Shown one piece after another: positions 1-64,000 of a stretch of DNA of 64,000 nucleotides (position 1 is the stretch's first letter; each line of letters begins with the position of its first letter). Under the pieces are notes generated by a model that was not told the origin of the DNA, searched no databases, and saw nothing but the letters and a program-made list of their open reading frames with translations. A program made the position numbers and the translations under genes. Origin of the DNA: a virus; IMG/VR virus record IMGVR_UViG_3300044655_000744, positions 35,583 to 99,582 of that record; one strand, given 5' to 3'.

Positions 1-53
1 CTGAGTAGTTACCCTGTCCGACTGTTTCCATCTGGTACGAAACAATAAAACCC

Positions 54-143
54 CTACGTATTTCTCAAGTCGCTCGGAAATGGAGCCTTGCAGTAGAACG
101 TATGCACTGTGCCGTTATGGTATTGGCAATGACCCACTTTCAT
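54..143 (-). CDS. possible 29-residue ORF downstream of tRNA-Met
   Basis: A short ATG-to-TAG frame lies between the tRNA-Met gene and the window edge and would encode a Cys/His-containing peptide that includes HNGTVHTFYC. No convincing ribosome binding site precedes it. I do not recognise it, and it may be chance. It is listed because the stretch otherwise holds nothing. Confidence 0.2.
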   Translation of the reverse strand: MKVGHCQYHNGTVHTFYCKAPFPSDLRNT

Positions 144-167
144 AAAGTAAAAGTGTAACCCTAGTGT

Positions 168-242
168 TGGTTGCGGTCGCAGGACTCGAACCTGGTCTCG
201 AGCTTATGAGGCTCGCGAGCTGCCAATTGCTCCACCACCGCG
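168..242 (-). tRNA. tRNA-Met (CAU), initiator-like ends
   Basis: The minus strand folds as a tRNA with anticodon loop CUCAUAA and an encoded CCA at 170-168. The first base is C and the base opposite is A (C1/A72), which is the unpaired end typical of bacterial initiator tRNA. The three G-C pairs expected at the bottom of an initiator anticodon stem are not there (stem CGAGC/GCUCG). It therefore mixes initiator and elongator features. It has its own promoter at 256-284. Confidence 0.85.
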
Positions 243-255
243 TCAGTATAATAAT

Positions 256-284
256 ATTATATAGTCAACACACACTATTGTCAA
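256..284 (-). promoter_or_regulatory. sigma70-type promoter for tRNA-Met
   Basis: On the minus strand TTGACA is followed after 17 bases by TATAAT, a perfect match to the host housekeeping consensus. The -10 box ends 13 bases before the tRNA-Met 5' end, so the primary transcript would have a leader of about six bases. The promoter lies just downstream of the YkuK-like gene. Confidence 0.85.
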
Positions 285-289
285 CCTAT

Positions 290-760
290 TTATGCTGCTA
301 ATACGTGATGTAAACGGTCTGCAGCATAACTAGCGGCCCAGGCGTTGGGTTTAACCATTGGGATAACATTACAAGTACCGCGAATGTAACCAATTGCCTG
401 TGTTACTACACAGCTCGAACCGTGCGCTTCGTTTGGATTGATATCCAAGTGAACAGCAACATCGCGCCCTTCTAATACTTCGTGTAATTTCAAATATAAT
501 TCTGAAATTTTATATACTTCGTTCATTAGACGCATACTTGGTCGATTGCGCTTTTGGTCGTAATCTACTTCGGTTGATGTTTCACCAAATATCTTACAAC
601 CATGTTTCCCATCAATATGAACTACAATAGCCAAAGTATATTCGGCATGCCATTGTCCGTTCTTACGAAAGCGTGTACTATCGCCGCCAATGTATATTTT
701 AGTTTCTGGAGTTTGTGCGTTAATAAAATCACGCACTTCGTCGAAATTCAGTTTTTTCAT
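290..760 (-). CDS. YkuK/DUF458-type RNase H-like protein
   Basis: This 156-residue protein begins, after a short helix, with a strand-Asp motif (YIGGDS, Asp27) typical of RNase H folds. A second acidic site is HLDINPNE near residues 104-111, and an Asp lies near the C-terminus in YAADRL. This pattern matches the YkuK (DUF458) family of RNase H-like proteins, which are common in T4-like phages but of unproven function; a nuclease role is inferred from the fold. The ATG at 760 has AAAGGG upstream. It follows the phosphatase gene in the same minus-strand accessory group. Confidence 0.7.
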   Translation of the reverse strand: MKKLNFDEVRDFINAQTPETKIYIGGDSTRFRKNGQWHAEYTLAIVVHIDGKHGCKIFGETSTEVDYDQKRNRPSMRLMNEVYKISELYLKLHEVLEGRDVAVHLDINPNEAHGSSCVVTQAIGYIRGTCNVIPMVKPNAWAASYAADRLHHVLAA

Positions 761-785
761 ATACTGCCCTTTATTGTATTTACTA

Positions 786-1205
786 TTACACTAAATCCAA
801 GTAGTACATTAACTTATGTTTTACCATAAGGTTTGGTATACGATATTTTTCTGTATCTCTAAACCCAATCATATGCCCAACTTCTGCCACGGCACCACTA
901 CGTGCTACCCCCATATGGCAGTGTACCACTACATTCATACTTTCGTTCCATGCTTCTTTTAATGCTTCGGCAATACCCTTAGCATCAGCGTTGGTAATGG
1001 CTGCCGCATAGTAAAACTTTTCGCTGTCGCTTTCTTCTACATCTAAGAAGTAGAACTGATGTACTCGGCGAAAGTCATATTTAGGCTTTGGAAACTCTAC
1101 ACCAGGATCTACGATCTGTATTAGCATACTGTTGAAACCTGGGTCGTAATGATAGCCCTTGCGTACATCATCAAGACTGATATTTTCAATCCACGGTTTC
1201 ATCAT
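786..1205 (-). CDS. cysteine-based tyrosine/dual-specificity phosphatase-like protein
   Basis: This 139-residue protein carries the phosphatase P-loop HCHMGVARSG (His95, Cys96, Arg102), i.e. the HC-x5-R signature. An upstream Asp in FLDVEES is a candidate general acid. The family removes phosphate from protein tyrosine/serine or from RNA 5' ends; the substrate here is unknown. The start at 1205 overlaps the end of the preceding 86-residue gene by 20 bases, so the two are probably translated together from the promoter at 1453-1481. Confidence 0.8.
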   Translation of the reverse strand: MMKPWIENISLDDVRKGYHYDPGFNSMLIQIVDPGVEFPKPKYDFRRVHQFYFLDVEESDSEKFYYAAAITNADAKGIAEALKEAWNESMNVVVHCHMGVARSGAVAEVGHMIGFRDTEKYRIPNLMVKHKLMYYLDLV

Positions 1206-1446
1206 CGTGCTCTCCTCGCTTTCTTAGTTCATCTATTAGGCCATTATAGGCCAAGGTTTCTTCTTGCCCCAATGCTTCTAACATATTGACGCAACTTATG
1301 ATATGTGCCGTTTCCATGTCTCTAATTAACAATATCTTGCGATCTTTAGTTAACCATGTCATACGATGCTGTCTGCGATAATTCTTAAAGTCCGCATTAT
1401 TTGGCGTGCTTAGTATATCCCAGGCTAATTGTTGTTCTTCGGTCAT
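1186..1446 (-). CDS. hypothetical protein, 86 residues, probable leaderless early gene
   Basis: This small protein is basic in its first half, with an acidic C-terminal tail, and I do not recognise it. The ATG at 1446 lies only six bases after a perfect TATAAT box, placing the expected transcription start on the A of the start codon. There is no ribosome binding site. The gene overlaps the phosphatase gene downstream by 20 bases, suggesting a two-gene early operon. A regulatory or host-interaction role is possible but not shown by the sequence. Confidence 0.65.
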   Translation of the reverse strand: MTEEQQLAWDILSTPNNADFKNYRRQHRMTWLTKDRKILLIRDMETAHIISCVNMLEALGQEETLAYNGLIDELRKRGEHDDETVD

Positions 1447-1452
1447 AAGCGT

Positions 1453-1481
1453 ATTATACAGTCATTTAGTTGACTTGTCAA
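1453..1481 (-). promoter_or_regulatory. sigma70 consensus promoter, leaderless arrangement
   Basis: Minus-strand TTGACA, a 17-base spacer and TATAAT form a perfect consensus. The -10 box ends at 1453 and the ATG of the 86-residue gene begins at 1446, leaving six bases between them. The +1 base would coincide with the start codon. Confidence 0.85.
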
Positions 1482-1482
1482 A

Positions 1483-1557
1483 TGGGGTGTCTAACGGGGT
1501 TCGAACCCGTGATGCAGGAATCACAATCCTGAGTGTTACCACTACACTATAGACACC
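1483..1557 (-). tRNA. tRNA-His (GUG)
   Basis: The anticodon loop is UUGUGAU with stem CAGGA/UCCUG. The gene encodes the extra G at position -1 (1557) facing C73 (1486), the identity element of tRNA-His, and an encoded CCA at 1485-1483. All seven acceptor pairs form. It lies directly downstream of the permuted tRNA-like element. Confidence 0.97.
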
Positions 1558-1647
1558 ATAGAGGTTGCTGTTTTACCATTAAACTACCGTAGGCTGCTAT
1601 TTCGCTTGACCTACAAGCTGGACTCGAACCAGCAAAGCAACGTAAAC
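1558..1647 (-). ncRNA. circularly permuted tRNA-like element
   Basis: The 90 bases between tRNA-Gly and tRNA-His hold a complete tRNA in permuted order. On the minus strand: 3' anticodon strand GUUGC (1641-1637), a 3-base variable loop, T arm GCUGG-UUCGAGU-CCAGC (1633-1617), 3' acceptor UUGUAGG (1616-1610), a 16-base linker (1609-1594), 5' acceptor CCUACGG (1593-1587), U8-A9, D arm GUUU-AAUGGUA-AAAC (1584-1570), A26, then 5' anticodon strand GCAAC (1568-1564). The acceptor pairs over 7 bp (two G-U) and the anticodon stem over 5 bp. U8, A14, G18G19, A21, U33, T-loop UUC and A58 are all present. The molecule's ends fall in the anticodon loop, and no CCA follows the discriminator position. It could be a functional permuted tRNA, a nicked decoy, or a fossil of a tandem duplication. 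Confidence 0.8.
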
Positions 1648-1721
1648 TGGAGCGGGTAGCGAGAATTGAACTCGCAATTCAACTTTGGCAAAGTCGTAGG
1701 TTACCATTACATCATACCCGC
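1648..1721 (-). tRNA. tRNA-Gly (GCC)
   Basis: The acceptor is GCGGGUA/UACCCGC, the anticodon loop UUGCCAA reads GCC, and the CCA is encoded at 1650-1648. Its 3' end abuts the permuted tRNA-like element without a spacer. Confidence 0.97.
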
Positions 1722-1730
1722 ATTATAATC

Positions 1731-1799
1731 TTACTGAGCAGTAATATTTTCATTGATTTAGTCAGTTTTGACTAGAAATGTTACTGAGCAGTAATATTT
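1731..1799. repeat. duplicated palindrome in the tRNA-Gly/tRNA-Arg spacer
   Basis: An identical 19-base sequence, TTACTGAGCAGTAATATTT, occurs at 1731-1749 and 1781-1799. Its first 14 bases (TTACTGAGCAGTAA) form a perfect palindrome. Between the copies lies a further inverted repeat, TAGTCA-gttt-TGACTA. The spacer would form three successive hairpins and could mark RNA processing or a recombination scar. Confidence 0.85.
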
Positions 1800-1873
1800 G
1801 GAGCCCTGTGAGGGAATCGAACCCCCATCCTGAGTTTCGAAGACTCTAATTCTATCCGTTGAACTAACAGGGC
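1799..1873 (-). tRNA. tRNA-Arg (UCG)
   Basis: The acceptor is GCCCUGU with a matching 3' strand, the loop CUUCGAA gives anticodon UCG, and the CCA is encoded at 1801-1799. The encoded CCA overlaps the last base of the second 19-base repeat. Confidence 0.95.
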
Positions 1874-1876
1874 ATT

Positions 1877-1953
1877 TGGAGCAACGGGTCGGATTTGAAC
1901 CGACGTACAAAGGATTTGCAGTCCCTGCCATTGGGCCACTCTGGTACCGTTGC
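1877..1953 (-). tRNA. tRNA-Cys (GCA)
   Basis: The acceptor GCAACGG pairs with CCGUUGC, the loop CUGCAAA gives anticodon GCA, the discriminator is U as in most Cys tRNAs, and the CCA is encoded. It is three bases upstream of tRNA-Arg(UCG). Confidence 0.96.
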
Positions 1954-1968
1954 GTAATGTACATAATT

Positions 1969-2004
1969 ATGTATATTAAAGGTTTTTATATGTTTAATAT
2001 ACAT
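1969..2004. repeat. 12-bp inverted repeat in tRNA spacer
   Basis: ATGTATATTAAA (1969-1980) and TTTAATATACAT (1993-2004) are exact reverse complements separated by 12 bases. The hairpin lies between tRNA-Cys and tRNA-Trp in the same presumed precursor transcript. It has no T-run that would make it a terminator, so processing is more likely than termination. Confidence 0.8.
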
Positions 2005-2022
2005 CTTTATATACTTTATGTT

Positions 2023-2096
2023 TGGCTCCGGTGGAGAGAATCGAACTCCCACTAATGGTTTTGGAGACCATCGCACTGCCATTATACTACACCGGA
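2023..2096 (-). tRNA. tRNA-Trp (CCA)
   Basis: The acceptor UCCGGUG pairs with CACCGGA, the loop CUCCAAA gives anticodon CCA, the discriminator is G, and the CCA end is encoded at 2025-2023. Confidence 0.96.
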
Positions 2097-2101
2097 ATAT
2101 T

Positions 2102-2177
2102 TGGCTGGCAAACCTGGGCTCGAACCAGGGACACGCGGATTAACAGTCCGCTGCTCTACCAACTGAGCTATATGCCA
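2102..2177 (-). tRNA. tRNA-Asn (GUU)
   Basis: The acceptor UGGCAUA pairs with UUUGCCA allowing one imperfect pair, the loop CUGUUAA gives anticodon GUU, and the CCA is encoded at 2104-2102. Confidence 0.96.
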
Positions 2178-2202
2178 AAAAAACTACTAAAGGATTTAAA
2201 AC

Positions 2203-2279
2203 TGGCCTGCCCAGAGAGATTCGAACTCCCGACACCAAAGGTAGAAGCTTTGTGCTCTATCCAGCTGAGCTATGGGCAG
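2203..2279 (-). tRNA. tRNA-Arg (UCU)
   Basis: The acceptor CUGCCCA pairs with UGGGCAG, the stem CAAAG/CUUUG encloses loop CUUCUAC giving anticodon UCU, and the CCA is encoded. It is the second Arg tRNA in the cluster and serves AGA/AGG codons. Confidence 0.96.
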
Positions 2280-2287
2280 AGAAACTT

Positions 2288-2364
2288 TGGCGCGGTGTAT
2301 GGGGCTCGAACCCACGGCCTCCAACGTGACAGGCTGGCGCTCTAACCAACTGAGCTAACACCGC
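2288..2364 (-). tRNA. tRNA-Asp (GUC)
   Basis: The acceptor GCGGUGU pairs with ACACCGC, the loop CUGUCAC gives anticodon GUC, the discriminator is G as expected for Asp, and the CCA is encoded at 2290-2288. Confidence 0.96.
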
Positions 2365-2369
2365 ATTAC

Positions 2370-2453
2370 TGGTGGAGTGTCCTGGGATCGAACCAGGCGT
2401 GCCATAGGCGGCGGATTTACAGTCCACTGCATCACCGTTGATGCTTCCACTCC
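2370..2453 (-). tRNA. tRNA-Tyr (GUA)
   Basis: The gene has a long variable arm as expected for Tyr, loop CUGUAAA giving anticodon GUA, acceptor GGAGUGG, and encoded CCA at 2372-2370. Confidence 0.95.
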
Positions 2454-2475
2454 TCGACGCTCTCATATGAAAGCG

Positions 2476-2547
2476 TATAATAAAATACACTGGTTGACCC
2501 TTGAAATCAGAAGACGCTTTGCTCTTGACGCAGTGTACTTTATTATA
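2476..2547 (-). repeat. 17-bp inverted repeat forming a long hairpin
   Basis: TATAATAAAATACACTG (2476-2492) and CAGTGTACTTTATTATA (2531-2547) are complementary except at one position, which becomes a G-U pair in minus-strand RNA. The 38-base loop is itself GC-richer. It lies between the terminator at 2651-2683 and tRNA-Tyr. It could be a processing hairpin or a structured leader of the tRNA precursor. Confidence 0.75.
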
Positions 2548-2647
2548 ACAAGTATTTTCTGTTCACATAAGAACATGCCATCCACTTGTCCGCCCGTTTA
2601 CAAACTATCTTTAATGTGCCTTGTTGGACCTCGTTTCCGAGACACAT
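2543..2647 (-). CDS. possible 34-residue ORF
   Basis: A short ATG-to-TAA frame encodes a basic, Cys-containing peptide with a protein-like composition (it includes GTLKIVCKRADKWM). The ATG follows directly on the T-run of the upstream terminator and no ribosome binding site is visible. Its 3' end runs into the hairpin at 2476-2547. Low confidence. Confidence 0.2.
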   Translation of the reverse strand: MCLGNEVQQGTLKIVCKRADKWMACSYVNRKYLL

Positions 2648-2650
2648 AAA

Positions 2651-2683
2651 ACAAAAAACCCTAAGTCTTTCGATCTTAGGGTT
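2651..2683 (-). terminator. rho-independent terminator
   Basis: On the minus strand, AACCCTAAG and CTTAGGGTT form a 9-bp stem around a 9-base loop, followed by a run of six T. It ends transcription of the 43-residue gene at 2718-2849 before the tRNA cluster. Confidence 0.85.
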
Positions 2684-2717
2684 CTTAATTAAAATTAACT
2701 TATATTATATATAAACT

Positions 2718-2849
2718 CTAATTAAGATCCCCATAGATACTATTCGGTGTGCGATCATTGCCTAATGTCTCAATCGCTGACCAATAAGACATCGTGGCAA
2801 GTGCGCACACTTGTTTTGATATATTAAATTGATGTAGCTGGTTAAACAT
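2718..2849 (-). CDS. hypothetical protein, 43 residues
   Basis: The predicted peptide is polar and ends ...NSIYGDLN, with a central ALATMSYWSAIETLG segment that could form an amphipathic helix. It is framed by a perfect sigma70 promoter (2893-2921), two T4-type late promoter boxes (2936-2956) and a strong terminator (2651-2683), which argues that it is a real transcription unit. An AAAGGA sequence lies about 16 bases upstream of this ATG. An alternative upstream ATG (2860) opens a six-codon frame only. I do not recognise the product. Confidence 0.5.
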   Translation of the reverse strand: MFNQLHQFNISKQVCALATMSYWSAIETLGNDRTPNSIYGDLN

Positions 2850-2892
2850 TTTGCTTTCGCATTCCTTTAATTAATTTCTTACTATAACAACT

Positions 2893-2921
2893 ATTATACA
2901 GTCTATTTATTAGCCTGTCAA
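2893..2921 (-). promoter_or_regulatory. sigma70 consensus promoter
   Basis: TTGACA, a 17-base spacer and TATAAT on the minus strand match the consensus perfectly. It drives the 43-residue gene with a leader of about 37 bases. Confidence 0.85.
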
Positions 2922-2935
2922 CCTGTTTGTTAATT

Positions 2936-2956
2936 TATTTATATCTTTTATTTATA
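2936..2956 (-). promoter_or_regulatory. two tandem T4-type late promoter boxes
   Basis: Minus-strand TATAAATA occurs at 2956-2949 and again at 2943-2936, exact matches to the T4 late promoter. The first overlaps the stop codon of the 57-residue gene. Together with the sigma70 promoter just downstream, they suggest expression both early and late. Confidence 0.6.
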
Positions 2957-3125
2957 CTTCTAAATCTGTCCCTGGTATTACTTCAACTTCTTTTGGTTTC
3001 TTTTTAGGTGCGCCCCAGAAGTTAGTTGTTGCTGTTTCACTTTGTACACCGCGAGCGATTTGTTTGATTTCTCCGCCGGTGGCTAAAAACTCTTTCATTG
3101 CTTGTTCATATTCTTCGTTTGTCAT
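2952..3125 (-). CDS. small conserved-type phage protein, 57 residues
   Basis: The protein starts MTNEEYEQAMKEFLA and has a Lys-rich stretch (APKKKPKE) before an acidic end. Short proteins with this kind of start (MTNEEYE.A..EFL..GG) occur widely in T4-like marine phages; this is from memory and no function is known. The ATG at 3125 is preceded by AAAGGAC at a good distance. It lies directly downstream of tRNA-Met(3140-3218). Confidence 0.7.
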   Translation of the reverse strand: MTNEEYEQAMKEFLATGGEIKQIARGVQSETATTNFWGAPKKKPKEVEVIPGTDLEV

Positions 3126-3139
3126 ACTTGTCCTTTATT

Positions 3140-3218
3140 TGGTGGGCCTGGTGAGATTTGAACTCACTGTCTTTCGGTTATGAGCCGAGTGCTTATACCA
3201 GGTTTAAGCTTCGGGCCC
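3140..3218 (-). tRNA. tRNA-Met (CAU), elongator-like
   Basis: The loop CUCAUAA gives anticodon CAU. The acceptor GGGCCCG/CAGGCCC has a paired G1-C72 end (one internal C-A mismatch), so this is the elongator type or possibly an Ile tRNA with modified C34. The CCA is encoded at 3142-3140. Confidence 0.9.
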
Positions 3219-3224
3219 AAATTC

Positions 3225-3467
3225 TTATCGTACCTTGTCTAGATACTCTTTACCAATCTTACCTTCAGCAAATTCAATAATTGCAGATACATTGGCACGA
3301 TTAGCATATTTAACTTTAGAGCCAGCACGTTCGGCTATAGTACGAGCAGTAGCAATTTCACGAGCACGTATAGCAGCCGCAAGTATTAACTTAAATTGAT
3401 TATTATCAAATACTGCTAGCGCATCGTCGATATTATAAACCTCTACTGAACTTTTTGTTGCGGCCAT
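3225..3467 (-). CDS. RNA polymerase omega subunit-like protein
   Basis: This 80-residue protein has the omega (RpoZ) signature: NNQFKLILAAAIRAREIA at about residues 22-39, matching the conserved 'N-x-F-x-L-x-L-x-A-A-x-R-A-R' helix. This is followed by an AIIEFAEGKI stretch equivalent to omega's 'A-L-x-E-I-x-E-G-x-I'. Bacterial omega binds the beta' subunit and stabilises RNA polymerase. A phage copy could replace host omega or alter promoter choice; that is inference. It has a consensus promoter (3499-3527) and TAGGA before the ATG, so it is probably early. Confidence 0.75.
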   Translation of the reverse strand: MAATKSSVEVYNIDDALAVFDNNQFKLILAAAIRAREIATARTIAERAGSKVKYANRANVSAIIEFAEGKIGKEYLDKVR

Positions 3468-3498
3468 TTTATTGTCCTAAATTATCATTTAAAAAACT

Positions 3499-3527
3499 AT
3501 TATAACACCTTTATTGATCAGTGTCAA
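3499..3527 (-). promoter_or_regulatory. sigma70 consensus promoter for the omega-like gene
   Basis: Minus-strand TTGACA, 17 bases, TATAAT. The leader to the ATG at 3467 is about 25 bases and contains a ribosome binding site. Confidence 0.85.
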
Positions 3528-3532
3528 TCATT

Positions 3533-4474
3533 TTAACAGTGCCAGATGTAAATCTTATCATGTTTCTTTTTACCTGTGGTCAGCAACTCTTTCTTCTGAC
3601 CCATTTGCTGTAATAGATCCTCTTCTTCATCGCAAGGTGTAAGTCCATTCTTTACAGCGTCTTCGTACATCTTAGGACTAATGTTAAAACAAACATGCCC
3701 GCCTTGCTTGATATTATCTACACATTTCTGCCACAAGGGTATAAAGAACTCTTTATAGAACGCAGTGTCACTGTCCCATAATTCCATGTGCTCGTATATC
3801 TCTAAGTTGATATACGGCGGGCTAGTAAGTACAAAGTCATAGTCTAATTTACTAAAGTCTACTGCTAAACAGCTATCCCATATCATTTGACGCAGTCCAG
3901 CACGTTCGACTTTAAAGTTTTTATTCTTAAATCCTGTATACTCATCTAAGAATGTGATCATGCTTTCATAAGCAGGTTTCATTTCTATGTTAGTGTCTAT
4001 GCCTGTATAGTCGATGCCCAAACTCCAAGCACCTAACATACGTCCGCCCCATCCTGCTGTAGGATCTAGTACACTCTTTGCTCGATACTTCTTATATAGG
4101 TATTTGGCAGTAGTTGCTTTGAACATAACAATACTGCCTAAGTTAATACGGAAACATTCAAACACATTACCTGCCGCTGTGCGACCGCCACGATTACGTT
4201 TGCGTGTGCTGTCTATTAACTTAGCCCATTCTGTTGAATCGTTAGCAATGTCGTAGATTGTTTTGCCATCTTGTCTGCGACATTTAAGTAGATTCTTAAA
4301 TTGAAAGTGGTATAGGAACGGATTGCCAGCAAAGTTATTGGCGTTGGTGTCAGCATCAAACTTGTCTAGATTCTTTAGATCTTTATCTAGTTCAGCAGTC
4401 GTGATTAATTTGTGAAGTTCAATATCACTGATGGTAACACTATCTAGATGTGCGTTAACAGGTTTGAGAGTCAT
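3533..4474 (-). CDS. DNA methyltransferase (TSPPY motif)
   Basis: This 313-residue protein has the SAM-binding motif LDPTAGWGGR (about 136-145) and the catalytic motif TSPPY (217-221). Both are characteristic of amino-methyltransferases acting on DNA adenine N6 or cytosine N4. The SPPY form favours cytosine N4, but this is not decisive. No restriction endonuclease is nearby, so it is likely an orphan enzyme protecting phage DNA. The ATG at 4474 lies five bases after a TATAAT box, so the mRNA is probably leaderless. Confidence 0.85.
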   Translation of the reverse strand: MTLKPVNAHLDSVTISDIELHKLITTAELDKDLKNLDKFDADTNANNFAGNPFLYHFQFKNLLKCRRQDGKTIYDIANDSTEWAKLIDSTRKRNRGGRTAAGNVFECFRINLGSIVMFKATTAKYLYKKYRAKSVLDPTAGWGGRMLGAWSLGIDYTGIDTNIEMKPAYESMITFLDEYTGFKNKNFKVERAGLRQMIWDSCLAVDFSKLDYDFVLTSPPYINLEIYEHMELWDSDTAFYKEFFIPLWQKCVDNIKQGGHVCFNISPKMYEDAVKNGLTPCDEEEDLLQQMGQKKELLTTGKKKHDKIYIWHC

Positions 4475-4479
4475 ACTGT

Positions 4480-4508
4480 ATTATACAGTCAGTTGAATTA
4501 AATTACAA
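4480..4508 (-). promoter_or_regulatory. sigma70-type promoter, leaderless arrangement
   Basis: TATAAT at 4485-4480 has TTGTAA 17 bases upstream. The ATG of the methyltransferase gene starts five bases after the -10 box. The -35 box overlaps the stop codon of the preceding gene. Confidence 0.7.
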
Positions 4509-5618
4509 TAGTTCCCAGCTGATAAACTGTGGATTTTTTAAACTTTGAATACGTACCGTAGGATTACAAGCAAACATACCATTAGCATAGCGCACGTATA
4601 TGTCCAACTCTGCGTTTTCTTTACTGTCTGGGCGACCAATCTCAGCAATAAAGCGTTGACTAGTACCATCTGGCTCAGCATAGCGTAAACGTTTGATAGT
4701 TAGCTGTGCTACTTGATCGATAGTTGGAACATAGTACAAATTTTGTGGAGTAAGATAATAGTAAGGTTCTGCCCCAAAACGTAGCATCTGCGTTAATTCA
4801 CCGCTTTCTCGTAGATGGTTTTCAATTATTAATTCAAATGCCTTGGCAATCTTAGAATATAATGGAGTAGCGTAGCTTTTCTTTGTTTGCCAGTTTTTTT
4901 GGAACCAATCACCAAATACACGTTGCCATGTCGAGTTCTTACCGATGTTATTTAAAATAAATTCTTCGCTTACACTGGTTGAAACTAATGATTTTCCTTT
5001 TTTGTATACAATCTCAAACTCACCGCGTGAGCTATTAAATTTAATACTGTAGCGACTAATAGGAATAATTTCTTGATCTGGGCTTGCTTTGGCTTCAGCA
5101 ATAACATCAGCAAATACTGCCTGCTTCATAGTATTGTATTCTTGTTCTGCGTGGAATTTGAATACATCTACGCCCTTAGCAGTAGCAATACCTAATTTCT
5201 TAGGTGTTAGATTAGCCAGCGTAATACCGCCTTCCGCTTTAATACTAATACCTAATGTAGTACTTTGCGCAAAGCTAATATCAGCGACGCCGCCCGCAAT
5301 GTTGGCGCCGCCTGCCCAACCTAGTTTAGTAGGCAGGCCGCCAGATTTGGCTTTAATTTTGGGCATAATTTGTTGCGCAAGGCTTGCCCATTGTGTAAAA
5401 ATCTTAGGGTCAAAGTTAGGAATTAAAAGTTTTTTAATATCATTGTAGGTCTGTACAGGATTTGCCAATCTAGCCGCAGGTATACTTGCTTCTGGATTTT
5501 GTGGGTCAAATTGACCCTGTCCTATAAGGCCAAATAGCAGACCAACTTCGCTGTTATAACGAACAGGTCCAGTACCGCCACCCTCTGCTATTTTTTGTAC
5601 AACTTCAAATATTTTCAT
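4503..5618 (-). CDS. hypothetical protein, 371 residues, possible packaged internal protein
   Basis: I start this at the ATG at 5618 (MKIFEVVQKIAEGG), because upstream in-frame codons lie inside the preceding gene and a late box (AATAAATA, 5633-5626) sits seven bases before this ATG. The first dozen residues resemble the capsid-targeting peptides of T4 internal proteins, and IAE/GG would fit the gp21 cleavage rule L/I-x-E. The middle is Gly/Ala-rich (GGANIAGGVADISFA). The rest looks globular and matches nothing I know. Packaging in the head is an inference. Confidence 0.6.
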   Translation of the reverse strand: MKIFEVVQKIAEGGGTGPVRYNSEVGLLFGLIGQGQFDPQNPEASIPAARLANPVQTYNDIKKLLIPNFDPKIFTQWASLAQQIMPKIKAKSGGLPTKLGWAGGANIAGGVADISFAQSTTLGISIKAEGGITLANLTPKKLGIATAKGVDVFKFHAEQEYNTMKQAVFADVIAEAKASPDQEIIPISRYSIKFNSSRGEFEIVYKKGKSLVSTSVSEEFILNNIGKNSTWQRVFGDWFQKNWQTKKSYATPLYSKIAKAFELIIENHLRESGELTQMLRFGAEPYYYLTPQNLYYVPTIDQVAQLTIKRLRYAEPDGTSQRFIAEIGRPDSKENAELDIYVRYANGMFACNPTVRIQSLKNPQFISWELL

Positions 5619-5625
5619 AGTATTG

Positions 5626-5633
5626 TATTTATT
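5626..5633 (-). promoter_or_regulatory. T4-type late promoter box (AATAAATA)
   Basis: The box lies seven bases before the ATG at 5618 and overlaps the stop codon of the nucleotidyltransferase gene. The first base departs from TATAAATA. Confidence 0.5.
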
Positions 5634-6390
5634 CTTTTCGTTCAATGTCATTCTCCGAACAACGTGCGCCATATTGTAGTTCCACTATGCGGCAAGGTTC
5701 AGCAAACGGATTGCTTAGTTGATGCCATGATTCAATAGTTATGTGGACTCGTTGGTGTCTACTAAATTGTTGTTCGATTATCTGCCCCGATACTCTTTCA
5801 AATTGACGTACTGCGCACTTGCCTTCAGTAACTAACCAATCCTCACTACGAAACATATGACGTTGCATTGATAAGCTCTTACCTGGGTCGATGGTTAATT
5901 CCTTCACTTTGGTGCCAGAAACGTCGTGTAATACACGATAATAGCCCCAAGATCGAATGGTTTTAGGCGCTTTCCACTCCTCTAAAATCCAGCTGCTACT
6001 GTTGAGCTTGTTTGCTCCACCGATCCCGAAGACAAACTCAACATCTTTACACTTCATTTCCGGAATGTTCTTAGCAGTACGGTCGCCGCCATTGGCAAAT
6101 ACAATGTGACTATTAGGATACAGCATCTTAACATTATTAATTGCTTCCACAGCACTGCCGTCGTCATCGTTAAACAATATACAATGATCAACCATCTTTA
6201 GGTTCTGTATAATAGCAATACGTTCTGTGCCGGGCATAAACGCACGACCTTTCTTACGTTCTAGCCACGCATCGCTATTAATGCCAACAACCAGTATGTT
6301 GCCAAGTGCTCGAGCAGCTTTGAAGTATTCTATGTGCCCGCTGTGAAGTGGGTCAAATCCTCCAGTAACTAGTACAACTCGATTAATCAT
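5629..6390 (-). CDS. sugar nucleotidyltransferase fused to a phosphomannose isomerase-type cupin
   Basis: The N-terminal half has the cytidylyltransferase/adenylyltransferase signature GGFDPLHSGH (10-19), as in RfaE/HldE and glycerol-phosphate cytidylyltransferases. From about residue 143 it continues as a cupin resembling the isomerase domain of type II mannose-6-phosphate isomerase/GDP-mannose pyrophosphorylase (SWGYYRVL, SLSMQRHMFRSEDW, HQLSNP, VELQYGARCSENDI). I do not know this two-domain order from standard enzymes. It probably makes or matures an activated sugar. The start at 6390 overlaps the methyltransferase stop (ATGATTAA), implying coupled translation. Confidence 0.8.
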   Translation of the reverse strand: MINRVVLVTGGFDPLHSGHIEYFKAARALGNILVVGINSDAWLERKKGRAFMPGTERIAIIQNLKMVDHCILFNDDDGSAVEAINNVKMLYPNSHIVFANGGDRTAKNIPEMKCKDVEFVFGIGGANKLNSSSWILEEWKAPKTIRSWGYYRVLHDVSGTKVKELTIDPGKSLSMQRHMFRSEDWLVTEGKCAVRQFERVSGQIIEQQFSRHQRVHITIESWHQLSNPFAEPCRIVELQYGARCSENDIERKE

Positions 6391-7285
6391 ATTTTTTCTT
6401 TGGAGGGCGCATAACGCCAATTGGTTTGGCTATTTTAGTGCCGATTGTAGTTTCTTTTGCTTGTTTAATAATTGAGATGTTAGATTCTTCGCTAGTATTA
6501 AATACCCCAGTAATTGACGGTTCACCTGCTTCTTCAGGAATTTCTGTCCATTGGCTAACATAGTCAACAAAATAGTTTTCGCGATCTAGCCACGGGTACA
6601 ATATGTCCTCTTGTCTGAGATGACCGTAACTGTTAATACTGTTAACTAAGGTAGTGTGCAGTAGGCCGCTGTCTACTAGATCATACCATGTGGTTGTTTT
6701 TGGATCCATCGGAGCCACTGAGGATTTATATACTGCTATGTGTAGCCAAGAATCATTAAATTGTTTTAATAGATAAGCATCACGACAGTCAAATCCATTA
6801 ACTGCTAACATGTACAATAGGTTAACGGGTGTATAATGATAGAAGCACCCGCTGTGCGATCTACTGTAGTACTTGTTGTCAGCAACTCCGCTATGCTGAG
6901 GCACACAAATAACCAACATACCGTTTACATTTAGCATACTATTCCATAATCGCAATGTGTCTAATGGGTTAGTGGCATACTGTAGGCTATCGTGTGCCCA
7001 CATAAAATCAACTTTAATGGGCAGACATAGCTCTGTAAAATCTTTTTCTCGTTTAACAATGTTTGGAAGGTCGGGCACCTGCGCTAACTTTCCAGGGTCT
7101 CGATCCACGGCATAGACTGTGTAATTATGAGGTTGTGGAGGGTCGTCACGGGTAGTTAAAGTTGCCCACCATAGAGTATCTTCGCCTGAACCACAGCCCA
7201 TGTCGGCAATCGTATGAATACTGTCTAGGAAACTATCGTACTCGTATAGCTGATTTAATATTTTAAGACTGTGTCTTTCGGTCAT
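6383..7285 (-). CDS. class I SAM-dependent methyltransferase
   Basis: This 300-residue protein has a Rossmann SAM-binding motif IADMGCGSGEDT (about 26-37), an acidic ribose-binding position in VYAVDRDPG, and the post-motif MWAHDSLQYATNPLDTL followed by GMLVICVP. It looks like the Methyltransf_11 type that acts on small molecules or sugars. It overlaps the preceding 89-residue gene and the following nucleotidyltransferase gene. That tight coupling suggests a shared pathway, possibly modification of a sugar or glycan. The substrate is not visible in sequence. Confidence 0.8.
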   Translation of the reverse strand: MTERHSLKILNQLYEYDSFLDSIHTIADMGCGSGEDTLWWATLTTRDDPPQPHNYTVYAVDRDPGKLAQVPDLPNIVKREKDFTELCLPIKVDFMWAHDSLQYATNPLDTLRLWNSMLNVNGMLVICVPQHSGVADNKYYSRSHSGCFYHYTPVNLLYMLAVNGFDCRDAYLLKQFNDSWLHIAVYKSSVAPMDPKTTTWYDLVDSGLLHTTLVNSINSYGHLRQEDILYPWLDRENYFVDYVSQWTEIPEEAGEPSITGVFNTSEESNISIIKQAKETTIGTKIAKPIGVMRPPKKKYD

Positions 7286-7532
7286 TTTTTAGGGTCCTAA
7301 ATAAGAAATCTCTACTAAAATCACAATAAGCCTCTATAAATTTAGCAGTACTGCGTAGTTCTTTAGATTGATCATTGAGTAATCTGCTATTGCGTATCTC
7401 TTGTGCTAGTATATCAACTTGATTTTTAGCATGGGCATATCCACTTACATCTATAATATCAACAGCAGTCGGGCAACCTAATTGTTTTATTTGTTCCCAC
7501 TCTTCTAAGAGTTCGTTAATTGATTGAGGCAT
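7263..7532 (-). CDS. hypothetical protein, 89 residues
   Basis: The sequence is predicted to be helical and mixed in charge, starting MPQSINELLEEWEQIKQLG. It overlaps uvsY upstream by 17 bases and the methyltransferase downstream by 23 bases, so it is translated as part of the block. I do not recognise a family. Confidence 0.6.
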   Translation of the reverse strand: MPQSINELLEEWEQIKQLGCPTAVDIIDVSGYAHAKNQVDILAQEIRNSRLLNDQSKELRSTAKFIEAYCDFSRDFLFRTLKNDRKTQS

Positions 7533-7971
7533 CTTCCATACCGGCGGTACGCAAACGGGTTACGTGACCTAACATAAAGTTCTTACTTTCTAGGCCTTTC
7601 ATAATACCTAGCCATTTGTTACGTAGTAAGGCCACTTCATTGATGATAGTTTCCATATCAATGACTTCATCTTCACCGTCTACATACTTTTCAGCATCAC
7701 GTGAGGTTAACGCACGTGCGTATGCTTCTAGGTATTTTTTAAAGTGTTCCTTGCGGATTTTTCTTAAGCGAATGTTAAGAAGATTAAGCACAGCTTCAAT
7801 CTCTTGTAGTTGATTAAAGCGTTGCTCAGTAATGCCTGGTAGTGCGGCTAAGTTCTTTTCAATATTACCGTACACTCCAACTTCTTTTTTAGCTACAGCT
7901 AATTCATTAGTGTAGTAATCTATAAAGTCGGGGAGATTGGCAATATTCTGAACTACTCGGTTATACCACAT
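7516..7971 (-). CDS. uvsY: UvsY-like recombination mediator
   Basis: This 151-residue, largely helical protein ends with W-x-x-I-M-x-G-L-E-S-K-N-F-x-L-x-H-V-x-R-L-R. That corresponds to the conserved C-terminal end of T4 UvsY (…ALDAIKSRGFAIKHI..MR). A segment RDAEKYVDGEDEVIDME resembles the central UvsY motif. UvsY loads UvsX onto gp32-coated single-stranded DNA. It is two genes downstream of uvsX and starts exactly at the stop of the 80-residue gene, consistent with the T4-like recombination module. Confidence 0.78.
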   Translation of the reverse strand: MWYNRVVQNIANLPDFIDYYTNELAVAKKEVGVYGNIEKNLAALPGITEQRFNQLQEIEAVLNLLNIRLRKIRKEHFKKYLEAYARALTSRDAEKYVDGEDEVIDMETIINEVALLRNKWLGIMKGLESKNFMLGHVTRLRTAGMEDASIN

Positions 7972-8213
7972 TAATAGTCGTCACTTCCATCGTCGTCATC
8001 ATATTCAGCTGCGTCATCTTCACCTAAATATTCTTCAACAGCACGTTTAAGGTATGCATCTGTGCCACCAAACTTTTTAAGGTCTGCTTCTGTGATGCTG
8101 TGATCAGCTACTACACTGATCACATGGTCTGCGGCTGCTTGACGATCTTTAGAATTAATATACTCTTTTGTCGTTAACCACATTTCGCCTAAGATATCTA
8201 CTTCTAAGCTCAT
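7971..8213 (-). CDS. acidic hypothetical protein between uvsX and uvsY
   Basis: This 80-residue protein is predicted helical with a strongly acidic tail (AAEYDDDDGSDDY). It overlaps uvsX by four bases and uvsY by one, indicating translational coupling. The acidic tail is reminiscent of single-strand-binding proteins' interaction tails, but no family is recognised and a role in recombination is only suggested by context. Confidence 0.6.
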   Translation of the reverse strand: MSLEVDILGEMWLTTKEYINSKDRQAAADHVISVVADHSITEADLKKFGGTDAYLKRAVEEYLGEDDAAEYDDDDGSDDY

Positions 8214-9316
8214 TCTTCTGTTCCTTGTTCTGGTGCTACGTTTTCACTTAAGTCCTCATCTGAGGCTTCAACAGCTTCAGTACTTAGCAAAGGGTTAACA
8301 TTAGCTGAAATTTCTGCCATTACTTTGTCTAGACACTCATCTTCATTACGTTCCCATGCTTTACGGAACTTTTTAATAACAACACCATCTGATAGTGTAT
8401 AGACTAAGCTGTTGCCTTCTTTCTTAAGCAAGTTCTTAGCTTCTAGCATATCTACCATACCTGAGTAAGGACTCATACCAGTTTCATATGGAATTTCTAC
8501 TTGTACCGACTCAAACGGTTTAGCATAACGTGTTTTCATAATCTTACAAGCAGCACGGATACCGTTAACAGTTGTAGTCTTATTACCATCAGCGTCTGTT
8601 TTAAGTTTAAGTTTACGCATAGCAACTACAATACTTGATGCGTAGATAAAACCTTGACCACCTGAAATTTTATCATCTGGGTCAAACATATCTTGTGAAG
8701 CGTATGTGTGGTTAGTTGCTACTAAGCCCAAGTTTAATGTACCAAACATGTTTACACAGTTACGTACAAGTGCTGTAAGTGCTTTAGGTTTACGACCCAT
8801 GTCACCTTTCATTTCGCCTGCTTCAAACTGGTTAACATCTGTTGGAGTAAGCATCATACCAAGTGAGTCTAGAACAAACAACACTTTAGGGCGGTCTTCT
8901 TCTGGTAGTGTGCGATATTCTTTAACAAAGTCACTGATAACTTTAGCCACATCATCAATCATAGCCATGTTCAGTTTTAGCAATTTGTCTTCTGTAGTAT
9001 CTACGCCTAGTGCGTGTAACCATGCTTCGTCAAGTGCGTTTTCTGTATCAATTAAGATAACATAAATGCCTTGCTCTTGTGCGTGGCGCACAATATTACC
9101 TGAACAGATAAATGATTTACCCGCGCCTGATTCACCAGCAAACACAGTTACCTTACCCATTGGGATGCCTTTGTTAAAGTCTCCGCTGAGTAGGTAGTTT
9201 AATGTGTAGTTGCCTGTTGAGATCCAATCAGTCGGATCATTAAAGCCAATGCCCAGACCTTCAATGCTCTTGGTAATACTCTTTCTAAACTTACTAATAT
9301 CAAACGGTTTTGCCAT
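8210..9316 (-). CDS. uvsX: UvsX, RecA-like recombinase
   Basis: This 368-residue protein has Walker A GESGAGKS (61-68), Walker B-like VLFVLDSLGMML, and the RecA-family NH motif LVATNHTY. The C-terminus is acidic. UvsX forms filaments on single-stranded DNA and drives recombination-dependent replication and repair. It starts three bases after the upstream radical SAM gene, with AGAGAGG as the ribosome binding site. The length is close to T4 UvsX. Confidence 0.95.
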   Translation of the reverse strand: MAKPFDISKFRKSITKSIEGLGIGFNDPTDWISTGNYTLNYLLSGDFNKGIPMGKVTVFAGESGAGKSFICSGNIVRHAQEQGIYVILIDTENALDEAWLHALGVDTTEDKLLKLNMAMIDDVAKVISDFVKEYRTLPEEDRPKVLFVLDSLGMMLTPTDVNQFEAGEMKGDMGRKPKALTALVRNCVNMFGTLNLGLVATNHTYASQDMFDPDDKISGGQGFIYASSIVVAMRKLKLKTDADGNKTTTVNGIRAACKIMKTRYAKPFESVQVEIPYETGMSPYSGMVDMLEAKNLLKKEGNSLVYTLSDGVVIKKFRKAWERNEDECLDKVMAEISANVNPLLSTEAVEASDEDLSENVAPEQGTEE

Positions 9317-9318
9317 GA

Positions 9319-10479
9319 TTATTTGCCTCTCTCTATTAAACTATATAATTCTTTAAATGTATTCCTACTACTTATATTTCTTCTTTGATCTAGTTGAGAT
9401 AAAAATTGTAAACTAGAATCTATATTCTTTACAAATGGTTTATGTATGTATTGTAACATATTCTTTAGCCCATCTTCAAGTAAAAACTTTGGATTTTGGC
9501 TAATACGATCTTGTATTGCTGTTGCTACTACTTTTAATACACTATCGGGTAGATTTCTAACATCTAATTGGGAAGGGCCAGTTAAATTTGATATGACAAA
9601 ACTATTATTGTGAAACCCCTGTGCTGATAAAAAGTCAACACAATCAAAAATAGATCGATAGTTTAATACAAAGTGTAACATATTAAATGTTATTTTGTGA
9701 TCCAAACTACTAATAATTTTTAGATTATCTAAAAAGGTCTGCCATTCGCCGCCGTAGCGTATATATTCGTATTCGTCCTCAATTGCTTCTACACTTACTA
9801 TCCAATGTACATTTTTGAACTCACAGACTAAATTAAATATTCTAGTATCAACTTTACTTAGGTTAGTATTAACTCTAAGATGTACACCGGGATTAACTTT
9901 ACGTAATAATGTAAGTAATTCAAAGTTTTCCTTCATTAATAGCGGTTCGCCGCCAGCTAGGTACACATGTTTAAGATCGCTAGCATGCTCAAATATATAG
10001 GCTTTAAGTTGATCTAACTTATCCGCCGAGGGCCTTTCGACGGGCATATCTAATTCTGTAGCCCATTTACTGCTCAACTCTGGCCCGCAATATACACAAG
10101 CAAAGTTACATAAGTTACTCCAGCGTACATCTATCTTATGTAAATTGTAATTTATTGGGTCGGTGTACAGCGTTCGATCGACTTCTCGCAGTTCTTTAAG
10201 ATAGAATATACGATCGCTAATGATTTCAAAACTATTCTTGCCACGTTCTTTGTCATAACAACCGTAGCAGTCCGGACCAGGCTCATCTGCTAACATTAGT
10301 TCTTTGATACCTATGTTTTTCGAACTATGTAATATTTCTTCAATGGTGTTGTCTTTAATATTACCTAGTAAGCCATTACTTCTTGTACAATTTGCCACTG
10401 TGCCATCCGGATTATACACCAACCCCGACCACGGCAGTGGACAAAAATGTTTATTAGTTAGGTATTCTTTAGCTTCCAT
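9319..10479 (-). CDS. radical SAM protein with N-terminal twitch/SPASM-like cluster
   Basis: This 386-residue protein has the radical SAM triad CNFACVYC (Cys124, 128, 131) and the GGEP motif (LAGGEPLL). Before it lies a Cys-rich region: CPLPW at 13, NPDGTVANC ending at 31, and CYGC at 71-74. This resembles a half-SPASM ('twitch') auxiliary iron-sulfur domain placed at the N-terminus, a layout seen in marine phages and bacteria. Such enzymes modify peptides, proteins or sugars. The start overlaps the dehydrogenase stop (TAATG). Confidence 0.85.
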   Translation of the reverse strand: MEAKEYLTNKHFCPLPWSGLVYNPDGTVANCTRSNGLLGNIKDNTIEEILHSSKNIGIKELMLADEPGPDCYGCYDKERGKNSFEIISDRIFYLKELREVDRTLYTDPINYNLHKIDVRWSNLCNFACVYCGPELSSKWATELDMPVERPSADKLDQLKAYIFEHASDLKHVYLAGGEPLLMKENFELLTLLRKVNPGVHLRVNTNLSKVDTRIFNLVCEFKNVHWIVSVEAIEDEYEYIRYGGEWQTFLDNLKIISSLDHKITFNMLHFVLNYRSIFDCVDFLSAQGFHNNSFVISNLTGPSQLDVRNLPDSVLKVVATAIQDRISQNPKFLLEDGLKNMLQYIHKPFVKNIDSSLQFLSQLDQRRNISSRNTFKELYSLIERGK

Positions 10480-11033
10480 TATCTAGTAGGATCCTTGGAT
10501 AATAGGGTTATTTCTACAATTTCTAAATTAGGTTCAACTAACTCAATACAGTCTACTAACTTAGTTGCCCATTCATTGACATCAGCGGCCGGCCACGGAC
10601 TAACATCGCCCGGCTGTGTTGCTACACCACCGGGTTTAACTAATAGAAGTCTAGGACCTATGTTTTGCCAAGCTAACTGCCTGGCAGCTTCTTCTAATGC
10701 TACCTTTTGTGTGCGATATTCATCCATACCAAGCCCGGGTTGGGGACTAACCGGGCATAATGTTGACGCAGTACTAATTACCATGATGCGTTTATGACGT
10801 TGCCCTTGCCACGCCGCTGCTAGTTTGTACAATAATTCAACTTGAGCAAATCCTGCTTGAGCATTACTGATAAACATATCACAGCTTGCTGCTTGCTCTA
10901 AGATCTTAGCAGGTATTTTAATGTTGTATCCACTACGACGACTTAGCCCTACAATCTCGTGGCCGCGGGCAGCATACACGTTAGCCAATGCTTGTCCTAT
11001 TCCTGCGGTATGTCCTGTAATAGCTATTTTCAT
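10479..11033 (-). CDS. short-chain dehydrogenase/reductase
   Basis: This 184-residue protein has the cofactor motif TGHTAGIG (6-13), the strand VISTAST with the catalytic Ser (about 87-90), and the YRTQK active site (Tyr106, Lys110). At under 200 residues it is short for the family but retains the catalytic set; the C-terminal substrate loop is reduced. It starts within the stop of the upstream radical SAM gene (ATGA overlap) and ends within the start of the next. It therefore probably acts in the same pathway, likely on a sugar. Confidence 0.85.
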   Translation of the reverse strand: MKIAITGHTAGIGQALANVYAARGHEIVGLSRRSGYNIKIPAKILEQAASCDMFISNAQAGFAQVELLYKLAAAWQGQRHKRIMVISTASTLCPVSPQPGLGMDEYRTQKVALEEAARQLAWQNIGPRLLLVKPGGVATQPGDVSPWPAADVNEWATKLVDCIELVEPNLEIVEITLLSKDPTR

Positions 11034-11914
11034 TCTATTCCTCGTAATTGTTTTTGTTGTTGTATGTATGCCAAGGATTCCGGGGTGTCTTTATTTTTAA
11101 CATCTAACTCAGATGGATGTTTTAAATAAGCATAACTGTGATCTAACTTATGCTCTTTAACGAACGCTAATATGTTAGGTAAATCGTCTATGTTTAATAC
11201 GCTAACAGTAGTCCATGTATTCAACTTTACAGGCATTTCCATATAACGCTGTAGGTTAGCATAGAACTTGGCCCATTTGATGGGATAACGTACAAGATCG
11301 TGTACAGGGCCTATGCCGTCTAAACTAACGGTTACTGTGATGTCAACTCCGCGATCAGCTAACGGTAATAGTTCTTCTAACACTGTGCTACAGTTTGTGT
11401 TTAGTCTAACTGACTTAATGCTAGTAGGTAAGTTAGCTAGTATATGTTTATAGTTTTTACTATAGCTAGGTTCGCCGCCATTGATGTCTAAATGTACAAT
11501 TCTATCTAGTGGCAATTCCCAAAACTTATTTGAATTATCCACTATAGTGTACGTTTTGCTTTTTAATCCGCCAATTAATGTGCTGTGATTTTCATCACAG
11601 GTTAGGCAAGCACTGTTACATACATTGTCTAGCACCCCGCCTACTATCAAATAGTCAGGTTGCTGTTGTATTCTATCAAATTTAATAGCATTTAGTCTAA
11701 TACTAGAACTATTAATTGCTTCTGTTTCTTTGCAACGAACGCATTCTATGGGCCACGTATCATCAGCAAACTCTTGTTTAATATTCTTAAGCCACGTACT
11801 ACTATCCATAGCAGTTAAATTTTCAAACTGCGGTGACTCAATCATGTGACCACAACGGCCTACAGTACCGTTAGGATTAAAGCGTACAAAATGATCAAGT
11901 CTAGGGCAGTACAT
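11030..11914 (-). CDS. radical SAM protein with twitch-like N-terminal cysteines
   Basis: This 294-residue protein has the radical SAM cysteines CNSACLTC (99-106) and the GGEP motif (NGGEPSY). N-terminal cysteines at 3, 21, 58 and 61 (FNPNGTVGRC; CVRC) form a pattern parallel to that of the neighbouring 386-residue protein. The two are probably paralogues specialised for different substrates. It overlaps the sulfotransferase by 14 bases upstream and the dehydrogenase by four bases downstream. Confidence 0.85.
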   Translation of the reverse strand: MYCPRLDHFVRFNPNGTVGRCGHMIESPQFENLTAMDSSTWLKNIKQEFADDTWPIECVRCKETEAINSSSIRLNAIKFDRIQQQPDYLIVGGVLDNVCNSACLTCDENHSTLIGGLKSKTYTIVDNSNKFWELPLDRIVHLDINGGEPSYSKNYKHILANLPTSIKSVRLNTNCSTVLEELLPLADRGVDITVTVSLDGIGPVHDLVRYPIKWAKFYANLQRYMEMPVKLNTWTTVSVLNIDDLPNILAFVKEHKLDHSYAYLKHPSELDVKNKDTPESLAYIQQQKQLRGIE

Positions 11915-12545
11915 TAACGATATCTCGACTATGTTTAATTATTTTATTGAATAGCACAGGTTGTGTATTTTGTATATATGTTACAATTTCTATTAAGGTA
12001 GTTTCTTTACCTATAAAATTATCTATCAGCACACGATCTAAATTATTGTATTTGATAATGTGTTGATTGTTTAGCAGGTGTAATCGTAGGTCTTCATTGA
12101 CTTCTTGCTGGTTTTCTTTAGCTGTAGTTAGCTCAGATAATTCAGCAATATCTCTAAGATACAATATTACGTTAGGATCTGCGTATCTTGCTAACTGAAT
12201 TAGCCAATGGAATTGTGGTAAAAAATGTCTATCTAAAAATAGATAGTTTTCAGCAAAATATAGTATTGTTTTAGGATCTAGATTGGGTTCTAGGATTAGA
12301 GTTTCAGTAATAAAAGTATTAACCCCAGAGATAAACCGAACAGACGGCTCTCTGAGGAATACTTCGATCCTACCCAACTTTCGGATCTGCTGATTTAGCA
12401 ATGGTCGCCAGCCCTGTATTATAGCTTCCGTTGCTAAGGAACTGCTACCATTTTTAAAGATGGGGTAGACGTACCGCTGTGACGGTACTATTTCTAATAC
12501 TTCACAGCGGTTAGGAAAGATTATTTCATCTAACCTAGATAACAT
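11901..12545 (-). CDS. sulfotransferase family protein
   Basis: This 214-residue protein has KNGSSSL (31-37), which fits the 5'-phosphosulfate-binding loop of PAPS sulfotransferases. REPSVRFISG (65-74) fits the 3'-phosphate-binding motif. A region QFHWLIQLARYADPNVILYLRDI matches the usual later strand of carbohydrate sulfotransferases. It would transfer sulfate from PAPS to a sugar or protein hydroxyl. It follows gp32 by ten bases and overlaps the radical SAM gene, so it opens an inserted modification cassette. Confidence 0.75.
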   Translation of the reverse strand: MLSRLDEIIFPNRCEVLEIVPSQRYVYPIFKNGSSSLATEAIIQGWRPLLNQQIRKLGRIEVFLREPSVRFISGVNTFITETLILEPNLDPKTILYFAENYLFLDRHFLPQFHWLIQLARYADPNVILYLRDIAELSELTTAKENQQEVNEDLRLHLLNNQHIIKYNNLDRVLIDNFIGKETTLIEIVTYIQNTQPVLFNKIIKHSRDIVNVLP

Positions 12546-12555
12546 CTATATACTA

Positions 12556-13575
12556 CTAGTTAGTTTTTTGACGGTTACGAATCATCGCTAGGATGTCTTC
12601 AGCACGTTGGCCGCCAGCTGCTGGAGTAGCTATTGGTGCTGTTGGAGCACTAACTGCCACTTCATCTTCCACTACAACAGGATCAGGAGTGAACGGAGGG
12701 TTACTTTCTACGTGTTCACTTTCTACTGCGCGATCTGCCGTTACTGGAGCTGCTGTAGCTGTTGCTGCCGGAGCTGCTGTTGCTGCCACACCACGTGGGC
12801 GATAGTAAGCACCCCAACGTTCTGTATCGTATGGTTGACCATCAACTGATGCTTCAAACATCTCTTTGATAACTTTAAGCTCAACATCGCTTGGTTTCTT
12901 AGGAAGGAATTCGCTAAGATTATACAAACCGTGCTTCTCGATAGATTCAGCTTCTTCTGCTGTTAGCGCAGATTCTTTGCGTGACCATTTTGAAGTTGAG
13001 TAGTCAGCATATCCACCTTTTGATGTTTTGCTAACTGTAAAGTCCAAACCACCTTGGTAGTCTGTTGGTAAGTTTTCTAACTCAGGATCAAGTAACGCTG
13101 ACTTGATTAAGTTAAAGATTTGTGGGCTGATGATAAAGCGACGAATTGGATTCGCAGGTGCTTGGTCATCTGTTAGTGGATTTTCACGAACAAAACCTTG
13201 GAACAAGTATGATTTCTTTTTCCAATATTTACGACCCATCTCTTCTAAACTTGGATCCTTGAACCATGTACGTACTTCTGCTAGTACAGGGCAAGATTCA
13301 CCATACATTTCTACACATGGTACTTGTACTGTTACTGGTTTGCTGTCTGTTTGACCTTTAATGCCTGCGAAAGACAAGTTGATCATTAAACGTTCTTCCC
13401 AGAAGAAGTCGTTTTTTGGATTTGCGTTTGGAAGAAAGCGCACTCTAGCGTTTGAACCCTCTGGAATGTTCCAGTGTGCGTAGATTGCGTTGTCGCCTTG
13501 TGATTGACCGTTGCCGCTGCTACGGTTTTCTTGGGCTTGTAGTTTTGCTCTGATTTCTGCTAATGATGTTGCCAT
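12556..13575 (-). CDS. 32: gp32 single-stranded DNA-binding protein
   Basis: The start is set at 13575 (MATSLAEIRAKLQAQ), preceded by AAAGGA at good spacing. An upstream in-frame extension has no ribosome binding site. The N-terminal basic segment, the OB-fold core with FFWEERLMINLSF and the zinc-region VPCVEMYGESCPV, and an Ala/acidic C-terminal region match T4-like gp32. The length is 339 residues against 301 in T4. It coats single-stranded DNA and coordinates replication and recombination with UvsX/UvsY encoded downstream. Confidence 0.93.
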   Translation of the reverse strand: MATSLAEIRAKLQAQENRSSGNGQSQGDNAIYAHWNIPEGSNARVRFLPNANPKNDFFWEERLMINLSFAGIKGQTDSKPVTVQVPCVEMYGESCPVLAEVRTWFKDPSLEEMGRKYWKKKSYLFQGFVRENPLTDDQAPANPIRRFIISPQIFNLIKSALLDPELENLPTDYQGGLDFTVSKTSKGGYADYSTSKWSRKESALTAEEAESIEKHGLYNLSEFLPKKPSDVELKVIKEMFEASVDGQPYDTERWGAYYRPRGVAATAAPAATATAAPVTADRAVESEHVESNPPFTPDPVVVEDEVAVSAPTAPIATPAAGGQRAEDILAMIRNRQKTN

Positions 13576-13635
13576 GATAATTTCCTTTATGTTAAGTTGG
13601 TCTTTAATATGCCTAAAACGTATAAGCATCTATAT

Positions 13636-13664
13636 ACTATACGTTATATATATTTATCTCGCAA
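13636..13664 (-). promoter_or_regulatory. overlapping sigma70-like and late promoter for gp32
   Basis: Minus-strand TTGCGA, a 17-base spacer and TATAGT form a near-consensus promoter. Within the spacer lies the late-type box GATAAATA (13658-13651). gp32 may thus be read both early and late. The leader to 13575 is about 55 bases. Confidence 0.55.
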
Positions 13665-13673
13665 GAGATATTT

Positions 13674-15026
13674 CTAACTATTTTTACCAATCTTACGTTC
13701 TACTATGTCGATGATAATAGCATCACGCTTGAGTTGCCCTTCTAATTCTTTAATAGCAATAGTATTATCGTATGTCATAGTATATCCCAACGATACTGCT
13801 ACTTCTTGTAGCTGTTTGCGTCTGCGCACTCTTTCTTCCGCAGTTAATGTAGGGTTTGACTTATTATACCATATACCTACTTCTTTTGTTAATATCATGT
13901 TAGGATCTGCTCGACTAGTAGTATACAACGGTGTGCCTGGGTGGATACTTAGATTGTAGCCTGCCTGTAACTCTATAATTGTTTTACCTACTAGATGCTT
14001 GTAACGTTCTAGCATTGCTAGGGTTTGATGAAAGTCGTCGAGTGTTTCTGTAGGGTAACCAACAAACATAAGTAAAATGGCACGAAGGCCCAACTTATCC
14101 ATGTATTCTAAACTATGATCTAAATCAGCATTAGTAAAGTTCTTTTTCATTTGCTGCCTAAGATTATCACTGCCTGTTTCTACCCCTATCTCTAAAACAA
14201 TGTTGCCAGAGGCTGCAATTTTGCGCCAGTAATCTTCATTAGACTGACTAGCGTTTCTTATAATAAACTGGCTGCCCCACGAAAATTTAGGGAAACGCTG
14301 TTTAATTTCAATCAGATGATCTAACAACTCATAAAATGCCGGCAGTGATCCGTTAACTAAACTGTCAGTAAAATGGATATGGGCATGATCAAATGTTGTT
14401 AGGATCTGCTCTATTTCAGCCGCAATAGATTTGGGCGCACGTTGAGAAAACTTCCAATGCTCGTGTATTTCACAGAATGTACATTTACGTACACACCCCC
14501 TAGATCCTGATATAGGAACCCAGATCGGTTGTTCAACTTTCTCAGCTTCTTGTTTATAAAAGTTAACATCGTAATCACCGTAATACGGTAGATAGGGAGC
14601 TGTCATTGGAGTAAAATCTAATTGTCTATCAATACCAAAGAACTCTGTTAGAAACTTTGGCCACTGCACCTCGCCGTCACCTTCTATACAAACGTCAGCA
14701 GTCATTGCCACTTTGCCGTTTATACTATCTTTAATGCCACTGCCGCCGGCTACTATTGTTATTTTGGGATTTAACTGTTTTAATAACGTTACTAATTCCT
14801 GTGCTTTGGGTTTGCTCTTGTAAGTAAATACACTTAAAGCAACTACTTCTGGATCAAACGCTAATATTTGTTCTGCCCAGAATGACACAGTACCGTTGGG
14901 GTCTTTATTGAAATCAAGAAATGCCGCTGATAGACCTAACCACTTAGTTGCCCCTAATAAGACAGCAGGGGCACCCGGTAAGTTCCAACTTGGCATTGGT
15001 GGGAAGTTGCAGACAACTACATTCAT
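13674..15026 (-). CDS. B12-binding-domain radical SAM protein
   Basis: This 450-residue protein has an N-terminal Rossmann-like cobalamin-binding-type domain (to about 130, with IVAGGSG and CIEGDGE) followed by a radical SAM core with CVRKCTFC (178-185). Later come IVLEIGVETGSD and LLMFVGYPTETLDD, both typical of the B12-dependent class. Members methylate unactivated carbons or rearrange substrates. The substrate is unknown; the sulfotransferase/radical SAM cassette beyond gp32 makes a linked modification pathway plausible. The terminator at 15047-15074 separates it from the head gene upstream. Confidence 0.85.
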   Translation of the reverse strand: MNVVVCNFPPMPSWNLPGAPAVLLGATKWLGLSAAFLDFNKDPNGTVSFWAEQILAFDPEVVALSVFTYKSKPKAQELVTLLKQLNPKITIVAGGSGIKDSINGKVAMTADVCIEGDGEVQWPKFLTEFFGIDRQLDFTPMTAPYLPYYGDYDVNFYKQEAEKVEQPIWVPISGSRGCVRKCTFCEIHEHWKFSQRAPKSIAAEIEQILTTFDHAHIHFTDSLVNGSLPAFYELLDHLIEIKQRFPKFSWGSQFIIRNASQSNEDYWRKIAASGNIVLEIGVETGSDNLRQQMKKNFTNADLDHSLEYMDKLGLRAILLMFVGYPTETLDDFHQTLAMLERYKHLVGKTIIELQAGYNLSIHPGTPLYTTSRADPNMILTKEVGIWYNKSNPTLTAEERVRRRKQLQEVAVSLGYTMTYDNTIAIKELEGQLKRDAIIIDIVERKIGKNS

Positions 15027-15046
15027 AATAATACTTATCAGCCAAC

Positions 15047-15074
15047 AAAAAAGGCACTATAAAAGTGCCTTTTT
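15047..15074 (-). terminator. rho-independent terminator (bidirectional sequence)
   Basis: AAAAAAGGCACT-ataaa-AGTGCCTTTTT gives a strong stem with T-runs in both directions. On the minus strand it ends the transcript of the 629-residue gene at 15099. Confidence 0.85.
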
Positions 15075-15098
15075 CTAATTGATATTATAATTGTTATT

Positions 15099-16988
15099 TT
15101 ACTTTAAACCTGCTATTCTGCGCATCTGCGCAATATCTTCATCAAACTGTTTGTTATATAATGATACATCGTCTTCTGGTTCATCTTTAGCTATTGCCTT
15201 AATACCATGAGGAATAGTTTTAAGTTTGTCTAAAAAGTTTAAGTCTTTTGCGCCCATACGTTTTAGTTTTTCATCTTTGTTAACGTGGTCTTCGTAACCT
15301 TCTGCCAGTGCTGCTTTCATTTCTTCTTTAGATTTGCCATATTTTGCCTGGAATTCTTCGTCTGACAGTTCTGTAAGATCCATGTCAACTTCTTTCATTT
15401 TGCCTTCTGCTAGTTCGCCACTGCCTTCTAACTGATCAACAACTTGTTGAACATAAGCACTAACATCGCTAGAACCGATTTCTTCAACATCACCTACCCA
15501 TTCAGCAACATCTCTAGCCGCATCCATAATTGCTTGTGGGCCGTGTTGTACTAATAAGTCTTTGTGTTGGTTAATAATACGACGAATAATTGCTGATTGA
15601 ACAGCTTCACAACAATCACTGCTGCTATTATCTTCGTCAACTACTGGGTCATCCATACCACTAGCACCATAAGTATCACCTTCACTGTATTGATCAGGAG
15701 TATCTTCGTCGCCAATAGTAGACATAATTTGCCCGTAAATTTCTGGCATGTTTTCTTCTACCCAGACCATAACTACATCACGAGCATCGGCATCGGGATT
15801 TGCTTCTGCCAATTCACCCAATTGATCAAATAATCTATCATCACCTATAATATTATACAGTGCGTTGGTAGCGTTTTGCGCATCAACTCCAACAATAAGT
15901 GGTTCACTTAATAGGTCAATTAGTTCCGAAACTTGGTCTTCACCTTCTGGTTTAGCCCAAGTACCTTCAGCTACATTGTTAGCCCAACTTTCAAACTGTT
16001 CTGCAAATTTATTTTCTTTTTTCATTTTATAAGCCTTTTGCACTAGAGGTAGCGCATCTTCCATTTTATCGTTATAAGTACGTTTAACAAAACGTTCACG
16101 CATACTGTCTGCGTCGTAATCGTCCATCAATGTATGTTCTTCATTGTGGAAATGTTCTTTACACGCAGCATAGCCTTTTCGACCACCAATACGTTTAAGA
16201 GCATTATTTAATAAACCGTGGTATTCAAATGCTGCTTCAACCATCGATTGTGTTTCAGCATCTTCAAATGTTCTACGAACCATTGCTGATTTAAAAGGAC
16301 GTAGTTTACCACATTCTTCAGCAATACGTGTAATGTGTTGACCAAAGTCATCCATTAGACTGCCGCCTTCACTAATATGACGTGCCATAGCACGAGCATA
16401 CTTTAAGTTATTGTGTGGTAATTTGAATCGTTCGCCGTCGTGTGTTTCAACAAAAATACTATTAATGTGACGAGCACGTGCGCCTCTAACTTCATCTACT
16501 ACAGGCTGGCTATGACGTACTATAATACGCACATTACCGTCATTTTCGTAACTGCTACGACTAGTGCCGTGTAAGCGACTTTCAGATACAACTTCATCTT
16601 TGGCGTATGTGCTGTCTGACTTACTTACTTGTTGTAGGTCACGATGTTTTAGTGTACTACGTGTAATATCACGTGGCTCAAAGCTCAATAAGTTACGTTT
16701 AGCAAACTCACGTAGTTCACGTAGGAATCCGTACCATGTGTTTTTTTGTTCTTCGTCTAGATCTGAGCTAATGTTTTTGCTGAAGTAGACTTTAAGGCTA
16801 TTTTCATCAATTAGACTAAGTGTGATGTTACCGTAGTCGTGTCCTTCAGATACATAGTCAAAGTTAAAAAACCGCGCTTCTTCTGGTTCTTGTGTAGCTT
16901 TGGCGTTTTCGTCACCGAGCGTGACATCTTCGAAACGATCACGGATCTTTTCAAATAATGATTCGGCTATTTTATTAATTTCTCTCAT
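15099..16988 (-). CDS. probable internal head protein, 629 residues
   Basis: This large, hydrophilic, helical protein lies downstream of terminase. It starts MREINKIAESLFEKI, resembling a capsid-targeting peptide with an I-A-E cleavage site, and ends MRRIAGLK. That is nearly the same ending as the gp22 scaffold in this genome (IKRLAGLK). The middle contains acidic stretches and SDCCEAVQSAIIRRI. I do not recognise a catalytic domain. The start at 16988 is five bases after a GATAAATA late box, so the mRNA may be leaderless. A head-core role is inferred from the end motifs and position. Confidence 0.6.
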   Translation of the reverse strand: MREINKIAESLFEKIRDRFEDVTLGDENAKATQEPEEARFFNFDYVSEGHDYGNITLSLIDENSLKVYFSKNISSDLDEEQKNTWYGFLRELREFAKRNLLSFEPRDITRSTLKHRDLQQVSKSDSTYAKDEVVSESRLHGTSRSSYENDGNVRIIVRHSQPVVDEVRGARARHINSIFVETHDGERFKLPHNNLKYARAMARHISEGGSLMDDFGQHITRIAEECGKLRPFKSAMVRRTFEDAETQSMVEAAFEYHGLLNNALKRIGGRKGYAACKEHFHNEEHTLMDDYDADSMRERFVKRTYNDKMEDALPLVQKAYKMKKENKFAEQFESWANNVAEGTWAKPEGEDQVSELIDLLSEPLIVGVDAQNATNALYNIIGDDRLFDQLGELAEANPDADARDVVMVWVEENMPEIYGQIMSTIGDEDTPDQYSEGDTYGASGMDDPVVDEDNSSSDCCEAVQSAIIRRIINQHKDLLVQHGPQAIMDAARDVAEWVGDVEEIGSSDVSAYVQQVVDQLEGSGELAEGKMKEVDMDLTELSDEEFQAKYGKSKEEMKAALAEGYEDHVNKDEKLKRMGAKDLNFLDKLKTIPHGIKAIAKDEPEDDVSLYNKQFDEDIAQMRRIAGLK

Positions 16989-16993
16989 AGTAT

Positions 16994-17001
16994 TATTTAT
17001 C
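16994..17001 (-). promoter_or_regulatory. T4-type late promoter box (GATAAATA)
   Basis: The box ends five bases before the ATG at 16988, which would put transcription start at the start codon. Confidence 0.65.
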
Positions 17002-18570
17002 TTAAAACATTATAAAGGGCATTGGCTCAATCACATCATCCATTGTGTCGCGCATTGCATTGTCTAACTGACTGTCGAATGATTGAAGCATCATTGCCAT
17101 ACGTACTACTAGTAGCAAGCTCATTACTAGATCGTCGGTTTCGCCCGGTTTAGCAGCATAACTAGGGCCATTGGCTACAAACGTTTTAAGTTCTGAAATT
17201 AAGTTTTTACTACAAATAGTCATGCGTTTACTTTCAATTAAATTTTTTAATTTAGCGCAGGCACTTAGTTTTGACTTGTTAGTAGTGTTAAATCCTTTAC
17301 GATATCTTCTTCCAGAACTAGACTGCTTAGGTTCACTTAAGAATGTACCTTTAATGTTTTCTTCACCAAGTTCACTTACACTAATAAGTGCTGCCTCACC
17401 TAAGGTATTGTTTTCCATTGAGTAGTAAATGCTATTCACTGGTACTGTTTCTGCTAGATACTTAGTAATTTCGCTGAGGATACCGATTTGACGTTGTACC
17501 ATAGTGCGATTATGTTGCCACTCACCGACTTGCTGGAAACTAGGTAATTCAAATATCTGTATAGCTGCAGGATCACCGCCTGTACCTAGACTAGGATCCA
17601 ACGCTATCATATAAGTCATGCTAGGATTTGGTTTTTTATACCAACGCACTTGCCCTTGTCGTTCTATTGGCTCTATTCCTGCCATTTCAACTAAGTGGCC
17701 AGGATTAATCAGTGTTTCGTCCCAAATAATAAACTCACAGTCCATTTCTCGGCGGAAACGCTCATCGCCTAATTGCGCACGTTGCTCGCTGGCCCATTTT
17801 TCATCTCGATCTGGATGTTCTCTCCAATAACTACGAAATGCTCTAAATCCGTTTACACCTAGTTCTGTAGTATTACCAAACTCATCAAGTGTTTTATTAG
17901 CACCTTTCCATAGGGTAGCAAACTGGTCTTCATCGCTGTTGGGAGTTGAAGTAATAATACATTTACCACCAGTGGCTAGTGTGGGACTAATAGAAGTCCA
18001 AAATTCTCGTCCTATGGTAGGGCGAACGAACGCAAACTCATCGCAATACAGTAGTGATATAGACATACCACGACCGGTGTTTTCAGTAGTTGTAGCACTT
18101 ACAATACGACTTCCATTATCAAAGTCTATACTACCTTTGTTATAACTTACCGCTCCAGCACGTATGTGGTCCGGTACACTTTCATAAGCGTAGCGTATAC
18201 GCTGCATGATTTCTTGCGAACCTGTAAACTTATGTGCGGCAATAAGAATAGTACTATCTGACACAAACATTGCGTACCATAACAAATAACCCGCGGCACT
18301 TGTTGACTTACCGGTTTGACGTGGCATCAATGATATACTATAACGATAGTTGTGATAGGCGTCAATTAAACGCTTTTGATAAGTAAACGGTTGATATAGC
18401 ATGCGCCCTTTAGTGGGATGCTGGATATAAAAGTAATTACTCATAAAGTACTCGGGTCCTGTTATAGGATCTGCGCACCTTGCAAATTCTTGTAGTTGTT
18501 CGTGTGTAAACGAATCCTGCTGATGAGGTTTCTTTACTAGAACATTATCTGTACCTTTTGCTGTTGCCAT
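17002..18570 (-). CDS. 17: gp17 terminase large subunit
   Basis: This 522-residue DNA-packaging motor has Walker A MPRQTGKSTS (82-91), Walker B LLYCDE (173-178) and the RNase H-like nuclease start IALDPSLGTGGD (about 345-356). Later acidic nuclease residues lie in TDDLVMSLL. It cuts concatemeric DNA and pumps it through the gp20 portal. The small subunit gp16 is encoded about 3.6 kb upstream on the same strand, separated by probable internal head proteins. Confidence 0.96.
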   Translation of the reverse strand: MATAKGTDNVLVKKPHQQDSFTHEQLQEFARCADPITGPEYFMSNYFYIQHPTKGRMLYQPFTYQKRLIDAYHNYRYSISLMPRQTGKSTSAAGYLLWYAMFVSDSTILIAAHKFTGSQEIMQRIRYAYESVPDHIRAGAVSYNKGSIDFDNGSRIVSATTTENTGRGMSISLLYCDEFAFVRPTIGREFWTSISPTLATGGKCIITSTPNSDEDQFATLWKGANKTLDEFGNTTELGVNGFRAFRSYWREHPDRDEKWASEQRAQLGDERFRREMDCEFIIWDETLINPGHLVEMAGIEPIERQGQVRWYKKPNPSMTYMIALDPSLGTGGDPAAIQIFELPSFQQVGEWQHNRTMVQRQIGILSEITKYLAETVPVNSIYYSMENNTLGEAALISVSELGEENIKGTFLSEPKQSSSGRRYRKGFNTTNKSKLSACAKLKNLIESKRMTICSKNLISELKTFVANGPSYAAKPGETDDLVMSLLLVVRMAMMLQSFDSQLDNAMRDTMDDVIEPMPFIMF

Positions 18571-18606
18571 ATAGTTACTTATCCTGGCTTGGTTTAGAGA
18601 GTTAAA

Positions 18607-18834
18607 TTACCAGGGCTTTTCGCCTGTTAGATGAGGCATACTAAACCAAAGTTTAAACCACTCTGGTGTGCCTGGTTGGATGTTATTGTTGTTTTGGTAT
18701 TGAATTTTTTCGTTAGCTGTAATGCTAGGATTACTGCCTTCTGTTTTTGCTACACTACCATAGCCACTATATTCTTGAAGATCAGCTTTATTACCGATGC
18801 CAGCCATCACTCTAAGTTGTTCTAATTCGTCCAT
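18607..18834 (-). CDS. conserved-type small phage protein upstream of gp17, 75 residues
   Basis: The C-terminus (GTPEWFKLWFSMPHLTGEKP) is a motif I remember from short proteins near terminase in T4-like marine phages; the function is unknown. The N-terminus LEQLRVMAGIGNK carries the AGI/AGL motif shared with the gp22 and 629-residue C-termini. It overlaps the next upstream gene by one base (ATG/TAA junction) and ends 36 bases before gp17. Confidence 0.65.
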   Translation of the reverse strand: MDELEQLRVMAGIGNKADLQEYSGYGSVAKTEGSNPSITANEKIQYQNNNNIQPGTPEWFKLWFSMPHLTGEKPW

Positions 18835-19187
18835 TATACGCCGTATTTGTTTTTCTTAGGTTTAGCTACAGGACTAACTTTGTTTGCTTTGTTAGATTCA
18901 ACACTACCTTTGCCGCCATGTGTTTTGCGTTTAAGGCCAAACTTCTTACTAGCATGATCAATTATTTCTTGATCGGCAGCACTGTAGCCTATTGTTACAA
19001 AGTCACTGCCTGTGCCGGCACGTTGATCAGCATCTACATCAGGAGCGCCTGCTAGCTCAATACCAAAGCGGTATGCTAGGTACGGATTAGCGTTATTATC
19101 TAAATGAGGAAAAGACTGAAGATTAGGAAGAGCATTTTTAGAACCCTTCCTAATATCACCTTCAGTAACTATTTCATTAATTTTCAT
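18834..19187 (-). CDS. small probable internal head protein, 117 residues
   Basis: It begins MKINEIVTEGDIRKG, like a short targeting peptide, and ends with a basic tail (KPKKNKYGV). The centre (NPYLAYRFGIELAGAP) looks globular. It overlaps its neighbours by a single base on each side, so it is part of the same translation unit as the 694-residue protein and gp17. No family is recognised beyond similarity of layout to other T4-like phages. Confidence 0.6.
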   Translation of the reverse strand: MKINEIVTEGDIRKGSKNALPNLQSFPHLDNNANPYLAYRFGIELAGAPDVDADQRAGTGSDFVTIGYSAADQEIIDHASKKFGLKRKTHGGKGSVESNKANKVSPVAKPKKNKYGV

Positions 19188-19492
19188 TAATATTCGTCTT
19201 CTTCTTCTAGTCTACCACGTAGATCAGTTACAGAACCTGTTTGACTATTACTACGCAAAAATGCTTCAAGCCACGGGCGAGTGTATGCACCAACAACATT
19301 ACCTACTTCTTTAGTAGATTCAAGTTGATTCGCAATTCTAACCGCTTCCGATAATGCTTCCTCGAGTTGATCTATTAGATCAGCCGCGTGGCTAGTGCCT
19401 TCATCATCCCAAAGTGCTTCTTGGACTGGCTGTTCTAATGAACTACCGTTTTCAACAATCATCGCATATTTTTTTAATAAGTCTGAACTCAT
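19187..19492 (-). CDS. small helical protein, 101 residues
   Basis: The start is set at 19492 (MSSDLLKKYAMIVENG) because it overlaps the upstream stop by four bases, whereas the longer frame would run into the upstream gene. The protein is acidic and helical (AADLIDQLEEALSEAVRIANQLES) and ends in EEEDEY. It lies among probable internal head proteins. Its N-terminus is amphipathic like the others, which may reflect capsid targeting; this is inference. Confidence 0.6.
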   Translation of the reverse strand: MSSDLLKKYAMIVENGSSLEQPVQEALWDDEGTSHAADLIDQLEEALSEAVRIANQLESTKEVGNVVGAYTRPWLEAFLRSNSQTGSVTDLRGRLEEEDEY

Positions 19493-21573
19493 TTTAATAA
19501 TCCTTTTAACATGCCTGTGTATTTTTTCCATAAGTTGCTGTCTTCTCTAACAGCCATCGGATTGTCACCTGGGTATTCTTTGCGGAATTGTTCCTTGCTA
19601 CGATGTAAATCATCACCGCTAGGAATAGCAGCACTTACTGGGCCAATTTTTTCGTTTGGTGTATTAGTATATTCAATATCACGTTCTTCATCAACTTCTA
19701 CTTCAACAGGTTCAACAATGCCTTGTGCGATCGCTGTTTCTGCGTCATGCGGCAATTCAACCGCAAGTGCTGTTGGAGCTTCTACTTCTTCCATGCCTGC
19801 TAACTTACGGAATAAGTTAAGCGCATCTTCTTGACCATTAGCAGTAATGCTAACGTTGATATCTTCTTTAACTGTGTAACGTTTACCGTCAACTTCAAAC
19901 TCTTTAGCACCGCTGGCTTTAGCAGCCGCTAATGCGCCTGAAAATTCGTTGCCTTCTGCCATATCAGCTTCATTAACAACATCTGCGGCAGCATAGAATT
20001 TATCATGGCTGAAGCGTGGGTTTTGTTGTTTAAATATATCAGCGTGATGTTGTGCTAACTCTTTACGTTTAGCCTCATCTGGAATATTTTTAATTAAATC
20101 TGCTACCATACGGAAGTCTTTACGGCTTGCGGCCTCTTCAATGGTACTAGTGTCAGTAAACTCCTTGGTGCCTAGCTCAAACTTTTCGCCCTGTGGTGTG
20201 GCAGCTAGTTTACCAGTAAACGCATTACCTTCATCCATCACGTCATCTGATTGTTCTAATCCTGTAGATTGCTCTACTGTGGGAGCAGTTAAGCCCGCTA
20301 GTTTAGCAATCTCATCTAACTCTTCTACACCGCCTAAATGACTATTCATTGGAGCACCACACTCTGCTACATCTTTACAATAGTGACCGTATGATGTTGC
20401 TACGTCACCTAAGAAATCTTCGTCCATTAATAGAATGTTTCTAGCTTTATTAGGAGCAATACCTTGTGCTACCATTTCTTTACGTACGGCATCAACAAAC
20501 TCAGGACCTGCTGTGTCTAAATGTGGATTTACACCAGCCAATGCTTTAGCAATTTGTTCGTAGAAGTAATCGGTTTCTTCCATAACACGTGCTTCTTTAA
20601 GTTTAGCTAGTTTAGATTTTTTCATCTTAGGAGCAGAGTTTTCAATGGTGTCACCAAATTTACAGCCTTCTTCTACATGTCCGGCTTTTTTAGCTTTCCA
20701 CGCGGTAGCATAAGCAATGCCTTTTTCTTTCTTAGATAGATTACCGTCTTTAGCATAACCTTTCTTAATGTGTTTAACCATACGTTCGGCTTTCTTGCCC
20801 GGAGGTGCCACTTCATCTAAATCACTAACATCATCTTTTTGTGCAGCGCCACCGTAGGCTTTACCAGCAACTTTACGGATTGGGGTGTTTGTATTGCTAC
20901 CACCACGCTCAGCACGTTCGTCTTCTTGACGGTCTTTTAGTGCTTGTAGACGTTTACGTTTAGCAATGGCATCAGCATTTGGCGCTTCTGGTTCATCGTA
21001 GGCCGCTTCGCTAAGATTTTTTTCTTTCTTCTTCATAGCCGCAACAAAGTCTGCCAGTTTACAGTCAGGGTTGGATTTTTTAAATTTTTCGTAGTTTGCT
21101 TTGAACTTAGGGTGCTTAGGATCATCAAGTGTATATGGACCTTGACCTTCTTTAATTTTTAGTTTGCTGGTTAGATCTTTTGCGTCACCGCCAAACATAT
21201 CTTTAAACGCACCTTTGGCATTGTTTTTATCTTTAACTGCTTTCTTAGGTGGTTGATTAAAAGATGAGGAGTGACGTACACCGTATTCATCGTAGTCGTC
21301 GCTACTAAACGGTTTAGCTTTTTTTTCCTTAGCGGCTTTCTTCATTGGCTCTTTCTTGTCGCCGTCTTTGTCCATATCTAAGAAGTCTGGTTTAGCAGAT
21401 TCTTTAAAAGTTTGAAATTTAGATTCCAGGCTTCGAACAGCCTCCATAATATCGCCTTTGGCTTCTACACTCTCATAGATTTTTTCTACCGGTGTTTCTG
21501 GTGTTAAGGCCGCAGTATCAGTGATACCTTTTAATTTGCCTAAGATGTTATAGATGTTGTTACTGTTGCTCAT
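19489..21573 (-). CDS. large probable head-core polyprotein, 694 residues
   Basis: This highly charged, low-hydrophobicity protein contains many short motifs rather than one fold. They include DFLDMDKDGDKKEPMKKA (about 62-79, a D-x-D-x-D-G-type segment), MVKHIKKGYAKDG...KGIAYATAWKAKKAG, and a duplicated unit GN.F.G.LAA..-G-K.FE. It also has two LAGL/LAGM elements. Several L/I-x-E sites that gp21 could cut are scattered through it (for example LSE/AA, LDE/VA, IEE/AA). I infer a precursor of internal head peptides. It lies between gp16/gp17-associated genes. Confidence 0.6.
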   Translation of the reverse strand: MSNSNNIYNILGKLKGITDTAALTPETPVEKIYESVEAKGDIMEAVRSLESKFQTFKESAKPDFLDMDKDGDKKEPMKKAAKEKKAKPFSSDDYDEYGVRHSSSFNQPPKKAVKDKNNAKGAFKDMFGGDAKDLTSKLKIKEGQGPYTLDDPKHPKFKANYEKFKKSNPDCKLADFVAAMKKKEKNLSEAAYDEPEAPNADAIAKRKRLQALKDRQEDERAERGGSNTNTPIRKVAGKAYGGAAQKDDVSDLDEVAPPGKKAERMVKHIKKGYAKDGNLSKKEKGIAYATAWKAKKAGHVEEGCKFGDTIENSAPKMKKSKLAKLKEARVMEETDYFYEQIAKALAGVNPHLDTAGPEFVDAVRKEMVAQGIAPNKARNILLMDEDFLGDVATSYGHYCKDVAECGAPMNSHLGGVEELDEIAKLAGLTAPTVEQSTGLEQSDDVMDEGNAFTGKLAATPQGEKFELGTKEFTDTSTIEEAASRKDFRMVADLIKNIPDEAKRKELAQHHADIFKQQNPRFSHDKFYAAADVVNEADMAEGNEFSGALAAAKASGAKEFEVDGKRYTVKEDINVSITANGQEDALNLFRKLAGMEEVEAPTALAVELPHDAETAIAQGIVEPVEVEVDEERDIEYTNTPNEKIGPVSAAIPSGDDLHRSKEQFRKEYPGDNPMAVREDSNLWKKYTGMLKGLLK

Positions 21574-21574
21574 T

Positions 21575-22171
21575 TTATTGTCCTTTTACCGCTGATGGGA
21601 TTTTATTTTTTGTGCTGCCAACTGGGCTTGTGTTGCCTGTTGGAATATCATTTAAGGTTTGTGACTTAGTTTCATCGTTGCCGGCTATATCAAATGTTAC
21701 TTTGCTTAGTTCTTTTAACAAGGTACCTGCTTCTGCGTATGATTTACCAGCACCATTAGAAGTTTCCTCAAGAGGTTTATCTAATACTGCTTCGCCTTTT
21801 TTAAATTCACGAAGTTCATTACCCTCTAAGTTCCAGCGCCAGGCTTCTTCCGGATGGTTAGTAGGAACTACAACTATATTAGCTGACGGGTATCCGGCAC
21901 GTTCTGCAATTATAGCACGTAATTGTTGATCAGTTACTGGATATGTTAACACCGCATCCATTAGATAAATTTGACAATTTTTCATGCTAGGGAAATCGAT
22001 ATCACTTTCCATTATTGGTAAGCGTTTAGCTTCACTAAGACTTTCTAAACCATACGAATCTAACGCAGTTTTTAAACGATCTACTGTTTCTGCTGGATCG
22101 ATATTGGCTAGTTTAATACGAAATTCGTATGTTTTTTGTGATTGAGTTAAATGTTCTAAAAAGTTTTTCAT
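21575..22171 (-). CDS. conserved-type capsid-associated protein, 198 residues
   Basis: It begins MKNFLEHLTQSQKTYEFRIKL, like a targeting peptide followed by a beta strand. A later stretch TYPVTDQQLRAIIAERAGYPSANIVVVP matches a layout I recall from hypothetical capsid/scaffold-associated proteins of cyanophages; no biochemical function is known. The C-terminal third is Ser/Thr/Asn-rich and probably disordered. It has a late-type box (CATAAATA, 22201-22194) and AGGACC before the start. Confidence 0.65.
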   Translation of the reverse strand: MKNFLEHLTQSQKTYEFRIKLANIDPAETVDRLKTALDSYGLESLSEAKRLPIMESDIDFPSMKNCQIYLMDAVLTYPVTDQQLRAIIAERAGYPSANIVVVPTNHPEEAWRWNLEGNELREFKKGEAVLDKPLEETSNGAGKSYAEAGTLLKELSKVTFDIAGNDETKSQTLNDIPTGNTSPVGSTKNKIPSAVKGQ

Positions 22172-22193
22172 ACCTATAGGTCCTGTATAGTGT

Positions 22194-22201
22194 TATTTAT
22201 G
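22194..22201 (-). promoter_or_regulatory. T4-type late promoter box (CATAAATA)
   Basis: Located 22 bases before the ATG at 22171 in the gap after gp16; the leader contains AGGACC. Confidence 0.6.
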
Positions 22202-22215
22202 CTAATTTGACAACT

Positions 22216-22719
22216 TTACTTCTTAGTGTTGTTTAATAATATTTGCTTCAGTAGTTCATTTCGGTCAATGACTACGCCTTGCCCATCTTCTGCATCTAGC
22301 AACTTATCACCGTCATTTTTGTTAGCATCCTTGGCGGCCTGCTGATCTAAACGCATTTTTTTAAGTTGTAGATCAATAGTACGCATCTTGCGATCTAGTT
22401 TAGCTTGTTTAGCTGTAATAGCATGGCCTAGTAATGTGCCAGCAGTGGCTAATATGTGCCCACTAAAGCGTGCCTCTACATTCATACCCAAGTCAATTAA
22501 GTCTTGGAACTTTTCTTTAGCTAAGTCGCTTAGTTCATCAAGCTCTTTATCACCGACGTCCAAATCATGAACAAACGGTAAAGCAGCATCAATTTTATCA
22601 ATAGCAGTATCCACAGCTTCGATCATCTCACGATTTTCTTCAATGGTTGTTTCTGCTTCTTCTACTGTAGTTTCTTCCTCAGTAGGAAGGTTAAAAAGTT
22701 CGGATAGTTTTTGTGTCAT
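22216..22719 (-). CDS. 16: gp16 terminase small subunit
   Basis: This 167-residue helical protein has an acidic N-terminus and a central segment DLIDLGMNVEARFSGHILAT, then GTLLGHAITAKQAKLDRKMR. This matches the helical ring-forming core of T4-like gp16 ('...PR..EV.A.L....' followed by a Lys-rich helix). It regulates the gp17 motor and recognises DNA ends. It is encoded before the internal-protein genes that lead to gp17. The TGTAAATA box lies eight bases upstream of the start. Confidence 0.75.
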   Translation of the reverse strand: MTQKLSELFNLPTEEETTVEEAETTIEENREMIEAVDTAIDKIDAALPFVHDLDVGDKELDELSDLAKEKFQDLIDLGMNVEARFSGHILATAGTLLGHAITAKQAKLDRKMRTIDLQLKKMRLDQQAAKDANKNDGDKLLDAEDGQGVVIDRNELLKQILLNNTKK

Positions 22720-22727
22720 AGTAATAC

Positions 22728-22735
22728 TATTTACA
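22728..22735 (-). promoter_or_regulatory. T4-type late promoter-like box (TGTAAATA)
   Basis: Eight bases separate it from the gp16 ATG at 22719; it departs from the consensus at one core base. Confidence 0.4.
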
Positions 22736-22745
22736 CTATTATAGA

Positions 22746-23177
22746 TTATCGTTTAAGATTTTTAAAGATATCGTATTCTGTGATTACACGAAATCGTATA
22801 TTGTTAGCACGACACCAGGCATCAGCAGCGGCCCACTTGGCCATATTAATAGCTACGCTTAGTTTATCGCGATAGCTTTTAGCTGATTCCATTGTAGTTT
22901 GTGTACTTGGTTTGATTTCTACTAGTTCTGTATGCTTACGTTGATTTTTGTCTACGTATACTACCAAAAAGTCAGGCACATAGATTGTTTGTTTACCGCT
23001 AACTGGATTAAAGTATGGGATCTGAATAGCTTCACTAGCCCAGCTAACTACAGCAGGATTATTATCACAGAAATTACAAAAAGTAAATTCCCAACTACTA
23101 CGATACGTGGGTGACCTTTTACCTATGTACTTTTCTATGTTCTTTATTTGATATTTGCCGTTGGCGTATTTGCTCAT
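22746..23177 (-). CDS. 4: gp4 head completion protein
   Basis: This 143-residue protein follows T4 gp4 (gp50/65) closely: KNIEKYIGKRSPTYRSSWE, then FCDNNPAVVSWASEAIQIPYF, YVPDFLVVYVD, and LVEIKPSTQT, ending with FRVITE. The E..D..EIK pattern is that of a PD-(D/E)xK nuclease-like fold. In T4 it acts after packaging to ready the head for tail joining. It starts at the stop of the upstream 209-residue gene. Confidence 0.92.
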   Translation of the reverse strand: MSKYANGKYQIKNIEKYIGKRSPTYRSSWEFTFCNFCDNNPAVVSWASEAIQIPYFNPVSGKQTIYVPDFLVVYVDKNQRKHTELVEIKPSTQTTMESAKSYRDKLSVAINMAKWAAADAWCRANNIRFRVITEYDIFKNLKR

Positions 23178-23806
23178 TATGGTAAGATGGCACGTTGAAT
23201 GTATTTGTTAGTTTTTGGGCTGTTGTTAATTCCTAATAGGCTAGTATTAACACGATCTAAATTCAAAAACATACATAGGTAAGCATTAAGTTCATTTTCT
23301 TCAAAATTGTATTGAACTTCATAATAATTGTATATAGGGTCTTCTATTTGAGGACCAGTAACTAACTCTGCCTTATATTTTGTAGAGGCTATTAGTCTAT
23401 AGTTTTCAGTTAATTCATAAAACACATTTAATAGAGGGATATAAAACAACTGGCCTGCTGTATAGTTAGTTCTATCAGCATTAGCAGTTTGGTAAGAAGT
23501 ATAACTACTAATAAACATTTCTGAATCAACAGGGGTTTTAACTTCAGTCTTTCTACCTGTTTTTAGGCGGCGCAATTCATCGATGATTGACATAGGATCT
23601 ACACCCCGTGTAGATGCTGTATAGACTACAGATGCTGCGAGCAATTTGCCTGTTTCTTTATCGCCAGTAAATGCCTGAAAGAATCCGATTACAGCTTCGT
23701 TAGCATTAGGATCAATACTCACTTCTGATTTGAAAAAATTAGTAAAATAGTCATCTGTAACGTTGTTTACAGTAACAACGGGTAAATTTCCAACAACTGC
23801 GGCCAT
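23177..23806 (-). CDS. conserved-type virion protein, 209 residues
   Basis: The mixed alpha/beta protein contains FFQAFTGDKETGKLLAAS, GVDPMSIIDELRRLK and, near the C-terminus, NAYLCMFLNLDRVNTSLLG. I recall similar proteins next to gp4 and tail-tube genes in cyanophages, where they are annotated as structural. Exact function is unknown; a neck or tail-completion role fits its position. It has no signal or membrane segment. It overlaps gp4 by one base. Confidence 0.6.
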   Translation of the reverse strand: MAAVVGNLPVVTVNNVTDDYFTNFFKSEVSIDPNANEAVIGFFQAFTGDKETGKLLAASVVYTASTRGVDPMSIIDELRRLKTGRKTEVKTPVDSEMFISSYTSYQTANADRTNYTAGQLFYIPLLNVFYELTENYRLIASTKYKAELVTGPQIEDPIYNYYEVQYNFEENELNAYLCMFLNLDRVNTSLLGINNSPKTNKYIQRAILP

Positions 23807-23815
23807 ATTTGATCC

Positions 23816-24916
23816 TTATAAATCTATTCTACCTAACCCAATCGACGGTATTAATGAATCCGCTGAATTCATATTAAGTACTTTATTGGCACTAGCGGCC
23901 TTGGGTATACCATAAATTGATGTAGATCTACCGTTTTGCGCTGATGCTTGAGTTGGTACAAATATTGTACTTTGTGTATTTTGCCCACGGATAACATCTT
24001 TTGCTAATTGATTAAATTCTTGGGTAGCAATAGTTTTAAGATTTGCTCCTTTAAAATTTGTACCCATTCTAGCCGCTGTTACTGCTGCTGTAGCAAAATT
24101 ACCACTTTGTAAATTAGTAAGAATGCCGCCCACCCCTTCAACCAGGCCGCCGGGACCTAGTATACTTTGTGTACCCCCACCCAAAGCAGTCAGTGGACTA
24201 GGACTATTGTCATAGTGACCCATATTAAAGCCTCTAACTGTGCCATCAGTTACTGGACCGTACTCGTACTGTACAGCTTCGTACGCCAATGACATCGAAT
24301 GTTCTAGGGTATTATATTCACCTTGTTGGTGTTGCCCATGTTGAAAACTTGTAATAGTAGGATTTATCAATATATATGAACTAAAACTTTTTTGATGTAG
24401 GCTGTAAATTCTAATACTGTTTATATAATTTGGCGCATCCGTACCCAACGGAGTGTATCCCCACGAGGTTGCCTGACGTGTTGTGTATTTGTGAGCTTGA
24501 TGATATAATTCCTCTGAGTGGTCAGAGTCTCTATAGTAATACGAATAATAGCCGTACCAAAAATTACGAACGATATCACTACTATCATCATGAAACGTTA
24601 ATGTTATTGGATCGTATGTAATTCTTTCTTGTATTATATTTTTTCTATTGTAGGCATTTAGTACTTTATTCTGTACTGTAAATTTCGGCAAGGTTGCTGT
24701 TTTTGCTAGTAGTCCTATTTCATACAATGTACTAGGATTGGCATTGTCTTGTTGGTAAATTTGAGGGTTAACATCAATGAACACATGGAACATTGCCCCA
24801 GATTTTGGGCCCAAACGATACAAACCATCAACAAAGGTACGGGCTGCATGCTGATAATCTTTTAGATCAGTCCCGGTGCTTACCCCTTGAAAGAATTGGT
24901 TTAAAAAACCAGCCAT
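23816..24916 (-). CDS. tail tube-fold protein (gp54/gp3/gp19-like)
   Basis: The first 200 residues contain the pattern of tail-tube fold proteins: LAKTATLPKFTVQNKVLNAYNRK, ITYDPITLTFHDD, then FWYGYYSYYYRDS and YILINPTITSFQHG. In T4 the tube fold is shared by gp19, gp54 (tube initiator) and gp3 (tube terminator), and this longer copy next to gp19 is probably one of the latter two. The C-terminal 150 residues are Gly/Ala-rich and probably flexible. The upstream late box is GATAAATA (24943-24936). Confidence 0.6.
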   Translation of the reverse strand: MAGFLNQFFQGVSTGTDLKDYQHAARTFVDGLYRLGPKSGAMFHVFIDVNPQIYQQDNANPSTLYEIGLLAKTATLPKFTVQNKVLNAYNRKNIIQERITYDPITLTFHDDSSDIVRNFWYGYYSYYYRDSDHSEELYHQAHKYTTRQATSWGYTPLGTDAPNYINSIRIYSLHQKSFSSYILINPTITSFQHGQHQQGEYNTLEHSMSLAYEAVQYEYGPVTDGTVRGFNMGHYDNSPSPLTALGGGTQSILGPGGLVEGVGGILTNLQSGNFATAAVTAARMGTNFKGANLKTIATQEFNQLAKDVIRGQNTQSTIFVPTQASAQNGRSTSIYGIPKAASANKVLNMNSADSLIPSIGLGRIDL

Positions 24917-24935
24917 ATATTAATCCTGTTTATAT

Positions 24936-24943
24936 TATTTATC
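24936..24943 (-). promoter_or_regulatory. T4-type late promoter box (GATAAATA)
   Basis: Located 19 bases before the ATG at 24916, with AGGATT between; it follows the gp19 terminator. Confidence 0.65.
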
Positions 24944-24946
24944 GAG

Positions 24947-24976
24947 ATAAAAAAGCCCGGGTTTTAACCGGGCTTT
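24947..24976 (-). terminator. rho-independent terminator after gp19
   Basis: AAAGCCCGG and CCGGGCTTT form a 9-bp GC-rich stem with a T-run on the minus strand. It isolates gp19, which needs high expression, from the next gene. Confidence 0.9.
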
Positions 24977-25001
24977 ACTATTATTATATTTTTCGTCTGG
25001 A

Positions 25002-25643
25002 TTAACCAGTAATAGAACCTACGCCTTTGACTGATTTCACAGCTTCTTGACCTATCGCAAAGCCAACGCCATCTACTTTGCCTTCTTTGTACTGGATTGC
25101 GTTATCATAACGAATAGTTAGTTGGATTGTCATAGGGTCGTTTGAACTATATTCAGCATTAGCATAATCAACACTAGTCAAGAAACAACCGTACATTTCC
25201 CACGTTTCTAATGTTAATGGAGTATCTGCTCCGTTGCCGCCGTCTAATACTTCAAACCGTGTTAAGAATTTATAGTCAACACCAGTAGCGGCGCTAGATT
25301 GTTCCATAAAGTCAAATTGTTTTTGTAGTTGCTCGCCAACACGACGAGTAACTTCGCCACCTGCATCATCGCGTAGTTGACAAGTAACTGTTTCCCAAGT
25401 TGGTTTACCAGCATAGTAAACTCTGCTGTTGTAAATTGGGATCTCGATAGGATCAAATGTTAGTGTTGGACGTTTAAAATCCATAACTTGTTTTGTTAGT
25501 TCAGTACTCGGTGAACTAACGCCAAAGCTCTCAAATGTCACGCGGAAGCGGAATTTAAGTTTAGGCATCAACAAACCTTGTGCGCTTGCGCTTTGGTTTG
25601 TACTCAACGGTACTGTAAATTTATTTAATGACGCTGTTGCCAT
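25002..25643 (-). CDS. 19: gp19 tail tube protein
   Basis: This 213-residue protein shows the gp19 pattern: LKFRFRVTFESFG, then QVMDFKRPTLTFDPIEI, the strand TWETVTCQLRDDAGGEVTR, and LETWEMYGCFLTSVDYANAEY with PMTIQLTIRYDNA. It polymerises into the inner tail tube through which DNA passes. It has its own late box (GCTAAATA, 25669-25662), an AAAGGA ribosome binding site and a terminator, as befits an abundant protein. Confidence 0.93.
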   Translation of the reverse strand: MATASLNKFTVPLSTNQSASAQGLLMPKLKFRFRVTFESFGVSSPSTELTKQVMDFKRPTLTFDPIEIPIYNSRVYYAGKPTWETVTCQLRDDAGGEVTRRVGEQLQKQFDFMEQSSAATGVDYKFLTRFEVLDGGNGADTPLTLETWEMYGCFLTSVDYANAEYSSNDPMTIQLTIRYDNAIQYKEGKVDGVGFAIGQEAVKSVKGVGSITG

Positions 25644-25661
25644 TTTGTTATTCCTTTTATA

Positions 25662-25669
25662 TATTTAGC
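25662..25669 (-). promoter_or_regulatory. late promoter box (GCTAAATA) for gp19
   Basis: It lies 18 bases before the gp19 ATG with AAAGGAAT between. The second position is C rather than A. Confidence 0.5.
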
Positions 25670-25715
25670 CATTTTAGCAGATAATGGCGTGGCCATTATC
25701 TGCGTACTTAATTGA

Positions 25716-28700
25716 TTATAGTCCAGCAGCTATCTCGCCAGTACCTTTAATGCGAACTGGGATATAGATGAATTCGATTGCTTTAACTGGTTCAATAGCA
25801 ATATCAACATACAACTCATTACGATCGATACGATCTGGTGTGTTGTTTGTTTCATCACATTGCACTACGTAGTCGTAGATACCACGTTTAGCAACTAAGT
25901 CATTTAACACTGCTTCGAATGATGATTTAACTTGATTACGTGTAATCGTGTCATTTGGTTCAAATATATACGGACGAGCAGTTTTATCAAGCACTAGACG
26001 TAAATAACAAACTAAACGGGCTACGTTAATACGATCTAACGCAGTAGTTGAACTAGCACGTGTTTTTTGACCGTATGCCACTAAACCAACACCTGGTAAT
26101 ACTGTTAACGGGTTAACATTGTTTTCATACAATGTATCACGCAGGCCTACTGTTACGCCAATGCTCTTAAATGTAAAGTTATCAAGAACATCTACATAAC
26201 CAATAGCTGTAATATTATCCAATACGCCACGACGCACACCTGCTGGAGCAAACCACGGATAGCTTTGATTGTCGCTACGGATAATAGCACGTAACATTGC
26301 GTGGCTTGGAGGAACAACTACGCTGTTGCCGTCTAAGTTAGTAGCTAAACCACTTGGGTAGTAAACACCCAAGTATTCGCTACGACTTACAAGACCAAAT
26401 AAACCATTTTCAGCAGCTAAGCCGGCATTAGTGGCCCAATTAGTGATTTCTGTCGAGTTACTTTGTAACGTCATTGGACTATCACCAATAACAAATGCTG
26501 TTTGTTTACGATCGTTATTTAAAGTAATCATGTTTTGAATTAGTTCTGGGTAACCCGGAGCACAAATTAAGTTAAATTCGACACGCTCTTCACGTACATT
26601 TGTACTTGATTCAACTGACGCTTTTAATGCTTCGACTACTGTATTACGTTGAGCAAATCCGCCAAAGTACGGAACACCTGTAGTAGTATTAACACCACTA
26701 TGAGTTACCCAAGTAGCCGCTACAAAATTAGCGCCAACACTTGCGTGGTCTGTTAAGTAATTACCCTCGAAACGTTTAACATTGAAACCGCTACGACGTG
26801 TATTAAACAATAGGCCGCCACGTGGTGATAATGCGTAATCAGGAGCATCACTGTCGATGTAAGATGAATTTAGTAAATCTGAAATTAGTGGTAAAGTATC
26901 AACGATCGGATCTTCTGTTCCATCAACACCCCAACGAACATCAGCAAATGTAATTCCGTTTGAACTAATTTGATCTGTGTTATCAACTAGATTCCATTCC
27001 GCGCCATCATAGCGATAAATTACAGGGAAAGCAAATAGGTTACTTGTATCAATCCACAAGTCACCAGCAACAATCGGATTACCATTACTTTGTACTGTAG
27101 GAGCAGAAGTACTAATAATAGGACCTGCTGAGTCAGTAGCAGTTAGATCATAACCACGAGCATCGTTATTTACTGTGCTATATCCTTTCCATCCTGCGCC
27201 ATCATTAATCATAATATCTACTTCTGTAGCATCATTATAATACCATAATGTACCATTGTTTGGGTCGCTATATGGAGCAGATGAAGAGAATGTGTAGGTT
27301 AGTGGAATAAATGGGCTTGCCAAATATTCTTTAGTGCCAACTAGTGTAACATTACTGTCATTATTCCAACCAGCAGTAGCTACGGTAGTTCCTGAGCCAA
27401 CATCAGTAAGTCGAATAGTACCACCAGCTAGGTGTGTTAAACTAATTGCGCCAGTCGACTCTACGTTAGCTACTAGATTAGGCAAATTAGCGGCTAAAAT
27501 ATCTGCCACTAAACTCTGTGCTGTAGTACCGCTTAAATTGATAGTAGCACTTGATGTTGATACTGTACCCGGAACCGAAACTTCAATAGTAAGATCATGA
27601 CTAGCGTTAAATGTTGGGCTAGTAGCTGTACCTGTAATTTTTAGTAAACCGGCCACGTCTTTTACATAGGCTGTAAATTTAGCTGTGTTGTTCTCTGCTG
27701 TGTCGTATCTTACATACACAGCACCTACTGAAATTTGTGTGCCGCCACCTGTTGGATCTAGTCCTAATATAGCAGCGTTATCATTTGCGTATAGCGGAGC
27801 ACTAACTGAACCGAACGCAGAAGCAGAAGAATTGTATTGTTTAAATGCCCAATTGGCGCCGTTGCCAATTGCCGTTGTTTTAAACCATACACTACCAGTT
27901 GGTCTTGGTAAAGCATCTGTAGCTAACCATGCTGGTGTATCGCGATAATCGCCATATTGGATTGTTGGTGTTGCTATAGTTTTACCTGATATGTGAATAT
28001 TAGCAGTAACTTCAGCAGTAGTAAACAATCCCAATTTAACAGCACAATCGGAAGTTAAATCTGATTTAATACGAACATTACCATCAGGTGTAGCTGAAAC
28101 GTTACCTGTAGTAATAGCAGCCGCATTAGCACGAATTTCTAAGTAACCAGCAGCATCAACTGTAGCAATAACACCTTTAATGTGTGCGGCTGTAATATCT
28201 GCGGCTACATCTGCTACTGTTGTACCTGAAATAGCAACCTGAGCATTATTAATCCACAAAGCGTCACCAATTTGTAACGCAGTACCACCACTAGGGATAC
28301 TAGTACCTGTAATTGTTGATTGAGACAACTGCCATGGAGCAGAACCAACTAGTGTCCATGTATTGTCGTATCGTTTATAGTATAAAGGATTTGTTCCGTC
28401 TGTACTATTAATAGCGTAGTCGCCAATAGCACCGTATGAACTAATTGGTGTTGCCCCTGACAAGTATGCTGTATCAGTAATAGGTGTAACTGTAGTATTT
28501 GTAAATCCGCCAGTCGACGCATCGAATTCAAATAGACCTAGTGTAGTTAATGATTGATCTAACCAATAAACTCCATCAGATGGTTCTCCTGTTGGACGAA
28601 CGCTTGTGCCTGTTAGTTGATTTAAATCAACATTAGCACGTTGTACATAAACACGATTGGCCACGCCCAATGCGCTGTAAGCGGCCAATAAACCATATTC

Positions 28701-28967
28701 GTTAAGTTCACTAGCATTGATTGGGTTGCCATTCGCATCTAATTGGAATGATGGGTAACCAAATGTACTAATAAGTTCTCGTTGACTTGTAATAGTAATT
28801 AATTTATCAGAGTTAACTGTTGTAGTGCCCGTGGCTAGTGTGCCACTGGGATTAAATTTGTCTTGCGCTGTTGCAAGAAGAATTAAAGGTATAGTACCAG
28901 CTGCAGTTGGTTGGTATTGACTTTCGTCAGTAACTGTAACTTGTACGCCTGGGGAAATTAGTGCCAT
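25716..28967 (-). CDS. 18: gp18 tail sheath protein, enlarged
   Basis: The start (MALISPGVQVTVTDES) and the end (RNELYVDIAIEPVKAIEFIYIPVRIKG) are those of T4-like sheath proteins. At 1083 residues it is far longer than T4 gp18 (659). The extra length sits in the first two thirds and consists of beta-rich units with recurring G-x-(L/V/Y)-W...Y-(D/N)-x-x-W motifs (for example GVYWLDQ, SVWFKT, TLWYYND, DLWIDT...YRYDGAEW). The conserved contraction core is in the last 400 residues. The insert probably forms surface domains on the sheath. Confidence 0.92.
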   Translation of the reverse strand: MALISPGVQVTVTDESQYQPTAAGTIPLILLATAQDKFNPSGTLATGTTTVNSDKLITITSQRELISTFGYPSFQLDANGNPINASELNEYGLLAAYSALGVANRVYVQRANVDLNQLTGTSVRPTGEPSDGVYWLDQSLTTLGLFEFDASTGGFTNTTVTPITDTAYLSGATPISSYGAIGDYAINSTDGTNPLYYKRYDNTWTLVGSAPWQLSQSTITGTSIPSGGTALQIGDALWINNAQVAISGTTVADVAADITAAHIKGVIATVDAAGYLEIRANAAAITTGNVSATPDGNVRIKSDLTSDCAVKLGLFTTAEVTANIHISGKTIATPTIQYGDYRDTPAWLATDALPRPTGSVWFKTTAIGNGANWAFKQYNSSASAFGSVSAPLYANDNAAILGLDPTGGGTQISVGAVYVRYDTAENNTAKFTAYVKDVAGLLKITGTATSPTFNASHDLTIEVSVPGTVSTSSATINLSGTTAQSLVADILAANLPNLVANVESTGAISLTHLAGGTIRLTDVGSGTTVATAGWNNDSNVTLVGTKEYLASPFIPLTYTFSSSAPYSDPNNGTLWYYNDATEVDIMINDGAGWKGYSTVNNDARGYDLTATDSAGPIISTSAPTVQSNGNPIVAGDLWIDTSNLFAFPVIYRYDGAEWNLVDNTDQISSNGITFADVRWGVDGTEDPIVDTLPLISDLLNSSYIDSDAPDYALSPRGGLLFNTRRSGFNVKRFEGNYLTDHASVGANFVAATWVTHSGVNTTTGVPYFGGFAQRNTVVEALKASVESSTNVREERVEFNLICAPGYPELIQNMITLNNDRKQTAFVIGDSPMTLQSNSTEITNWATNAGLAAENGLFGLVSRSEYLGVYYPSGLATNLDGNSVVVPPSHAMLRAIIRSDNQSYPWFAPAGVRRGVLDNITAIGYVDVLDNFTFKSIGVTVGLRDTLYENNVNPLTVLPGVGLVAYGQKTRASSTTALDRINVARLVCYLRLVLDKTARPYIFEPNDTITRNQVKSSFEAVLNDLVAKRGIYDYVVQCDETNNTPDRIDRNELYVDIAIEPVKAIEFIYIPVRIKGTGEIAAGL

Positions 28968-29000
28968 AGTATAGTATCCTTTTATAATAATACTTTAAAC

Positions 29001-29008
29001 TATTTATT
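29001..29008 (-). promoter_or_regulatory. late promoter-like box (AATAAATA) for gp18
   Basis: About 33 bases upstream of the gp18 ATG at 28967; the leader contains AAAGGAT. Confidence 0.5.
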
Positions 29009-29054
29009 TTATATTATCAAAATCGGTGCTGTTAGGTGCCCTTTAAAAGGTTCA

Positions 29055-29062
29055 ACTAAATA
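29055..29062 (+). promoter_or_regulatory. late promoter-like box (ACTAAATA), leaderless arrangement
   Basis: The box ends five bases before the ATG at 29068. No ribosome binding site is present between them. Confidence 0.45.
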
Positions 29063-29067
29063 GATGT

Positions 29068-29418
29068 ATGCAATGGCGAAAATTATGTGAGGTTTGCGGC
29101 AAAAAACCCGCAGCGATCAACTATAAACGTGAAGGCGTAACCTATTATAGGACTCGTTGTGACAGTTGTATACGTAAAAAGAAAAATAAAGCCGCACCTG
29201 TGCCAAGTTGGCACAAGGCAGGTTACAAAAAGAAACCGCACTGTGAAAAGTGCGGCTTTAAGGCAAAATATAAAGAGCAACTATTTGTTTACTACACTGA
29301 TGGTAATCTTAACAATAATAGTCTATCCAATTTAAGAACAATATGTGCCAACTGCCAATACGAAGTAGCTCGTGACGGGCTAGGCTGGCGCCAGGGCGAC
29401 CTCGTTCCCGACTTTTAA
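29068..29418 (+). CDS. HNH endonuclease-like zinc-binding protein
   Basis: This 116-residue protein has four Cys pairs (CEVC, CDSC, CEKC, CANC). Its C-terminal half reads VYYTDGNLNNNSLSNLRTIC, matching the D-x-x-x-x-N-N-x-x-x-N-L core of HNH nucleases. The expected first His of the motif appears to be replaced by Tyr (YYTDG), so activity is uncertain. A near-identical layout is common in T4-like marine phages beside gp18. The 3' end overlaps the convergent dNMP kinase gene by 39 bases. Confidence 0.75.
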   Translation: MQWRKLCEVCGKKPAAINYKREGVTYYRTRCDSCIRKKKNKAAPVPSWHKAGYKKKPHCEKCGFKAKYKEQLFVYYTDGNLNNNSLSNLRTICANCQYEVARDGLGWRQGDLVPDF

Positions 29419-30042
29419 TAGTGCTTCTACCTGCGCATACAACTCTTCGATGGTTCCATCATTTTCAATAACTCGATCAAACTTACTGCCCACCCAACTG
29501 TACTCGCTGGCATGAACATTAGCTTTTTCTAATACATCCTTGCCTATTGCCCAGCCAATACGCTTCATTCCTTTATTATAGTTCTTAGCATGCTCATACC
29601 ATTCGGGTTCTACTCCACGTTTGACTCTAAGCACCTTAGCACCAATGTTTTTAAGGGCTTTAATTTCATTTGGAAAACGGCAGTCAGTAATAACAATATC
29701 GTCTTTGCTGTTAAGTAGCCTATTTTCTAAGCTCGCTACCCACATATCATTGTGGAAGCCCCTACGTACTACTTCTGTGCCCCAATATTGTAAAATATAT
29801 CGCGGTGTGATGTCTTGCTTTAAGCGAGCACTCCACCACTCGTCTCGAGTTTCTCGCCATTCTCTAGATTGTTTAGTACGGCCTTCTAATAGCTCACGGT
29901 CCCATCCAAATATCACACTTATAGCATCTTTGAGGCTGTTAGCAAAGCTCTCGCGTTTGTAACCGTGGAAATTAACTAGATAATCGGCTATAGTATCTTT
30001 GCCAGATCCCATAAAGCCGCAGATAGCGATGATAGAACTCAT
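29380..30042 (-). CDS. 1: deoxynucleoside monophosphate kinase (gp1-like)
   Basis: This 220-residue protein has the P-loop GFMGSGKDT (9-17), a nucleotide-binding WW/TPRYILQYWGTEVVR region, and DDIVITDCRFPNE. This matches T4 gp1, which phosphorylates dNMPs for phage DNA synthesis. It is on the minus strand between gp18 and the neck genes. Its C-terminus overlaps the HNH gene running the other way. Confidence 0.88.
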   Translation of the reverse strand: MSSIIAICGFMGSGKDTIADYLVNFHGYKRESFANSLKDAISVIFGWDRELLEGRTKQSREWRETRDEWWSARLKQDITPRYILQYWGTEVVRRGFHNDMWVASLENRLLNSKDDIVITDCRFPNEIKALKNIGAKVLRVKRGVEPEWYEHAKNYNKGMKRIGWAIGKDVLEKANVHASEYSWVGSKFDRVIENDGTIEELYAQVEALLKVGNEVALAPA

Positions 30043-30091
30043 AAAAACTCCTAATTGATATGTATATTTTATTACAAAAATATCACAAAGT

Positions 30092-31354
30092 CTAGCTATT
30101 TTGGAATTCTTTTATTTCTTTTTGAATCCATTCTGGTAATGTGTTGATTTTATCTTGTTCACAAAACTTTGGCCAGTTTTCTCCTTTTACCGAAGAATAA
30201 AATATTCGCCAGTTGATCATATCATCATAGATACGGTGGGTTTGATTATTTTTTTCTATTAGAGTCTGTAGCTTATCTAAATTGTTGTAGTAATATAATG
30301 CTTTGCTATGTAAAAGTTCTATTATAGATTTATTATCTAGCAAAGTACTAATATTCGTTTCATTAATTGTTGCCGCTAGCTCTGCTCGATTATTAAGTAC
30401 CAATTCTGCGAATATATTAAAGTTATGCTCTGCGTCTTGTTTAAGCGGTAAAAATTCGTCATCAGACATATCTAATATGCCTTGGACATTTTTTACAATA
30501 GCTGTTAATCTTAGATTAGGATCAGTTATTGAATCATAATCCGATACAGGCAAGTAATTTTCAAAAGTCCTAAATCCCATTTTTTTAAGTGTCGATAGCA
30601 CACCAACATTGGCAGCTAACACAAACGGATGCTTATTAACTATAGCCTTAAATGTTTTTTCTGAAATAAATTGTTTGTTATTAGTATTAAATTCAGTTTC
30701 AGCAATTAAACTAAATTTAGTCTTTTTATGAAGATCAACAGCTAAATCAAAATATGAAAACTTCTTGTCTAAATATTCGGTCGATTTAAAAGAAGTTAGA
30801 TGATTTATGAATTTGTTAAAGTCAATGTCTGCCGCAACAAACAAAGCAAGGTCCAATGATAGTTGTTGCGTAGAAATTTTTATTTCACCGTATCTATCAT
30901 CTATTAGATTATGTTTATACAGTTCTGACAACAATCCTATCCTGTTAAATTTATCTAACTTACCGGGTAGAAATAAAAATTTATTTTTGTATTCGATTCG
31001 ATTGGGTGTCGGTATAATTGGATTGTAATAATCTATCATTGAGATGACACTGCTGAGATATATTACATTGTAAGCACTTAGCTCTGATCTAAAATCTTTC
31101 GCCAAGTCACTAACAGTAAAGATTAAATCTGTGATGCCAATAGAAGCAAATTTAATTGTAAATTTTTCTAACGTATACGGAACAGTGTAAAAAAATTCTG
31201 TATTAAAATCATGATGCCATAATAAGACTACACGATCGGGCTGAGAAGTTTGATTTGCTCTATAATTATCAAATATTGAATCTATACCTATATCTAAATT
31301 AGGCTGGTATAACCCCGAAAATAGCTCATACAAATCTATGACATGCGTAGTCAT
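30092..31354 (-). CDS. glycosyltransferase-like protein, 420 residues
   Basis: The central block FSLIAETEFNTNNKQFISEKTF followed by KAIVNKHPFVLAANVGVLSTLKKMGFRTF resembles the nucleotide-sugar-binding end of fucosyltransferase/exostosin-type enzymes (E-x-x-F...(S/T)-E-K-(T/I)-x-x-(A/P)-x-x-x-x-x-P-F-V). The N-terminal domain is not recognised. The gene is more AT-rich than its neighbours, hinting at separate acquisition. It starts 8 bases after the gp13 stop. It may decorate virion proteins or host surface glycans. Confidence 0.6.
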   Translation of the reverse strand: MTTHVIDLYELFSGLYQPNLDIGIDSIFDNYRANQTSQPDRVVLLWHHDFNTEFFYTVPYTLEKFTIKFASIGITDLIFTVSDLAKDFRSELSAYNVIYLSSVISMIDYYNPIIPTPNRIEYKNKFLFLPGKLDKFNRIGLLSELYKHNLIDDRYGEIKISTQQLSLDLALFVAADIDFNKFINHLTSFKSTEYLDKKFSYFDLAVDLHKKTKFSLIAETEFNTNNKQFISEKTFKAIVNKHPFVLAANVGVLSTLKKMGFRTFENYLPVSDYDSITDPNLRLTAIVKNVQGILDMSDDEFLPLKQDAEHNFNIFAELVLNNRAELAATINETNISTLLDNKSIIELLHSKALYYYNNLDKLQTLIEKNNQTHRIYDDMINWRIFYSSVKGENWPKFCEQDKINTLPEWIQKEIKEFQNS

Positions 31355-31361
31355 GCCATCA

Positions 31362-32282
31362 CTAGCCCATAAACCAGGTTAAGGGTGTTCCCCCATCAGC
31401 ATAATTTTTAACGTCTTCATCTAATCGCTCTAACAAGGCAGCGCCTTCTGTTTTAAGTTGTGTACCATTTAGAGTGGTACCTCCTTGTGGGCCAGCAATT
31501 TGCGCAAACTTTTCGCGAGCATTACCGATACTAATCATGACAAATGCTAGAGCGTAGTCTTGGATCCAAGGCAATGCGTGTGTGTCATTAAACAACATAA
31601 TATCGGGTTTATAGTTATCTACATGTAGTAGAACGCTTTCACTGATATTTTCATTATAGTTTTGTCCAAAATTTGGAATTTTACGAGTTAGTACTAATTT
31701 TTTAGTAGTGCGATTAAATGAAAACTGAATAAATCCACCAAACATACGCATAGCTAGCTTTTGATAGTCTACAAATAATTCGTAGTTCACCAAACCACCA
31801 ACACGACCTGCTACTAGCATATAAGTGTTTAGATACCCACTAGCAAATGGTTCAAACTGACTAGCAGTCGTGCCTGTAACTGATCCAATACCACGACGGT
31901 ACATAGCACGTACATTCATAATTTCTTTAGGAAGAATATATTCTTGCGTTTCAGGATAGACATCTAAGAAAGCGTAACTTTCTTCTACTGAGTTAGAACT
32001 CTTCTGACGATAGCGCAATAATGCCTGGGTAATCCCCATATCAAAGTGCTCTTTGTCTGCTTCAACATCAACCATACCATCACCCAATCTAAAGCGAATA
32101 TAGTCAATGATATCGTTCCGTTGTTTAGCTACTGTCTCAAGCTGATCTTGTAAATTTTGATCAAACGCGATATGGCCAGCACCTGTACCTGCGACTGGGT
32201 CAAATAAAGATTTAGTAGTTAGACTGAGATGAGATGTTAAATCAGTTGTTGCTGTTACATTTGCTGGTAAGTCGGCCATCAT
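31362..32282 (-). CDS. 13: gp13 neck protein
   Basis: This 306-residue protein carries the gp13 pattern of T4-like phages: YIRFRLGDGMVDVEADKEHF, ALLRYRQKSSNSVEESYAFL, MYRRGIGS, and near the end FAQIAGPQGGTTLNGTQLKTEGAALLERL. It forms the head-tail connector ring with gp14. gp14 is encoded nearby on the opposite strand. A CATAAATA late box (32307-32300) and AGGAT lie upstream. Confidence 0.88.
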   Translation of the reverse strand: MMADLPANVTATTDLTSHLSLTTKSLFDPVAGTGAGHIAFDQNLQDQLETVAKQRNDIIDYIRFRLGDGMVDVEADKEHFDMGITQALLRYRQKSSNSVEESYAFLDVYPETQEYILPKEIMNVRAMYRRGIGSVTGTTASQFEPFASGYLNTYMLVAGRVGGLVNYELFVDYQKLAMRMFGGFIQFSFNRTTKKLVLTRKIPNFGQNYNENISESVLLHVDNYKPDIMLFNDTHALPWIQDYALAFVMISIGNAREKFAQIAGPQGGTTLNGTQLKTEGAALLERLDEDVKNYADGGTPLTWFMG

Positions 32283-32299
32283 ATTATCCTATTATTGTG

Positions 32300-32307
32300 T
32301 ATTTATG
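32300..32307 (-). promoter_or_regulatory. T4-type late promoter box (CATAAATA) for gp13
   Basis: It lies 17 bases before the gp13 ATG with a ribosome binding site between. Confidence 0.6.
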
Positions 32308-32331
32308 TCCAACAACAGGATAATATTAGGT

Positions 32332-33525
32332 TTATGCTACTCTGAGTAAGATAGTGTCTTGATTGATACGTCCGTTTAATTTAATATCAGTTGCTTTGAT
32401 ATCATCTAAGAACTTACGTAATTGGATCTTTCCTGCGGCCATAAACTCTTTTAACTGTAGCTCTGGCTTACGTAAAGTTTTTTGTACGCTTGTAGACTCG
32501 TTAAAACCTGTTATAGCAGTACCTTTAACGCCTAGTGCTCCACCCATTGCTTCCGCCACGTACTTGCCTAGTTTGCGTGTCTTGGTATTATATACCCAAA
32601 GCTCTTGTGCGCCGATGATATCAACTGGGCTAATACTTACTAATTTAGTAGTAGGGTCATTTTTAAGATACTTAAGTTTAGCGACTAATTTCTCTTTTTG
32701 TGGCGGCTTACGTACTGCCGCTTTCTTAGTTGCCTTCTTAACTTGTCCGTACTGTGTTAGTCCCTCAAACAGTTTTGTATAAAACGCATCATAGCGTTTC
32801 CAATCTGCTGTTTTCATATAAGCATAAGCATCTTTAAGATCTTCGTCTTTAGTTGTTTTGGCTTCTGTAATTTCAGCATACCGGCGTTCAAACACAGCCT
32901 GTATTTTACCCAGCATTGCCTGTGGTACGCTTTTACCGCTTAGATAATCGTATGCTTTAGGGTCAATTGTTTCACCCTCGTATAGTTTATCTTCAAGTTC
33001 TTCAAAGTGTAGGATATGAGTCTTCATGATATCATTCATACGGTCTTGAATTGTAATAACTTTAACAGCTGGTTTAGTTTTATCGGCTACTTCCTCAACT
33101 ACTTTTTCATCTGCGTCATCTAACGCTAGTGTTTTATGTACCGTATCAACGATGTATTTGATGTGTCTGGCCAACAACGGCATACCTTTAGTGTGTGCTT
33201 TAATTAGTGCAGGAGCAGTTAATGGAGTATACCCGTCTGTGCTTTTAGCAAAGCGTGTAATAGTTGCCGCATCTAGTTTATGGGCAATACCCGCTGTTTG
33301 TTTTAACCAATCTACCAAATACTTTTTAAGTTCTTTGCTAGAATAGAAATAGTTATAATAGCGCAGACTTTCGCGCATATGATGGTCAAAATCTGCTTCA
33401 TCCATTTTAAGAGCACGCTCAGTATCCCAAACTGGTTCACCGCCCATCGCTTTCTCATCAGCAAAAATAGGATCACGTGTTGCTGTTTTAGCTTTTTTCT
33501 TTGCGCCATCTACTTTAATTGCCAT
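32332..33525 (-). CDS. conserved-type hypothetical protein, 397 residues
   Basis: This basic, mostly helical protein has a Lys-rich middle (KKATKKAAVRKPPQKEK) and a C-terminal block QLRKFLDDIKATDIKLNGRINQDTILLRV. I recall it from hypothetical proteins next to gp13/gp14 in cyanophages. No catalytic motif is visible. DNA binding is possible from composition but unsupported. It overlaps the upstream 59-residue gene by 11 bases. Confidence 0.6.
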   Translation of the reverse strand: MAIKVDGAKKKAKTATRDPIFADEKAMGGEPVWDTERALKMDEADFDHHMRESLRYYNYFYSSKELKKYLVDWLKQTAGIAHKLDAATITRFAKSTDGYTPLTAPALIKAHTKGMPLLARHIKYIVDTVHKTLALDDADEKVVEEVADKTKPAVKVITIQDRMNDIMKTHILHFEELEDKLYEGETIDPKAYDYLSGKSVPQAMLGKIQAVFERRYAEITEAKTTKDEDLKDAYAYMKTADWKRYDAFYTKLFEGLTQYGQVKKATKKAAVRKPPQKEKLVAKLKYLKNDPTTKLVSISPVDIIGAQELWVYNTKTRKLGKYVAEAMGGALGVKGTAITGFNESTSVQKTLRKPELQLKEFMAAGKIQLRKFLDDIKATDIKLNGRINQDTILLRVA

Positions 33526-33694
33526 TTGTTATTTCCTTTTCTAACTCGCGTTTAACCATTTTATAGGCTGTTTTTGTGTGGGTGTCTATGTCATCCCATT
33601 CAGTTTCGATTGCCTTAAGTGCCGCCCACAGGTTACAGACACCGCTCATTTCTCCAAACCCTTGTACTTCTGCGTATGCTTCTTCTATTGTCAT
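33515..33694 (-). CDS. hypothetical protein, 59 residues, leaderless early gene
   Basis: The start is set at 33694 (MTIEEAYAEVQGFGEMSGVC), because a perfect TATAAT box ends seven bases before this ATG, leaving no room for upstream starts or a ribosome binding site. The acidic helical peptide matches no family I know. It overlaps the following 397-residue gene by 11 bases. Confidence 0.6.
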   Translation of the reverse strand: MTIEEAYAEVQGFGEMSGVCNLWAALKAIETEWDDIDTHTKTAYKMVKRELEKEITNGN

Positions 33695-33701
33695 AATTAA
33701 C

Positions 33702-33730
33702 ATTATATAGCCTTTTTGGTAATTTGTCAA
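33702..33730 (-). promoter_or_regulatory. sigma70 consensus promoter, leaderless arrangement
   Basis: Minus-strand TTGACA, 17 bases, TATAAT. The ATG at 33694 begins seven bases after the -10 box. The -35 box overlaps the end of the upstream 89-residue gene. Confidence 0.85.
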
Positions 33731-33996
33731 CCTGTTAATAATACAGCAAACGTTATCATGCGTTCATAGTTTGCTATCTCTTCATTGACTTTGTCAACTA
33801 ATTCTTTATGTAGTCTAGTTTGCTTTTGATGCCTGCGACAATTGATTTCTTCTTTACTTATATCTTTAACCATTAAGCCAATATTATGACTGATGTTCCA
33901 CATTTCGTGTGTATACTTTTTCATACGGTGTAGTGGAGCTTCAAGTGCTGTTTGTACAACAGGCCAATCTAAACTTGTCTGTATTTGATGTTTCAT
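33727..33996 (-). CDS. hypothetical protein, 89 residues, early gene
   Basis: This His- and Lys-rich helical protein (MKHQIQTSLDWPVVQTALEAP...) is not recognised. A promoter (34006-34034) lies only nine bases upstream of the ATG, giving at most a three-base leader. With the 59-residue gene it forms a small early cluster between the neck genes. Confidence 0.6.
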   Translation of the reverse strand: MKHQIQTSLDWPVVQTALEAPLHRMKKYTHEMWNISHNIGLMVKDISKEEINCRRHQKQTRLHKELVDKVNEEIANYERMITFAVLLTG

Positions 33997-34005
33997 AGTT
34001 TCATA

Positions 34006-34034
34006 AGTATACTATCATTTCTTCTAGTTGTCAA
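34006..34034 (-). promoter_or_regulatory. sigma70-type promoter, near-leaderless
   Basis: Minus-strand TTGACA, 17 bases, TATACT, nine bases before the ATG at 33996. It overlaps the region upstream of the divergent gp14 gene. Confidence 0.8.
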
Positions 34035-34037
34035 TCA

Positions 34038-34045
34038 GCTAAATA
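34038..34045 (+). promoter_or_regulatory. late promoter-like box (GCTAAATA) for gp14
   Basis: Plus-strand box 20 bases before the gp14 ATG, followed by AGGATATAG as ribosome binding site. It lies back-to-back with the early promoter at 34006-34034. Confidence 0.5.
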
Positions 34046-34065
34046 CTAGATAATAGGATATAGTA

Positions 34066-35496
34066 ATGCCACGTCTTTCACTTTATCGTCCAAATAAGGG
34101 CAATGACTACAAGTTCTTTGATCGAAGAATTAGTGAAATGTTCACCACTGGTGGTACTGACATTAATCTTCACAAATACTTAGGTCCTGTAGATCAGGGA
34201 TTTACTAGCAACACCGAACCCGGTGGCACTAGTGTTACTACTATTCAAGACTTATTATTCTTAGAAAATCGCGATCGCAAGTACGACACTAGTGTATATA
34301 CTATGCGTACTATCTATCGCATGAACGATAATGATTTTGATCTAACACAATTCGGTCTATTCCTAACTGGCGATACTATATTCATGGTATTCCATTTAAA
34401 TGACATGGTTGAGAACTTAGGGCGCAAGATTATGATAGGTGATGTGTTAGAATTGCCGCACCTTAAGGACTTTTATCCACTAGACGAGGGAATTGCCGCA
34501 GCACTTAAACGCTACTATGTAGTACAAGATGCTACTCGTGCTGCCGAAGGATTTGCTCCGACTTGGTACCCACACCTATGGCGTGTTAAAGTTGCTCCGC
34601 TAGTAGATAGCCAAGAATACAAAGATATTCTTAATAACATTCCAGGAGTTGATACCAATGGTAACGGTATACTCGATCCAGGTGAACCGTCGTTAGGAGA
34701 GTTATTAAGTACCTATAACAAATATATTGATATTAATGATGCGGTGGTAGCACGTGCTGAATCAGATGTTCCGGCTAGTGGGTATGATACTAGCTTTATC
34801 TACCACGAACCTGTACAGGATGCCTCCGGCTACCCGGGCGATCCCGGTGCTTTAGATGCTAGTAATGCCACTGAAGATGCCAGCGAAAGCATCAGTGATG
34901 CTAGTGCTATTACTACAACCTCGTCGAGTAAAGTACAGGGGTATTTAACCAGTGACGGTCAATTACCTAATGGCGGTGTAGTAGCCGCTGGTGTCGCTTT
35001 TCCTAATACACCAACTGTTGGTGACTATTACCTACGTTTAGATTATATCCCCAATCGACTATTCCGTTACGATGGACGTCGATGGATTAAAATTGAGGAT
35101 AACGTGAGAACAAATCTTACACCCGGTGCTACAAATACAACACAACGTAGTGGCTTCGTTAATAATACAGATGCTAACTATAAAAATGCGCTAGGGTGGG
35201 ATGCTATTAAAGTTGCAAGTCCATATACTCCGTCCACCGGAGCTCACACAAATTCATTCACATTGAGTAACAAAACTGTAATTACAAAAACACCGTATGT
35301 TAGTACCTATGGCGTTAAAACTGTGCTTAATAGCTTAATTATTACCAATACCATAGCCAATACTGGTGGTAATTTGTCATTTACAGTGTCTAATACACTC
35401 AATACTAACGATGTATTAGAATACACAGTATATGCTAATGTAACATACCAGCGTCAAAGTTTAAGTGACGCACTAAGACCTTCGGCGGATAACTAA
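34066..35496 (+). CDS. 14: gp14 neck protein
   Basis: This 476-residue protein opens MPRLSLYRPNKGNDYKFFDR and has MFTTGGTDINLHKYLGP, YTMRTIYRMND and a block WYPHLWRVKVAPLVDSQEYKDIL, all typical of T4-like gp14. A mid-protein segment YYLRLDYIPNRLFRYDGRRW is the same beta motif seen in gp18 and the fibres. It completes the neck with gp13. It ends on the first base of the gp15 start (TAATG overlap). Confidence 0.9.
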   Translation: MPRLSLYRPNKGNDYKFFDRRISEMFTTGGTDINLHKYLGPVDQGFTSNTEPGGTSVTTIQDLLFLENRDRKYDTSVYTMRTIYRMNDNDFDLTQFGLFLTGDTIFMVFHLNDMVENLGRKIMIGDVLELPHLKDFYPLDEGIAAALKRYYVVQDATRAAEGFAPTWYPHLWRVKVAPLVDSQEYKDILNNIPGVDTNGNGILDPGEPSLGELLSTYNKYIDINDAVVARAESDVPASGYDTSFIYHEPVQDASGYPGDPGALDASNATEDASESISDASAITTTSSSKVQGYLTSDGQLPNGGVVAAGVAFPNTPTVGDYYLRLDYIPNRLFRYDGRRWIKIEDNVRTNLTPGATNTTQRSGFVNNTDANYKNALGWDAIKVASPYTPSTGAHTNSFTLSNKTVITKTPYVSTYGVKTVLNSLIITNTIANTGGNLSFTVSNTLNTNDVLEYTVYANVTYQRQSLSDALRPSADN

Positions 35497-36911
35497 TGGC
35501 TCAACAATTTTTTTATGATGCGCAAATCGAACGCTTTTTAGCGCAGTTCATTCGTATGGTGTCAGGGTTTCAAGTAGAGTTCGGTAAGGACCGTACTGGT
35601 ACTACTACCTTACAGCGTGTGCCTGTTTACTGGGGTGACGGCAGTCGTCAGGTAGCAAGTATATTACAGAATAACTCAGCAGGTAACGCACTACCCCCTG
35701 TCCCTGCTATGACTGTGTATATCAACGGATTAACCTACGATCGCGACCGTGTTCAAGATCCTACGTTTGTTGGTAAGATGAATATTCGCCAACGCTACTA
35801 CAACGAGTCTACGCAAGAGTACGAACAACGTCAAGGAAACGCATTTACTATTGAACGTATGATGCCTGTTCCATATACGTTAGAACTTAAGTTAGATATA
35901 TGGACTAGCAATACTAAACAAAAATTACAGTTAATTGAGCAACTTCAGGTATTGTTTAATCCGGCATTAGAAATACAAAGTACCGACAATTATATCGACT
36001 GGACTAGCTTGAGTGTAATTTATTTAGAAAATGTTAACTGGACTAGTCGATCAGTACCCATTGGTACCACTGATCCGATTGATGTTGCTACGCTAACATT
36101 TAAGTTACCTGTATGGATTAGTCCGCCCGCTAAAGTTAAAAAACTTGGAGTGATTCAAAAAATTATTTCTAGTATACACGATGCGCAAGGCGATTTAAAT
36201 TCAGCATTGTTTAGTGAAGCTAACCTATTGGGTAATAGACAATATTTTACTCCCATGGATTATGCTGTATTACTAATTGGTAATACCTTAACTTTACTTA
36301 AAGTGAGCGAAGTAGAAGCTCCTAGAGATGATCACGGACAGGTGTTAATCGAAACCCCTGTTAAGATCGGTACTAGAGATATTTGGCGTAATTTAATTAA
36401 TGTCTACGGTGTGATAGAAAATGGCATTAGCCAAGTGCGGTTAACTAGCACAGATGGTATAAATGAAATTGTTGGTACTGTGAGTTATCACCCGACTGAT
36501 GATAGTCTATTAATATTCAACGCAGATATAGATACATATCCAGCAAATACATTAAATCCTATAGATGCGATCATTGACCCGAGAAAAAACACTGCGGTTG
36601 CTATGGCAGCATCTGCTACCAATGGATCTAGATTTTTGATATTAAATGACATTGGCAGCTGGGATACTGCGCCTGGTGATGGGCCTAGCGTATGGCGAGG
36701 AACAGACGGGCAAGATCTAGTGGCACGAGCAAATGACATCATTGAATACAATGGTACACATTGGGCCGTTTCATTTGACAACCAACAGGCAACTAGTGTA
36801 GAATATGTAAGTAATCTCAATACTGGGACTCAATATAAGTGGGATGGTGTTCAATGGGTGAAAAGCTGGGAAGGCGAATACAAAAACGGACTGTGGACTC
36901 TAGTGCTATAG
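35496..36911 (+). CDS. 15: gp15 tail sheath stabilizer/terminator
   Basis: The N-terminal 240 residues follow T4 gp15: FLAQFIRMVSGFQVEFGKD, VPVYWGDGSRQVASIL, and PVPYTLELKLDIWTSN, then LTFKLPVWISPPAKVK. gp15 caps the tail and joins it to the neck. This protein is 471 residues against 272 in T4. The added C-terminal half ends with NDIIEYNGTHWAVSFD and QYKWDGVQWVKSW, the recurrent G-x-x-W beta motif of this virion. Confidence 0.88.
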   Translation: MAQQFFYDAQIERFLAQFIRMVSGFQVEFGKDRTGTTTLQRVPVYWGDGSRQVASILQNNSAGNALPPVPAMTVYINGLTYDRDRVQDPTFVGKMNIRQRYYNESTQEYEQRQGNAFTIERMMPVPYTLELKLDIWTSNTKQKLQLIEQLQVLFNPALEIQSTDNYIDWTSLSVIYLENVNWTSRSVPIGTTDPIDVATLTFKLPVWISPPAKVKKLGVIQKIISSIHDAQGDLNSALFSEANLLGNRQYFTPMDYAVLLIGNTLTLLKVSEVEAPRDDHGQVLIETPVKIGTRDIWRNLINVYGVIENGISQVRLTSTDGINEIVGTVSYHPTDDSLLIFNADIDTYPANTLNPIDAIIDPRKNTAVAMAASATNGSRFLILNDIGSWDTAPGDGPSVWRGTDGQDLVARANDIIEYNGTHWAVSFDNQQATSVEYVSNLNTGTQYKWDGVQWVKSWEGEYKNGLWTLVL

Positions 36912-37321
36912 AAGGTGTTGGCACGTTCATCTATTGTGTAACTACACATCGTTACTTATTCTTATTAAGAAATACTAAAAAATACGCAGGTACATGGGGT
37001 CTAGCAGGTGGCACCATCGAACACAACGAAAATCTTTTAGATTCACTATATAGAGAGTTAACTGAAGAGTTAGGAGTAGATTTTTCTGGAGTTAAACTTA
37101 TTCCGATAGAAAAATTTACCAGCGATAAGAATAATTTTTCTTATCATACATTCATATTGCCAATCACTGAAGAATTTATTCCGCAATTAAATCACGAACA
37201 TCGCGGATACTGCTGGGTTAAATTAGATGATCATCCCAAACCACTACACCCTGGCGTTTGGCGAACTATTAATTTCAAAGAAGTTATTGCTAAGATTAAA
37301 ACCTTAGAATCTATACTATAA
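36854..37321 (+). CDS. Nudix hydrolase
   Basis: The full Nudix box lies at residues 53-75 (G-x5-E-x7-R-E-L-x-E-E-x-G-V), preceded by GTWGLAGG. The end EHRGYCWVKLDDHPKPLHPGV resembles GDP-mannose mannosyl hydrolase-type enzymes, so a sugar-nucleotide substrate is possible, as is an mRNA cap or dNTP. The start at 36854 overlaps gp15 by 58 bases in another frame. A slightly longer start exists at 36839. The gene ends convergent with the next by six bases. Confidence 0.85.
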   Translation: MGEKLGRRIQKRTVDSSAIEGVGTFIYCVTTHRYLFLLRNTKKYAGTWGLAGGTIEHNENLLDSLYRELTEELGVDFSGVKLIPIEKFTSDKNNFSYHTFILPITEEFIPQLNHEHRGYCWVKLDDHPKPLHPGVWRTINFKEVIAKIKTLESIL

Positions 37322-38056
37322 ATCTGCTTCTAACGCAAATGTGTTATGGTTTATCGCACGCACATTTGTTAAGTCTGCCCACTCTGCGGGCAAAGGATGT
37401 CCTGCTTTTGTATAAACAAAAGCAAAATTTACATCGTTGTATATCTGCATTAACTGTTTAAGATTAGTTTTCCACTTTTGGTCTAAGACAGTTGTCGTCA
37501 ACGAATCGTAGTGTGCTGTTCCGGCATAGACGTTATAGTTGTGGCCAGGAGTGTCTTGCCAATCAAATCCTAGCATATAGATATTTTTATGGCCGTCAAA
37601 CGCAGCAAGATATGCAGCAGTAGTGCCAGCATCAGCATACGGGTCATGTGGAATTAAATAAAATTTTCCAGGGTATTCTAGTGTGTGTATACTATTTGTA
37701 TAAACTATGTTCTCATCAGTATATCCGCTAGTGGCTATTTCGTTAATTAAATTAACATTGCCAGTAGCTACTAAAAAGTTAGGTTGAAAATCTCTGTATA
37801 GCGCATTACATCCGTAACTTTGCAATGCCCTAGATCCTAGTAGACCACCACGATGATTCTTAATTAAATTAAGATTAAACGCTAATCTGCTAGGACCATT
37901 TCCGAGTACTACTGCTTGGTTAGATATCTGATTATTAATGATAGCGTTTGGTACTACCTCTGTAGTGTCGTGCCAAACTCCGTCAGAGTAGTTACGCTCA
38001 ACTACAATATTTTCGCCTTGATAAAACTTTCTATATAGTTTATTGATCTTTAACAT
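37316..38056 (-). CDS. MptE/DUF115-like protein
   Basis: The sequence contains VVLGNGPSRLAFNL (about 49-62) and YGCNALYRDFQPNFLVATG, then KNIYMLGFDWQDTPGHNYNVY. This layout is shared by DUF115/MptE-like and flagellin-glycosylation accessory proteins, also found in phage genomes. These are Rossmann-like proteins linked to glycan or pterin metabolism. A role in fibre glycosylation is suggested by its position next to the large fibre gene, but is inference. Confidence 0.5.
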   Translation of the reverse strand: MLKINKLYRKFYQGENIVVERNYSDGVWHDTTEVVPNAIINNQISNQAVVLGNGPSRLAFNLNLIKNHRGGLLGSRALQSYGCNALYRDFQPNFLVATGNVNLINEIATSGYTDENIVYTNSIHTLEYPGKFYLIPHDPYADAGTTAAYLAAFDGHKNIYMLGFDWQDTPGHNYNVYAGTAHYDSLTTTVLDQKWKTNLKQLMQIYNDVNFAFVYTKAGHPLPAEWADLTNVRAINHNTFALEADL

Positions 38057-38064
38057 GATTGTCC

Positions 38065-41000
38065 TTAAACAATATAAGTAGTAGCAACTTTAACATTGCT
38101 ATTAGTCAACGACGAGCTAGTGTAGTATAGTCGAACATTACCGCTAACTACGTTGGCTGTTAATGTACCTAATGAACCATTAGTATCAACTACACCGTAG
38201 GTTGATACATACGCATTACTACTGTCGTGAACTACTAACGCTTCCATTATTTGTACGTTAGCACTACTTTGTTTAATTTGTACAATGTATTTTGCGCTTG
38301 AGTAAGCAGTTGTCGCAAATTGATCCACTATTACTGGAGCACTTGCTGAACTAACTGTGGTGGCAGTTACATCATACGCTGTTTTAGTACTGTCTTGGTA
38401 TGTCCATACTCCCGGCTCGGTCATTGTAACACGAAGTATTTTTGAGCTTGAACCTGAATATATCGATGAACCTACACCGTCTGCTGGACTGAATGTATTA
38501 AACCCGCTTGAGCTAGATACTTCTTGGCCCGCTGTTTGTGTAGTTGTTAATATACGAACATCAATTAAGTCGCCGTCTGCTGGATTTTCACTGAATGTTA
38601 GTGTGGATCCTGTAATGCTATAAGCAAGTGTTGGAATCTGTACGATACCGTTGATACTAACTACAGTACCGTTAGTGGTTGTATTTGAGCCTAATGCGTA
38701 AACATTAGCCAGGCCGTTGCCTGTAAACTGTTCACTTGTAATAATAGTAAATGTACTGTCACTACCAGCAACTGCCCAATCAGTACCATTATAAAACTCA
38801 AGTGATGAGTTTGTAGTGTTAAAACGCACCATACCAGCAACATCAACATTGCCTGTATTACTTGGGCGATCAGCAGTGCTACCCACCGGAACTCGGATAG
38901 AATCTGAGCTGTTAAATTTAACCACAGCACCTAATGTAGGTGTTGCGTTACTGCCGCCGATAACTACTGCTCCGTAATTGCTATCAGCATGTATTAATGT
39001 TGTAGTGTTAACACCTTTGACTGTGAAGTTTCGAGGAGTCGACTGTTCATTAAACACTGCGCCTCTGGCTACGTATAAGTTGCCGCCAACACCAATACCA
39101 CCCGCTGTTGTTATAGCACCCGATAGTGGCGATACTGATTCAGCTGCTGACAATACTGAAAGGTTACCGTGTGTGGCATCAAATCTTGCTATTATTTTTT
39201 CGTCAGATACTCCGCCGGCAGTAATTACTACATCAGCTGAACCAGCACCTATTACTAAGTTGCCTGTGTAGGCTCCAGTAAATACATACCCGTCAGTGGC
39301 TTTAATGGCACTGTTATTGTTAAATCCGGTACTGGCTATCCCAACTGATATATACCCGCTGGCATTTGAACCTGTATTATTAATAGCAGTGAACTCAGAC
39401 GCTGCTCCTGGGCCACTACTTAGATTTTGTATACTTACGCTACTGTGTAAATTAGCGTTGCTGGTGAATTGTGCTACACTTTCTGGATAAACTCCGCTAG
39501 CAATATCCTTGCCAACGGTTAATACTTTAGTAGAAGCAATGTGAGTGTTACCACCGATGTAGGCATTTTTAGCTATACCCACGCCACCGGCTACAATTAA
39601 TGCACCTGTATCAGTTGATGTACTTTCTGTTGATGCTAATATGCTTGTATTACCTAAGATATTAGTAGTTGCATTACGTATGTTTGCTGTGCCTGTAGTA
39701 GCACCAAGTATCATTGTAGTTGCAGCACCAAATGCGTTTACTGTAGTAGCCGTTGTATTAAACACTGCCTGTGTTGTTTGTGAGCCAACTACGGTTGGGT
39801 TGTTAATAGTTAACGTACCGCTAGTAGCACCAAACTCTAAGTCAGTTGCAGCTTTAAATGCGTCTACTGTGGTAGCATTAGTATTAACTAAATTAAAAGT
39901 ACTAGCAGTAGTTGTTATATCACCACCATTAACTGCTAAATCATCAGTTAATGTTGCCGCGCCTGTAACTCCTAGCGTGCCACTTAATGTAACATCACCT
40001 GTTACACCTAGTGTACCACCAACTGTGGCATTACCAATGATGTTTGTAGTTGCGTTGCGGATGTTTGCTACACCAGTAGTAGCACCAACTATTAATGTAG
40101 AGGCTGCACCAAATGCATTTACAGTTGTAGCAGCTGTGTTGAATACATCTTGAGTAGTTTGACTACCTACAAGTGATGGGTTATTAATTTTAAATGTACC
40201 GCTGGTAGTACCAAATTCAATATCACTTGCTCCACCAAACATATCCACTGTGGTTACGTTTGTGTTGAATAATGATACTGTTGCCTGGCTACTAAAGAAT
40301 GTTGTAGCATTAGGGAAAGCAACGTTAGCATTGCGTATAGTTGCTGTGCCTGAAGTAGCACCTAATGTTAATGCTGTAGCCGCTCCAGCAAAGTTTAATG
40401 TTGTTGCTGCTGTGTTGTATAGGTCTTGACTGGCTTGCGTACCGACTACGGTCGGATTATTAAGGGTTAATGTACCAGTAGTAGCACCAAATTCTAAGTC
40501 AGTAGCAGATTTAAATGCGTCTACAGTAGTTGCGTTTGTGTTAAACACAGTAGCAGTTGTAGCAGTAGTAGTTATATCACCACCGTTAACAGCTATATCG
40601 CCCGCTAATGTAACATCACCTGTCAGACCTAATGTTCCGCCTACTGTGGCATTGCCTAAGATATTAGTAGTTGCGTTACGAATATTTGCTACACCAGTAG
40701 TAGCACCAACGATAAGTGTAGTAGCGGCACCAGCAAAGTTAAGGGTAGTTGCTGTGGTATTATATAGGGCTTGTGTTGCTTGTGTACCAACTACGGTTGG
40801 GTTGTTAATTGTTAATGTACCGCTAGTAGCACCAACGTTAATTGTTGTCGCAGCGCCACCTAAGTTTAGAGTAGTTGCATTTGCGTTTAATAAATCAAAT
40901 GTGCTCGCCGACGTGGTTAACCCGCCACCATTAACTGCTAAATTGGCAGTAAGGGTGGTATCACCTGTTACTCCTAACGTAGTACTAAATTGCGCAGATG

Positions 41001-43602
41001 TGCCTATTAAATGTTTGTTTAAATTCCAGCTAGTAGTCGCATGTGTGTATAATATTGTAGCACTAGCTCCATCGACTGTTAAGCCAGCACCATCAGCTGC
41101 CGAACTGCTACTTGCGCCTTTGGCTACTGTAATGTTTAAATCTTCGACATCAAGTGTTGCTGTATTAACTGTAGTAACAGCACCGTCAACTTGTAGGTTA
41201 CCTGTAATTACTACATCACCACCTACGTTTAAGTTTTTAGCAACACCAACACCGCCATCTACAATTAATGCGCCTGTAGTTGAGTTTGTACTCTGTTCAG
41301 TACTGTCAATATTAATATTTCCAGTTGCTGTTAAATTATTTCGAACTGTTGTTGTACCAGTAGTGGCAGCAATTGTTATAGTAGTAGCAGCACCAAACGC
41401 ATTAACTGTTGTAGCAGTTGTGTTGAATACCGATTGTGTTGTTTGTGTGCCAACAACCGTTGGATTGTTAATAGTTAATGTGCCGCTTGTGGCACCAATT
41501 TCTAAATCTGTAGCGGCTTTAAAAGCATCTACTGTAGTTGCGTTAGCATTGGCTAGGTTAAATGTGGCACTAGTTGTAGTGATATCTCCACCGTTAACTG
41601 CTAGGTCGCCAACTAATGTAACATTACTAGCAACATGTACTGACCCGTCTACTGCTACATTACTAGCTAAATTATCAACAGTAACAAAACCACTGTATAA
41701 ACTTGTTGTATTAGCATCAATAGCAAATACACTTACAGCATCTACGTTGGCTGTAATTATACCCGGATTTGTACCATCATCAGTAATAGTAATATCACTA
41801 TCGTCGCTTTGAATGTTAGTAACACCACTGTTAATTTGAGTTTGTAAGTAACTTAGTGTTACCGCATCTTGAGCATCAACCGGATCACTAACACTGACAA
41901 GGCGTGATGTATCTAAGCTAACTACTCCAACCCCGTTTGGGCTTAATACTAAATTGGCGTCAGCGGTTGTTGTTTTGATAATAGCGTTACCGCCATCAAA
42001 TTGAAGGCCGTCTACATCTAAAATATTACTTACATTATCAAAAGTAAGTGATGTACTGTCTGTTAAAACATTGGCTGCGCCTACAAACGGAATACGAGTT
42101 TCTGTTAGTGCTGTATCATAGATATTAGTAAACTTACCAGTTGCTGGTGTAACATTACCAATTACAGTGCTGTTGATGTCTCGAGCATTTAATGTTAGGT
42201 CAACATCTAAATTGTTTTTAATATTTGTGGTACCGCTTACGGCACCAATATTAACAGTTGTTGCCGCGCCAGCAAGGTTTACAGTAGTAGCATCAGTGTT
42301 TACTAAGTTAAATGTTGCAGCAGTAGTTGTTAAATCACCACCGTTAACAGCAACATCACCCACAGTGGTAAAGTTACCAGTACCCGATAAGTTTGCTACT
42401 AGAGTTTCAGCACCATACCATTTAAAGTTAAATGAGCTGCCATTTTCTGGCACGCTAGACCACATAGTTGCGGCGTCGATACCAATAGCATAATCAACTG
42501 TACTACCACTTAGTGCCGGGTAAAGAACTACTTTAGTACCAGCAGTTCTTGTAGTAAATGCCGGAGCACCTGTACCTGCGGCTGCCCAATCAATACGATT
42601 GCTAGTGCTACCGTTTAAGAAGATCTGTCCATCACCAGTTATAGCACTACCAGCACGTGTGCTAACTATCTGTCCAGGTGTTGTAACTGTAGCGTTACGT
42701 AATGTTAATGTACCAGTAGTAGCACCAAGAACAAACGCAGTAGCCGCTCCACCAATAGTTAATGTAGTTACATTTACGTTAGCAATATCAAGTGTCGATT
42801 GGCCGCTGTATAATGTAGTGGCATTTGGCAAGTACACGTTTGCGTTACGAATATTAAATGTACCGGTAGTAGCACCAGCAACTACGCTAGTTGCTGCTCC
42901 AGCGAAGTTTAACGTTGTAGCAGTTGTATTGTACAATGCTTGAGTTGTTTGTGAACCAACTACTGTTGGGTTATTAATTGTTAATGTACCGGTAGTAGCA
43001 CCAAATTCTAAATCTGTTGCCGCTTTAAATGCGTCTACTGTGGTCGCATTGGCATTTAATAAATTAAATGTTGCTGCTGTAGTAGTAATGTCGCCACCGT
43101 TAACTGCCGCATCACCGCTCAAAGTCAACCCGACCGCAGTAAGATCACCAGTGGTTGATAGACTACCAACAGTAGAAATACCTGCTACAGTAATGTTACC
43201 AACTTTTAAGTTAGCATATCCGCTGTTATTAATAGTGCCGTAACCAGTACCGTCATCAGTGGTATAGGTTAATTCGAATTGGTTAGTGTCTTCGTTCCAG
43301 ATAAGCGCAGTAGTTGCTTGATTGCCACGATTAAATAGCAGACCGACGTCGTAGGTGTTAGTGCCACTAAACGCATTGTTTAAGACTAATAATGGATCGT
43401 TAACGTAGGTGTTAGTAGAAGCTACTGTTAGGTATGTACTTGACCCTTGTACTGTCAAGTTACCAGTAATAGTAACATCACTGGTCATCGTTAGGCTAGC
43501 ATTGAATAAGCTACCTACAATAGATCCCGGAACAATCTTGGTATTAGCAAGGATCGTTGAATCCGTAATCTGATTATTCTTAATTCTGGTTAGATTCGCC
43601 AT
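38065..43602 (-). CDS. giant repetitive tail fibre protein, 1845 residues
   Basis: The protein is built of about fourteen copies of a beta-repeat with core T-T-x-(N/D)-x-x-x-x-A-T-x-x-x-x-G-A-T-(T/S)-G-T-x-x-(I/L)-(R/N)-N, linked by NPTVVGTQTTQ segments. It also has TGALIV.GGVGIAKN units found in other virion proteins here. The C-terminal 350 residues include a fibre-tip-like domain (FTGNGLANVYAL...ING..Q.P) and end in VATTYIV. Composition (Thr, Ala, Gly, Asn) and length indicate a trimeric beta-fibre. It starts MANLTRIKNNQITDSTILANT, a common fibre N-terminus. Confidence 0.85.
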   Translation of the reverse strand: MANLTRIKNNQITDSTILANTKIVPGSIVGSLFNASLTMTSDVTITGNLTVQGSSTYLTVASTNTYVNDPLLVLNNAFSGTNTYDVGLLFNRGNQATTALIWNEDTNQFELTYTTDDGTGYGTINNSGYANLKVGNITVAGISTVGSLSTTGDLTAVGLTLSGDAAVNGGDITTTAATFNLLNANATTVDAFKAATDLEFGATTGTLTINNPTVVGSQTTQALYNTTATTLNFAGAATSVVAGATTGTFNIRNANVYLPNATTLYSGQSTLDIANVNVTTLTIGGAATAFVLGATTGTLTLRNATVTTPGQIVSTRAGSAITGDGQIFLNGSTSNRIDWAAAGTGAPAFTTRTAGTKVVLYPALSGSTVDYAIGIDAATMWSSVPENGSSFNFKWYGAETLVANLSGTGNFTTVGDVAVNGGDLTTTAATFNLVNTDATTVNLAGAATTVNIGAVSGTTNIKNNLDVDLTLNARDINSTVIGNVTPATGKFTNIYDTALTETRIPFVGAANVLTDSTSLTFDNVSNILDVDGLQFDGGNAIIKTTTADANLVLSPNGVGVVSLDTSRLVSVSDPVDAQDAVTLSYLQTQINSGVTNIQSDDSDITITDDGTNPGIITANVDAVSVFAIDANTTSLYSGFVTVDNLASNVAVDGSVHVASNVTLVGDLAVNGGDITTTSATFNLANANATTVDAFKAATDLEIGATSGTLTINNPTVVGTQTTQSVFNTTATTVNAFGAATTITIAATTGTTTVRNNLTATGNINIDSTEQSTNSTTGALIVDGGVGVAKNLNVGGDVVITGNLQVDGAVTTVNTATLDVEDLNITVAKGASSSSAADGAGLTVDGASATILYTHATTSWNLNKHLIGTSAQFSTTLGVTGDTTLTANLAVNGGGLTTSASTFDLLNANATTLNLGGAATTINVGATSGTLTINNPTVVGTQATQALYNTTATTLNFAGAATTLIVGATTGVANIRNATTNILGNATVGGTLGLTGDVTLAGDIAVNGGDITTTATTATVFNTNATTVDAFKSATDLEFGATTGTLTLNNPTVVGTQASQDLYNTAATTLNFAGAATALTLGATSGTATIRNANVAFPNATTFFSSQATVSLFNTNVTTVDMFGGASDIEFGTTSGTFKINNPSLVGSQTTQDVFNTAATTVNAFGAASTLIVGATTGVANIRNATTNIIGNATVGGTLGVTGDVTLSGTLGVTGAATLTDDLAVNGGDITTTASTFNLVNTNATTVDAFKAATDLEFGATSGTLTINNPTVVGSQTTQAVFNTTATTVNAFGAATTMILGATTGTANIRNATTNILGNTSILASTESTSTDTGALIVAGGVGIAKNAYIGGNTHIASTKVLTVGKDIASGVYPESVAQFTSNANLHSSVSIQNLSSGPGAASEFTAINNTGSNASGYISVGIASTGFNNNSAIKATDGYVFTGAYTGNLVIGAGSADVVITAGGVSDEKIIARFDATHGNLSVLSAAESVSPLSGAITTAGGIGVGGNLYVARGAVFNEQSTPRNFTVKGVNTTTLIHADSNYGAVVIGGSNATPTLGAVVKFNSSDSIRVPVGSTADRPSNTGNVDVAGMVRFNTTNSSLEFYNGTDWAVAGSDSTFTIITSEQFTGNGLANVYALGSNTTTNGTVVSINGIVQIPTLAYSITGSTLTFSENPADGDLIDVRILTTTQTAGQEVSSSSGFNTFSPADGVGSSIYSGSSSKILRVTMTEPGVWTYQDSTKTAYDVTATTVSSASAPVIVDQFATTAYSSAKYIVQIKQSSANVQIMEALVVHDSSNAYVSTYGVVDTNGSLGTLTANVVSGNVRLYYTSSSLTNSNVKVATTYIV
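38950..43100. repeat. in-gene tandem repeat region of the fibre gene
   Basis: The DNA shows many near-identical stretches coding for the fourteen GATTGT-type protein repeats, for example repeated versions of 'gttgggttattaatngttaatgt'-like segments. The repeats are diverged by several percent and interrupted by two or three other modules. Boundaries are approximate. Such regions can change copy number by recombination. Confidence 0.7.
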
Positions 43603-43733
43603 TTTAGGTTAAAACTCCGCATATTATAATTGTTAATTTATACTACTGGGTAGCGGCGGTTCCATATTCCCCTGAGCTGGCACAGTTTGTTATATGTATT
43701 TAGCTGAGGCGGCAAGAAATGATGTGTGCTATT

Positions 43734-44336
43734 TTAGCGAAATGCAGGTCCTACACACCACATAACTAAGGTTTTTCTTATTCCACTAGTTACTGGTGTT
43801 ACTCGGTGTAGCATACAACTAGGGAATGCTACTACTAGTCCCTTTTCTTTGCGGACCTGCGTAGGTTGTGCACTGTAGTACAATTCTAAATCGCCGCCTT
43901 CGTATTCGCTAGGGTCACTTAACTGTAAAACTAAACTGAATTTTCTAGGAGCAGTTGATTTAGTTCCACTGTCAAGATGCCAAGTATAGTGATCTTGATT
44001 GGTACTATCATAGACCGTATATTGAAAATGCTCATGAAATCCATATAAGTCGTACTTGTAGTATTGGCCATTTAGGGTTGATGCTATATGTGATAGTCTA
44101 TCATAGAGCCATTGGCTGTCGGCTTGTAGATCAATCCAGGAAATTTTTGATCTACGAATTTCCTCAATTAACTCATTATTTTCAGCAGTGCCTACATTAC
44201 CATCTTGAGCAGGTCTTGCTTCGCCGATGTTAATGATATTCGCAACATCTTCGTCGTTGAATCCACCTTCCCACATTACGAAAGGTTCTTCGCCGACACC
44301 AAAAGCAGGCGGGGGTGTAAAAATATAGTTTGACAT
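43734..44336 (-). CDS. 2-oxoglutarate/Fe(II)-dependent dioxygenase
   Basis: This 200-residue protein shows the iron triad HxD...H: His120 and Asp122 in YTWHLDSGT, and His177 in CMLHRVTPV, with the oxoglutarate-binding Arg187 in GIRKTLVMW. Between them lie YEGGDLELYY and GLVVAFPS, both typical of prolyl-4-hydroxylase/PKHD-type enzymes. T4-like phages often carry such genes near tail fibres. A possible substrate is a Pro/Gly-rich fibre protein, but this is not shown. Confidence 0.85.
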   Translation of the reverse strand: MSNYIFTPPPAFGVGEEPFVMWEGGFNDEDVANIINIGEARPAQDGNVGTAENNELIEEIRRSKISWIDLQADSQWLYDRLSHIASTLNGQYYKYDLYGFHEHFQYTVYDSTNQDHYTWHLDSGTKSTAPRKFSLVLQLSDPSEYEGGDLELYYSAQPTQVRKEKGLVVAFPSCMLHRVTPVTSGIRKTLVMWCVGPAFR

Positions 44337-44410
44337 TACATGTGCTCCAAGATACAGTATTTAACTGAGAGGATTGGCTGAGAGAGAAGTTTTTGAGTTT
44401 GGTGGTATGT

Positions 44411-44635
44411 TTAGATTACTGTGATTGCTTTTAGATCATCTAATGTTTCTGCTGTATCGGCTAATTTTGTAATGTCACGTAATCTTTCTTTTTCAGCTAC
44501 AATAGCAGAAGTATCAGCGCCTGTTTCTAACGCACGTTGAAATGCCACATCTTGTGCGGCTAATAAAGGCACACGTTCTTCACGTAATCGTGCTTTAGTA
44601 ATTTCTTGAGCTTTGGCAAAGTTTATTGTAATCAT
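44411..44635 (-). CDS. small tail-fibre-associated protein, 74 residues
   Basis: The start is set at 44635 (MITINFAKAQEITKARLR), which overlaps the upstream stop by ATGA. The pattern ITKARLREERVPLLAAQDVAF...IVAEKERLRDIT is widespread in small proteins next to phage tail fibres. A chaperone or assembly role has been assumed for such proteins; I have no direct evidence. It is translationally coupled to the 64-residue gene. Confidence 0.65.
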   Translation of the reverse strand: MITINFAKAQEITKARLREERVPLLAAQDVAFQRALETGADTSAIVAEKERLRDITKLADTAETLDDLKAITVI

Positions 44636-44826
44636 GCTGTATACTCCCAAGCATCTCTAAATGTTCTATCTGAAGGTATGTCTGATTCTTCTACAATTTT
44701 GTACTCTGCGCCGGCGGGCACATCTTTAGCTGCTAGTTCTTCTATTGTATGTGTGGCTAAATATTCAGCAGTAGGAACTAGTATTGCTACTCCGCCGTCT
44801 TCTTTTTTATATATAATTCTTTTCAT
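44632..44826 (-). CDS. small tail-fibre-associated protein, 64 residues
   Basis: MKRIIYKKEDGGVAILVP followed by AAKDVPAGAEYKIVEESDIPSDRTFRDAWE is a compact two-strand/helix protein I recall as a frequent partner of the preceding type near fibre genes in many phages. Its function is unknown. It lies between the 266-residue fibre and the 74-residue protein, nine bases after the fibre gene. Confidence 0.65.
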   Translation of the reverse strand: MKRIIYKKEDGGVAILVPTAEYLATHTIEELAAKDVPAGAEYKIVEESDIPSDRTFRDAWEYTA

Positions 44827-44835
44827 ATTTTATCC

Positions 44836-45636
44836 TTACTCAAAAATAGATACCATAACCCAGGCTGCATCCATCACGCCGCCTTGGTCATGACAGGTAA
44901 ATATCGCTTGAGCAGTGGTAGTAGGATCAGTTAAATAATTTGATATCTCATTTGGCATAAGGGCAGCTTGTCCTCGCCCGGGAATTGCCGAACAACAGCC
45001 CACGCAGGTATAGGTAGTAGAAGACATTGCTGTAATGAAGTTTACTACATACCTACCAGTACCGTTATCAGTGATAGAACTGACATTTTGACTTGCTCTT
45101 ATTGCCACTGTACCTTGTCCGTTAAAGTTAACAAACGCTCTAGCTGAATACGACGGCGCACTACCCGAAGCGGATGTTAGTTTTGTGGCTGTTGTAGCTG
45201 AACCAGCAGTAGATGCTGATCCCGCGCTAGTAGCATAGTCAGCAGTCGATGCTGATCCAGCAGTAGATGCTGATCCAGCACTAGAAGCGTAACTTGCTGA
45301 TCCTGCGCTAGACGCATAACTAGCCGAGCCGTCAATATTTACACCCGATAGTGTTTGTCCGGCTGATGTACGATTTAATGCTATCGATGTTGTTCCAACA
45401 TATAGCACATCTGTTGAGTTTGCTTTGCTGGCTATTGCGCCAGCTTGTACTGCGGCATTGCTTGTAAGAGTTGCTATGGCACTAGTAATTGGAGTTGTTA
45501 TGCTAACACCATTTGCGTAGTTGTAGTTTGTACTGGAGATATTACCCGAGACTGTTAGATTACCTAAGGTACCTACGGTGGTAATATTGCCTTGTGTGTT
45601 ATGTAATACGTCTGGTGTTACCTGTGTTAATGCCAT
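44836..45636 (-). CDS. short tail fibre protein with Ser/Ala/Gly repeats, 266 residues
   Basis: The N-terminus (MALTQVTPDVLHNTQGNITTVG) resembles other fibre starts. It is followed by a heptad-like SASYASSAGSAS/TAGSASTAD region (about 102-150) likely to form a thin triple-stranded shaft. The C-terminal domain, from about 165, is globular with CVGCCSAIPG and ends in AAWVMVSIFE. It may be a receptor-binding tip. The gene has the late-like GTTAAATA box about 20 bases upstream. Confidence 0.7.
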   Translation of the reverse strand: MALTQVTPDVLHNTQGNITTVGTLGNLTVSGNISSTNYNYANGVSITTPITSAIATLTSNAAVQAGAIASKANSTDVLYVGTTSIALNRTSAGQTLSGVNIDGSASYASSAGSASYASSAGSASTAGSASTADYATSAGSASTAGSATTATKLTSASGSAPSYSARAFVNFNGQGTVAIRASQNVSSITDNGTGRYVVNFITAMSSTTYTCVGCCSAIPGRGQAALMPNEISNYLTDPTTTAQAIFTCHDQGGVMDAAWVMVSIFE

Positions 45637-45659
45637 ATTAATTCTCTGTTATAGTGTAT

Positions 45660-46559
45660 TTAACTTATTACCCCAGTAACTGTTCCGTTTACTATGAAGG
45701 TTGCTGTGCGCCCATTTAGCGTAATAGCTTTACCTACTGCGCCACCAGTACCGGCTGCTCCACCTGCCCCACCTGTTACTGAGATACTGTTGGCTCCTCG
45801 ACCTCCGGCAGTTCCATTATTACCTGCTAGCCCGGCTACTCCTACTCCGCCAACTGCTCCGGGTGCTCCAGCTAAACCAACTGGATCTCGGTTTATAACA
45901 TTAATACTGTTACCACCCGTACCACCACGACCACCATTACCTGTAGGCACCGCACCGGCCACGCCGGAATAATTTCCAGTATCTGTATTGCCAGCGCCGC
46001 CACCCCCGCCACCACCACCACCGCCGCCGCCGCCGCCGGCAATAATAGTAGCTCCGGTGTTATCTATCGAAACTGAATAATTCAGGGTTATTGCTGTACC
46101 ACCAGCACCACCGTTGCCGCCGGTACCACCGGGTTTACCGGTAACGGCCGAGTTCGCTGGTAATCCGCCAGCTCCAGCAGTACCACCTGTACCAGCTGTT
46201 CCAACAATTGTGCCTCTATTGTTAATGCGGACAGTGTCACCAGAAGCAAATGCAGCAATAGTTAATCCAGTTAGTGTTACTCCGGAAGAAATCGCCAATG
46301 TAATATCAGTTAAACCTGCAGAATAACCAGAAACTGCGGCTGTATTAAGGGTGTAATTTGCTGTATTTGACGCTATAGTAATTGTTCTTGCTACACGATT
46401 TGCTTTACCATAGCCAACGTTCATAGCTATAGCACCACTAGCCACTCCAAACAATGTACGCACAGCTGAGTCATTTAATGATATCTGTGCTGTGGCGGTT
46501 AAGCCAAGTTCTACGTTGATTGCGTTAAATGATATCGCACCGCTTGCTGGTAAGGCCAT
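45660..46559 (-). CDS. glycine-rich adhesin-like tail protein
   Basis: This 299-residue protein starts MALPASGAISFNAINVELGL, a common phage tail-protein start. From about residue 118 it is dominated by Gly-rich stretches (GTAGTGGTAGAGG, KPGGTGGNGGAGG), including fourteen consecutive Gly at 175-188. This resembles the glycine-rich motifs of T2/S16-type gp38 adhesins, which form polyglycine II helices at the fibre tip. A distal receptor-binding role is therefore likely but inferred. It sits between two fibre genes and has no catalytic motif. Confidence 0.7.
   Translation of the reverse strand: MALPASGAISFNAINVELGLTATAQISLNDSAVRTLFGVASGAIAMNVGYGKANRVARTITIASNTANYTLNTAAVSGYSAGLTDITLAISSGVTLTGLTIAAFASGDTVRINNRGTIVGTAGTGGTAGAGGLPANSAVTGKPGGTGGNGGAGGTAITLNYSVSIDNTGATIIAGGGGGGGGGGGGGGAGNTDTGNYSGVAGAVPTGNGGRGGTGGNSINVINRDPVGLAGAPGAVGGVGVAGLAGNNGTAGGRGANSISVTGGAGGAAGTGGAVGKAITLNGRTATFIVNGTVTGVIS
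45996..46037. repeat. GCC/ACC trinucleotide run encoding 14 glycines
   Basis: An imperfect trinucleotide microsatellite, by far the most GC-rich stretch in the area. Slippage in steps of three would lengthen or shorten the polyglycine run of the adhesin-like protein without breaking the frame. Confidence 0.85.
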
Positions 46560-46560
46560 G

Positions 46561-49500
46561 TTACTTGCCCTTTATTTGTTGCTCTAGCAATTGGACCTGT
46601 TGTTGTAGTTCTTTAATAGCCGCAAACGCTAGGGCGCACATTTTTTCATAGTCAACTGCTAGATAGCCATCATCACGGGTGCGCACTGCTTCAGGTAATA
46701 CCTGCGCAACATCTTGTGCTATAACACCAAAGTCTGCTTTACGCATAAAATAGTCATCTAGGCCACCGTGATCGGCAATGTATTCATCAGTCCAATCAAA
46801 TAGTTTACCACCAATGGCAGTAACTTTATCTAGTGCGTCGGGTATGTCACGCACATTTTCTTTTAAGCGTGAGTCTGAACTGTAGTAAGCAGTAATGTTG
46901 TTTGTAGCACGTATTTCACCAGTGGTTCCACTTGCGGCTGTACCTACTCCTAAACTGCCGAACTGTACACTAGACGATGTAGCTACTGCTTGTCCAATAC
47001 TAAACGTAACTGCTCCTGTGCCTGCACTTACACTAACTCCTGTGCCAGCCACTGCACTGGTCACTGCTGTTGATAAGTATCCACTTGGATTAGTTGCATT
47101 ATATGGTGTAAATCCTAGTGCAGTAGTAACTTGACTAGAAGTAATTGCTCCAGCTAAATTTGTAGCACTCACATTGCCGGCTGTGATATTACCTGTAAAG
47201 GTTGCTGTTCTACCAACGTAGGTATTAGCATAGAATGTACTCCACCAAGCTGATGTGCTACCTAAGTTTACGCTTACGTTGGCATTAGGTACAGGAGCAC
47301 CACTTACTGTTAAACCAGTTAATGTGCCAACACTGGTAATGTTAGTCTGTGCTGCAGTTGTTAGTGTTCCAGTTAAATTAGTAGCACTTAGGTTACCTGC
47401 ACTTACATTACCTGTAAATGTTCCACCAACTGATGTTAGGTTACCGATACGTAAGTTACTGTAGTTAGCATTAGTAAAGTCAACTGTTGTAGTAGGTTCT
47501 CCTACTACATTAGCAAATAGTTTCCAAACGCCATCTGTAGCATCACGAACAAATCCAGTATGTTGATAACTAGGATTAGTAAACGAACTAATAAACCCAA
47601 TATCTAATACATCACCGGTGTTATCATCGGCTAGGTAAATCATAGCATCGTTGAATGTAACGTTGTTACTGTCAAAATATGTTACATTACCTGCAACCTG
47701 TAAGTTTCCGCCAATGTATAAGTTACCGCCTATGCCTACACCACCAGTTACTACTAGTGCGCCCGTTGAACTTGAACTACTACGCAACGTGCTAGTTATA
47801 GATACATTGCCAGTAGTAGTTACATTGCCCGTAAATGATGCTCCTGTAAGTGCAGCTTTTTCAGTATCTAATTCTGCTAAGGCATCTTGTACATTAGTAG
47901 CCGATATTCCGCCAACATTACTAAACACTACATCACTGGCATATGATGTAAAGTCAGTATAGGCATCGACTTCAGCCAATAATACTGTACCAGAACTTAC
48001 CCCAGTCGATAATGTAACAGCCGAGCTGTTAGTTTCTGTATAAGCACTGTCAAACTGTCTAACACCGTTGATATATATGCGTAATTGTCCTGCCCCGGGT
48101 GTATAGGTGCCTAATCCTGTAAATACTGTTTGTCCTGCTGTAGCTGTTTTATAAGTACGGCTAGTACTAATTGTAGTACCTACCGTGCTACTAGCACCTG
48201 ATTCAGCAGCCCAATAATAACTACCCGGTCCAGATGTTTTTAATACATATCCACTGGTTTCACCGCTTGGAAATAGATTGTTTAACGCTTCACTTGAGCT
48301 CGTTGCTCCTGTACCGCCCGACGTTATTGCTAATGCCGCCGTCAGCGTTATGTTTGGTGCAACTACAGCACCTGTGAATGTTGCTCCTGCCAATTGCGCA
48401 TAGGTACTTTGTATAGTTGCTAGTGTACCGGCCTGTGCTGCGGCATTTGATGTTAATGTTGATACTTGACCATCAACATATCCTTTCATTGCGGTATTAG
48501 CTGTCGACAGTTGTCCGTCAACATAGCCTTTCATAGCAGTATTAGCTGTGGTGATGGCTGTTGTTGCGCTGGCGATAGCACCTGACTGAACTGCGGCGTT
48601 GCTGTACACCGCATCTAATATACTCACACCGTTAGCATAGTTAAAGTTGTTTGCTGATATGTTTCCGTTAACTTCAACAGTGCGTGTAATAGATACTGCG
48701 TTAGCACCAATTGTAGCAATATTTGATCCATCAACCGCAATAACAATATTACCAGCACTAGTACCGCTGTCTATAATTTGTATGCTAGAATCATCTGCTT
48801 GAATAACAGTAGTATCAATCCCACTTAATTGTGTTTGTAAATAATTTAGTGTAACAACATCCTGTGCCAATGTCGGGTCAGCTGATTGTAGCACTGTTAA
48901 GTTACCGTTGACTGTAGATGTTAATACTCCATTATTATTTGTAATTGCCATCCCACCGAGATAGATAGAATTACCACTTAAGTACAAATCCTTCCACCAA
49001 TGAGTTGGGCTACCTAGATCGTAGGTAACATTAGCTACTGGAACTAAATTTCCTGTTATTTCAACATCAGTAGCAGTAGCTTGTACTTTAGTATTACCGT
49101 ATTGTAGAGCAGTAACAGTTACACCTGCTGCAAAGTGGCGAACTTCAATTACGTCTGTGTCGTGCGGTACTTCAGTAAATGTTATTTGGTTATCGTCGTG
49201 GACGTTATATGCGGTTACTGGTTGTTGTACTGTACCGTTAATGCTAACGAATACGCCGTAAGTGGTTGTATTTGAACTTAGGACAAATGTGTTAGCACTA
49301 CCGTCTGGATTTATAGTTTCGCTGGTTACTGTTGAAAATCCAGGTACAGCCCAATCAGTTCCGTCCCAGTATTCGATACTACCTGCTTCTGTATTAAAGC
49401 GTGTATAACCTATTTCAGGATACCCTGGGCGGCTAGCAGTATCACCTGCTGGAATACCGATAGCGTCGGAACCTATAATCTGTACTACGCCTGTTCCTTG

Positions 49501-50781
49501 TGCATCAAGTACAATGTTTCCGTTAGAGGCAGTAAACGTCATGCCCGTTCCTGACGATATAGTTGTATTAGACACTGTTAAGTTACCGATGGTGCTAGAG
49601 ATAGCCAAGTTAGCTGCGTAGGTTACCCGTCCTTTGTCGTCAACAACAATTTGCGGAATAGTGCCACTGCTACCGTAGGTGCCTGCTGTCACACCAGTGG
49701 TCGTTAACCCAACATAAACATTACTGTTTGCGCCATACCCAACAACATCGCCGTTAACAATAATGTTGCTGTTACTAGTTAATATTTCAGCACCTAATAC
49801 ATCTATACTTGACGCAGAAATTTGATTTGCGATAATAATATTAGATGTTATTGAATTAGTAACTGCTATACTGTTAACATTACTACCAATATTTAAATCT
49901 CCGCTGAGTGGCGTGATTGTGGTACCAACTACACTTAGATTTCCAACTTGCTCAAGAGTTAAATTATTAGCCGAAGTTATTCTACCGGCAGAGTCAACTG
50001 CTAATTGAGCTATATTTGTGTTTGACCCGTAGGTTCCTGCCAATACGCCAGTACTGCTCAGTGCTACATAAACATTAGTATATGTGCCTGTCCCGACTGC
50101 GTCGCCGTTAACTGAAATGATTGAATTAGCTGTTAAAACTCGATAGTTTGCTTCGTACAATTCGTCAGCATTAATAACACCGCCGTTAGTATTACCTGTG
50201 ATAGAAATATTTCCACCAATGGTGATACTATCAACATTAATATTACCAAGGTTGCTGATATAGGGTTGATTTGAAGTTAATACTGTTCCATTGATATTTA
50301 AGGCAGTGATCGTATTAGCATACAAAGTATTCCACCATAAACTAGTATTGCCTATCGAACCAGAGGCATTTGATGCCGGCAATAGTTGACCCGATACTAT
50401 TACATTGCCGCTTACATCCAATGATATCAATGAACCTAAGCTAGTTATGTTTGGTTGTGCGTTGGTTAACAGAACACCTGATAAAGTTGTTGACACAAAG
50501 CTGCCAGCAACTATACTGTTTGCGTATACAGTATTCCACCAATTGGCGGGACTGCCTATGTTGTGTAATAGATTGCCGGATGTTAGTAAGTCACCACTGG
50601 TAATTAATATATTACCAGCAACTTCTAATTCTTGTGATGGGGACTCTGTGTTAACGCCTAAACGGAAATTGGCAAAGTCCATGTAGACTAGGGCATTACC
50701 AGTCGTGGTAAACTGTAGATCTATGCCTTGTCTATCTAGATCGGGTAATAGTGAATATCCCGGAACACGACTAATTGCCAT
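46561..50781 (-). CDS. long tail fibre with C-terminal intramolecular chaperone (peptidase S74)
   Basis: This 1406-residue fibre begins with VYMDFANFRLGVNTESPSQEL-type repeats and continues with NLTSVG/NVSATNLTG beta-repeats and TGALVVTGGVGIGGNLY units. It ends with a peptidase S74/endosialidase chaperone domain: YYSSDSRLKENVRDI, FGVIAQDVAQVLPEAV, LAVDYEKMCALAFAAIKELQ. In this family the domain trimerises the fibre and cuts itself off at the Ser of the SDSRLKE motif. The upstream late box is GATAAATA (50807-50800). Confidence 0.9.
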   Translation of the reverse strand: MAISRVPGYSLLPDLDRQGIDLQFTTTGNALVYMDFANFRLGVNTESPSQELEVAGNILITSGDLLTSGNLLHNIGSPANWWNTVYANSIVAGSFVSTTLSGVLLTNAQPNITSLGSLISLDVSGNVIVSGQLLPASNASGSIGNTSLWWNTLYANTITALNINGTVLTSNQPYISNLGNINVDSITIGGNISITGNTNGGVINADELYEANYRVLTANSIISVNGDAVGTGTYTNVYVALSSTGVLAGTYGSNTNIAQLAVDSAGRITSANNLTLEQVGNLSVVGTTITPLSGDLNIGSNVNSIAVTNSITSNIIIANQISASSIDVLGAEILTSNSNIIVNGDVVGYGANSNVYVGLTTTGVTAGTYGSSGTIPQIVVDDKGRVTYAANLAISSTIGNLTVSNTTISSGTGMTFTASNGNIVLDAQGTGVVQIIGSDAIGIPAGDTASRPGYPEIGYTRFNTEAGSIEYWDGTDWAVPGFSTVTSETINPDGSANTFVLSSNTTTYGVFVSINGTVQQPVTAYNVHDDNQITFTEVPHDTDVIEVRHFAAGVTVTALQYGNTKVQATATDVEITGNLVPVANVTYDLGSPTHWWKDLYLSGNSIYLGGMAITNNNGVLTSTVNGNLTVLQSADPTLAQDVVTLNYLQTQLSGIDTTVIQADDSSIQIIDSGTSAGNIVIAVDGSNIATIGANAVSITRTVEVNGNISANNFNYANGVSILDAVYSNAAVQSGAIASATTAITTANTAMKGYVDGQLSTANTAMKGYVDGQVSTLTSNAAAQAGTLATIQSTYAQLAGATFTGAVVAPNITLTAALAITSGGTGATSSSEALNNLFPSGETSGYVLKTSGPGSYYWAAESGASSTVGTTISTSRTYKTATAGQTVFTGLGTYTPGAGQLRIYINGVRQFDSAYTETNSSAVTLSTGVSSGTVLLAEVDAYTDFTSYASDVVFSNVGGISATNVQDALAELDTEKAALTGASFTGNVTTTGNVSITSTLRSSSSSTGALVVTGGVGIGGNLYIGGNLQVAGNVTYFDSNNVTFNDAMIYLADDNTGDVLDIGFISSFTNPSYQHTGFVRDATDGVWKLFANVVGEPTTTVDFTNANYSNLRIGNLTSVGGTFTGNVSAGNLSATNLTGTLTTAAQTNITSVGTLTGLTVSGAPVPNANVSVNLGSTSAWWSTFYANTYVGRTATFTGNITAGNVSATNLAGAITSSQVTTALGFTPYNATNPSGYLSTAVTSAVAGTGVSVSAGTGAVTFSIGQAVATSSSVQFGSLGVGTAASGTTGEIRATNNITAYYSSDSRLKENVRDIPDALDKVTAIGGKLFDWTDEYIADHGGLDDYFMRKADFGVIAQDVAQVLPEAVRTRDDGYLAVDYEKMCALAFAAIKELQQQVQLLEQQIKGK

Positions 50782-50799
50782 TTATTGGTCCTCTTTTAA

Positions 50800-50807
50800 T
50801 ATTTATC
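50800..50807 (-). promoter_or_regulatory. T4-type late promoter box (GATAAATA)
   Basis: It lies 18 bases upstream of the 1406-residue fibre gene with AGAGGACC between. Confidence 0.6.
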
Positions 50808-50813
50808 TGAGGA

Positions 50814-51245
50814 CTAATTGACTATCGTATTACCATAATTATGAACGATTGTTATAGCTGCCCCTGGACTAGGTGCACTTGAAAATTTAATAGCAGTGTT
50901 ACCTAAAAACTCATAGTTAGTAGACGGTATCTGATATACTGTACCTACATGAACTAATACCTCTGCTTCGCGGCCGGCAGCGTAGCTAACTGTCATTGAA
51001 TTGATAACCGTGTTAGCGCCATCACCTATAGCACTGTTATCCACAAATATATTAGATACACCTTCGCGTGCCACTGCTTGCCACGTTGATCCGTTTGGTG
51101 TGTATTCTAATTTACTTGTACTAGAATTCCATCGAACTTGGCCAGCTACCGCATGATCAGGAGTAATTGTTGACGAACCTTTGTTAGGTAACCCTATCGC
51201 ATAACTGCCAGTTTTAATAACTGTGTTCTTTAGCATGTGTCCCAT
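50814..51245 (-). CDS. small fibre-type structural protein, 143 residues
   Basis: It contains the wall-binding-like beta motif VRWNSSTSKLEYTPNGSTW and a C-terminal unit (VHVGTVYQIPSTNYEFLGN...IKFSSAPSPGAAITI) that repeats the 'ING..Q.P...Y.......I.F...P' domain of the two long fibres. It is probably a minor tail fibre or baseplate protein. I keep the ATG at 51245 because GGGA lies eight bases before it. Confidence 0.6.
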   Translation of the reverse strand: MGHMLKNTVIKTGSYAIGLPNKGSSTITPDHAVAGQVRWNSSTSKLEYTPNGSTWQAVAREGVSNIFVDNSAIGDGANTVINSMTVSYAAGREAEVLVHVGTVYQIPSTNYEFLGNTAIKFSSAPSPGAAITIVHNYGNTIVN

Positions 51246-51246
51246 A

Positions 51247-51558
51247 TTAGATTCCCACGTAGCTTACTGTAGCAGTAACTGATGTTCCAGAATCGATATT
51301 AGCTTTAATTTGGTCATCGTGACCTAATACTAATTTTTCCATGTCTACTACAAATGTGTCACCGCTGGCAATTTGTACATTGTTATATACTATCACCGTA
51401 GCATTAGCTGCTAGCCCCGGTGCTGGAATAACCCATAGCGAAAGATTTCTAGCTGTCGCGTCAGTATTACAAAAGTACATTGTTGATACTACTGTATTAC
51501 CTGAACTAGCATAGATATTTGCTGGGGATGTTGATAATGTTGTATTTCTTACTGACAT
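51247..51558 (-). CDS. small virion-type beta protein, 103 residues
   Basis: This all-beta protein of the kind LSTSPANIYASSGNTVVSTMYFCN...VVDMEKLVLGHDDQIKANIDSG is common among phage tail and decoration proteins ('tail fibre-adjacent' hypothetical). It is encoded one base before the 143-residue gene in the same transcript. Exact role unknown. Confidence 0.6.
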   Translation of the reverse strand: MSVRNTTLSTSPANIYASSGNTVVSTMYFCNTDATARNLSLWVIPAPGLAANATVIVYNNVQIASGDTFVVDMEKLVLGHDDQIKANIDSGTSVTATVSYVGI

Positions 51559-51567
51559 GGTTTATTC

Positions 51568-52116
51568 CTATAAAATTAAACTGAGACCAAATGCCCTAGT
51601 TTTTGTAATTAATTCCTGGTTCGCTACTACTTCGTTCACTACATATAATCCACTTTGGCCACCGCTGACTGAACCGCTATATAGATTAACTTTACCTGTA
51701 ACACCTGTTGGTAGGTAAGTAGGAGCATTAAATTGAATATTAAAACTATTTGTTTCTAAGTTGCCGCCTAGTTGCGGACTAGTATCTTGTACTACCTCTG
51801 AAATTCCGCCACCAGTTAAGGCACTGTAGCCCACGTCGATGTTGCTAGAAATTTCCCAAGAGTCCGATGTTTCATTCCATCGAATGGCTGCGTTGCCGAG
51901 TGTACCTCTATCTATATAAAGATGAGCGTCGACCGGGCTAGCGCCACCAACCCCTGCTGCTGTTTCACCAGCATTAAGGGTGATGTCTCTATCCTCTACA
52001 TTTGTATTAGTTACTGTGGTTGTATCGTATACACCTTTAACGTGTAAATTACCAGTAAGATATACGTCGGTAGTATCGATTGTATATGATGAATTAAGTT
52101 TTTTAACTGTTGCCAT
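51568..52116 (-). CDS. fibre-type structural protein, 182 residues
   Basis: The start MATVKKLNSSYTIDTTDVYL with LTGNLHVKGVYDTTTVTNTNVEDRDITL is like the N-terminal attachment region of the long fibres. IRWNETSDSWEIS is another copy of the shared beta-hairpin motif. It may be a short fibre or fibre connector. A CATAAATA late box (52145-52138) lies 21 bases upstream. Confidence 0.6.
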   Translation of the reverse strand: MATVKKLNSSYTIDTTDVYLTGNLHVKGVYDTTTVTNTNVEDRDITLNAGETAAGVGGASPVDAHLYIDRGTLGNAAIRWNETSDSWEISSNIDVGYSALTGGGISEVVQDTSPQLGGNLETNSFNIQFNAPTYLPTGVTGKVNLYSGSVSGGQSGLYVVNEVVANQELITKTRAFGLSLIL

Positions 52117-52137
52117 TCTAATTTATCCAGTTTTTAT

Positions 52138-52145
52138 TATTTATG
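52138..52145 (-). promoter_or_regulatory. T4-type late promoter box (CATAAATA)
   Basis: It lies 21 bases before the ATG at 52116 and just downstream of the terminator for the 317-residue gene. Confidence 0.6.
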
Positions 52146-52168
52146 CTATATGTCTGAAGTGTGTATTC

Positions 52169-52199
52169 AAAAAAAATAGCACCCAAAGGTGCTATTTTT
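52169..52199 (-). terminator. rho-independent terminator
   Basis: AAAAATAGCACC and GGTGCTATTTTT form a perfect 12-bp stem around a four-base loop, with T-runs on both strands. It ends the 317-residue capsid-associated gene. Confidence 0.9.
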
Positions 52200-52212
52200 A
52201 CTTTGACTAAAA

Positions 52213-53166
52213 TTAGTCGTTTGATGAAATTTTAACTGTTGTGCCTGCTACTGCAGCACCGGTTGAAGTCCATCTAGCATGGCTGTTTGCAGTAAACTGT
52301 ACACCTGCGGTACCACCAATTGCAGCTGGGAATAATAGAGCAGTACGTGATTCTAATTTACCAACTAAGTAAACTCCACCATCACTGTCTGTAGCAAGTA
52401 ATGTCATTTCACCTGCGGCTGTTGGGCCACCTGCAGCAATAACTTGCGCTACTGTTGGACTATTAACACCATTAACCCCTGTTGGAACTAAACGAACTAC
52501 CGCAGTACCGTCAGTATTAGTAACTCTGTAACGACGTGAACTACGTTGTGATACAATGTCTGCTTGTGAGCCGATAGTGCCGTTAGTTGTCCATGCGTTA
52601 GCTTGGATTGTGTTAGCAGTAGTAATTACACTAGCGCGAACTGCTGTTAAACTACCGCTTACACCGTTATCCCAGAATGTAATACCTGCTGCAGATTTAG
52701 CCGCATTGTTTGTGGCACTCATTGTAACAACGCCTGTACCGTATTGTTCAATTGCTACAATTGTTGTACCTGCTGTGAATCCTGTATTAGCAGTCATACC
52801 AACATATAACCCTGCCACGCTTGAAACTGTAACGTTAGCGTTTGCTGGATATGCTGTTGTACCAGTAACTACAACGTTACCTGGTTTAACTAAACTAATA
52901 ACAGGTGCTGTTGTATAGCCTGTGCCTGCTTCAGTGATTGATGTTGTGTCAATACGACCATTGGCTGTACTTATACCAACAGTAATTGTAGCGCGAGTGC
53001 CACCAATTGGACTAACTGCTACTGTAGCCGTTAAACCTTGTGAATAAGCTGAACCACGATTTGTTAATGTAATGCTTGATAGACCTTCACCACCAGCATC
53101 ACTGTAGGTTAGACTGTCATTAACATTATCTGAACCAAAAAACTTTTTCTTAATAGGACGTCCCAT
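52213..53166 (-). CDS. probable capsid-associated structural protein, 317 residues
   Basis: It starts MGRPIKKKFFGSDN, which I recall from virion structural proteins encoded next to gp23 in cyanophages. The rest is Thr/Ala/Gly-rich beta sequence with repeated ITLTNRGSAYSQG/ITEAGTGYTTAP units. A decoration or capsid-vertex protein is plausible. It has its own late promoter (53253-53246), a roughly 75-base leader with two small hairpins (GCGTT-ct-AACGC and GCGGT-gggg-ACCGC), a ribosome binding site AGGAG and a terminator, which suggests high expression. Confidence 0.65.
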   Translation of the reverse strand: MGRPIKKKFFGSDNVNDSLTYSDAGGEGLSSITLTNRGSAYSQGLTATVAVSPIGGTRATITVGISTANGRIDTTSITEAGTGYTTAPVISLVKPGNVVVTGTTAYPANANVTVSSVAGLYVGMTANTGFTAGTTIVAIEQYGTGVVTMSATNNAAKSAAGITFWDNGVSGSLTAVRASVITTANTIQANAWTTNGTIGSQADIVSQRSSRRYRVTNTDGTAVVRLVPTGVNGVNSPTVAQVIAAGGPTAAGEMTLLATDSDGGVYLVGKLESRTALLFPAAIGGTAGVQFTANSHARWTSTGAAVAGTTVKISSND

Positions 53167-53245
53167 TTGTTTCTCCTTTTATAATTAGCGTTCTAACGCC
53201 TACGCGGTGGGGACCGCATAAACTCTCATTCAAGAGCGAACAAAG

Positions 53246-53253
53246 TATTTATC
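53246..53253 (-). promoter_or_regulatory. T4-type late promoter box (GATAAATA)
   Basis: It drives the 317-residue protein with an unusually long leader that can form two GC-rich hairpins. Confidence 0.6.
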
Positions 53254-53258
53254 GTATA

Positions 53259-53287
53259 TTGACTTTTACTCTAAAAGATAGTACAAT
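53259..53287 (+). promoter_or_regulatory. sigma70 promoter of the inserted early gene
   Basis: Plus-strand TTGACT, 17-base spacer, TACAAT. It is the only clear host-type promoter in the structural region and points away from the neighbouring late gene. Confidence 0.8.
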
Positions 53288-53314
53288 AGCACTTCGTTAG
53301 TTAAGGAGAGTATG

Positions 53315-53641
53315 ATGACTTGGTATAATGCAAAATACAAAGGAATTAAGCCCGCTTTTAGAGGCGGAGATACAAACTATAACACTATTAATGCTACTAA
53401 GAAATATGTAGAGTATTTTTTAGACATACAAGATATGAACGACTTACTTAGAACTACTAAAAGTTTTGATATTAAGATGGATTTGTTATATTGTTTAGAC
53501 AAAGCAGAAAGCAAGCGTGCGTGGAATTTTAAGCATCCTAACTTTTGTCAAACAGATGCTAACACGTTACTACAAGCTGTAAGAAATGCTAAACGTAAGG
53601 ATGGTTACGATATTACAGAGCGGTTTGAATATTATGCGTAG
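53315..53641 (+). CDS. hypothetical protein, 108 residues, in moron-like cassette
   Basis: The gene has a host-type promoter, an AAGGAG ribosome binding site six bases before the ATG at 53315, and a terminator immediately after the stop (53647-53672). The product is basic (MTWYNAKYKGIKPAFRGG..., ending ERFEYYA) with no recognised domain. It runs against the surrounding late genes, next to gp23. This self-contained design suggests an independently acquired early gene, perhaps acting on the host. Confidence 0.7.
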   Translation: MTWYNAKYKGIKPAFRGGDTNYNTINATKKYVEYFLDIQDMNDLLRTTKSFDIKMDLLYCLDKAESKRAWNFKHPNFCQTDANTLLQAVRNAKRKDGYDITERFEYYA

Positions 53642-53646
53642 CCAAC

Positions 53647-53672
53647 AAAAAAGCCCCTTGCGGGGCTTTTTT
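53647..53672. terminator. bidirectional rho-independent terminator
   Basis: AAAAAAGCCCC-ttgc-GGGGCTTTTTT ends both the plus-strand 108-residue gene and the minus-strand gp23 transcript. Confidence 0.92.
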
Positions 53673-53697
53673 TAATCGTACCTTTAAGGTTTTAATC

Positions 53698-54873
53698 TTA
53701 TTGGAATGATAGGTTGCTTACACCAACTTCTTCTAAGTAGTCAGCTGCGTTACCTAGAGATGAAGCAGTGTTGCTTAACTCTACATAACCATAACGTGTC
53801 ATGAAGCCTACTACTGGTTCAAAAGTAGCTGGATCAAGAACAACACCACTGCTCATTAATGGAACGTATGGGCAGTAGAACGCTGCAGCGTCAGCTTCTG
53901 AAGAACCTTTGTAACCTACTAATACTGGTGTGCTGTCTGAAGCATAACCATCAACGTAGATCTTCATAGCGCCATTCAATGTACCAACAAATTTAGTGTT
54001 TGTTGGAGCTTCAAATGTACCTTCTGTACTACGAGCAAAAGCTGAAGTAGTAGCAGATTGAAGAACTGTTAATGCTGCTGCAGATACAACAGCCCAGTTA
54101 CCAGCGCCACGACGTGTACGTTGAGCGATCAAGTTAGCTGCGCGGTTAATTAAAACAGCAAGAGCAGCGTGCTCGTCACCTACGAATGTAGCAGTACCAG
54201 AAACAGTAGCTTGGTTGTAGCTATATGTTGAGTATGAAAGAGCACGTAGACTAGCTAAGATTTCTTGATCAATTTCAACAGTAATTTCTTGAGCCAAAGC
54301 TGCCATGATTTCTGCTTCAACATCTAAACCGTGCATAGATTGTGCGTCTTGAGCTGCCTCAAAAGTCCAACGTGCGCTTAGTTTACGTGTTTTAGCTTCA
54401 ACAACTTGTTTCAAGATTTGAACGTTGATACGGTTACCTGGAACGCCTTCAAGTGAGCTAGTTGAAGTAGCTTTACCTGTTGATGCGCCTGAGTAAGCAG
54501 TAGCAATGCGGAATGGTGATAATGCTTCATCACCAGCTGTAGTAGCATCAGCACCTGAAGTACCTGCACTTACGCTATCAGCGTAACGTACACGTAATGT
54601 GTGGATTTGTGCTACTGGGCCAGTCATAGGTTGTACACCAACGATTTCGTTAGCGATAACTGTTGGCATAACACGACGAATTACCGGAAGGATTACGCGG
54701 TTTAGTGTAGCAACGTTACCTACTGCAGTTGCGCCACTAGATGCTGTTTCCATCAAGTGCTTCTTAGTGTTTTCTAAAATTACAGCCATTGTGGTTCTTT
54801 TCGAACCTTGTAGACCTTCTAACAGGGCGTCTTTGGTCTCGTTCCAACGGCCTTCTAATAGTTGGGTTGTCAT
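53698..54873 (-). CDS. 23: gp23 major capsid protein
   Basis: This 391-residue protein has the T4-like capsid pattern (MPTVIANEIVGVQPMTGPVAQI, LSARWTFEAAQDAQSMHGLD, GAGNWAVVS). The N-terminal delta region contains KKHLME/TASSG, so gp21 should cut after Glu42 by the L-x-E rule. The protein is shorter than T4 gp23 (521) and lacks most of the insertion domain, as in other marine T4-like phages. It assembles as hexamers around the gp22 scaffold. A bidirectional terminator follows. Confidence 0.95.
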   Translation of the reverse strand: MTTQLLEGRWNETKDALLEGLQGSKRTTMAVILENTKKHLMETASSGATAVGNVATLNRVILPVIRRVMPTVIANEIVGVQPMTGPVAQIHTLRVRYADSVSAGTSGADATTAGDEALSPFRIATAYSGASTGKATSTSSLEGVPGNRINVQILKQVVEAKTRKLSARWTFEAAQDAQSMHGLDVEAEIMAALAQEITVEIDQEILASLRALSYSTYSYNQATVSGTATFVGDEHAALAVLINRAANLIAQRTRRGAGNWAVVSAAALTVLQSATTSAFARSTEGTFEAPTNTKFVGTLNGAMKIYVDGYASDSTPVLVGYKGSSEADAAAFYCPYVPLMSSGVVLDPATFEPVVGFMTRYGYVELSNTASSLGNAADYLEEVGVSNLSFQ

Positions 54874-54903
54874 TTCTTTATCTTCCTTTTATAAAAGTTT
54901 GTA

Positions 54904-56004
54904 TTACTTTAGCCCTGCTAAACGCTTAATGTCAACAACATTGTTGTCGATTACTTGAGCGTCTGTTTTAGCAGATTTATCACCAGTTACTTCTACTTTA
55001 CTTTCAGCAAGCATTGGCTTGTCGGCCTTTGGCTTAGCTGGAGAGTTATTTAGAACTGCTGGTAGATACTTATCGTAAGCAGATCTGAGTTTCTCAGTCT
55101 GTACGTTTTCGAGTAGACTGGTCATTATCGCAGCTTTCTCTTTATTTAGTGGTCCTAATAATTCTGTTAGTGTGTCCTTACGGCCAGCACTTTCAGTGAT
55201 TACACGGATTTCTTTTTCTTTAGATTCAACTAAAGTTTCTTTTTCAGCTATTGCTTTTTTACTTTCAGCAATGATAGCGTCTTTCTTAGCTAACTGTGCT
55301 TGAAGTTTAGCAAATTCTTTGTTCTCATTTAAGTGAGTAACAGCAAATTCACTAGCAAACGCTTCAAATAGGCGACGACCAAACATGTTCTCACGAGCCG
55401 CTTGGATATCTTCTTTTAGTTGGGTCAATTCTGTCCCTAGATTGGTTGCCACTGCTTCCTTAACAAGACGAGCACTACGGCCAATAAAGTCTTGTTGTAG
55501 AGCTGCTAATTTAGTTTTAGCTTCTGCTACAAGTTTAACTTTAGTTGCGATAACATCTTTCTTGTCTTGGTCAAACTCTTTGATCTCTTCAGCTAGCGCA
55601 CGGATAACAAATTTTTCTAACTTAGCAGTTGCTTCGTTTTGAATTTTGCGATCTGAACGTAGTTCTTTGATCTCTTCAGCTAGTTTAGTAACCATAAAGT
55701 TATTAAATTTGCCTGCGCTTTCAACCATGTGACGTTTAAAGTTCACACGATCTTCTGCTAGAGCTTGTTTCTCACTAGCGAACTCTTTAAGTTCGGCAGT
55801 AAGACTTTCAGTGACCATTTTGTCTAGAGCTTCAACCATTACTGTCTTGTCGTGATTGTAGCGACGAGCGAACTCTTCACGCAATTCAGCGCGAACAGTC
55901 TCACGTGCTTCATTAATTTGACTTTCCCAAGCTTCTGTAATAGCTTCTTGGGTAGCTTCATTAATGATGCCACTTTCTAACAATGGTTTGATAGCATCTA
56001 ACAT
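54904..56004 (-). CDS. 22: gp22 prohead scaffold protein
   Basis: This 366-residue, almost entirely helical and coiled-coil protein is rich in Glu, Lys and Ala (WESQINEARETVRAELREEF...). It lies between gp21 and gp23, the standard position of the scaffold. It ends IDNNVVDIKRLAGLK; this AGLK tail recurs in the 629-residue protein. The scaffold shapes the prohead and is then digested by gp21. Confidence 0.88.
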   Translation of the reverse strand: MLDAIKPLLESGIINEATQEAITEAWESQINEARETVRAELREEFARRYNHDKTVMVEALDKMVTESLTAELKEFASEKQALAEDRVNFKRHMVESAGKFNNFMVTKLAEEIKELRSDRKIQNEATAKLEKFVIRALAEEIKEFDQDKKDVIATKVKLVAEAKTKLAALQQDFIGRSARLVKEAVATNLGTELTQLKEDIQAARENMFGRRLFEAFASEFAVTHLNENKEFAKLQAQLAKKDAIIAESKKAIAEKETLVESKEKEIRVITESAGRKDTLTELLGPLNKEKAAIMTSLLENVQTEKLRSAYDKYLPAVLNNSPAKPKADKPMLAESKVEVTGDKSAKTDAQVIDNNVVDIKRLAGLK

Positions 56005-56013
56005 TGTGATCTC

Positions 56014-56652
56014 CTATTTAATTTTTAGATCTTTGATCAAGCGAGTAACTTGCTCTTTCAAATACTTCTGTACCTTTTGATCTGCGCTGGCTTCTTTTGC
56101 CATTTCGAATACCTTAGCACCACCACGCATATTCATCAGTCCTTCGTAAATCGCTGTTGGATACGCATTAGGTGCGCTTGGTTGCGCAACTACATCTACA
56201 GTGACTATTTCAAAATCACTGACTTTACCGTCACCTTCAACGTTGCCTGAGCCACGTGAACTAACGCCAAGTTTAACACCACTATCCAACATAGTCTGAA
56301 CTAACTGACCCATTGGAGTAGGTAAAATCTTTAATTTGCCGAAGCCGTTAGGACCGTCCATCCACATATCTGTAATCATGTGACTTACGCGGTCTAGATT
56401 AATCTTCAAATCATCAGGGTGATCTACTTCGCCTAAGACGCTGTAGCCACCCTTGATTTGTTCCATAATGCTAGAAACGGCTTTACCAATCTCATTTACA
56501 GGATATACTCGCTCATTGTGATTTTTGACACCACCTTGAATGAATATACCTTTCATGTAAAGATCTTTACCTTTACCGTCGTGACGGTCTTCTGTTAGAA
56601 CTTCCATTCTAGCAGCATCAAAGGTTAAGTTTTCTTTAAGATATAAAGCCAT
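56014..56652 (-). CDS. 21: gp21 prohead protease
   Basis: This 212-residue serine protease of the herpesvirus-assemblin-like/T4 type has catalytic His78 in VLGEVDHPDD and Ser131/132 in GVSSRGSG, with IVTVDVVAQPSAPNA following. It cleaves gp23, gp22 and internal proteins at L/I-x-E sites during head maturation. It is encoded directly before gp22. Confidence 0.92.
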   Translation of the reverse strand: MALYLKENLTFDAARMEVLTEDRHDGKGKDLYMKGIFIQGGVKNHNERVYPVNEIGKAVSSIMEQIKGGYSVLGEVDHPDDLKINLDRVSHMITDMWMDGPNGFGKLKILPTPMGQLVQTMLDSGVKLGVSSRGSGNVEGDGKVSDFEIVTVDVVAQPSAPNAYPTAIYEGLMNMRGGAKVFEMAKEASADQKVQKYLKEQVTRLIKDLKIK

Positions 56653-56665
56653 TATATTATCCTAA

Positions 56666-57547
56666 TTAACGTGCTAACGGGCTTTTAGTAGCTACAGGCA
56701 CTTTACCGTCTGTAGTTTGACCTTCGCCTGCTTTTGGTTTGTTTGCTGATGATAATGATTTAGTACCACCAGCTGTGTTTTGTACTTTACCAATTAAATC
56801 GCCTTTTGGTTTAACTGAACGATTAGGTGATTGGCCATCTGGGTTTTGATTTGCGCCGCCTTTAGCGATATTAGCAGATGAACCGCCCATATCAGTTTTA
56901 CCAGCTACAATACCTTTAGTGTTAATTGTTGCTGATTTACCAGCACCAACTTCGCCACCTTCAGTTTTTTGACCTTGATCAGCTACTTTTTCAACGTATT
57001 CACGAACAATAGATTCTTCCAAATCTTCTTCTTCTTCGTCTTCTTCTGTATCACATTCTTCAGCTTCGTAGAATTCTTCTTGAGCAACTTCTTCGCCGCC
57101 CATATCGTTACCCATTTCGTCGCCACCGAACATGTCAGCGTGTTCTGGTTCGTTTTCTTCGCCGGCCATTAAAGCATCAAATTCAGCTTTAAGTTCGTCA
57201 AGTGCTGACTCTAAGTCAGTAATGCGTTCTTCATCACTGGCGTGTTCTTCTTCGTGTGAGTCTAAATCGCCGCTATCATCAAAGTCGTTATCTAATTCTG
57301 AACCTTCTTCAGATCCAAATTCTTCTTCGCCTTCTTCTTCTTCGCTAATGCCTTCTTCGTCGACTTGAATTTCGTCAACTAGACCTTTAACTTGGTTACC
57401 GCCAAGATTTTCATCTAGGTCTGTTTCGTCGATAAGGCTTTCGTAAATGTCACGTGATTTTTCAACAACGATGTTGTGGAATAATTCACGAGCCTTGTCA
57501 GAATCATCATTAATGATGAATTCAATTAACTGTTCGTACTTGTTCAT
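56666..57547 (-). CDS. acidic prohead core protein (gp67/68 position)
   Basis: The N-terminal helix (MNKYEQLIEFIINDDSDKAREL) and VVEKSRDIYESL precede a long acidic region rich in Glu/Asp and a Gly/Lys/Asn-rich tail. Similar proteins occupy this position between gp20 and gp21 in T4-like marine phages and are thought to be part of the prohead core. The leader contains AAGGAG, a 9-bp inverted repeat (57570-57593) and a TGTAAATA late-like box. Confidence 0.75.
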   Translation of the reverse strand: MNKYEQLIEFIINDDSDKARELFHNIVVEKSRDIYESLIDETDLDENLGGNQVKGLVDEIQVDEEGISEEEEGEEEFGSEEGSELDNDFDDSGDLDSHEEEHASDEERITDLESALDELKAEFDALMAGEENEPEHADMFGGDEMGNDMGGEEVAQEEFYEAEECDTEEDEEEEDLEESIVREYVEKVADQGQKTEGGEVGAGKSATINTKGIVAGKTDMGGSSANIAKGGANQNPDGQSPNRSVKPKGDLIGKVQNTAGGTKSLSSANKPKAGEGQTTDGKVPVATKSPLAR

Positions 57548-57569
57548 GTGAACTCCTTAATATTAAGTT

Positions 57570-57593
57570 TATAATTGTCGATATACAATTATA
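57570..57593. repeat. 9-bp inverted repeat in leader of the core gene
   Basis: TATAATTGT and ACAATTATA flank six bases in the 130-base AT-rich gap upstream of the core protein gene. It could be an mRNA 5' hairpin or an operator. Confidence 0.6.
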
Positions 57594-57677
57594 TAGATAT
57601 ATCTCTGTAATATTATTTACATATATAAGATAAAATTGTGGTTAAATGCGTTGTTTTTGATTCGTTTTGGGAGATAA

Positions 57678-57902
57678 CTACATACCGGCAGTTGGTTCTG
57701 CCGGTGGTTCGTATTGAGTTTGAACTTTTTCTATCTTCTGTTCTTTTTCTAACTTGCGTACATCATTCATAATGCGTAGGCGATTTAACTGCGCTAGCGT
57801 TAATTTAGTTTTACGCAGGTCATTCAATGACACAGTCGTGTTGTCATCTTTCTCAGTGGAATAACCCGGCAATTCTTTGTCAAAAATTTCTAATAAGTTC
57901 AT
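57678..57902 (-). CDS. small core-associated protein, 74 residues
   Basis: The start is set at the ATG at 57902 (MNLLEIFDKELPGYS) because upstream codons are only GTG without a ribosome binding site. LRKTKLTLAQLNRLRIMNDVRKLE is a helical segment I recall from proteins following gp20 in cyanophages. It probably joins the prohead core (gp67-like position). The preceding box GGTAAATA is five bases from the ATG. Confidence 0.65.
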   Translation of the reverse strand: MNLLEIFDKELPGYSTEKDDNTTVSLNDLRKTKLTLAQLNRLRIMNDVRKLEKEQKIEKVQTQYEPPAEPTAGM

Positions 57903-57923
57903 ATTCTTATTTACCACAAGCTG

Positions 57924-59645
57924 TTAAGAACCGGCCAACGGCGCTGTAGTTGATGGCGCAACGCTACCCATGGCGCTTGGATTTGTGCCGGCGGCAGCCA
58001 TCCCGGGCTCTGTTCCGGGTTCAGTTGGCATAGCTTGTTCTATATTACCTAGGTCAGTGTCAAGAGCTGCTGGAGTAACACCAACGGCACGTAGATTAGC
58101 TTCTTCCGTTCCTTGGTCAGTTTTGCCGCGCTCTTCTGCCCACATTTCGTCATTTTGCTGCATTTCTTCTTCACTTAGATCTAAGTAACGTTGTAGTAAG
58201 AAGCGTTTACTTAGATAGTTAATGGGTTCTAATGCTGTAAACGTAGCTATTCGTGTTTGATCAATCTCAGCTTGGCGATATTTGGCAAAGTTTTGTGGCT
58301 CGTTAAAGCGAAGTTCAAAGAGGCTACCGTCGATGTTTATACCTCTCCAGCGCATAAACATTTTAAATTCTGTATCTAACGGTTCTGCTATTAGAGTTTG
58401 TAAGCGTTTACAGTATTGGTTGAATCGCCATTCTTGAATTAATGCTGTTGTGGTGCGTCCGTCACTGTATGCTGCTGGACTGTCATCAGCTGTTGTTGGC
58501 AAATAGCTACTAGGAATGCGTAGACCACGGAATAGTTTATTAGTAAAAAAGCGTAAGTCTGTAATTTCACCCAGGTTGTTACCGCCCGGCAATACATCTA
58601 CGCTAGATCCTCGACCGTCTGCAGTCACAGGAAAGAAGTAGTCTTCGTTTGTGCTTAATGGATTATAAGTAGCATCCATCATGTTCTGTCCGCCACCTGT
58701 TTGTGTAGGAATACGACGTTGATGAATTTCGTTTTTAATGCGATCAACAAAGGCCATAGCCATATGGCTAGGCATATTACCTACATCAATTTTAAATACA
58801 CGACGTTCTGGAGCACGTTGTATACGGTAGATAATGATAGCGTCTTCTAATAGTTCCTTTTGTTTAAAAATCTTAAACACGCTTTCTAATACGCTGTTAC
58901 CAAATGGCCAATTTATATCTAACCCTTCAGTTAAACTCATGTGTACTACATGTTCAGCATCAATGACTGCTTCGTTTTGCGCATGGCTAAAACGACTGCC
59001 GCCACTATAAGGAGTGTTTGGCTGGGTGTATGCTCCGCTAGGACCGCCAACTTGTGGGTGATTAACATACGTATCACTAGCCGCTACCGCTGTAGCAGTT
59101 AGATTTTGAAAGTTAATATTTAGGTCTTTAATCCAATATTGTTCAGGTTTCTTACCTTCTGCTTCATTAACAATAACTTTAGTTACTTTGTGCATCTCAG
59201 TCCAGTACATCTTGAATGTTTCTGGATCACGTAAGAATACTTGATCGCCATATTTGATAGTGTTGCGTACTAGTTTGAATAGGCGTTTATTTAATTGATT
59301 AAGAGTAACCCACTGTTGTAGTTGCTCTTTAATAATTTTAATTTCATTATCGGTTGGCTTTTCTTTGAAGTATAAATCAAATCCTGTGCCGTTTTCAATA
59401 TTTGGCTGTGTCATAAACTCAGCAAGAATATCAAGGGCAGCATTAACTTCACTGTCCATATCCATTTGCTCGTACTGATTATAACGCTCGGTGCGATTTG
59501 GGTGCCCAATGTACACTTCGGGTAGTTGACTAGCAAAGTTGCGGTATCCCGGATCAATGCCTTGACTGACGCCGCGACCTGCTCCGCTAATGGGACTCAT
59601 TTGTCCGCTTACGTTTGCTGTTTTAAAATGCTTTTTCCATGACAT
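57924..59645 (-). CDS. 20: gp20 portal protein
   Basis: This 573-residue protein contains the classic T4-like portal landmarks: EVYIGHPNRTERYNQYEQMDMDSEVNAALDILAE-type start region, LFKLVRNTIKYGDQVFLRDP, APERRVFKIDVGNMP, and FFTNKLFRGLRIPSSYLP. The portal forms the twelve-subunit ring for DNA entry and tail attachment and initiates head assembly. The C-terminal 60 residues are Ala/Pro/Gly-rich. Confidence 0.95.
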   Translation of the reverse strand: MSWKKHFKTANVSGQMSPISGAGRGVSQGIDPGYRNFASQLPEVYIGHPNRTERYNQYEQMDMDSEVNAALDILAEFMTQPNIENGTGFDLYFKEKPTDNEIKIIKEQLQQWVTLNQLNKRLFKLVRNTIKYGDQVFLRDPETFKMYWTEMHKVTKVIVNEAEGKKPEQYWIKDLNINFQNLTATAVAASDTYVNHPQVGGPSGAYTQPNTPYSGGSRFSHAQNEAVIDAEHVVHMSLTEGLDINWPFGNSVLESVFKIFKQKELLEDAIIIYRIQRAPERRVFKIDVGNMPSHMAMAFVDRIKNEIHQRRIPTQTGGGQNMMDATYNPLSTNEDYFFPVTADGRGSSVDVLPGGNNLGEITDLRFFTNKLFRGLRIPSSYLPTTADDSPAAYSDGRTTTALIQEWRFNQYCKRLQTLIAEPLDTEFKMFMRWRGINIDGSLFELRFNEPQNFAKYRQAEIDQTRIATFTALEPINYLSKRFLLQRYLDLSEEEMQQNDEMWAEERGKTDQGTEEANLRAVGVTPAALDTDLGNIEQAMPTEPGTEPGMAAAGTNPSAMGSVAPSTTAPLAGS

Positions 59646-59677
59646 ATGATTATCTCTAAGATACTATATTTAAGCCT

Positions 59678-62014
59678 TTACAGCGAGTTCTGTAGAATTC
59701 CTGATGTCATTCTATTATTTGTAGACATCGCATCTAATAGACTTCTCAATAACTGAGTTTGTTCTTGAAGTATACCGTTCATTTTGGGCATTTCTTCGGA
59801 TGGCGGAGCACTACTAGGTATAATTTGTGTATCATTCCTTGATTCCATTCGATCAGTTGTTTTAGTTAAACTTGTTACTAGTTGTTCTAATGACTGTGCC
59901 GGTGATGTAATCGACGACATTTTATCTTTAAGGGTTGCTTGACTGTCAATGATGCCTATTAATTGTTCAGTGATATTGTTTGGCACAATAGACGACGGGC
60001 CTACTACTAATTCTGGACCTTGTTCACCTGTAATACCAATTTGGCCTGGTTTGATGTTGCCACCTTTAGCATATCCTTTAGTTTCCGCCGGCACTGCTGT
60101 AGCCGGTTTCCAATCAACTATTCGTCTACCAGCGCGGCCTGCTGTGACATAAACTGGCTCGTATCCTTGTTTGGCTGCTTCTTCAACTGATGGAAAATCA
60201 TGCCCGACTACAGCACCACGGCCAGCTTTCACTTCCCCTCGTTCATTGGTGTTTTTACCAAGTATGTTTTTTGGCTTAGTATCAGTTTCTGTAGTTCCTG
60301 ACTCTAATCCCATAGTCTTTTGAAAAGCTGAAAGATCTCCAGTTTTAGCAAACTCCGCTGCTCCTCGAAGCATTTTACTAGTAGTTTCAACTGTGGCTTT
60401 GACTATGTTAGCATAGTCTTTCATATACGTTCCAGTTAAAGTTTCCATAGCTACTTGAAACTTTTTAGTTTCTTCAGTAGCAGCTTGAAATCCGGTAGTC
60501 AACTCATCCGAGGCTGTTTGTTGTGATTCTGCTCGTTTAGCTGATGCTTCTGCAGCGCCTGGATCTAATAGGTATTTTTCTAAAGCGTTACCGATAGCAG
60601 CAAATTGTTCAGCGCCTTGTACTCCATACACTGCGGCTAAGTCAACTGCTTGTCCGTATCCTTCTCTAGCCGCACGATACTGTTTAGCATTTTCAGCAAT
60701 AAAGTTTTGAGTTTCTGATGTGATATTTTTACTACCAGATTTAACAGCGCCTGAAATGCTGTCAATAATCTGCATAGCTTGTTTATTAGCCACAATACCC
60801 GGTATAGCCACTGCCCCGCCTACCATTTTTTGTACTAGAGCACGTTGATATTCTGGGCCCAATGTTTCTAATTGACTATAAGCCAATTTAAAAGCTTCAA
60901 GTTGATCGCCTGATAATGATGCCATCAATGAAGAACGCATACTTTCATCACGTGCTTTTTCCATAGCAGCTTTAGCATCTTTGCCTGTTATGTCACTCAG
61001 TACTTTTAAGTTAGTAGCATACTCTTGGGTACCTTTAGCCAATTGTGCTTCACTCATGCCGCGCAATCTACCCTCAGACTGACGCTGGGCGGCATATTGT
61101 GCTAAAATCTCACCTTGTTCTTCGTAACCGTAGCCCAACGCTAGTAGTTGATTACGCACTGAATTTGTTCCAGATGCCATTCCCTTAAGACCTTTGCTTA
61201 GTAGCAACGATCCTTCACTAGCACTTAACCCCATACCACGGATGTCTTCTCTTGAATTGCCGACAACTCTGCTAAAATCTGCTATACCTAGTCCGCTTTC
61301 GTTAGCTATAGTAGACATTTCAGTCATACCACCAGCAAAGCTAGCTCCTGCTTTAGTAAACGCAGATAATGCTTCTGTACGTTTTTGTAGTTCGGCCGCA
61401 AATACTTTATTACTTGCTTGTAATATAGTAACGCTGGCTTCTAATACTCCTTTAGATACTTTTCCAGCAGTGTCTGCTAGTCTAGCTGCTCCATCGCCGA
61501 TAACAGGTATCATACCTAATAGGCCGCCAGCAATACCTTTAGTTGTGTCTATGGTTTTTTCAAGGCCTGCTTGTAGAAGTTCTAAACTGGTGTTAATAAG
61601 TTCTGAGCTAGCTTTGATGGGATTTTTAGCTAGATCATCATAGCTAGTTGCCCAATTAGCAGATACACTAGCTGCTGTTAAACTCAAATCCTTGCCAAAA
61701 CTGTAGATATTTGAACTTAACGATGTAACTGCTTGTTTTAGTCCTTGACTAAATTTATCTGCTGACTCTCCAGCAGCATCTAGCGAATCACCAGTGCCAT
61801 CAGCTTGCTCTGCTAGTTGATCGAGCTCAGATCCTAGTTTTTTAGATTTTTTAATTTCTTCTTCTTTGGCTTTAGCTAGTTTCTTTTCTTCAGTCTGTTT
61901 AGTTTTGTCTGATCGATTAACCGCATCCAGGATAGACTTCATGGTGCTTTCTTCAGCTGCACCTTCTACTGTTACTGGTCCATCTAACCCAGGAATTTCA
62001 ATTTTAATAGCCAT
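59678..62014 (-). CDS. tail tape measure protein (gp29 analogue)
   Basis: This 778-residue, mainly helical protein has a long Ala-rich middle, several amphipathic or hydrophobic stretches (IAGGLLGMIPVIGDGAARLA) and coiled-coil ends. It contains KGGNIKPGQIGITGEQGPEL, a motif very common near the C-terminus of phage tape measure proteins. It sits between the portal and gp26, where T4 would have gp29 in a distant cluster. It likely sets tail length. Confidence 0.8.
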   Translation of the reverse strand: MAIKIEIPGLDGPVTVEGAAEESTMKSILDAVNRSDKTKQTEEKKLAKAKEEEIKKSKKLGSELDQLAEQADGTGDSLDAAGESADKFSQGLKQAVTSLSSNIYSFGKDLSLTAASVSANWATSYDDLAKNPIKASSELINTSLELLQAGLEKTIDTTKGIAGGLLGMIPVIGDGAARLADTAGKVSKGVLEASVTILQASNKVFAAELQKRTEALSAFTKAGASFAGGMTEMSTIANESGLGIADFSRVVGNSREDIRGMGLSASEGSLLLSKGLKGMASGTNSVRNQLLALGYGYEEQGEILAQYAAQRQSEGRLRGMSEAQLAKGTQEYATNLKVLSDITGKDAKAAMEKARDESMRSSLMASLSGDQLEAFKLAYSQLETLGPEYQRALVQKMVGGAVAIPGIVANKQAMQIIDSISGAVKSGSKNITSETQNFIAENAKQYRAAREGYGQAVDLAAVYGVQGAEQFAAIGNALEKYLLDPGAAEASAKRAESQQTASDELTTGFQAATEETKKFQVAMETLTGTYMKDYANIVKATVETTSKMLRGAAEFAKTGDLSAFQKTMGLESGTTETDTKPKNILGKNTNERGEVKAGRGAVVGHDFPSVEEAAKQGYEPVYVTAGRAGRRIVDWKPATAVPAETKGYAKGGNIKPGQIGITGEQGPELVVGPSSIVPNNITEQLIGIIDSQATLKDKMSSITSPAQSLEQLVTSLTKTTDRMESRNDTQIIPSSAPPSEEMPKMNGILQEQTQLLRSLLDAMSTNNRMTSGILQNSL

Positions 62015-62025
62015 GATTTTTCCAC

Positions 62026-62033
62026 TATAAATA
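62026..62033 (+). promoter_or_regulatory. T4 late promoter (TATAAATA) for gp26
   Basis: An exact T4 late promoter box on the plus strand, 39 bases before the gp26 ATG. Confidence 0.75.
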
Positions 62034-62050
62034 TTAGAATACTATTATCT

Positions 62051-62058
62051 TATTTATG
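62051..62058 (-). promoter_or_regulatory. T4-type late promoter box (CATAAATA) for tape measure
   Basis: This minus-strand box faces the gp26 promoter 18 bases away, so the two 5' leaders would overlap slightly as antisense. Confidence 0.6.
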
Positions 62059-62072
62059 GAGTTCAAATACCG

Positions 62073-62912
62073 ATGGAAAACTCAACTGCTAATAATCCAT
62101 TAGCCAAACACTTTCGCCAACCAGCGATTTATATAACTTTACCTAGTGGCGGTAAATTTTGGCCCGAGGGTTCAATCGACATTCCGTTAACTGGCGAAAT
62201 TCCTGTATACCCAATGACTGTTAAAGACGAAATGCTACTCAAAACACCCGATGCCTTAATGAACGGTGCTAGCATTGTTAATATGATTCATAGTTGCTGT
62301 CCTAATATCACTAATGCCTGGGTATGTCCTGTTGTAGATTTAGATGCTATATTAATCGCTATTAGATTAGCCAGTTATGGTAACAGTATGGAGTTTACCA
62401 GCATTTGCCCGCACTGCCAAACAGTTAACGATAATGCTATTGATCTACGTGTGTTATTAGACAGCGTCAAGCCCGTAACTTACAACAGCACTGCTACTAT
62501 ACAAAATTTAGTATTTCATTTTAAACCGCAGAGTTTTGAAAACTTAAATCAAGTAAGCCAAGTGACGTTCGAGCAACAAAAGTTAGTTAGTTCAATAATT
62601 GACAGTGAGTTACCCGAAGATCAAAAAGCAGAACTATTTCGCGAAGGATTTGCCAAGCTGACTAATTTGAATTTAAACATGCTAGCTAGCTGTATTGATT
62701 CGATCGAAGCCGACGGACAGCATGTAGCCAATGCTGATCAAATCAAAGAATTCTTGGATAATGTAGACTTAAAAAGTTACGAAGACATTAAAACAAACGT
62801 ACAGATGTTAGTTGACCAAAATAAAATAGCACCACTAACACTAACCTGTAGTAACTGCGAATCTACCTATCAAACAAACCTGGAGTTTAATCAATCAAAT
62901 TTTTTCGTCTAA
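62073..62912 (+). CDS. 26: gp26 baseplate hub-type protein
   Basis: This 279-residue protein matches the T4 baseplate gp26/gp51 family: HFRQPAIYITLPSGGKFWPEG, then PVYPMTVKDEMLLKTPDALMNG and SICPHCQTVNDN, with a second CSNC near the end. The two Cys pairs suggest zinc binding. It is needed for hub assembly. GGAG lies upstream at a slightly long distance, and it has an exact late promoter. Confidence 0.88.
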   Translation: MENSTANNPLAKHFRQPAIYITLPSGGKFWPEGSIDIPLTGEIPVYPMTVKDEMLLKTPDALMNGASIVNMIHSCCPNITNAWVCPVVDLDAILIAIRLASYGNSMEFTSICPHCQTVNDNAIDLRVLLDSVKPVTYNSTATIQNLVFHFKPQSFENLNQVSQVTFEQQKLVSSIIDSELPEDQKAELFREGFAKLTNLNLNMLASCIDSIEADGQHVANADQIKEFLDNVDLKSYEDIKTNVQMLVDQNKIAPLTLTCSNCESTYQTNLEFNQSNFFV

Positions 62913-62917
62913 GGCTT

Positions 62918-63136
62918 TTGAAGCTGTCTGACGAGGAAATTATTAATCTACTAGACTCGTTAGAAAAAGACTCAAAAGCCCTAAGAGAAGAAGCGATACA
63001 GATATGTTGGTATATGCGCGGCTCAGTCAGCTATGACGATTCTATGTTGTTAACTGCCGAAGATCGAAAGATTATTTCAAAATTGATTAAAGATAATTTA
63101 GAAACAACTAAGAAAACTGGAATGCCGTTCTTTTAA
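62918..63136 (+). CDS. small hub-associated protein, 72 residues, TTG start
   Basis: Translation should start at the TTG at 62918, six bases after the gp26 stop, since no ATG is available before the conserved-looking part. AAGG overlaps the stop. The sequence (LSDEEIINLLDSLEKDSKALREEAIQI..., YMRGSVSYDDSMLLTAEDR..., TTKKTGMPFF) is like small proteins following gp26 in T4-like marine phages and may be an assembly chaperone. A terminator follows at 63165-63190. Confidence 0.7.
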   Translation: MKLSDEEIINLLDSLEKDSKALREEAIQICWYMRGSVSYDDSMLLTAEDRKIISKLIKDNLETTKKTGMPFF

Positions 63137-63164
63137 GTCGTTATTGTCCTTAAAGTATATAATT

Positions 63165-63190
63165 AAGACTATTTGATATAGTCTTTTTTA
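63165..63190 (+). terminator. rho-independent terminator
   Basis: AAGACTAT-ttgat-ATAGTCTT followed by a run of T on the plus strand. It ends the gp26 transcript. Confidence 0.85.
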
Positions 63191-63691
63191 TTGGTTAACT
63201 ACTTAAGATGTCTAACGACATCTGCTTTATCGCTTGCGCTCTAAAGCCTTTTCTTCTATTCTTTTTACTCTAATTTACTTTGATTTACTGTATGCTCTTC
63301 TAATGCTTTATCCAGATGTAAGTCATACTTCACCTATCCGAGGCAAAGTATAAGAGACACTTTATCCGAGTGCTTCCATCATACTAACTAAAAGAGATTA
63401 TTTTCACTAACACGGAAGCGGTTGCCCTGTACTCCCTACTCTTGCTTCTTGCAACGGTAGCATCCATAGCCGTAGTTAGCCAACTATAGTATGCTTGCGG
63501 GTTGTATCTTTTTCACAGTGCCCACATCATTCGGTTTTTACACCTAGGTTTATATTGTTTCGATCGCTTTTTATAGCACAATACGGTTCTTGCCATCAAG
63601 TGTAAGGTCTAGTCCTTACGTTCCACCTGCGGCCATTACGCGAGCAGGATCTCCTCTTGATACAGCGCAGGCTGCAGCAGTGGCTAATATG
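63191..63691. other. 500-base stretch without a clear gene, rich in inverted repeats
   Basis: No frame of useful length with a start is present on either strand. The stretch contains many short inverted repeats, including TGCTTCC/GGAAGCG across about 50 bases, GTAAGG/CCTTAC, and CCTGC/GCAGG. On the minus strand three GGATA-containing elements occur within about 70 bases. It may encode a structured RNA, be a regulatory region, or be a decayed gene. I see no tRNA, tmRNA or intron core. Confidence 0.5.
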
Positions 63692-64000
63692 TTACTTTGT
63701 AATCTTTAAATCTTTTACGGAATTTTTACCAAGTTTTAATTGAATAATGCCGTTGTAGTTGTTTTCACGCAACAAGACATCTTCCTTAAATTGGTAATAG
63801 GCTTCCAAGTAATTAGTTTCGCCTCTTGAGCTACACAGATGTATAATCTCACGAGTAAATTTCTCTTTGCCTAGTTGCTCAATATCTTCTATTAAGCGGT
63901 GTGATGAGCCCCAATAATCTTTCCAGTCTGTTTCTATGACTTCGTGTCGTTTATTTTTCTTGCCTTTTAGAGGTGGTCTCTTTTTGATGGTAGTAAAGTA
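63692..64000 (-). CDS. partial conserved-type phage protein, C-terminal 102 residues
   Basis: The frame is open at the window edge and ends at TAA 63694-63692. It reads ...KKRPPLKGKKNKRHEVIETDW, then YWGSSHRLIEDIEQLGKEKF, SSRGETNYLEAYYQF, and LKLGKNSVKDLKITK. The GSS..L..DI...G...F.REI....SRGE.NYLEA pattern is one I recall from phage proteins distantly related to GIY-YIG/Seg-type proteins; this is tentative. The basic N-terminal part fits nucleic-acid binding. Confidence 0.65.
   Translation of the reverse strand, partial: YFTTIKKRPPLKGKKNKRHEVIETDWKDYWGSSHRLIEDIEQLGKEKFTREIIHLCSSRGETNYLEAYYQFKEDVLLRENNYNGIIQLKLGKNSVKDLKITK

Follow-up and report, generated by a model that had tools for sequence, protein, structure and literature searches.

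Gene shuffling among T4-type phages is reportedly accompanied by early promoters and stem-loops, and in the so-called PeSL cassettes the stem-loop and the early promoter are said to stand together as one composite between genes. These promoter/stem-loop cassettes (Arbiol 2010, Comeau 2014) are referred to here as cited in the available part of PMC4503421. A second kind of accessory gene is the moron, a lambdoid-type element in the definition given in the available part of PMC1524935, where most novel ORFs of T4-like phages are described as not moron-like in GC content, and where each of the six T4-like genomes compared has a predicted terminator following gene 23. In T4 itself, according to the accessible text of PMC2988022, the GIY-YIG endonuclease gene segD is placed between genes 23 and 24 in antisense orientation, near transcription terminators; no promoter of its own was found for it there, and none of the T4 endonuclease genes listed with their own promoters has one of the early type.

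Here, we describe a small gene, ORF109, that occupies the same place and orientation beside gp23 as segD does in that text. Unlike segD, it has an early-type promoter, and searches of PHROGs, Pfam and NCBIfam gave it no nuclease match. It lies in a window of 64,000 nucleotides, bases 35583-99582 of a virus record totalling 99,582 bases. The portal, prohead protease and gp23 of the window match PHROG head families, with gp23, the major capsid protein (53698..54873, minus strand), assigned to PHROG 138 at E 3.1e-99. The nearest gp23s, at 61-68% amino-acid identity, are those of the large T4-like phages Sinorhizobium Phosso, Vibrio 2.275.O, Pseudomonas PA5oct and Cronobacter GAP32, whose records measure 287-469 kb. 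The virus is T4-like and probably a jumbo phage, the latter a status that we only infer because the record itself is probably a fragment.

ORF109 (53315..53641, plus strand, 108 aa) is flanked by two resident genes on the minus strand, gp23 and a 317-aa late gene (52213..53166) whose translation starts MGRP. An in-frame ATG at 53312 would extend the protein to 109 aa (ORF 53312-53641); the second ATG, at 53315, is most likely the true start because homologues begin M-T-W. Upstream lie a ribosome binding site, TAAGGAGAG (53302..53310, plus strand), and a sigma70-type promoter, TTGACT-17-TACAAT (53259..53287, plus strand), which is presumably early, and next to it, facing the other way, is the T4-type late promoter box GATAAATA of the 317-aa gene (53246..53253, minus strand). 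The initial annotation had claimed a moron-like cassette made of a 108-residue opposite-strand gene with its own sigma70 promoter, back-to-back with the late promoter, a ribosome binding site and a strong terminator. The gene, the ribosome binding site and the paired early and late promoters all stand, whereas the terminator, although a real hairpin, belongs to gp23.

The moron likeness therefore holds in part. Like a moron, ORF109 is one small gene inserted into a late region, and it has its own promoter and a patchy distribution among relatives. Its GC content is lower than that of the surroundings (33% in the cassette vs 40% in the window), which is only mildly unusual, 4.7% of 330-nt windows being equally low. 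Unlike a moron, it has no terminator of its own, as judged from empty sites, and uses that of gp23. Acquisition from a host is not supported either: neither 50,697 phage records nor GTDB genomes, the latter searched with two peptide patterns (113 stretches matched one of them, none encoding a relative), yielded a relative. The locus also departs from the PeSL composite: the early promoter precedes the gene and the stem-loop follows it, the latter being the resident terminator of a late gene.

With a probability of roughly 0.78, we consider ORF109 to be a dispensable, early-expressed accessory gene carried by a mobile unit of promoter, ribosome binding site and ORF in a fixed slot. Selection on the gene, conservation of its promoter, empty sites, exchange independent of gp23 and re-use of the slot are documented by sequence comparison; ORF109 is presumably dispensable in the phages that carry it. 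The slot would be bounded by the gp23 terminator on one side and by the late promoter and leader of the MGRP-type late gene on the other, with the early promoter, ribosome binding site and ORF as the mobile part. Host RNA polymerase would transcribe ORF109 early in infection, and later the phage late machinery would fire the opposite-direction promoter a few bases away. Because ORF109 points towards gp23, it would end at the symmetric gp23 terminator, which would stop transcripts from both sides. Through recombination in the conserved flanks, related phages would acquire, lose and swap such units. This arrangement suggests a way for a lytic T4-like phage to add an early gene within an otherwise undisturbed late head block, the newcomer bringing its promoter and borrowing the terminator of the capsid gene; and since the slot can be recognised by where it lies, its cargo could be screened for genes of host takeover or anti-defence.

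Relatives of ORF109 were found on 18 IMG/VR contigs at 69-100% amino-acid identity, and the same 18 were returned by an alignment-based search and by a search with another allele. Among the gp23 matches listed (the best 80 of at least 600), at least four close relatives with gp23 89-91% identical (L020, L022, L023 and L024) have an empty site, in which gp23 and the MGRP gene are separated by 163-166 bases vs 535 in the form seen in the window. All four retain the late box and the leader, have a hairpin equivalent to that of the window and lack the early promoter, so that the insert comprises promoter, ribosome binding site and ORF, at approximately 53254..53641 with a net gain of 369-372 bp. 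The presence/absence comparison proposed in the initial annotation thus gives a patchy pattern, and conservation of the gene in all relatives is contradicted by the four empty sites. The ORF109 stop codon sits at the insert junction, beside the bidirectional terminator of gp23 (53647..53673), a symmetric hairpin that folds on both strands at -15.8 and -17.2 kcal/mol. Because equivalents exist in all four empty sites (with an identical core in L020 and L022 and slight changes in L023 and L024), the hairpin is assigned to gp23 as a resident element outside the cassette.

The position of ORF109 is nearly constant, with its 3' end 63-65 nt from the last codon of gp23 in 16 of the 18 contigs; the exceptions are L018, in which another gene intervenes, and L019, which ends inside the ORF. 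Occupied and empty sites are intermixed on a gp23 tree of 30 rows, in which several forks are weak; L003, L005-L008, L010, L013, L019 and L021, being near-copies or incomplete, are not in the tree, nor are the loci numbered L040 and above. At the DNA level, identity in ORF109 shows almost no correlation with identity in gp23 (36 pairs, r = 0.19). L009 and L016 have gp23 genes that are 99.2% identical and ORF109 alleles that are just 78.6% identical, with a crossover within the last ~200 bp of gp23 and 100% identity from ~200 bases inside its 3' end, and L015 and L016 have ORF109 100% identical and gp23 88.6%. L014 and L018 have identical gp23 genes, yet L018 carries two extra inserts at the two joints, namely a minus-strand ORF between the late and early promoters and, between the ORF109 stop and the gp23 terminator, a plus-strand gene that has a sigma70-like promoter of its own. 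Judged from these alignments, the ORF109 cassette recombines independently of gp23. The minus-strand ORF of L018 (L018:3293-3952) encodes 219 aa and resembles a 2-oxoglutarate dioxygenase by eye, without a Pfam match.

Such exchange bears directly on the alternative that survives best, in which ORF109 is not a moving cassette but an old, vertically inherited gene of the clade with a needed early role and few losses. Strong purifying selection on ORF109 would suit a needed gene, as would the fact that it is known from the gp23-adjacent position alone (three IMG/VR searches found it at no other site), but exchange of alleles independently of gp23, the intermixing of empty and occupied sites on the gp23 tree and the occupation of the slot by other genes all argue in the opposite direction, and we regard this alternative as unlikely. 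As a mobile unit, ORF109 may nevertheless be an old resident that has been repeatedly lost rather than a recent arrival from elsewhere.

Use of the slot by other genes was followed through the exact core pattern of freshwater-2, the RNA family that the leader of the 317-aa gene resembles (see below), with at least 89 distinct occurrences. Among the matches listed, gp23 lies upstream on the same strand for 64 of the 89 cores, and 15 loci with 1.5 kb or more of upstream sequence showed none; across the 64 loci the gap from gp23 to the core is below 300 bases in 36 and 361-3844 bases in 28. Simple ORF callers, which overlook some genes, placed antisense genes with a Shine-Dalgarno sequence in 14 of these 28 occupied slots (19 ORFs, among the matches listed) and no antisense gene in the other 14, some of which hold genes on the gp23 strand. 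A terminator-like hairpin directly follows gp23 in all 14 slots with antisense genes. Sigma70 matches of at least 10/12 were present for 13 of the 15 antisense slot genes tested (7/7 ORF109 alleles and 6/8 others, the exceptions being L137 and L238) vs 0.3-6.7% of shuffles, the tested genes being not all independent since L184 and L215 have near-copies of one gene. Four further antisense ORFs outside the 15 (58, 58, 63 and 79 aa) gave no promoter on a first scan. More distant relatives, L048 and L072, carry DUF1127 genes in the same antisense place (Pfam E 2.6e-12 and 8.4e-12), the slot of L064 holds an antisense heptosyltransferase-like ORF with no visible promoter, and apart from the nuclease-like genes considered next, the remaining cargo consists of ORFs of 47-278 aa without an assigned family. 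By these comparisons the slot is a general feature of the sampled phages. Two TGC(G/A)CTGCA boxes, operator-like in look, precede the DUF1127 genes of L048 and L072.

Some of the cargo recalls segD, and a second alternative is that ORF109 derives from a segD-like homing-endonuclease invasion, as its cargo or its remnant. L011 has an antisense endoVII/HNH-like gene in the slot together with a homing-endonuclease-like gene on the gp23 strand beside gp23, L184 and L215 hold antisense 251-aa genes that by eye resemble the endoVII/HNH-like gene of L011, a Hef-like gene on the gp23 strand adjoins gp23 in PA5oct, and segD itself is antisense between genes 23 and 24 in the accessible text of PMC2988022. 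ORF109, however, matches no endonuclease family and has an early-type promoter of its own, a type absent from the promoters of T4 endonuclease genes in that same text, and such an origin is therefore quite improbable.

That ORF109 is a gene at all is best judged from its codons. All 36 pairs of nine alleles, compared over the first 92 codons, give dN/dS values of 0.015-0.247 (with dS near-saturated in a few pairs), and on this evidence it is a real gene under purifying selection, as the initial annotation had supposed. Its promoter is likewise supported by conservation. The pattern TTGAC[AT]-17-TA[TC]A[AC]T, whose end is separated from the start codon by 27-29 nt, occurs upstream of ORF109 at 10 of the 10 loci compared, nine caught by the pattern and one, L009 (TATACT), read by eye, and these represent 8 different sequences because L014, L018 and L019 have one in common. 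Mean identity among the 8 is 96% in the hexamer columns vs 70% in the spacer columns, a contrast that is somewhat flattering because the search pattern itself fixes most hexamer positions in nine loci. The promoter is very likely real, and the window alone does not go beyond chance in this respect, with 16 promoter-like sites within 50000-57000 vs 18.6 expected from shuffles. Strict TTGACW...TATAAT sites elsewhere in the window number 5 vs 0.12 expected, and all 5 lie outside the head block, which fits an early promoter type; the ORF109 promoter would then presumably fire early. The remaining alternative, a chance ORF, can be dismissed because selection on the codons already contradicts it and the promoter is retained at every locus compared, even though promoter- and terminator-like sites in the window alone are no commoner than in shuffles.

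The ORF109 protein has no match in Pfam or PADLOC. Candidate matches to PHROG 38558 (E 0.024), to the NCBIfam FliW model (15.5 bits vs a cut-off of 135) and to a PDB sequence (best E 0.57) were taken as chance, and AlphaFold models from two runs were unusable (mean pLDDT 47.6 and 46.9). Small early phage proteins that are dispensable and exchangeable often serve host takeover, counter-defence or exclusion, and the setting of ORF109, rather than the protein itself, suggests a possible role in host takeover, anti-defence or superinfection.

On the other side of the slot, the 317-aa late gene has a 5' leader (53164..53237, minus strand) that matches the freshwater-2 RNA (Rfam RF02980) with E 1.3e-6 in 231 bases, aligning to the entire 84-position model at 47.8 bits, just below the gathering score of 49.9. 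The cut-off is passed by 10 of the 12 related loci scanned (L126 and L144 fall below it). Across 19 related virus records, most of them picked because a freshwater-2 core was already known in them, 17 match at E <= 0.001 and 11 lie above the cut-off, and a match was found in 0 of 14 control genomes. Among the matches listed, an ORF starting MGRP follows the core in 88 of the 89 occurrences (no start was found in L202), the T4-type box TAAATA occurs within 45 nt upstream of 88 of the 89 (not L170) vs 6% of letter shuffles, and both features accompany 87. Taken by itself, the 8-mer ATAAATAC shows no enrichment across the window (3 observed vs 6.1 expected). Five of the 19 records match freshwater-2 without the exact core, with TAAATA just upstream in all five and an MGRP start in four; in L027 the ORF starts MARG. 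In four of the five, by eye, both halves of the second stem have changed (GCTG/CAGC, GCAG/CTGC), which supports pairing.

The Rfam entry describes freshwater-2 as cis-regulatory only, and the present comparison connects it with T4-type late boxes and phage MGRP genes; a partial literature search by name found no paper, a weak negative. We think it rather probable that there is a T4-type docking slot, formed by the bidirectional gp23 terminator and by the late promoter, freshwater-2 leader and MGRP gene, in which terminator-less early-promoter ORFs dock antisense, and that freshwater-2 makes up practically the entire 5' UTR in one class of T4-type late mRNAs. The leader would tie the RNA family to one kind of virus, one type of promoter and one class of target genes, so that its function becomes testable, and the link to late boxes and MGRP genes may interest specialists more than the cassette.

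Elsewhere in the window, a second small antisense ORF stands amid late genes (29068-29418, plus strand); it encodes a Cys-rich protein of 116 aa that is HNH-like by eye and gave sub-threshold zinc-ribbon matches only in Pfam. Ten tRNA genes above the Rfam cut-off are located at 172-3218 on the minus strand, near four strict sigma70-type promoters.
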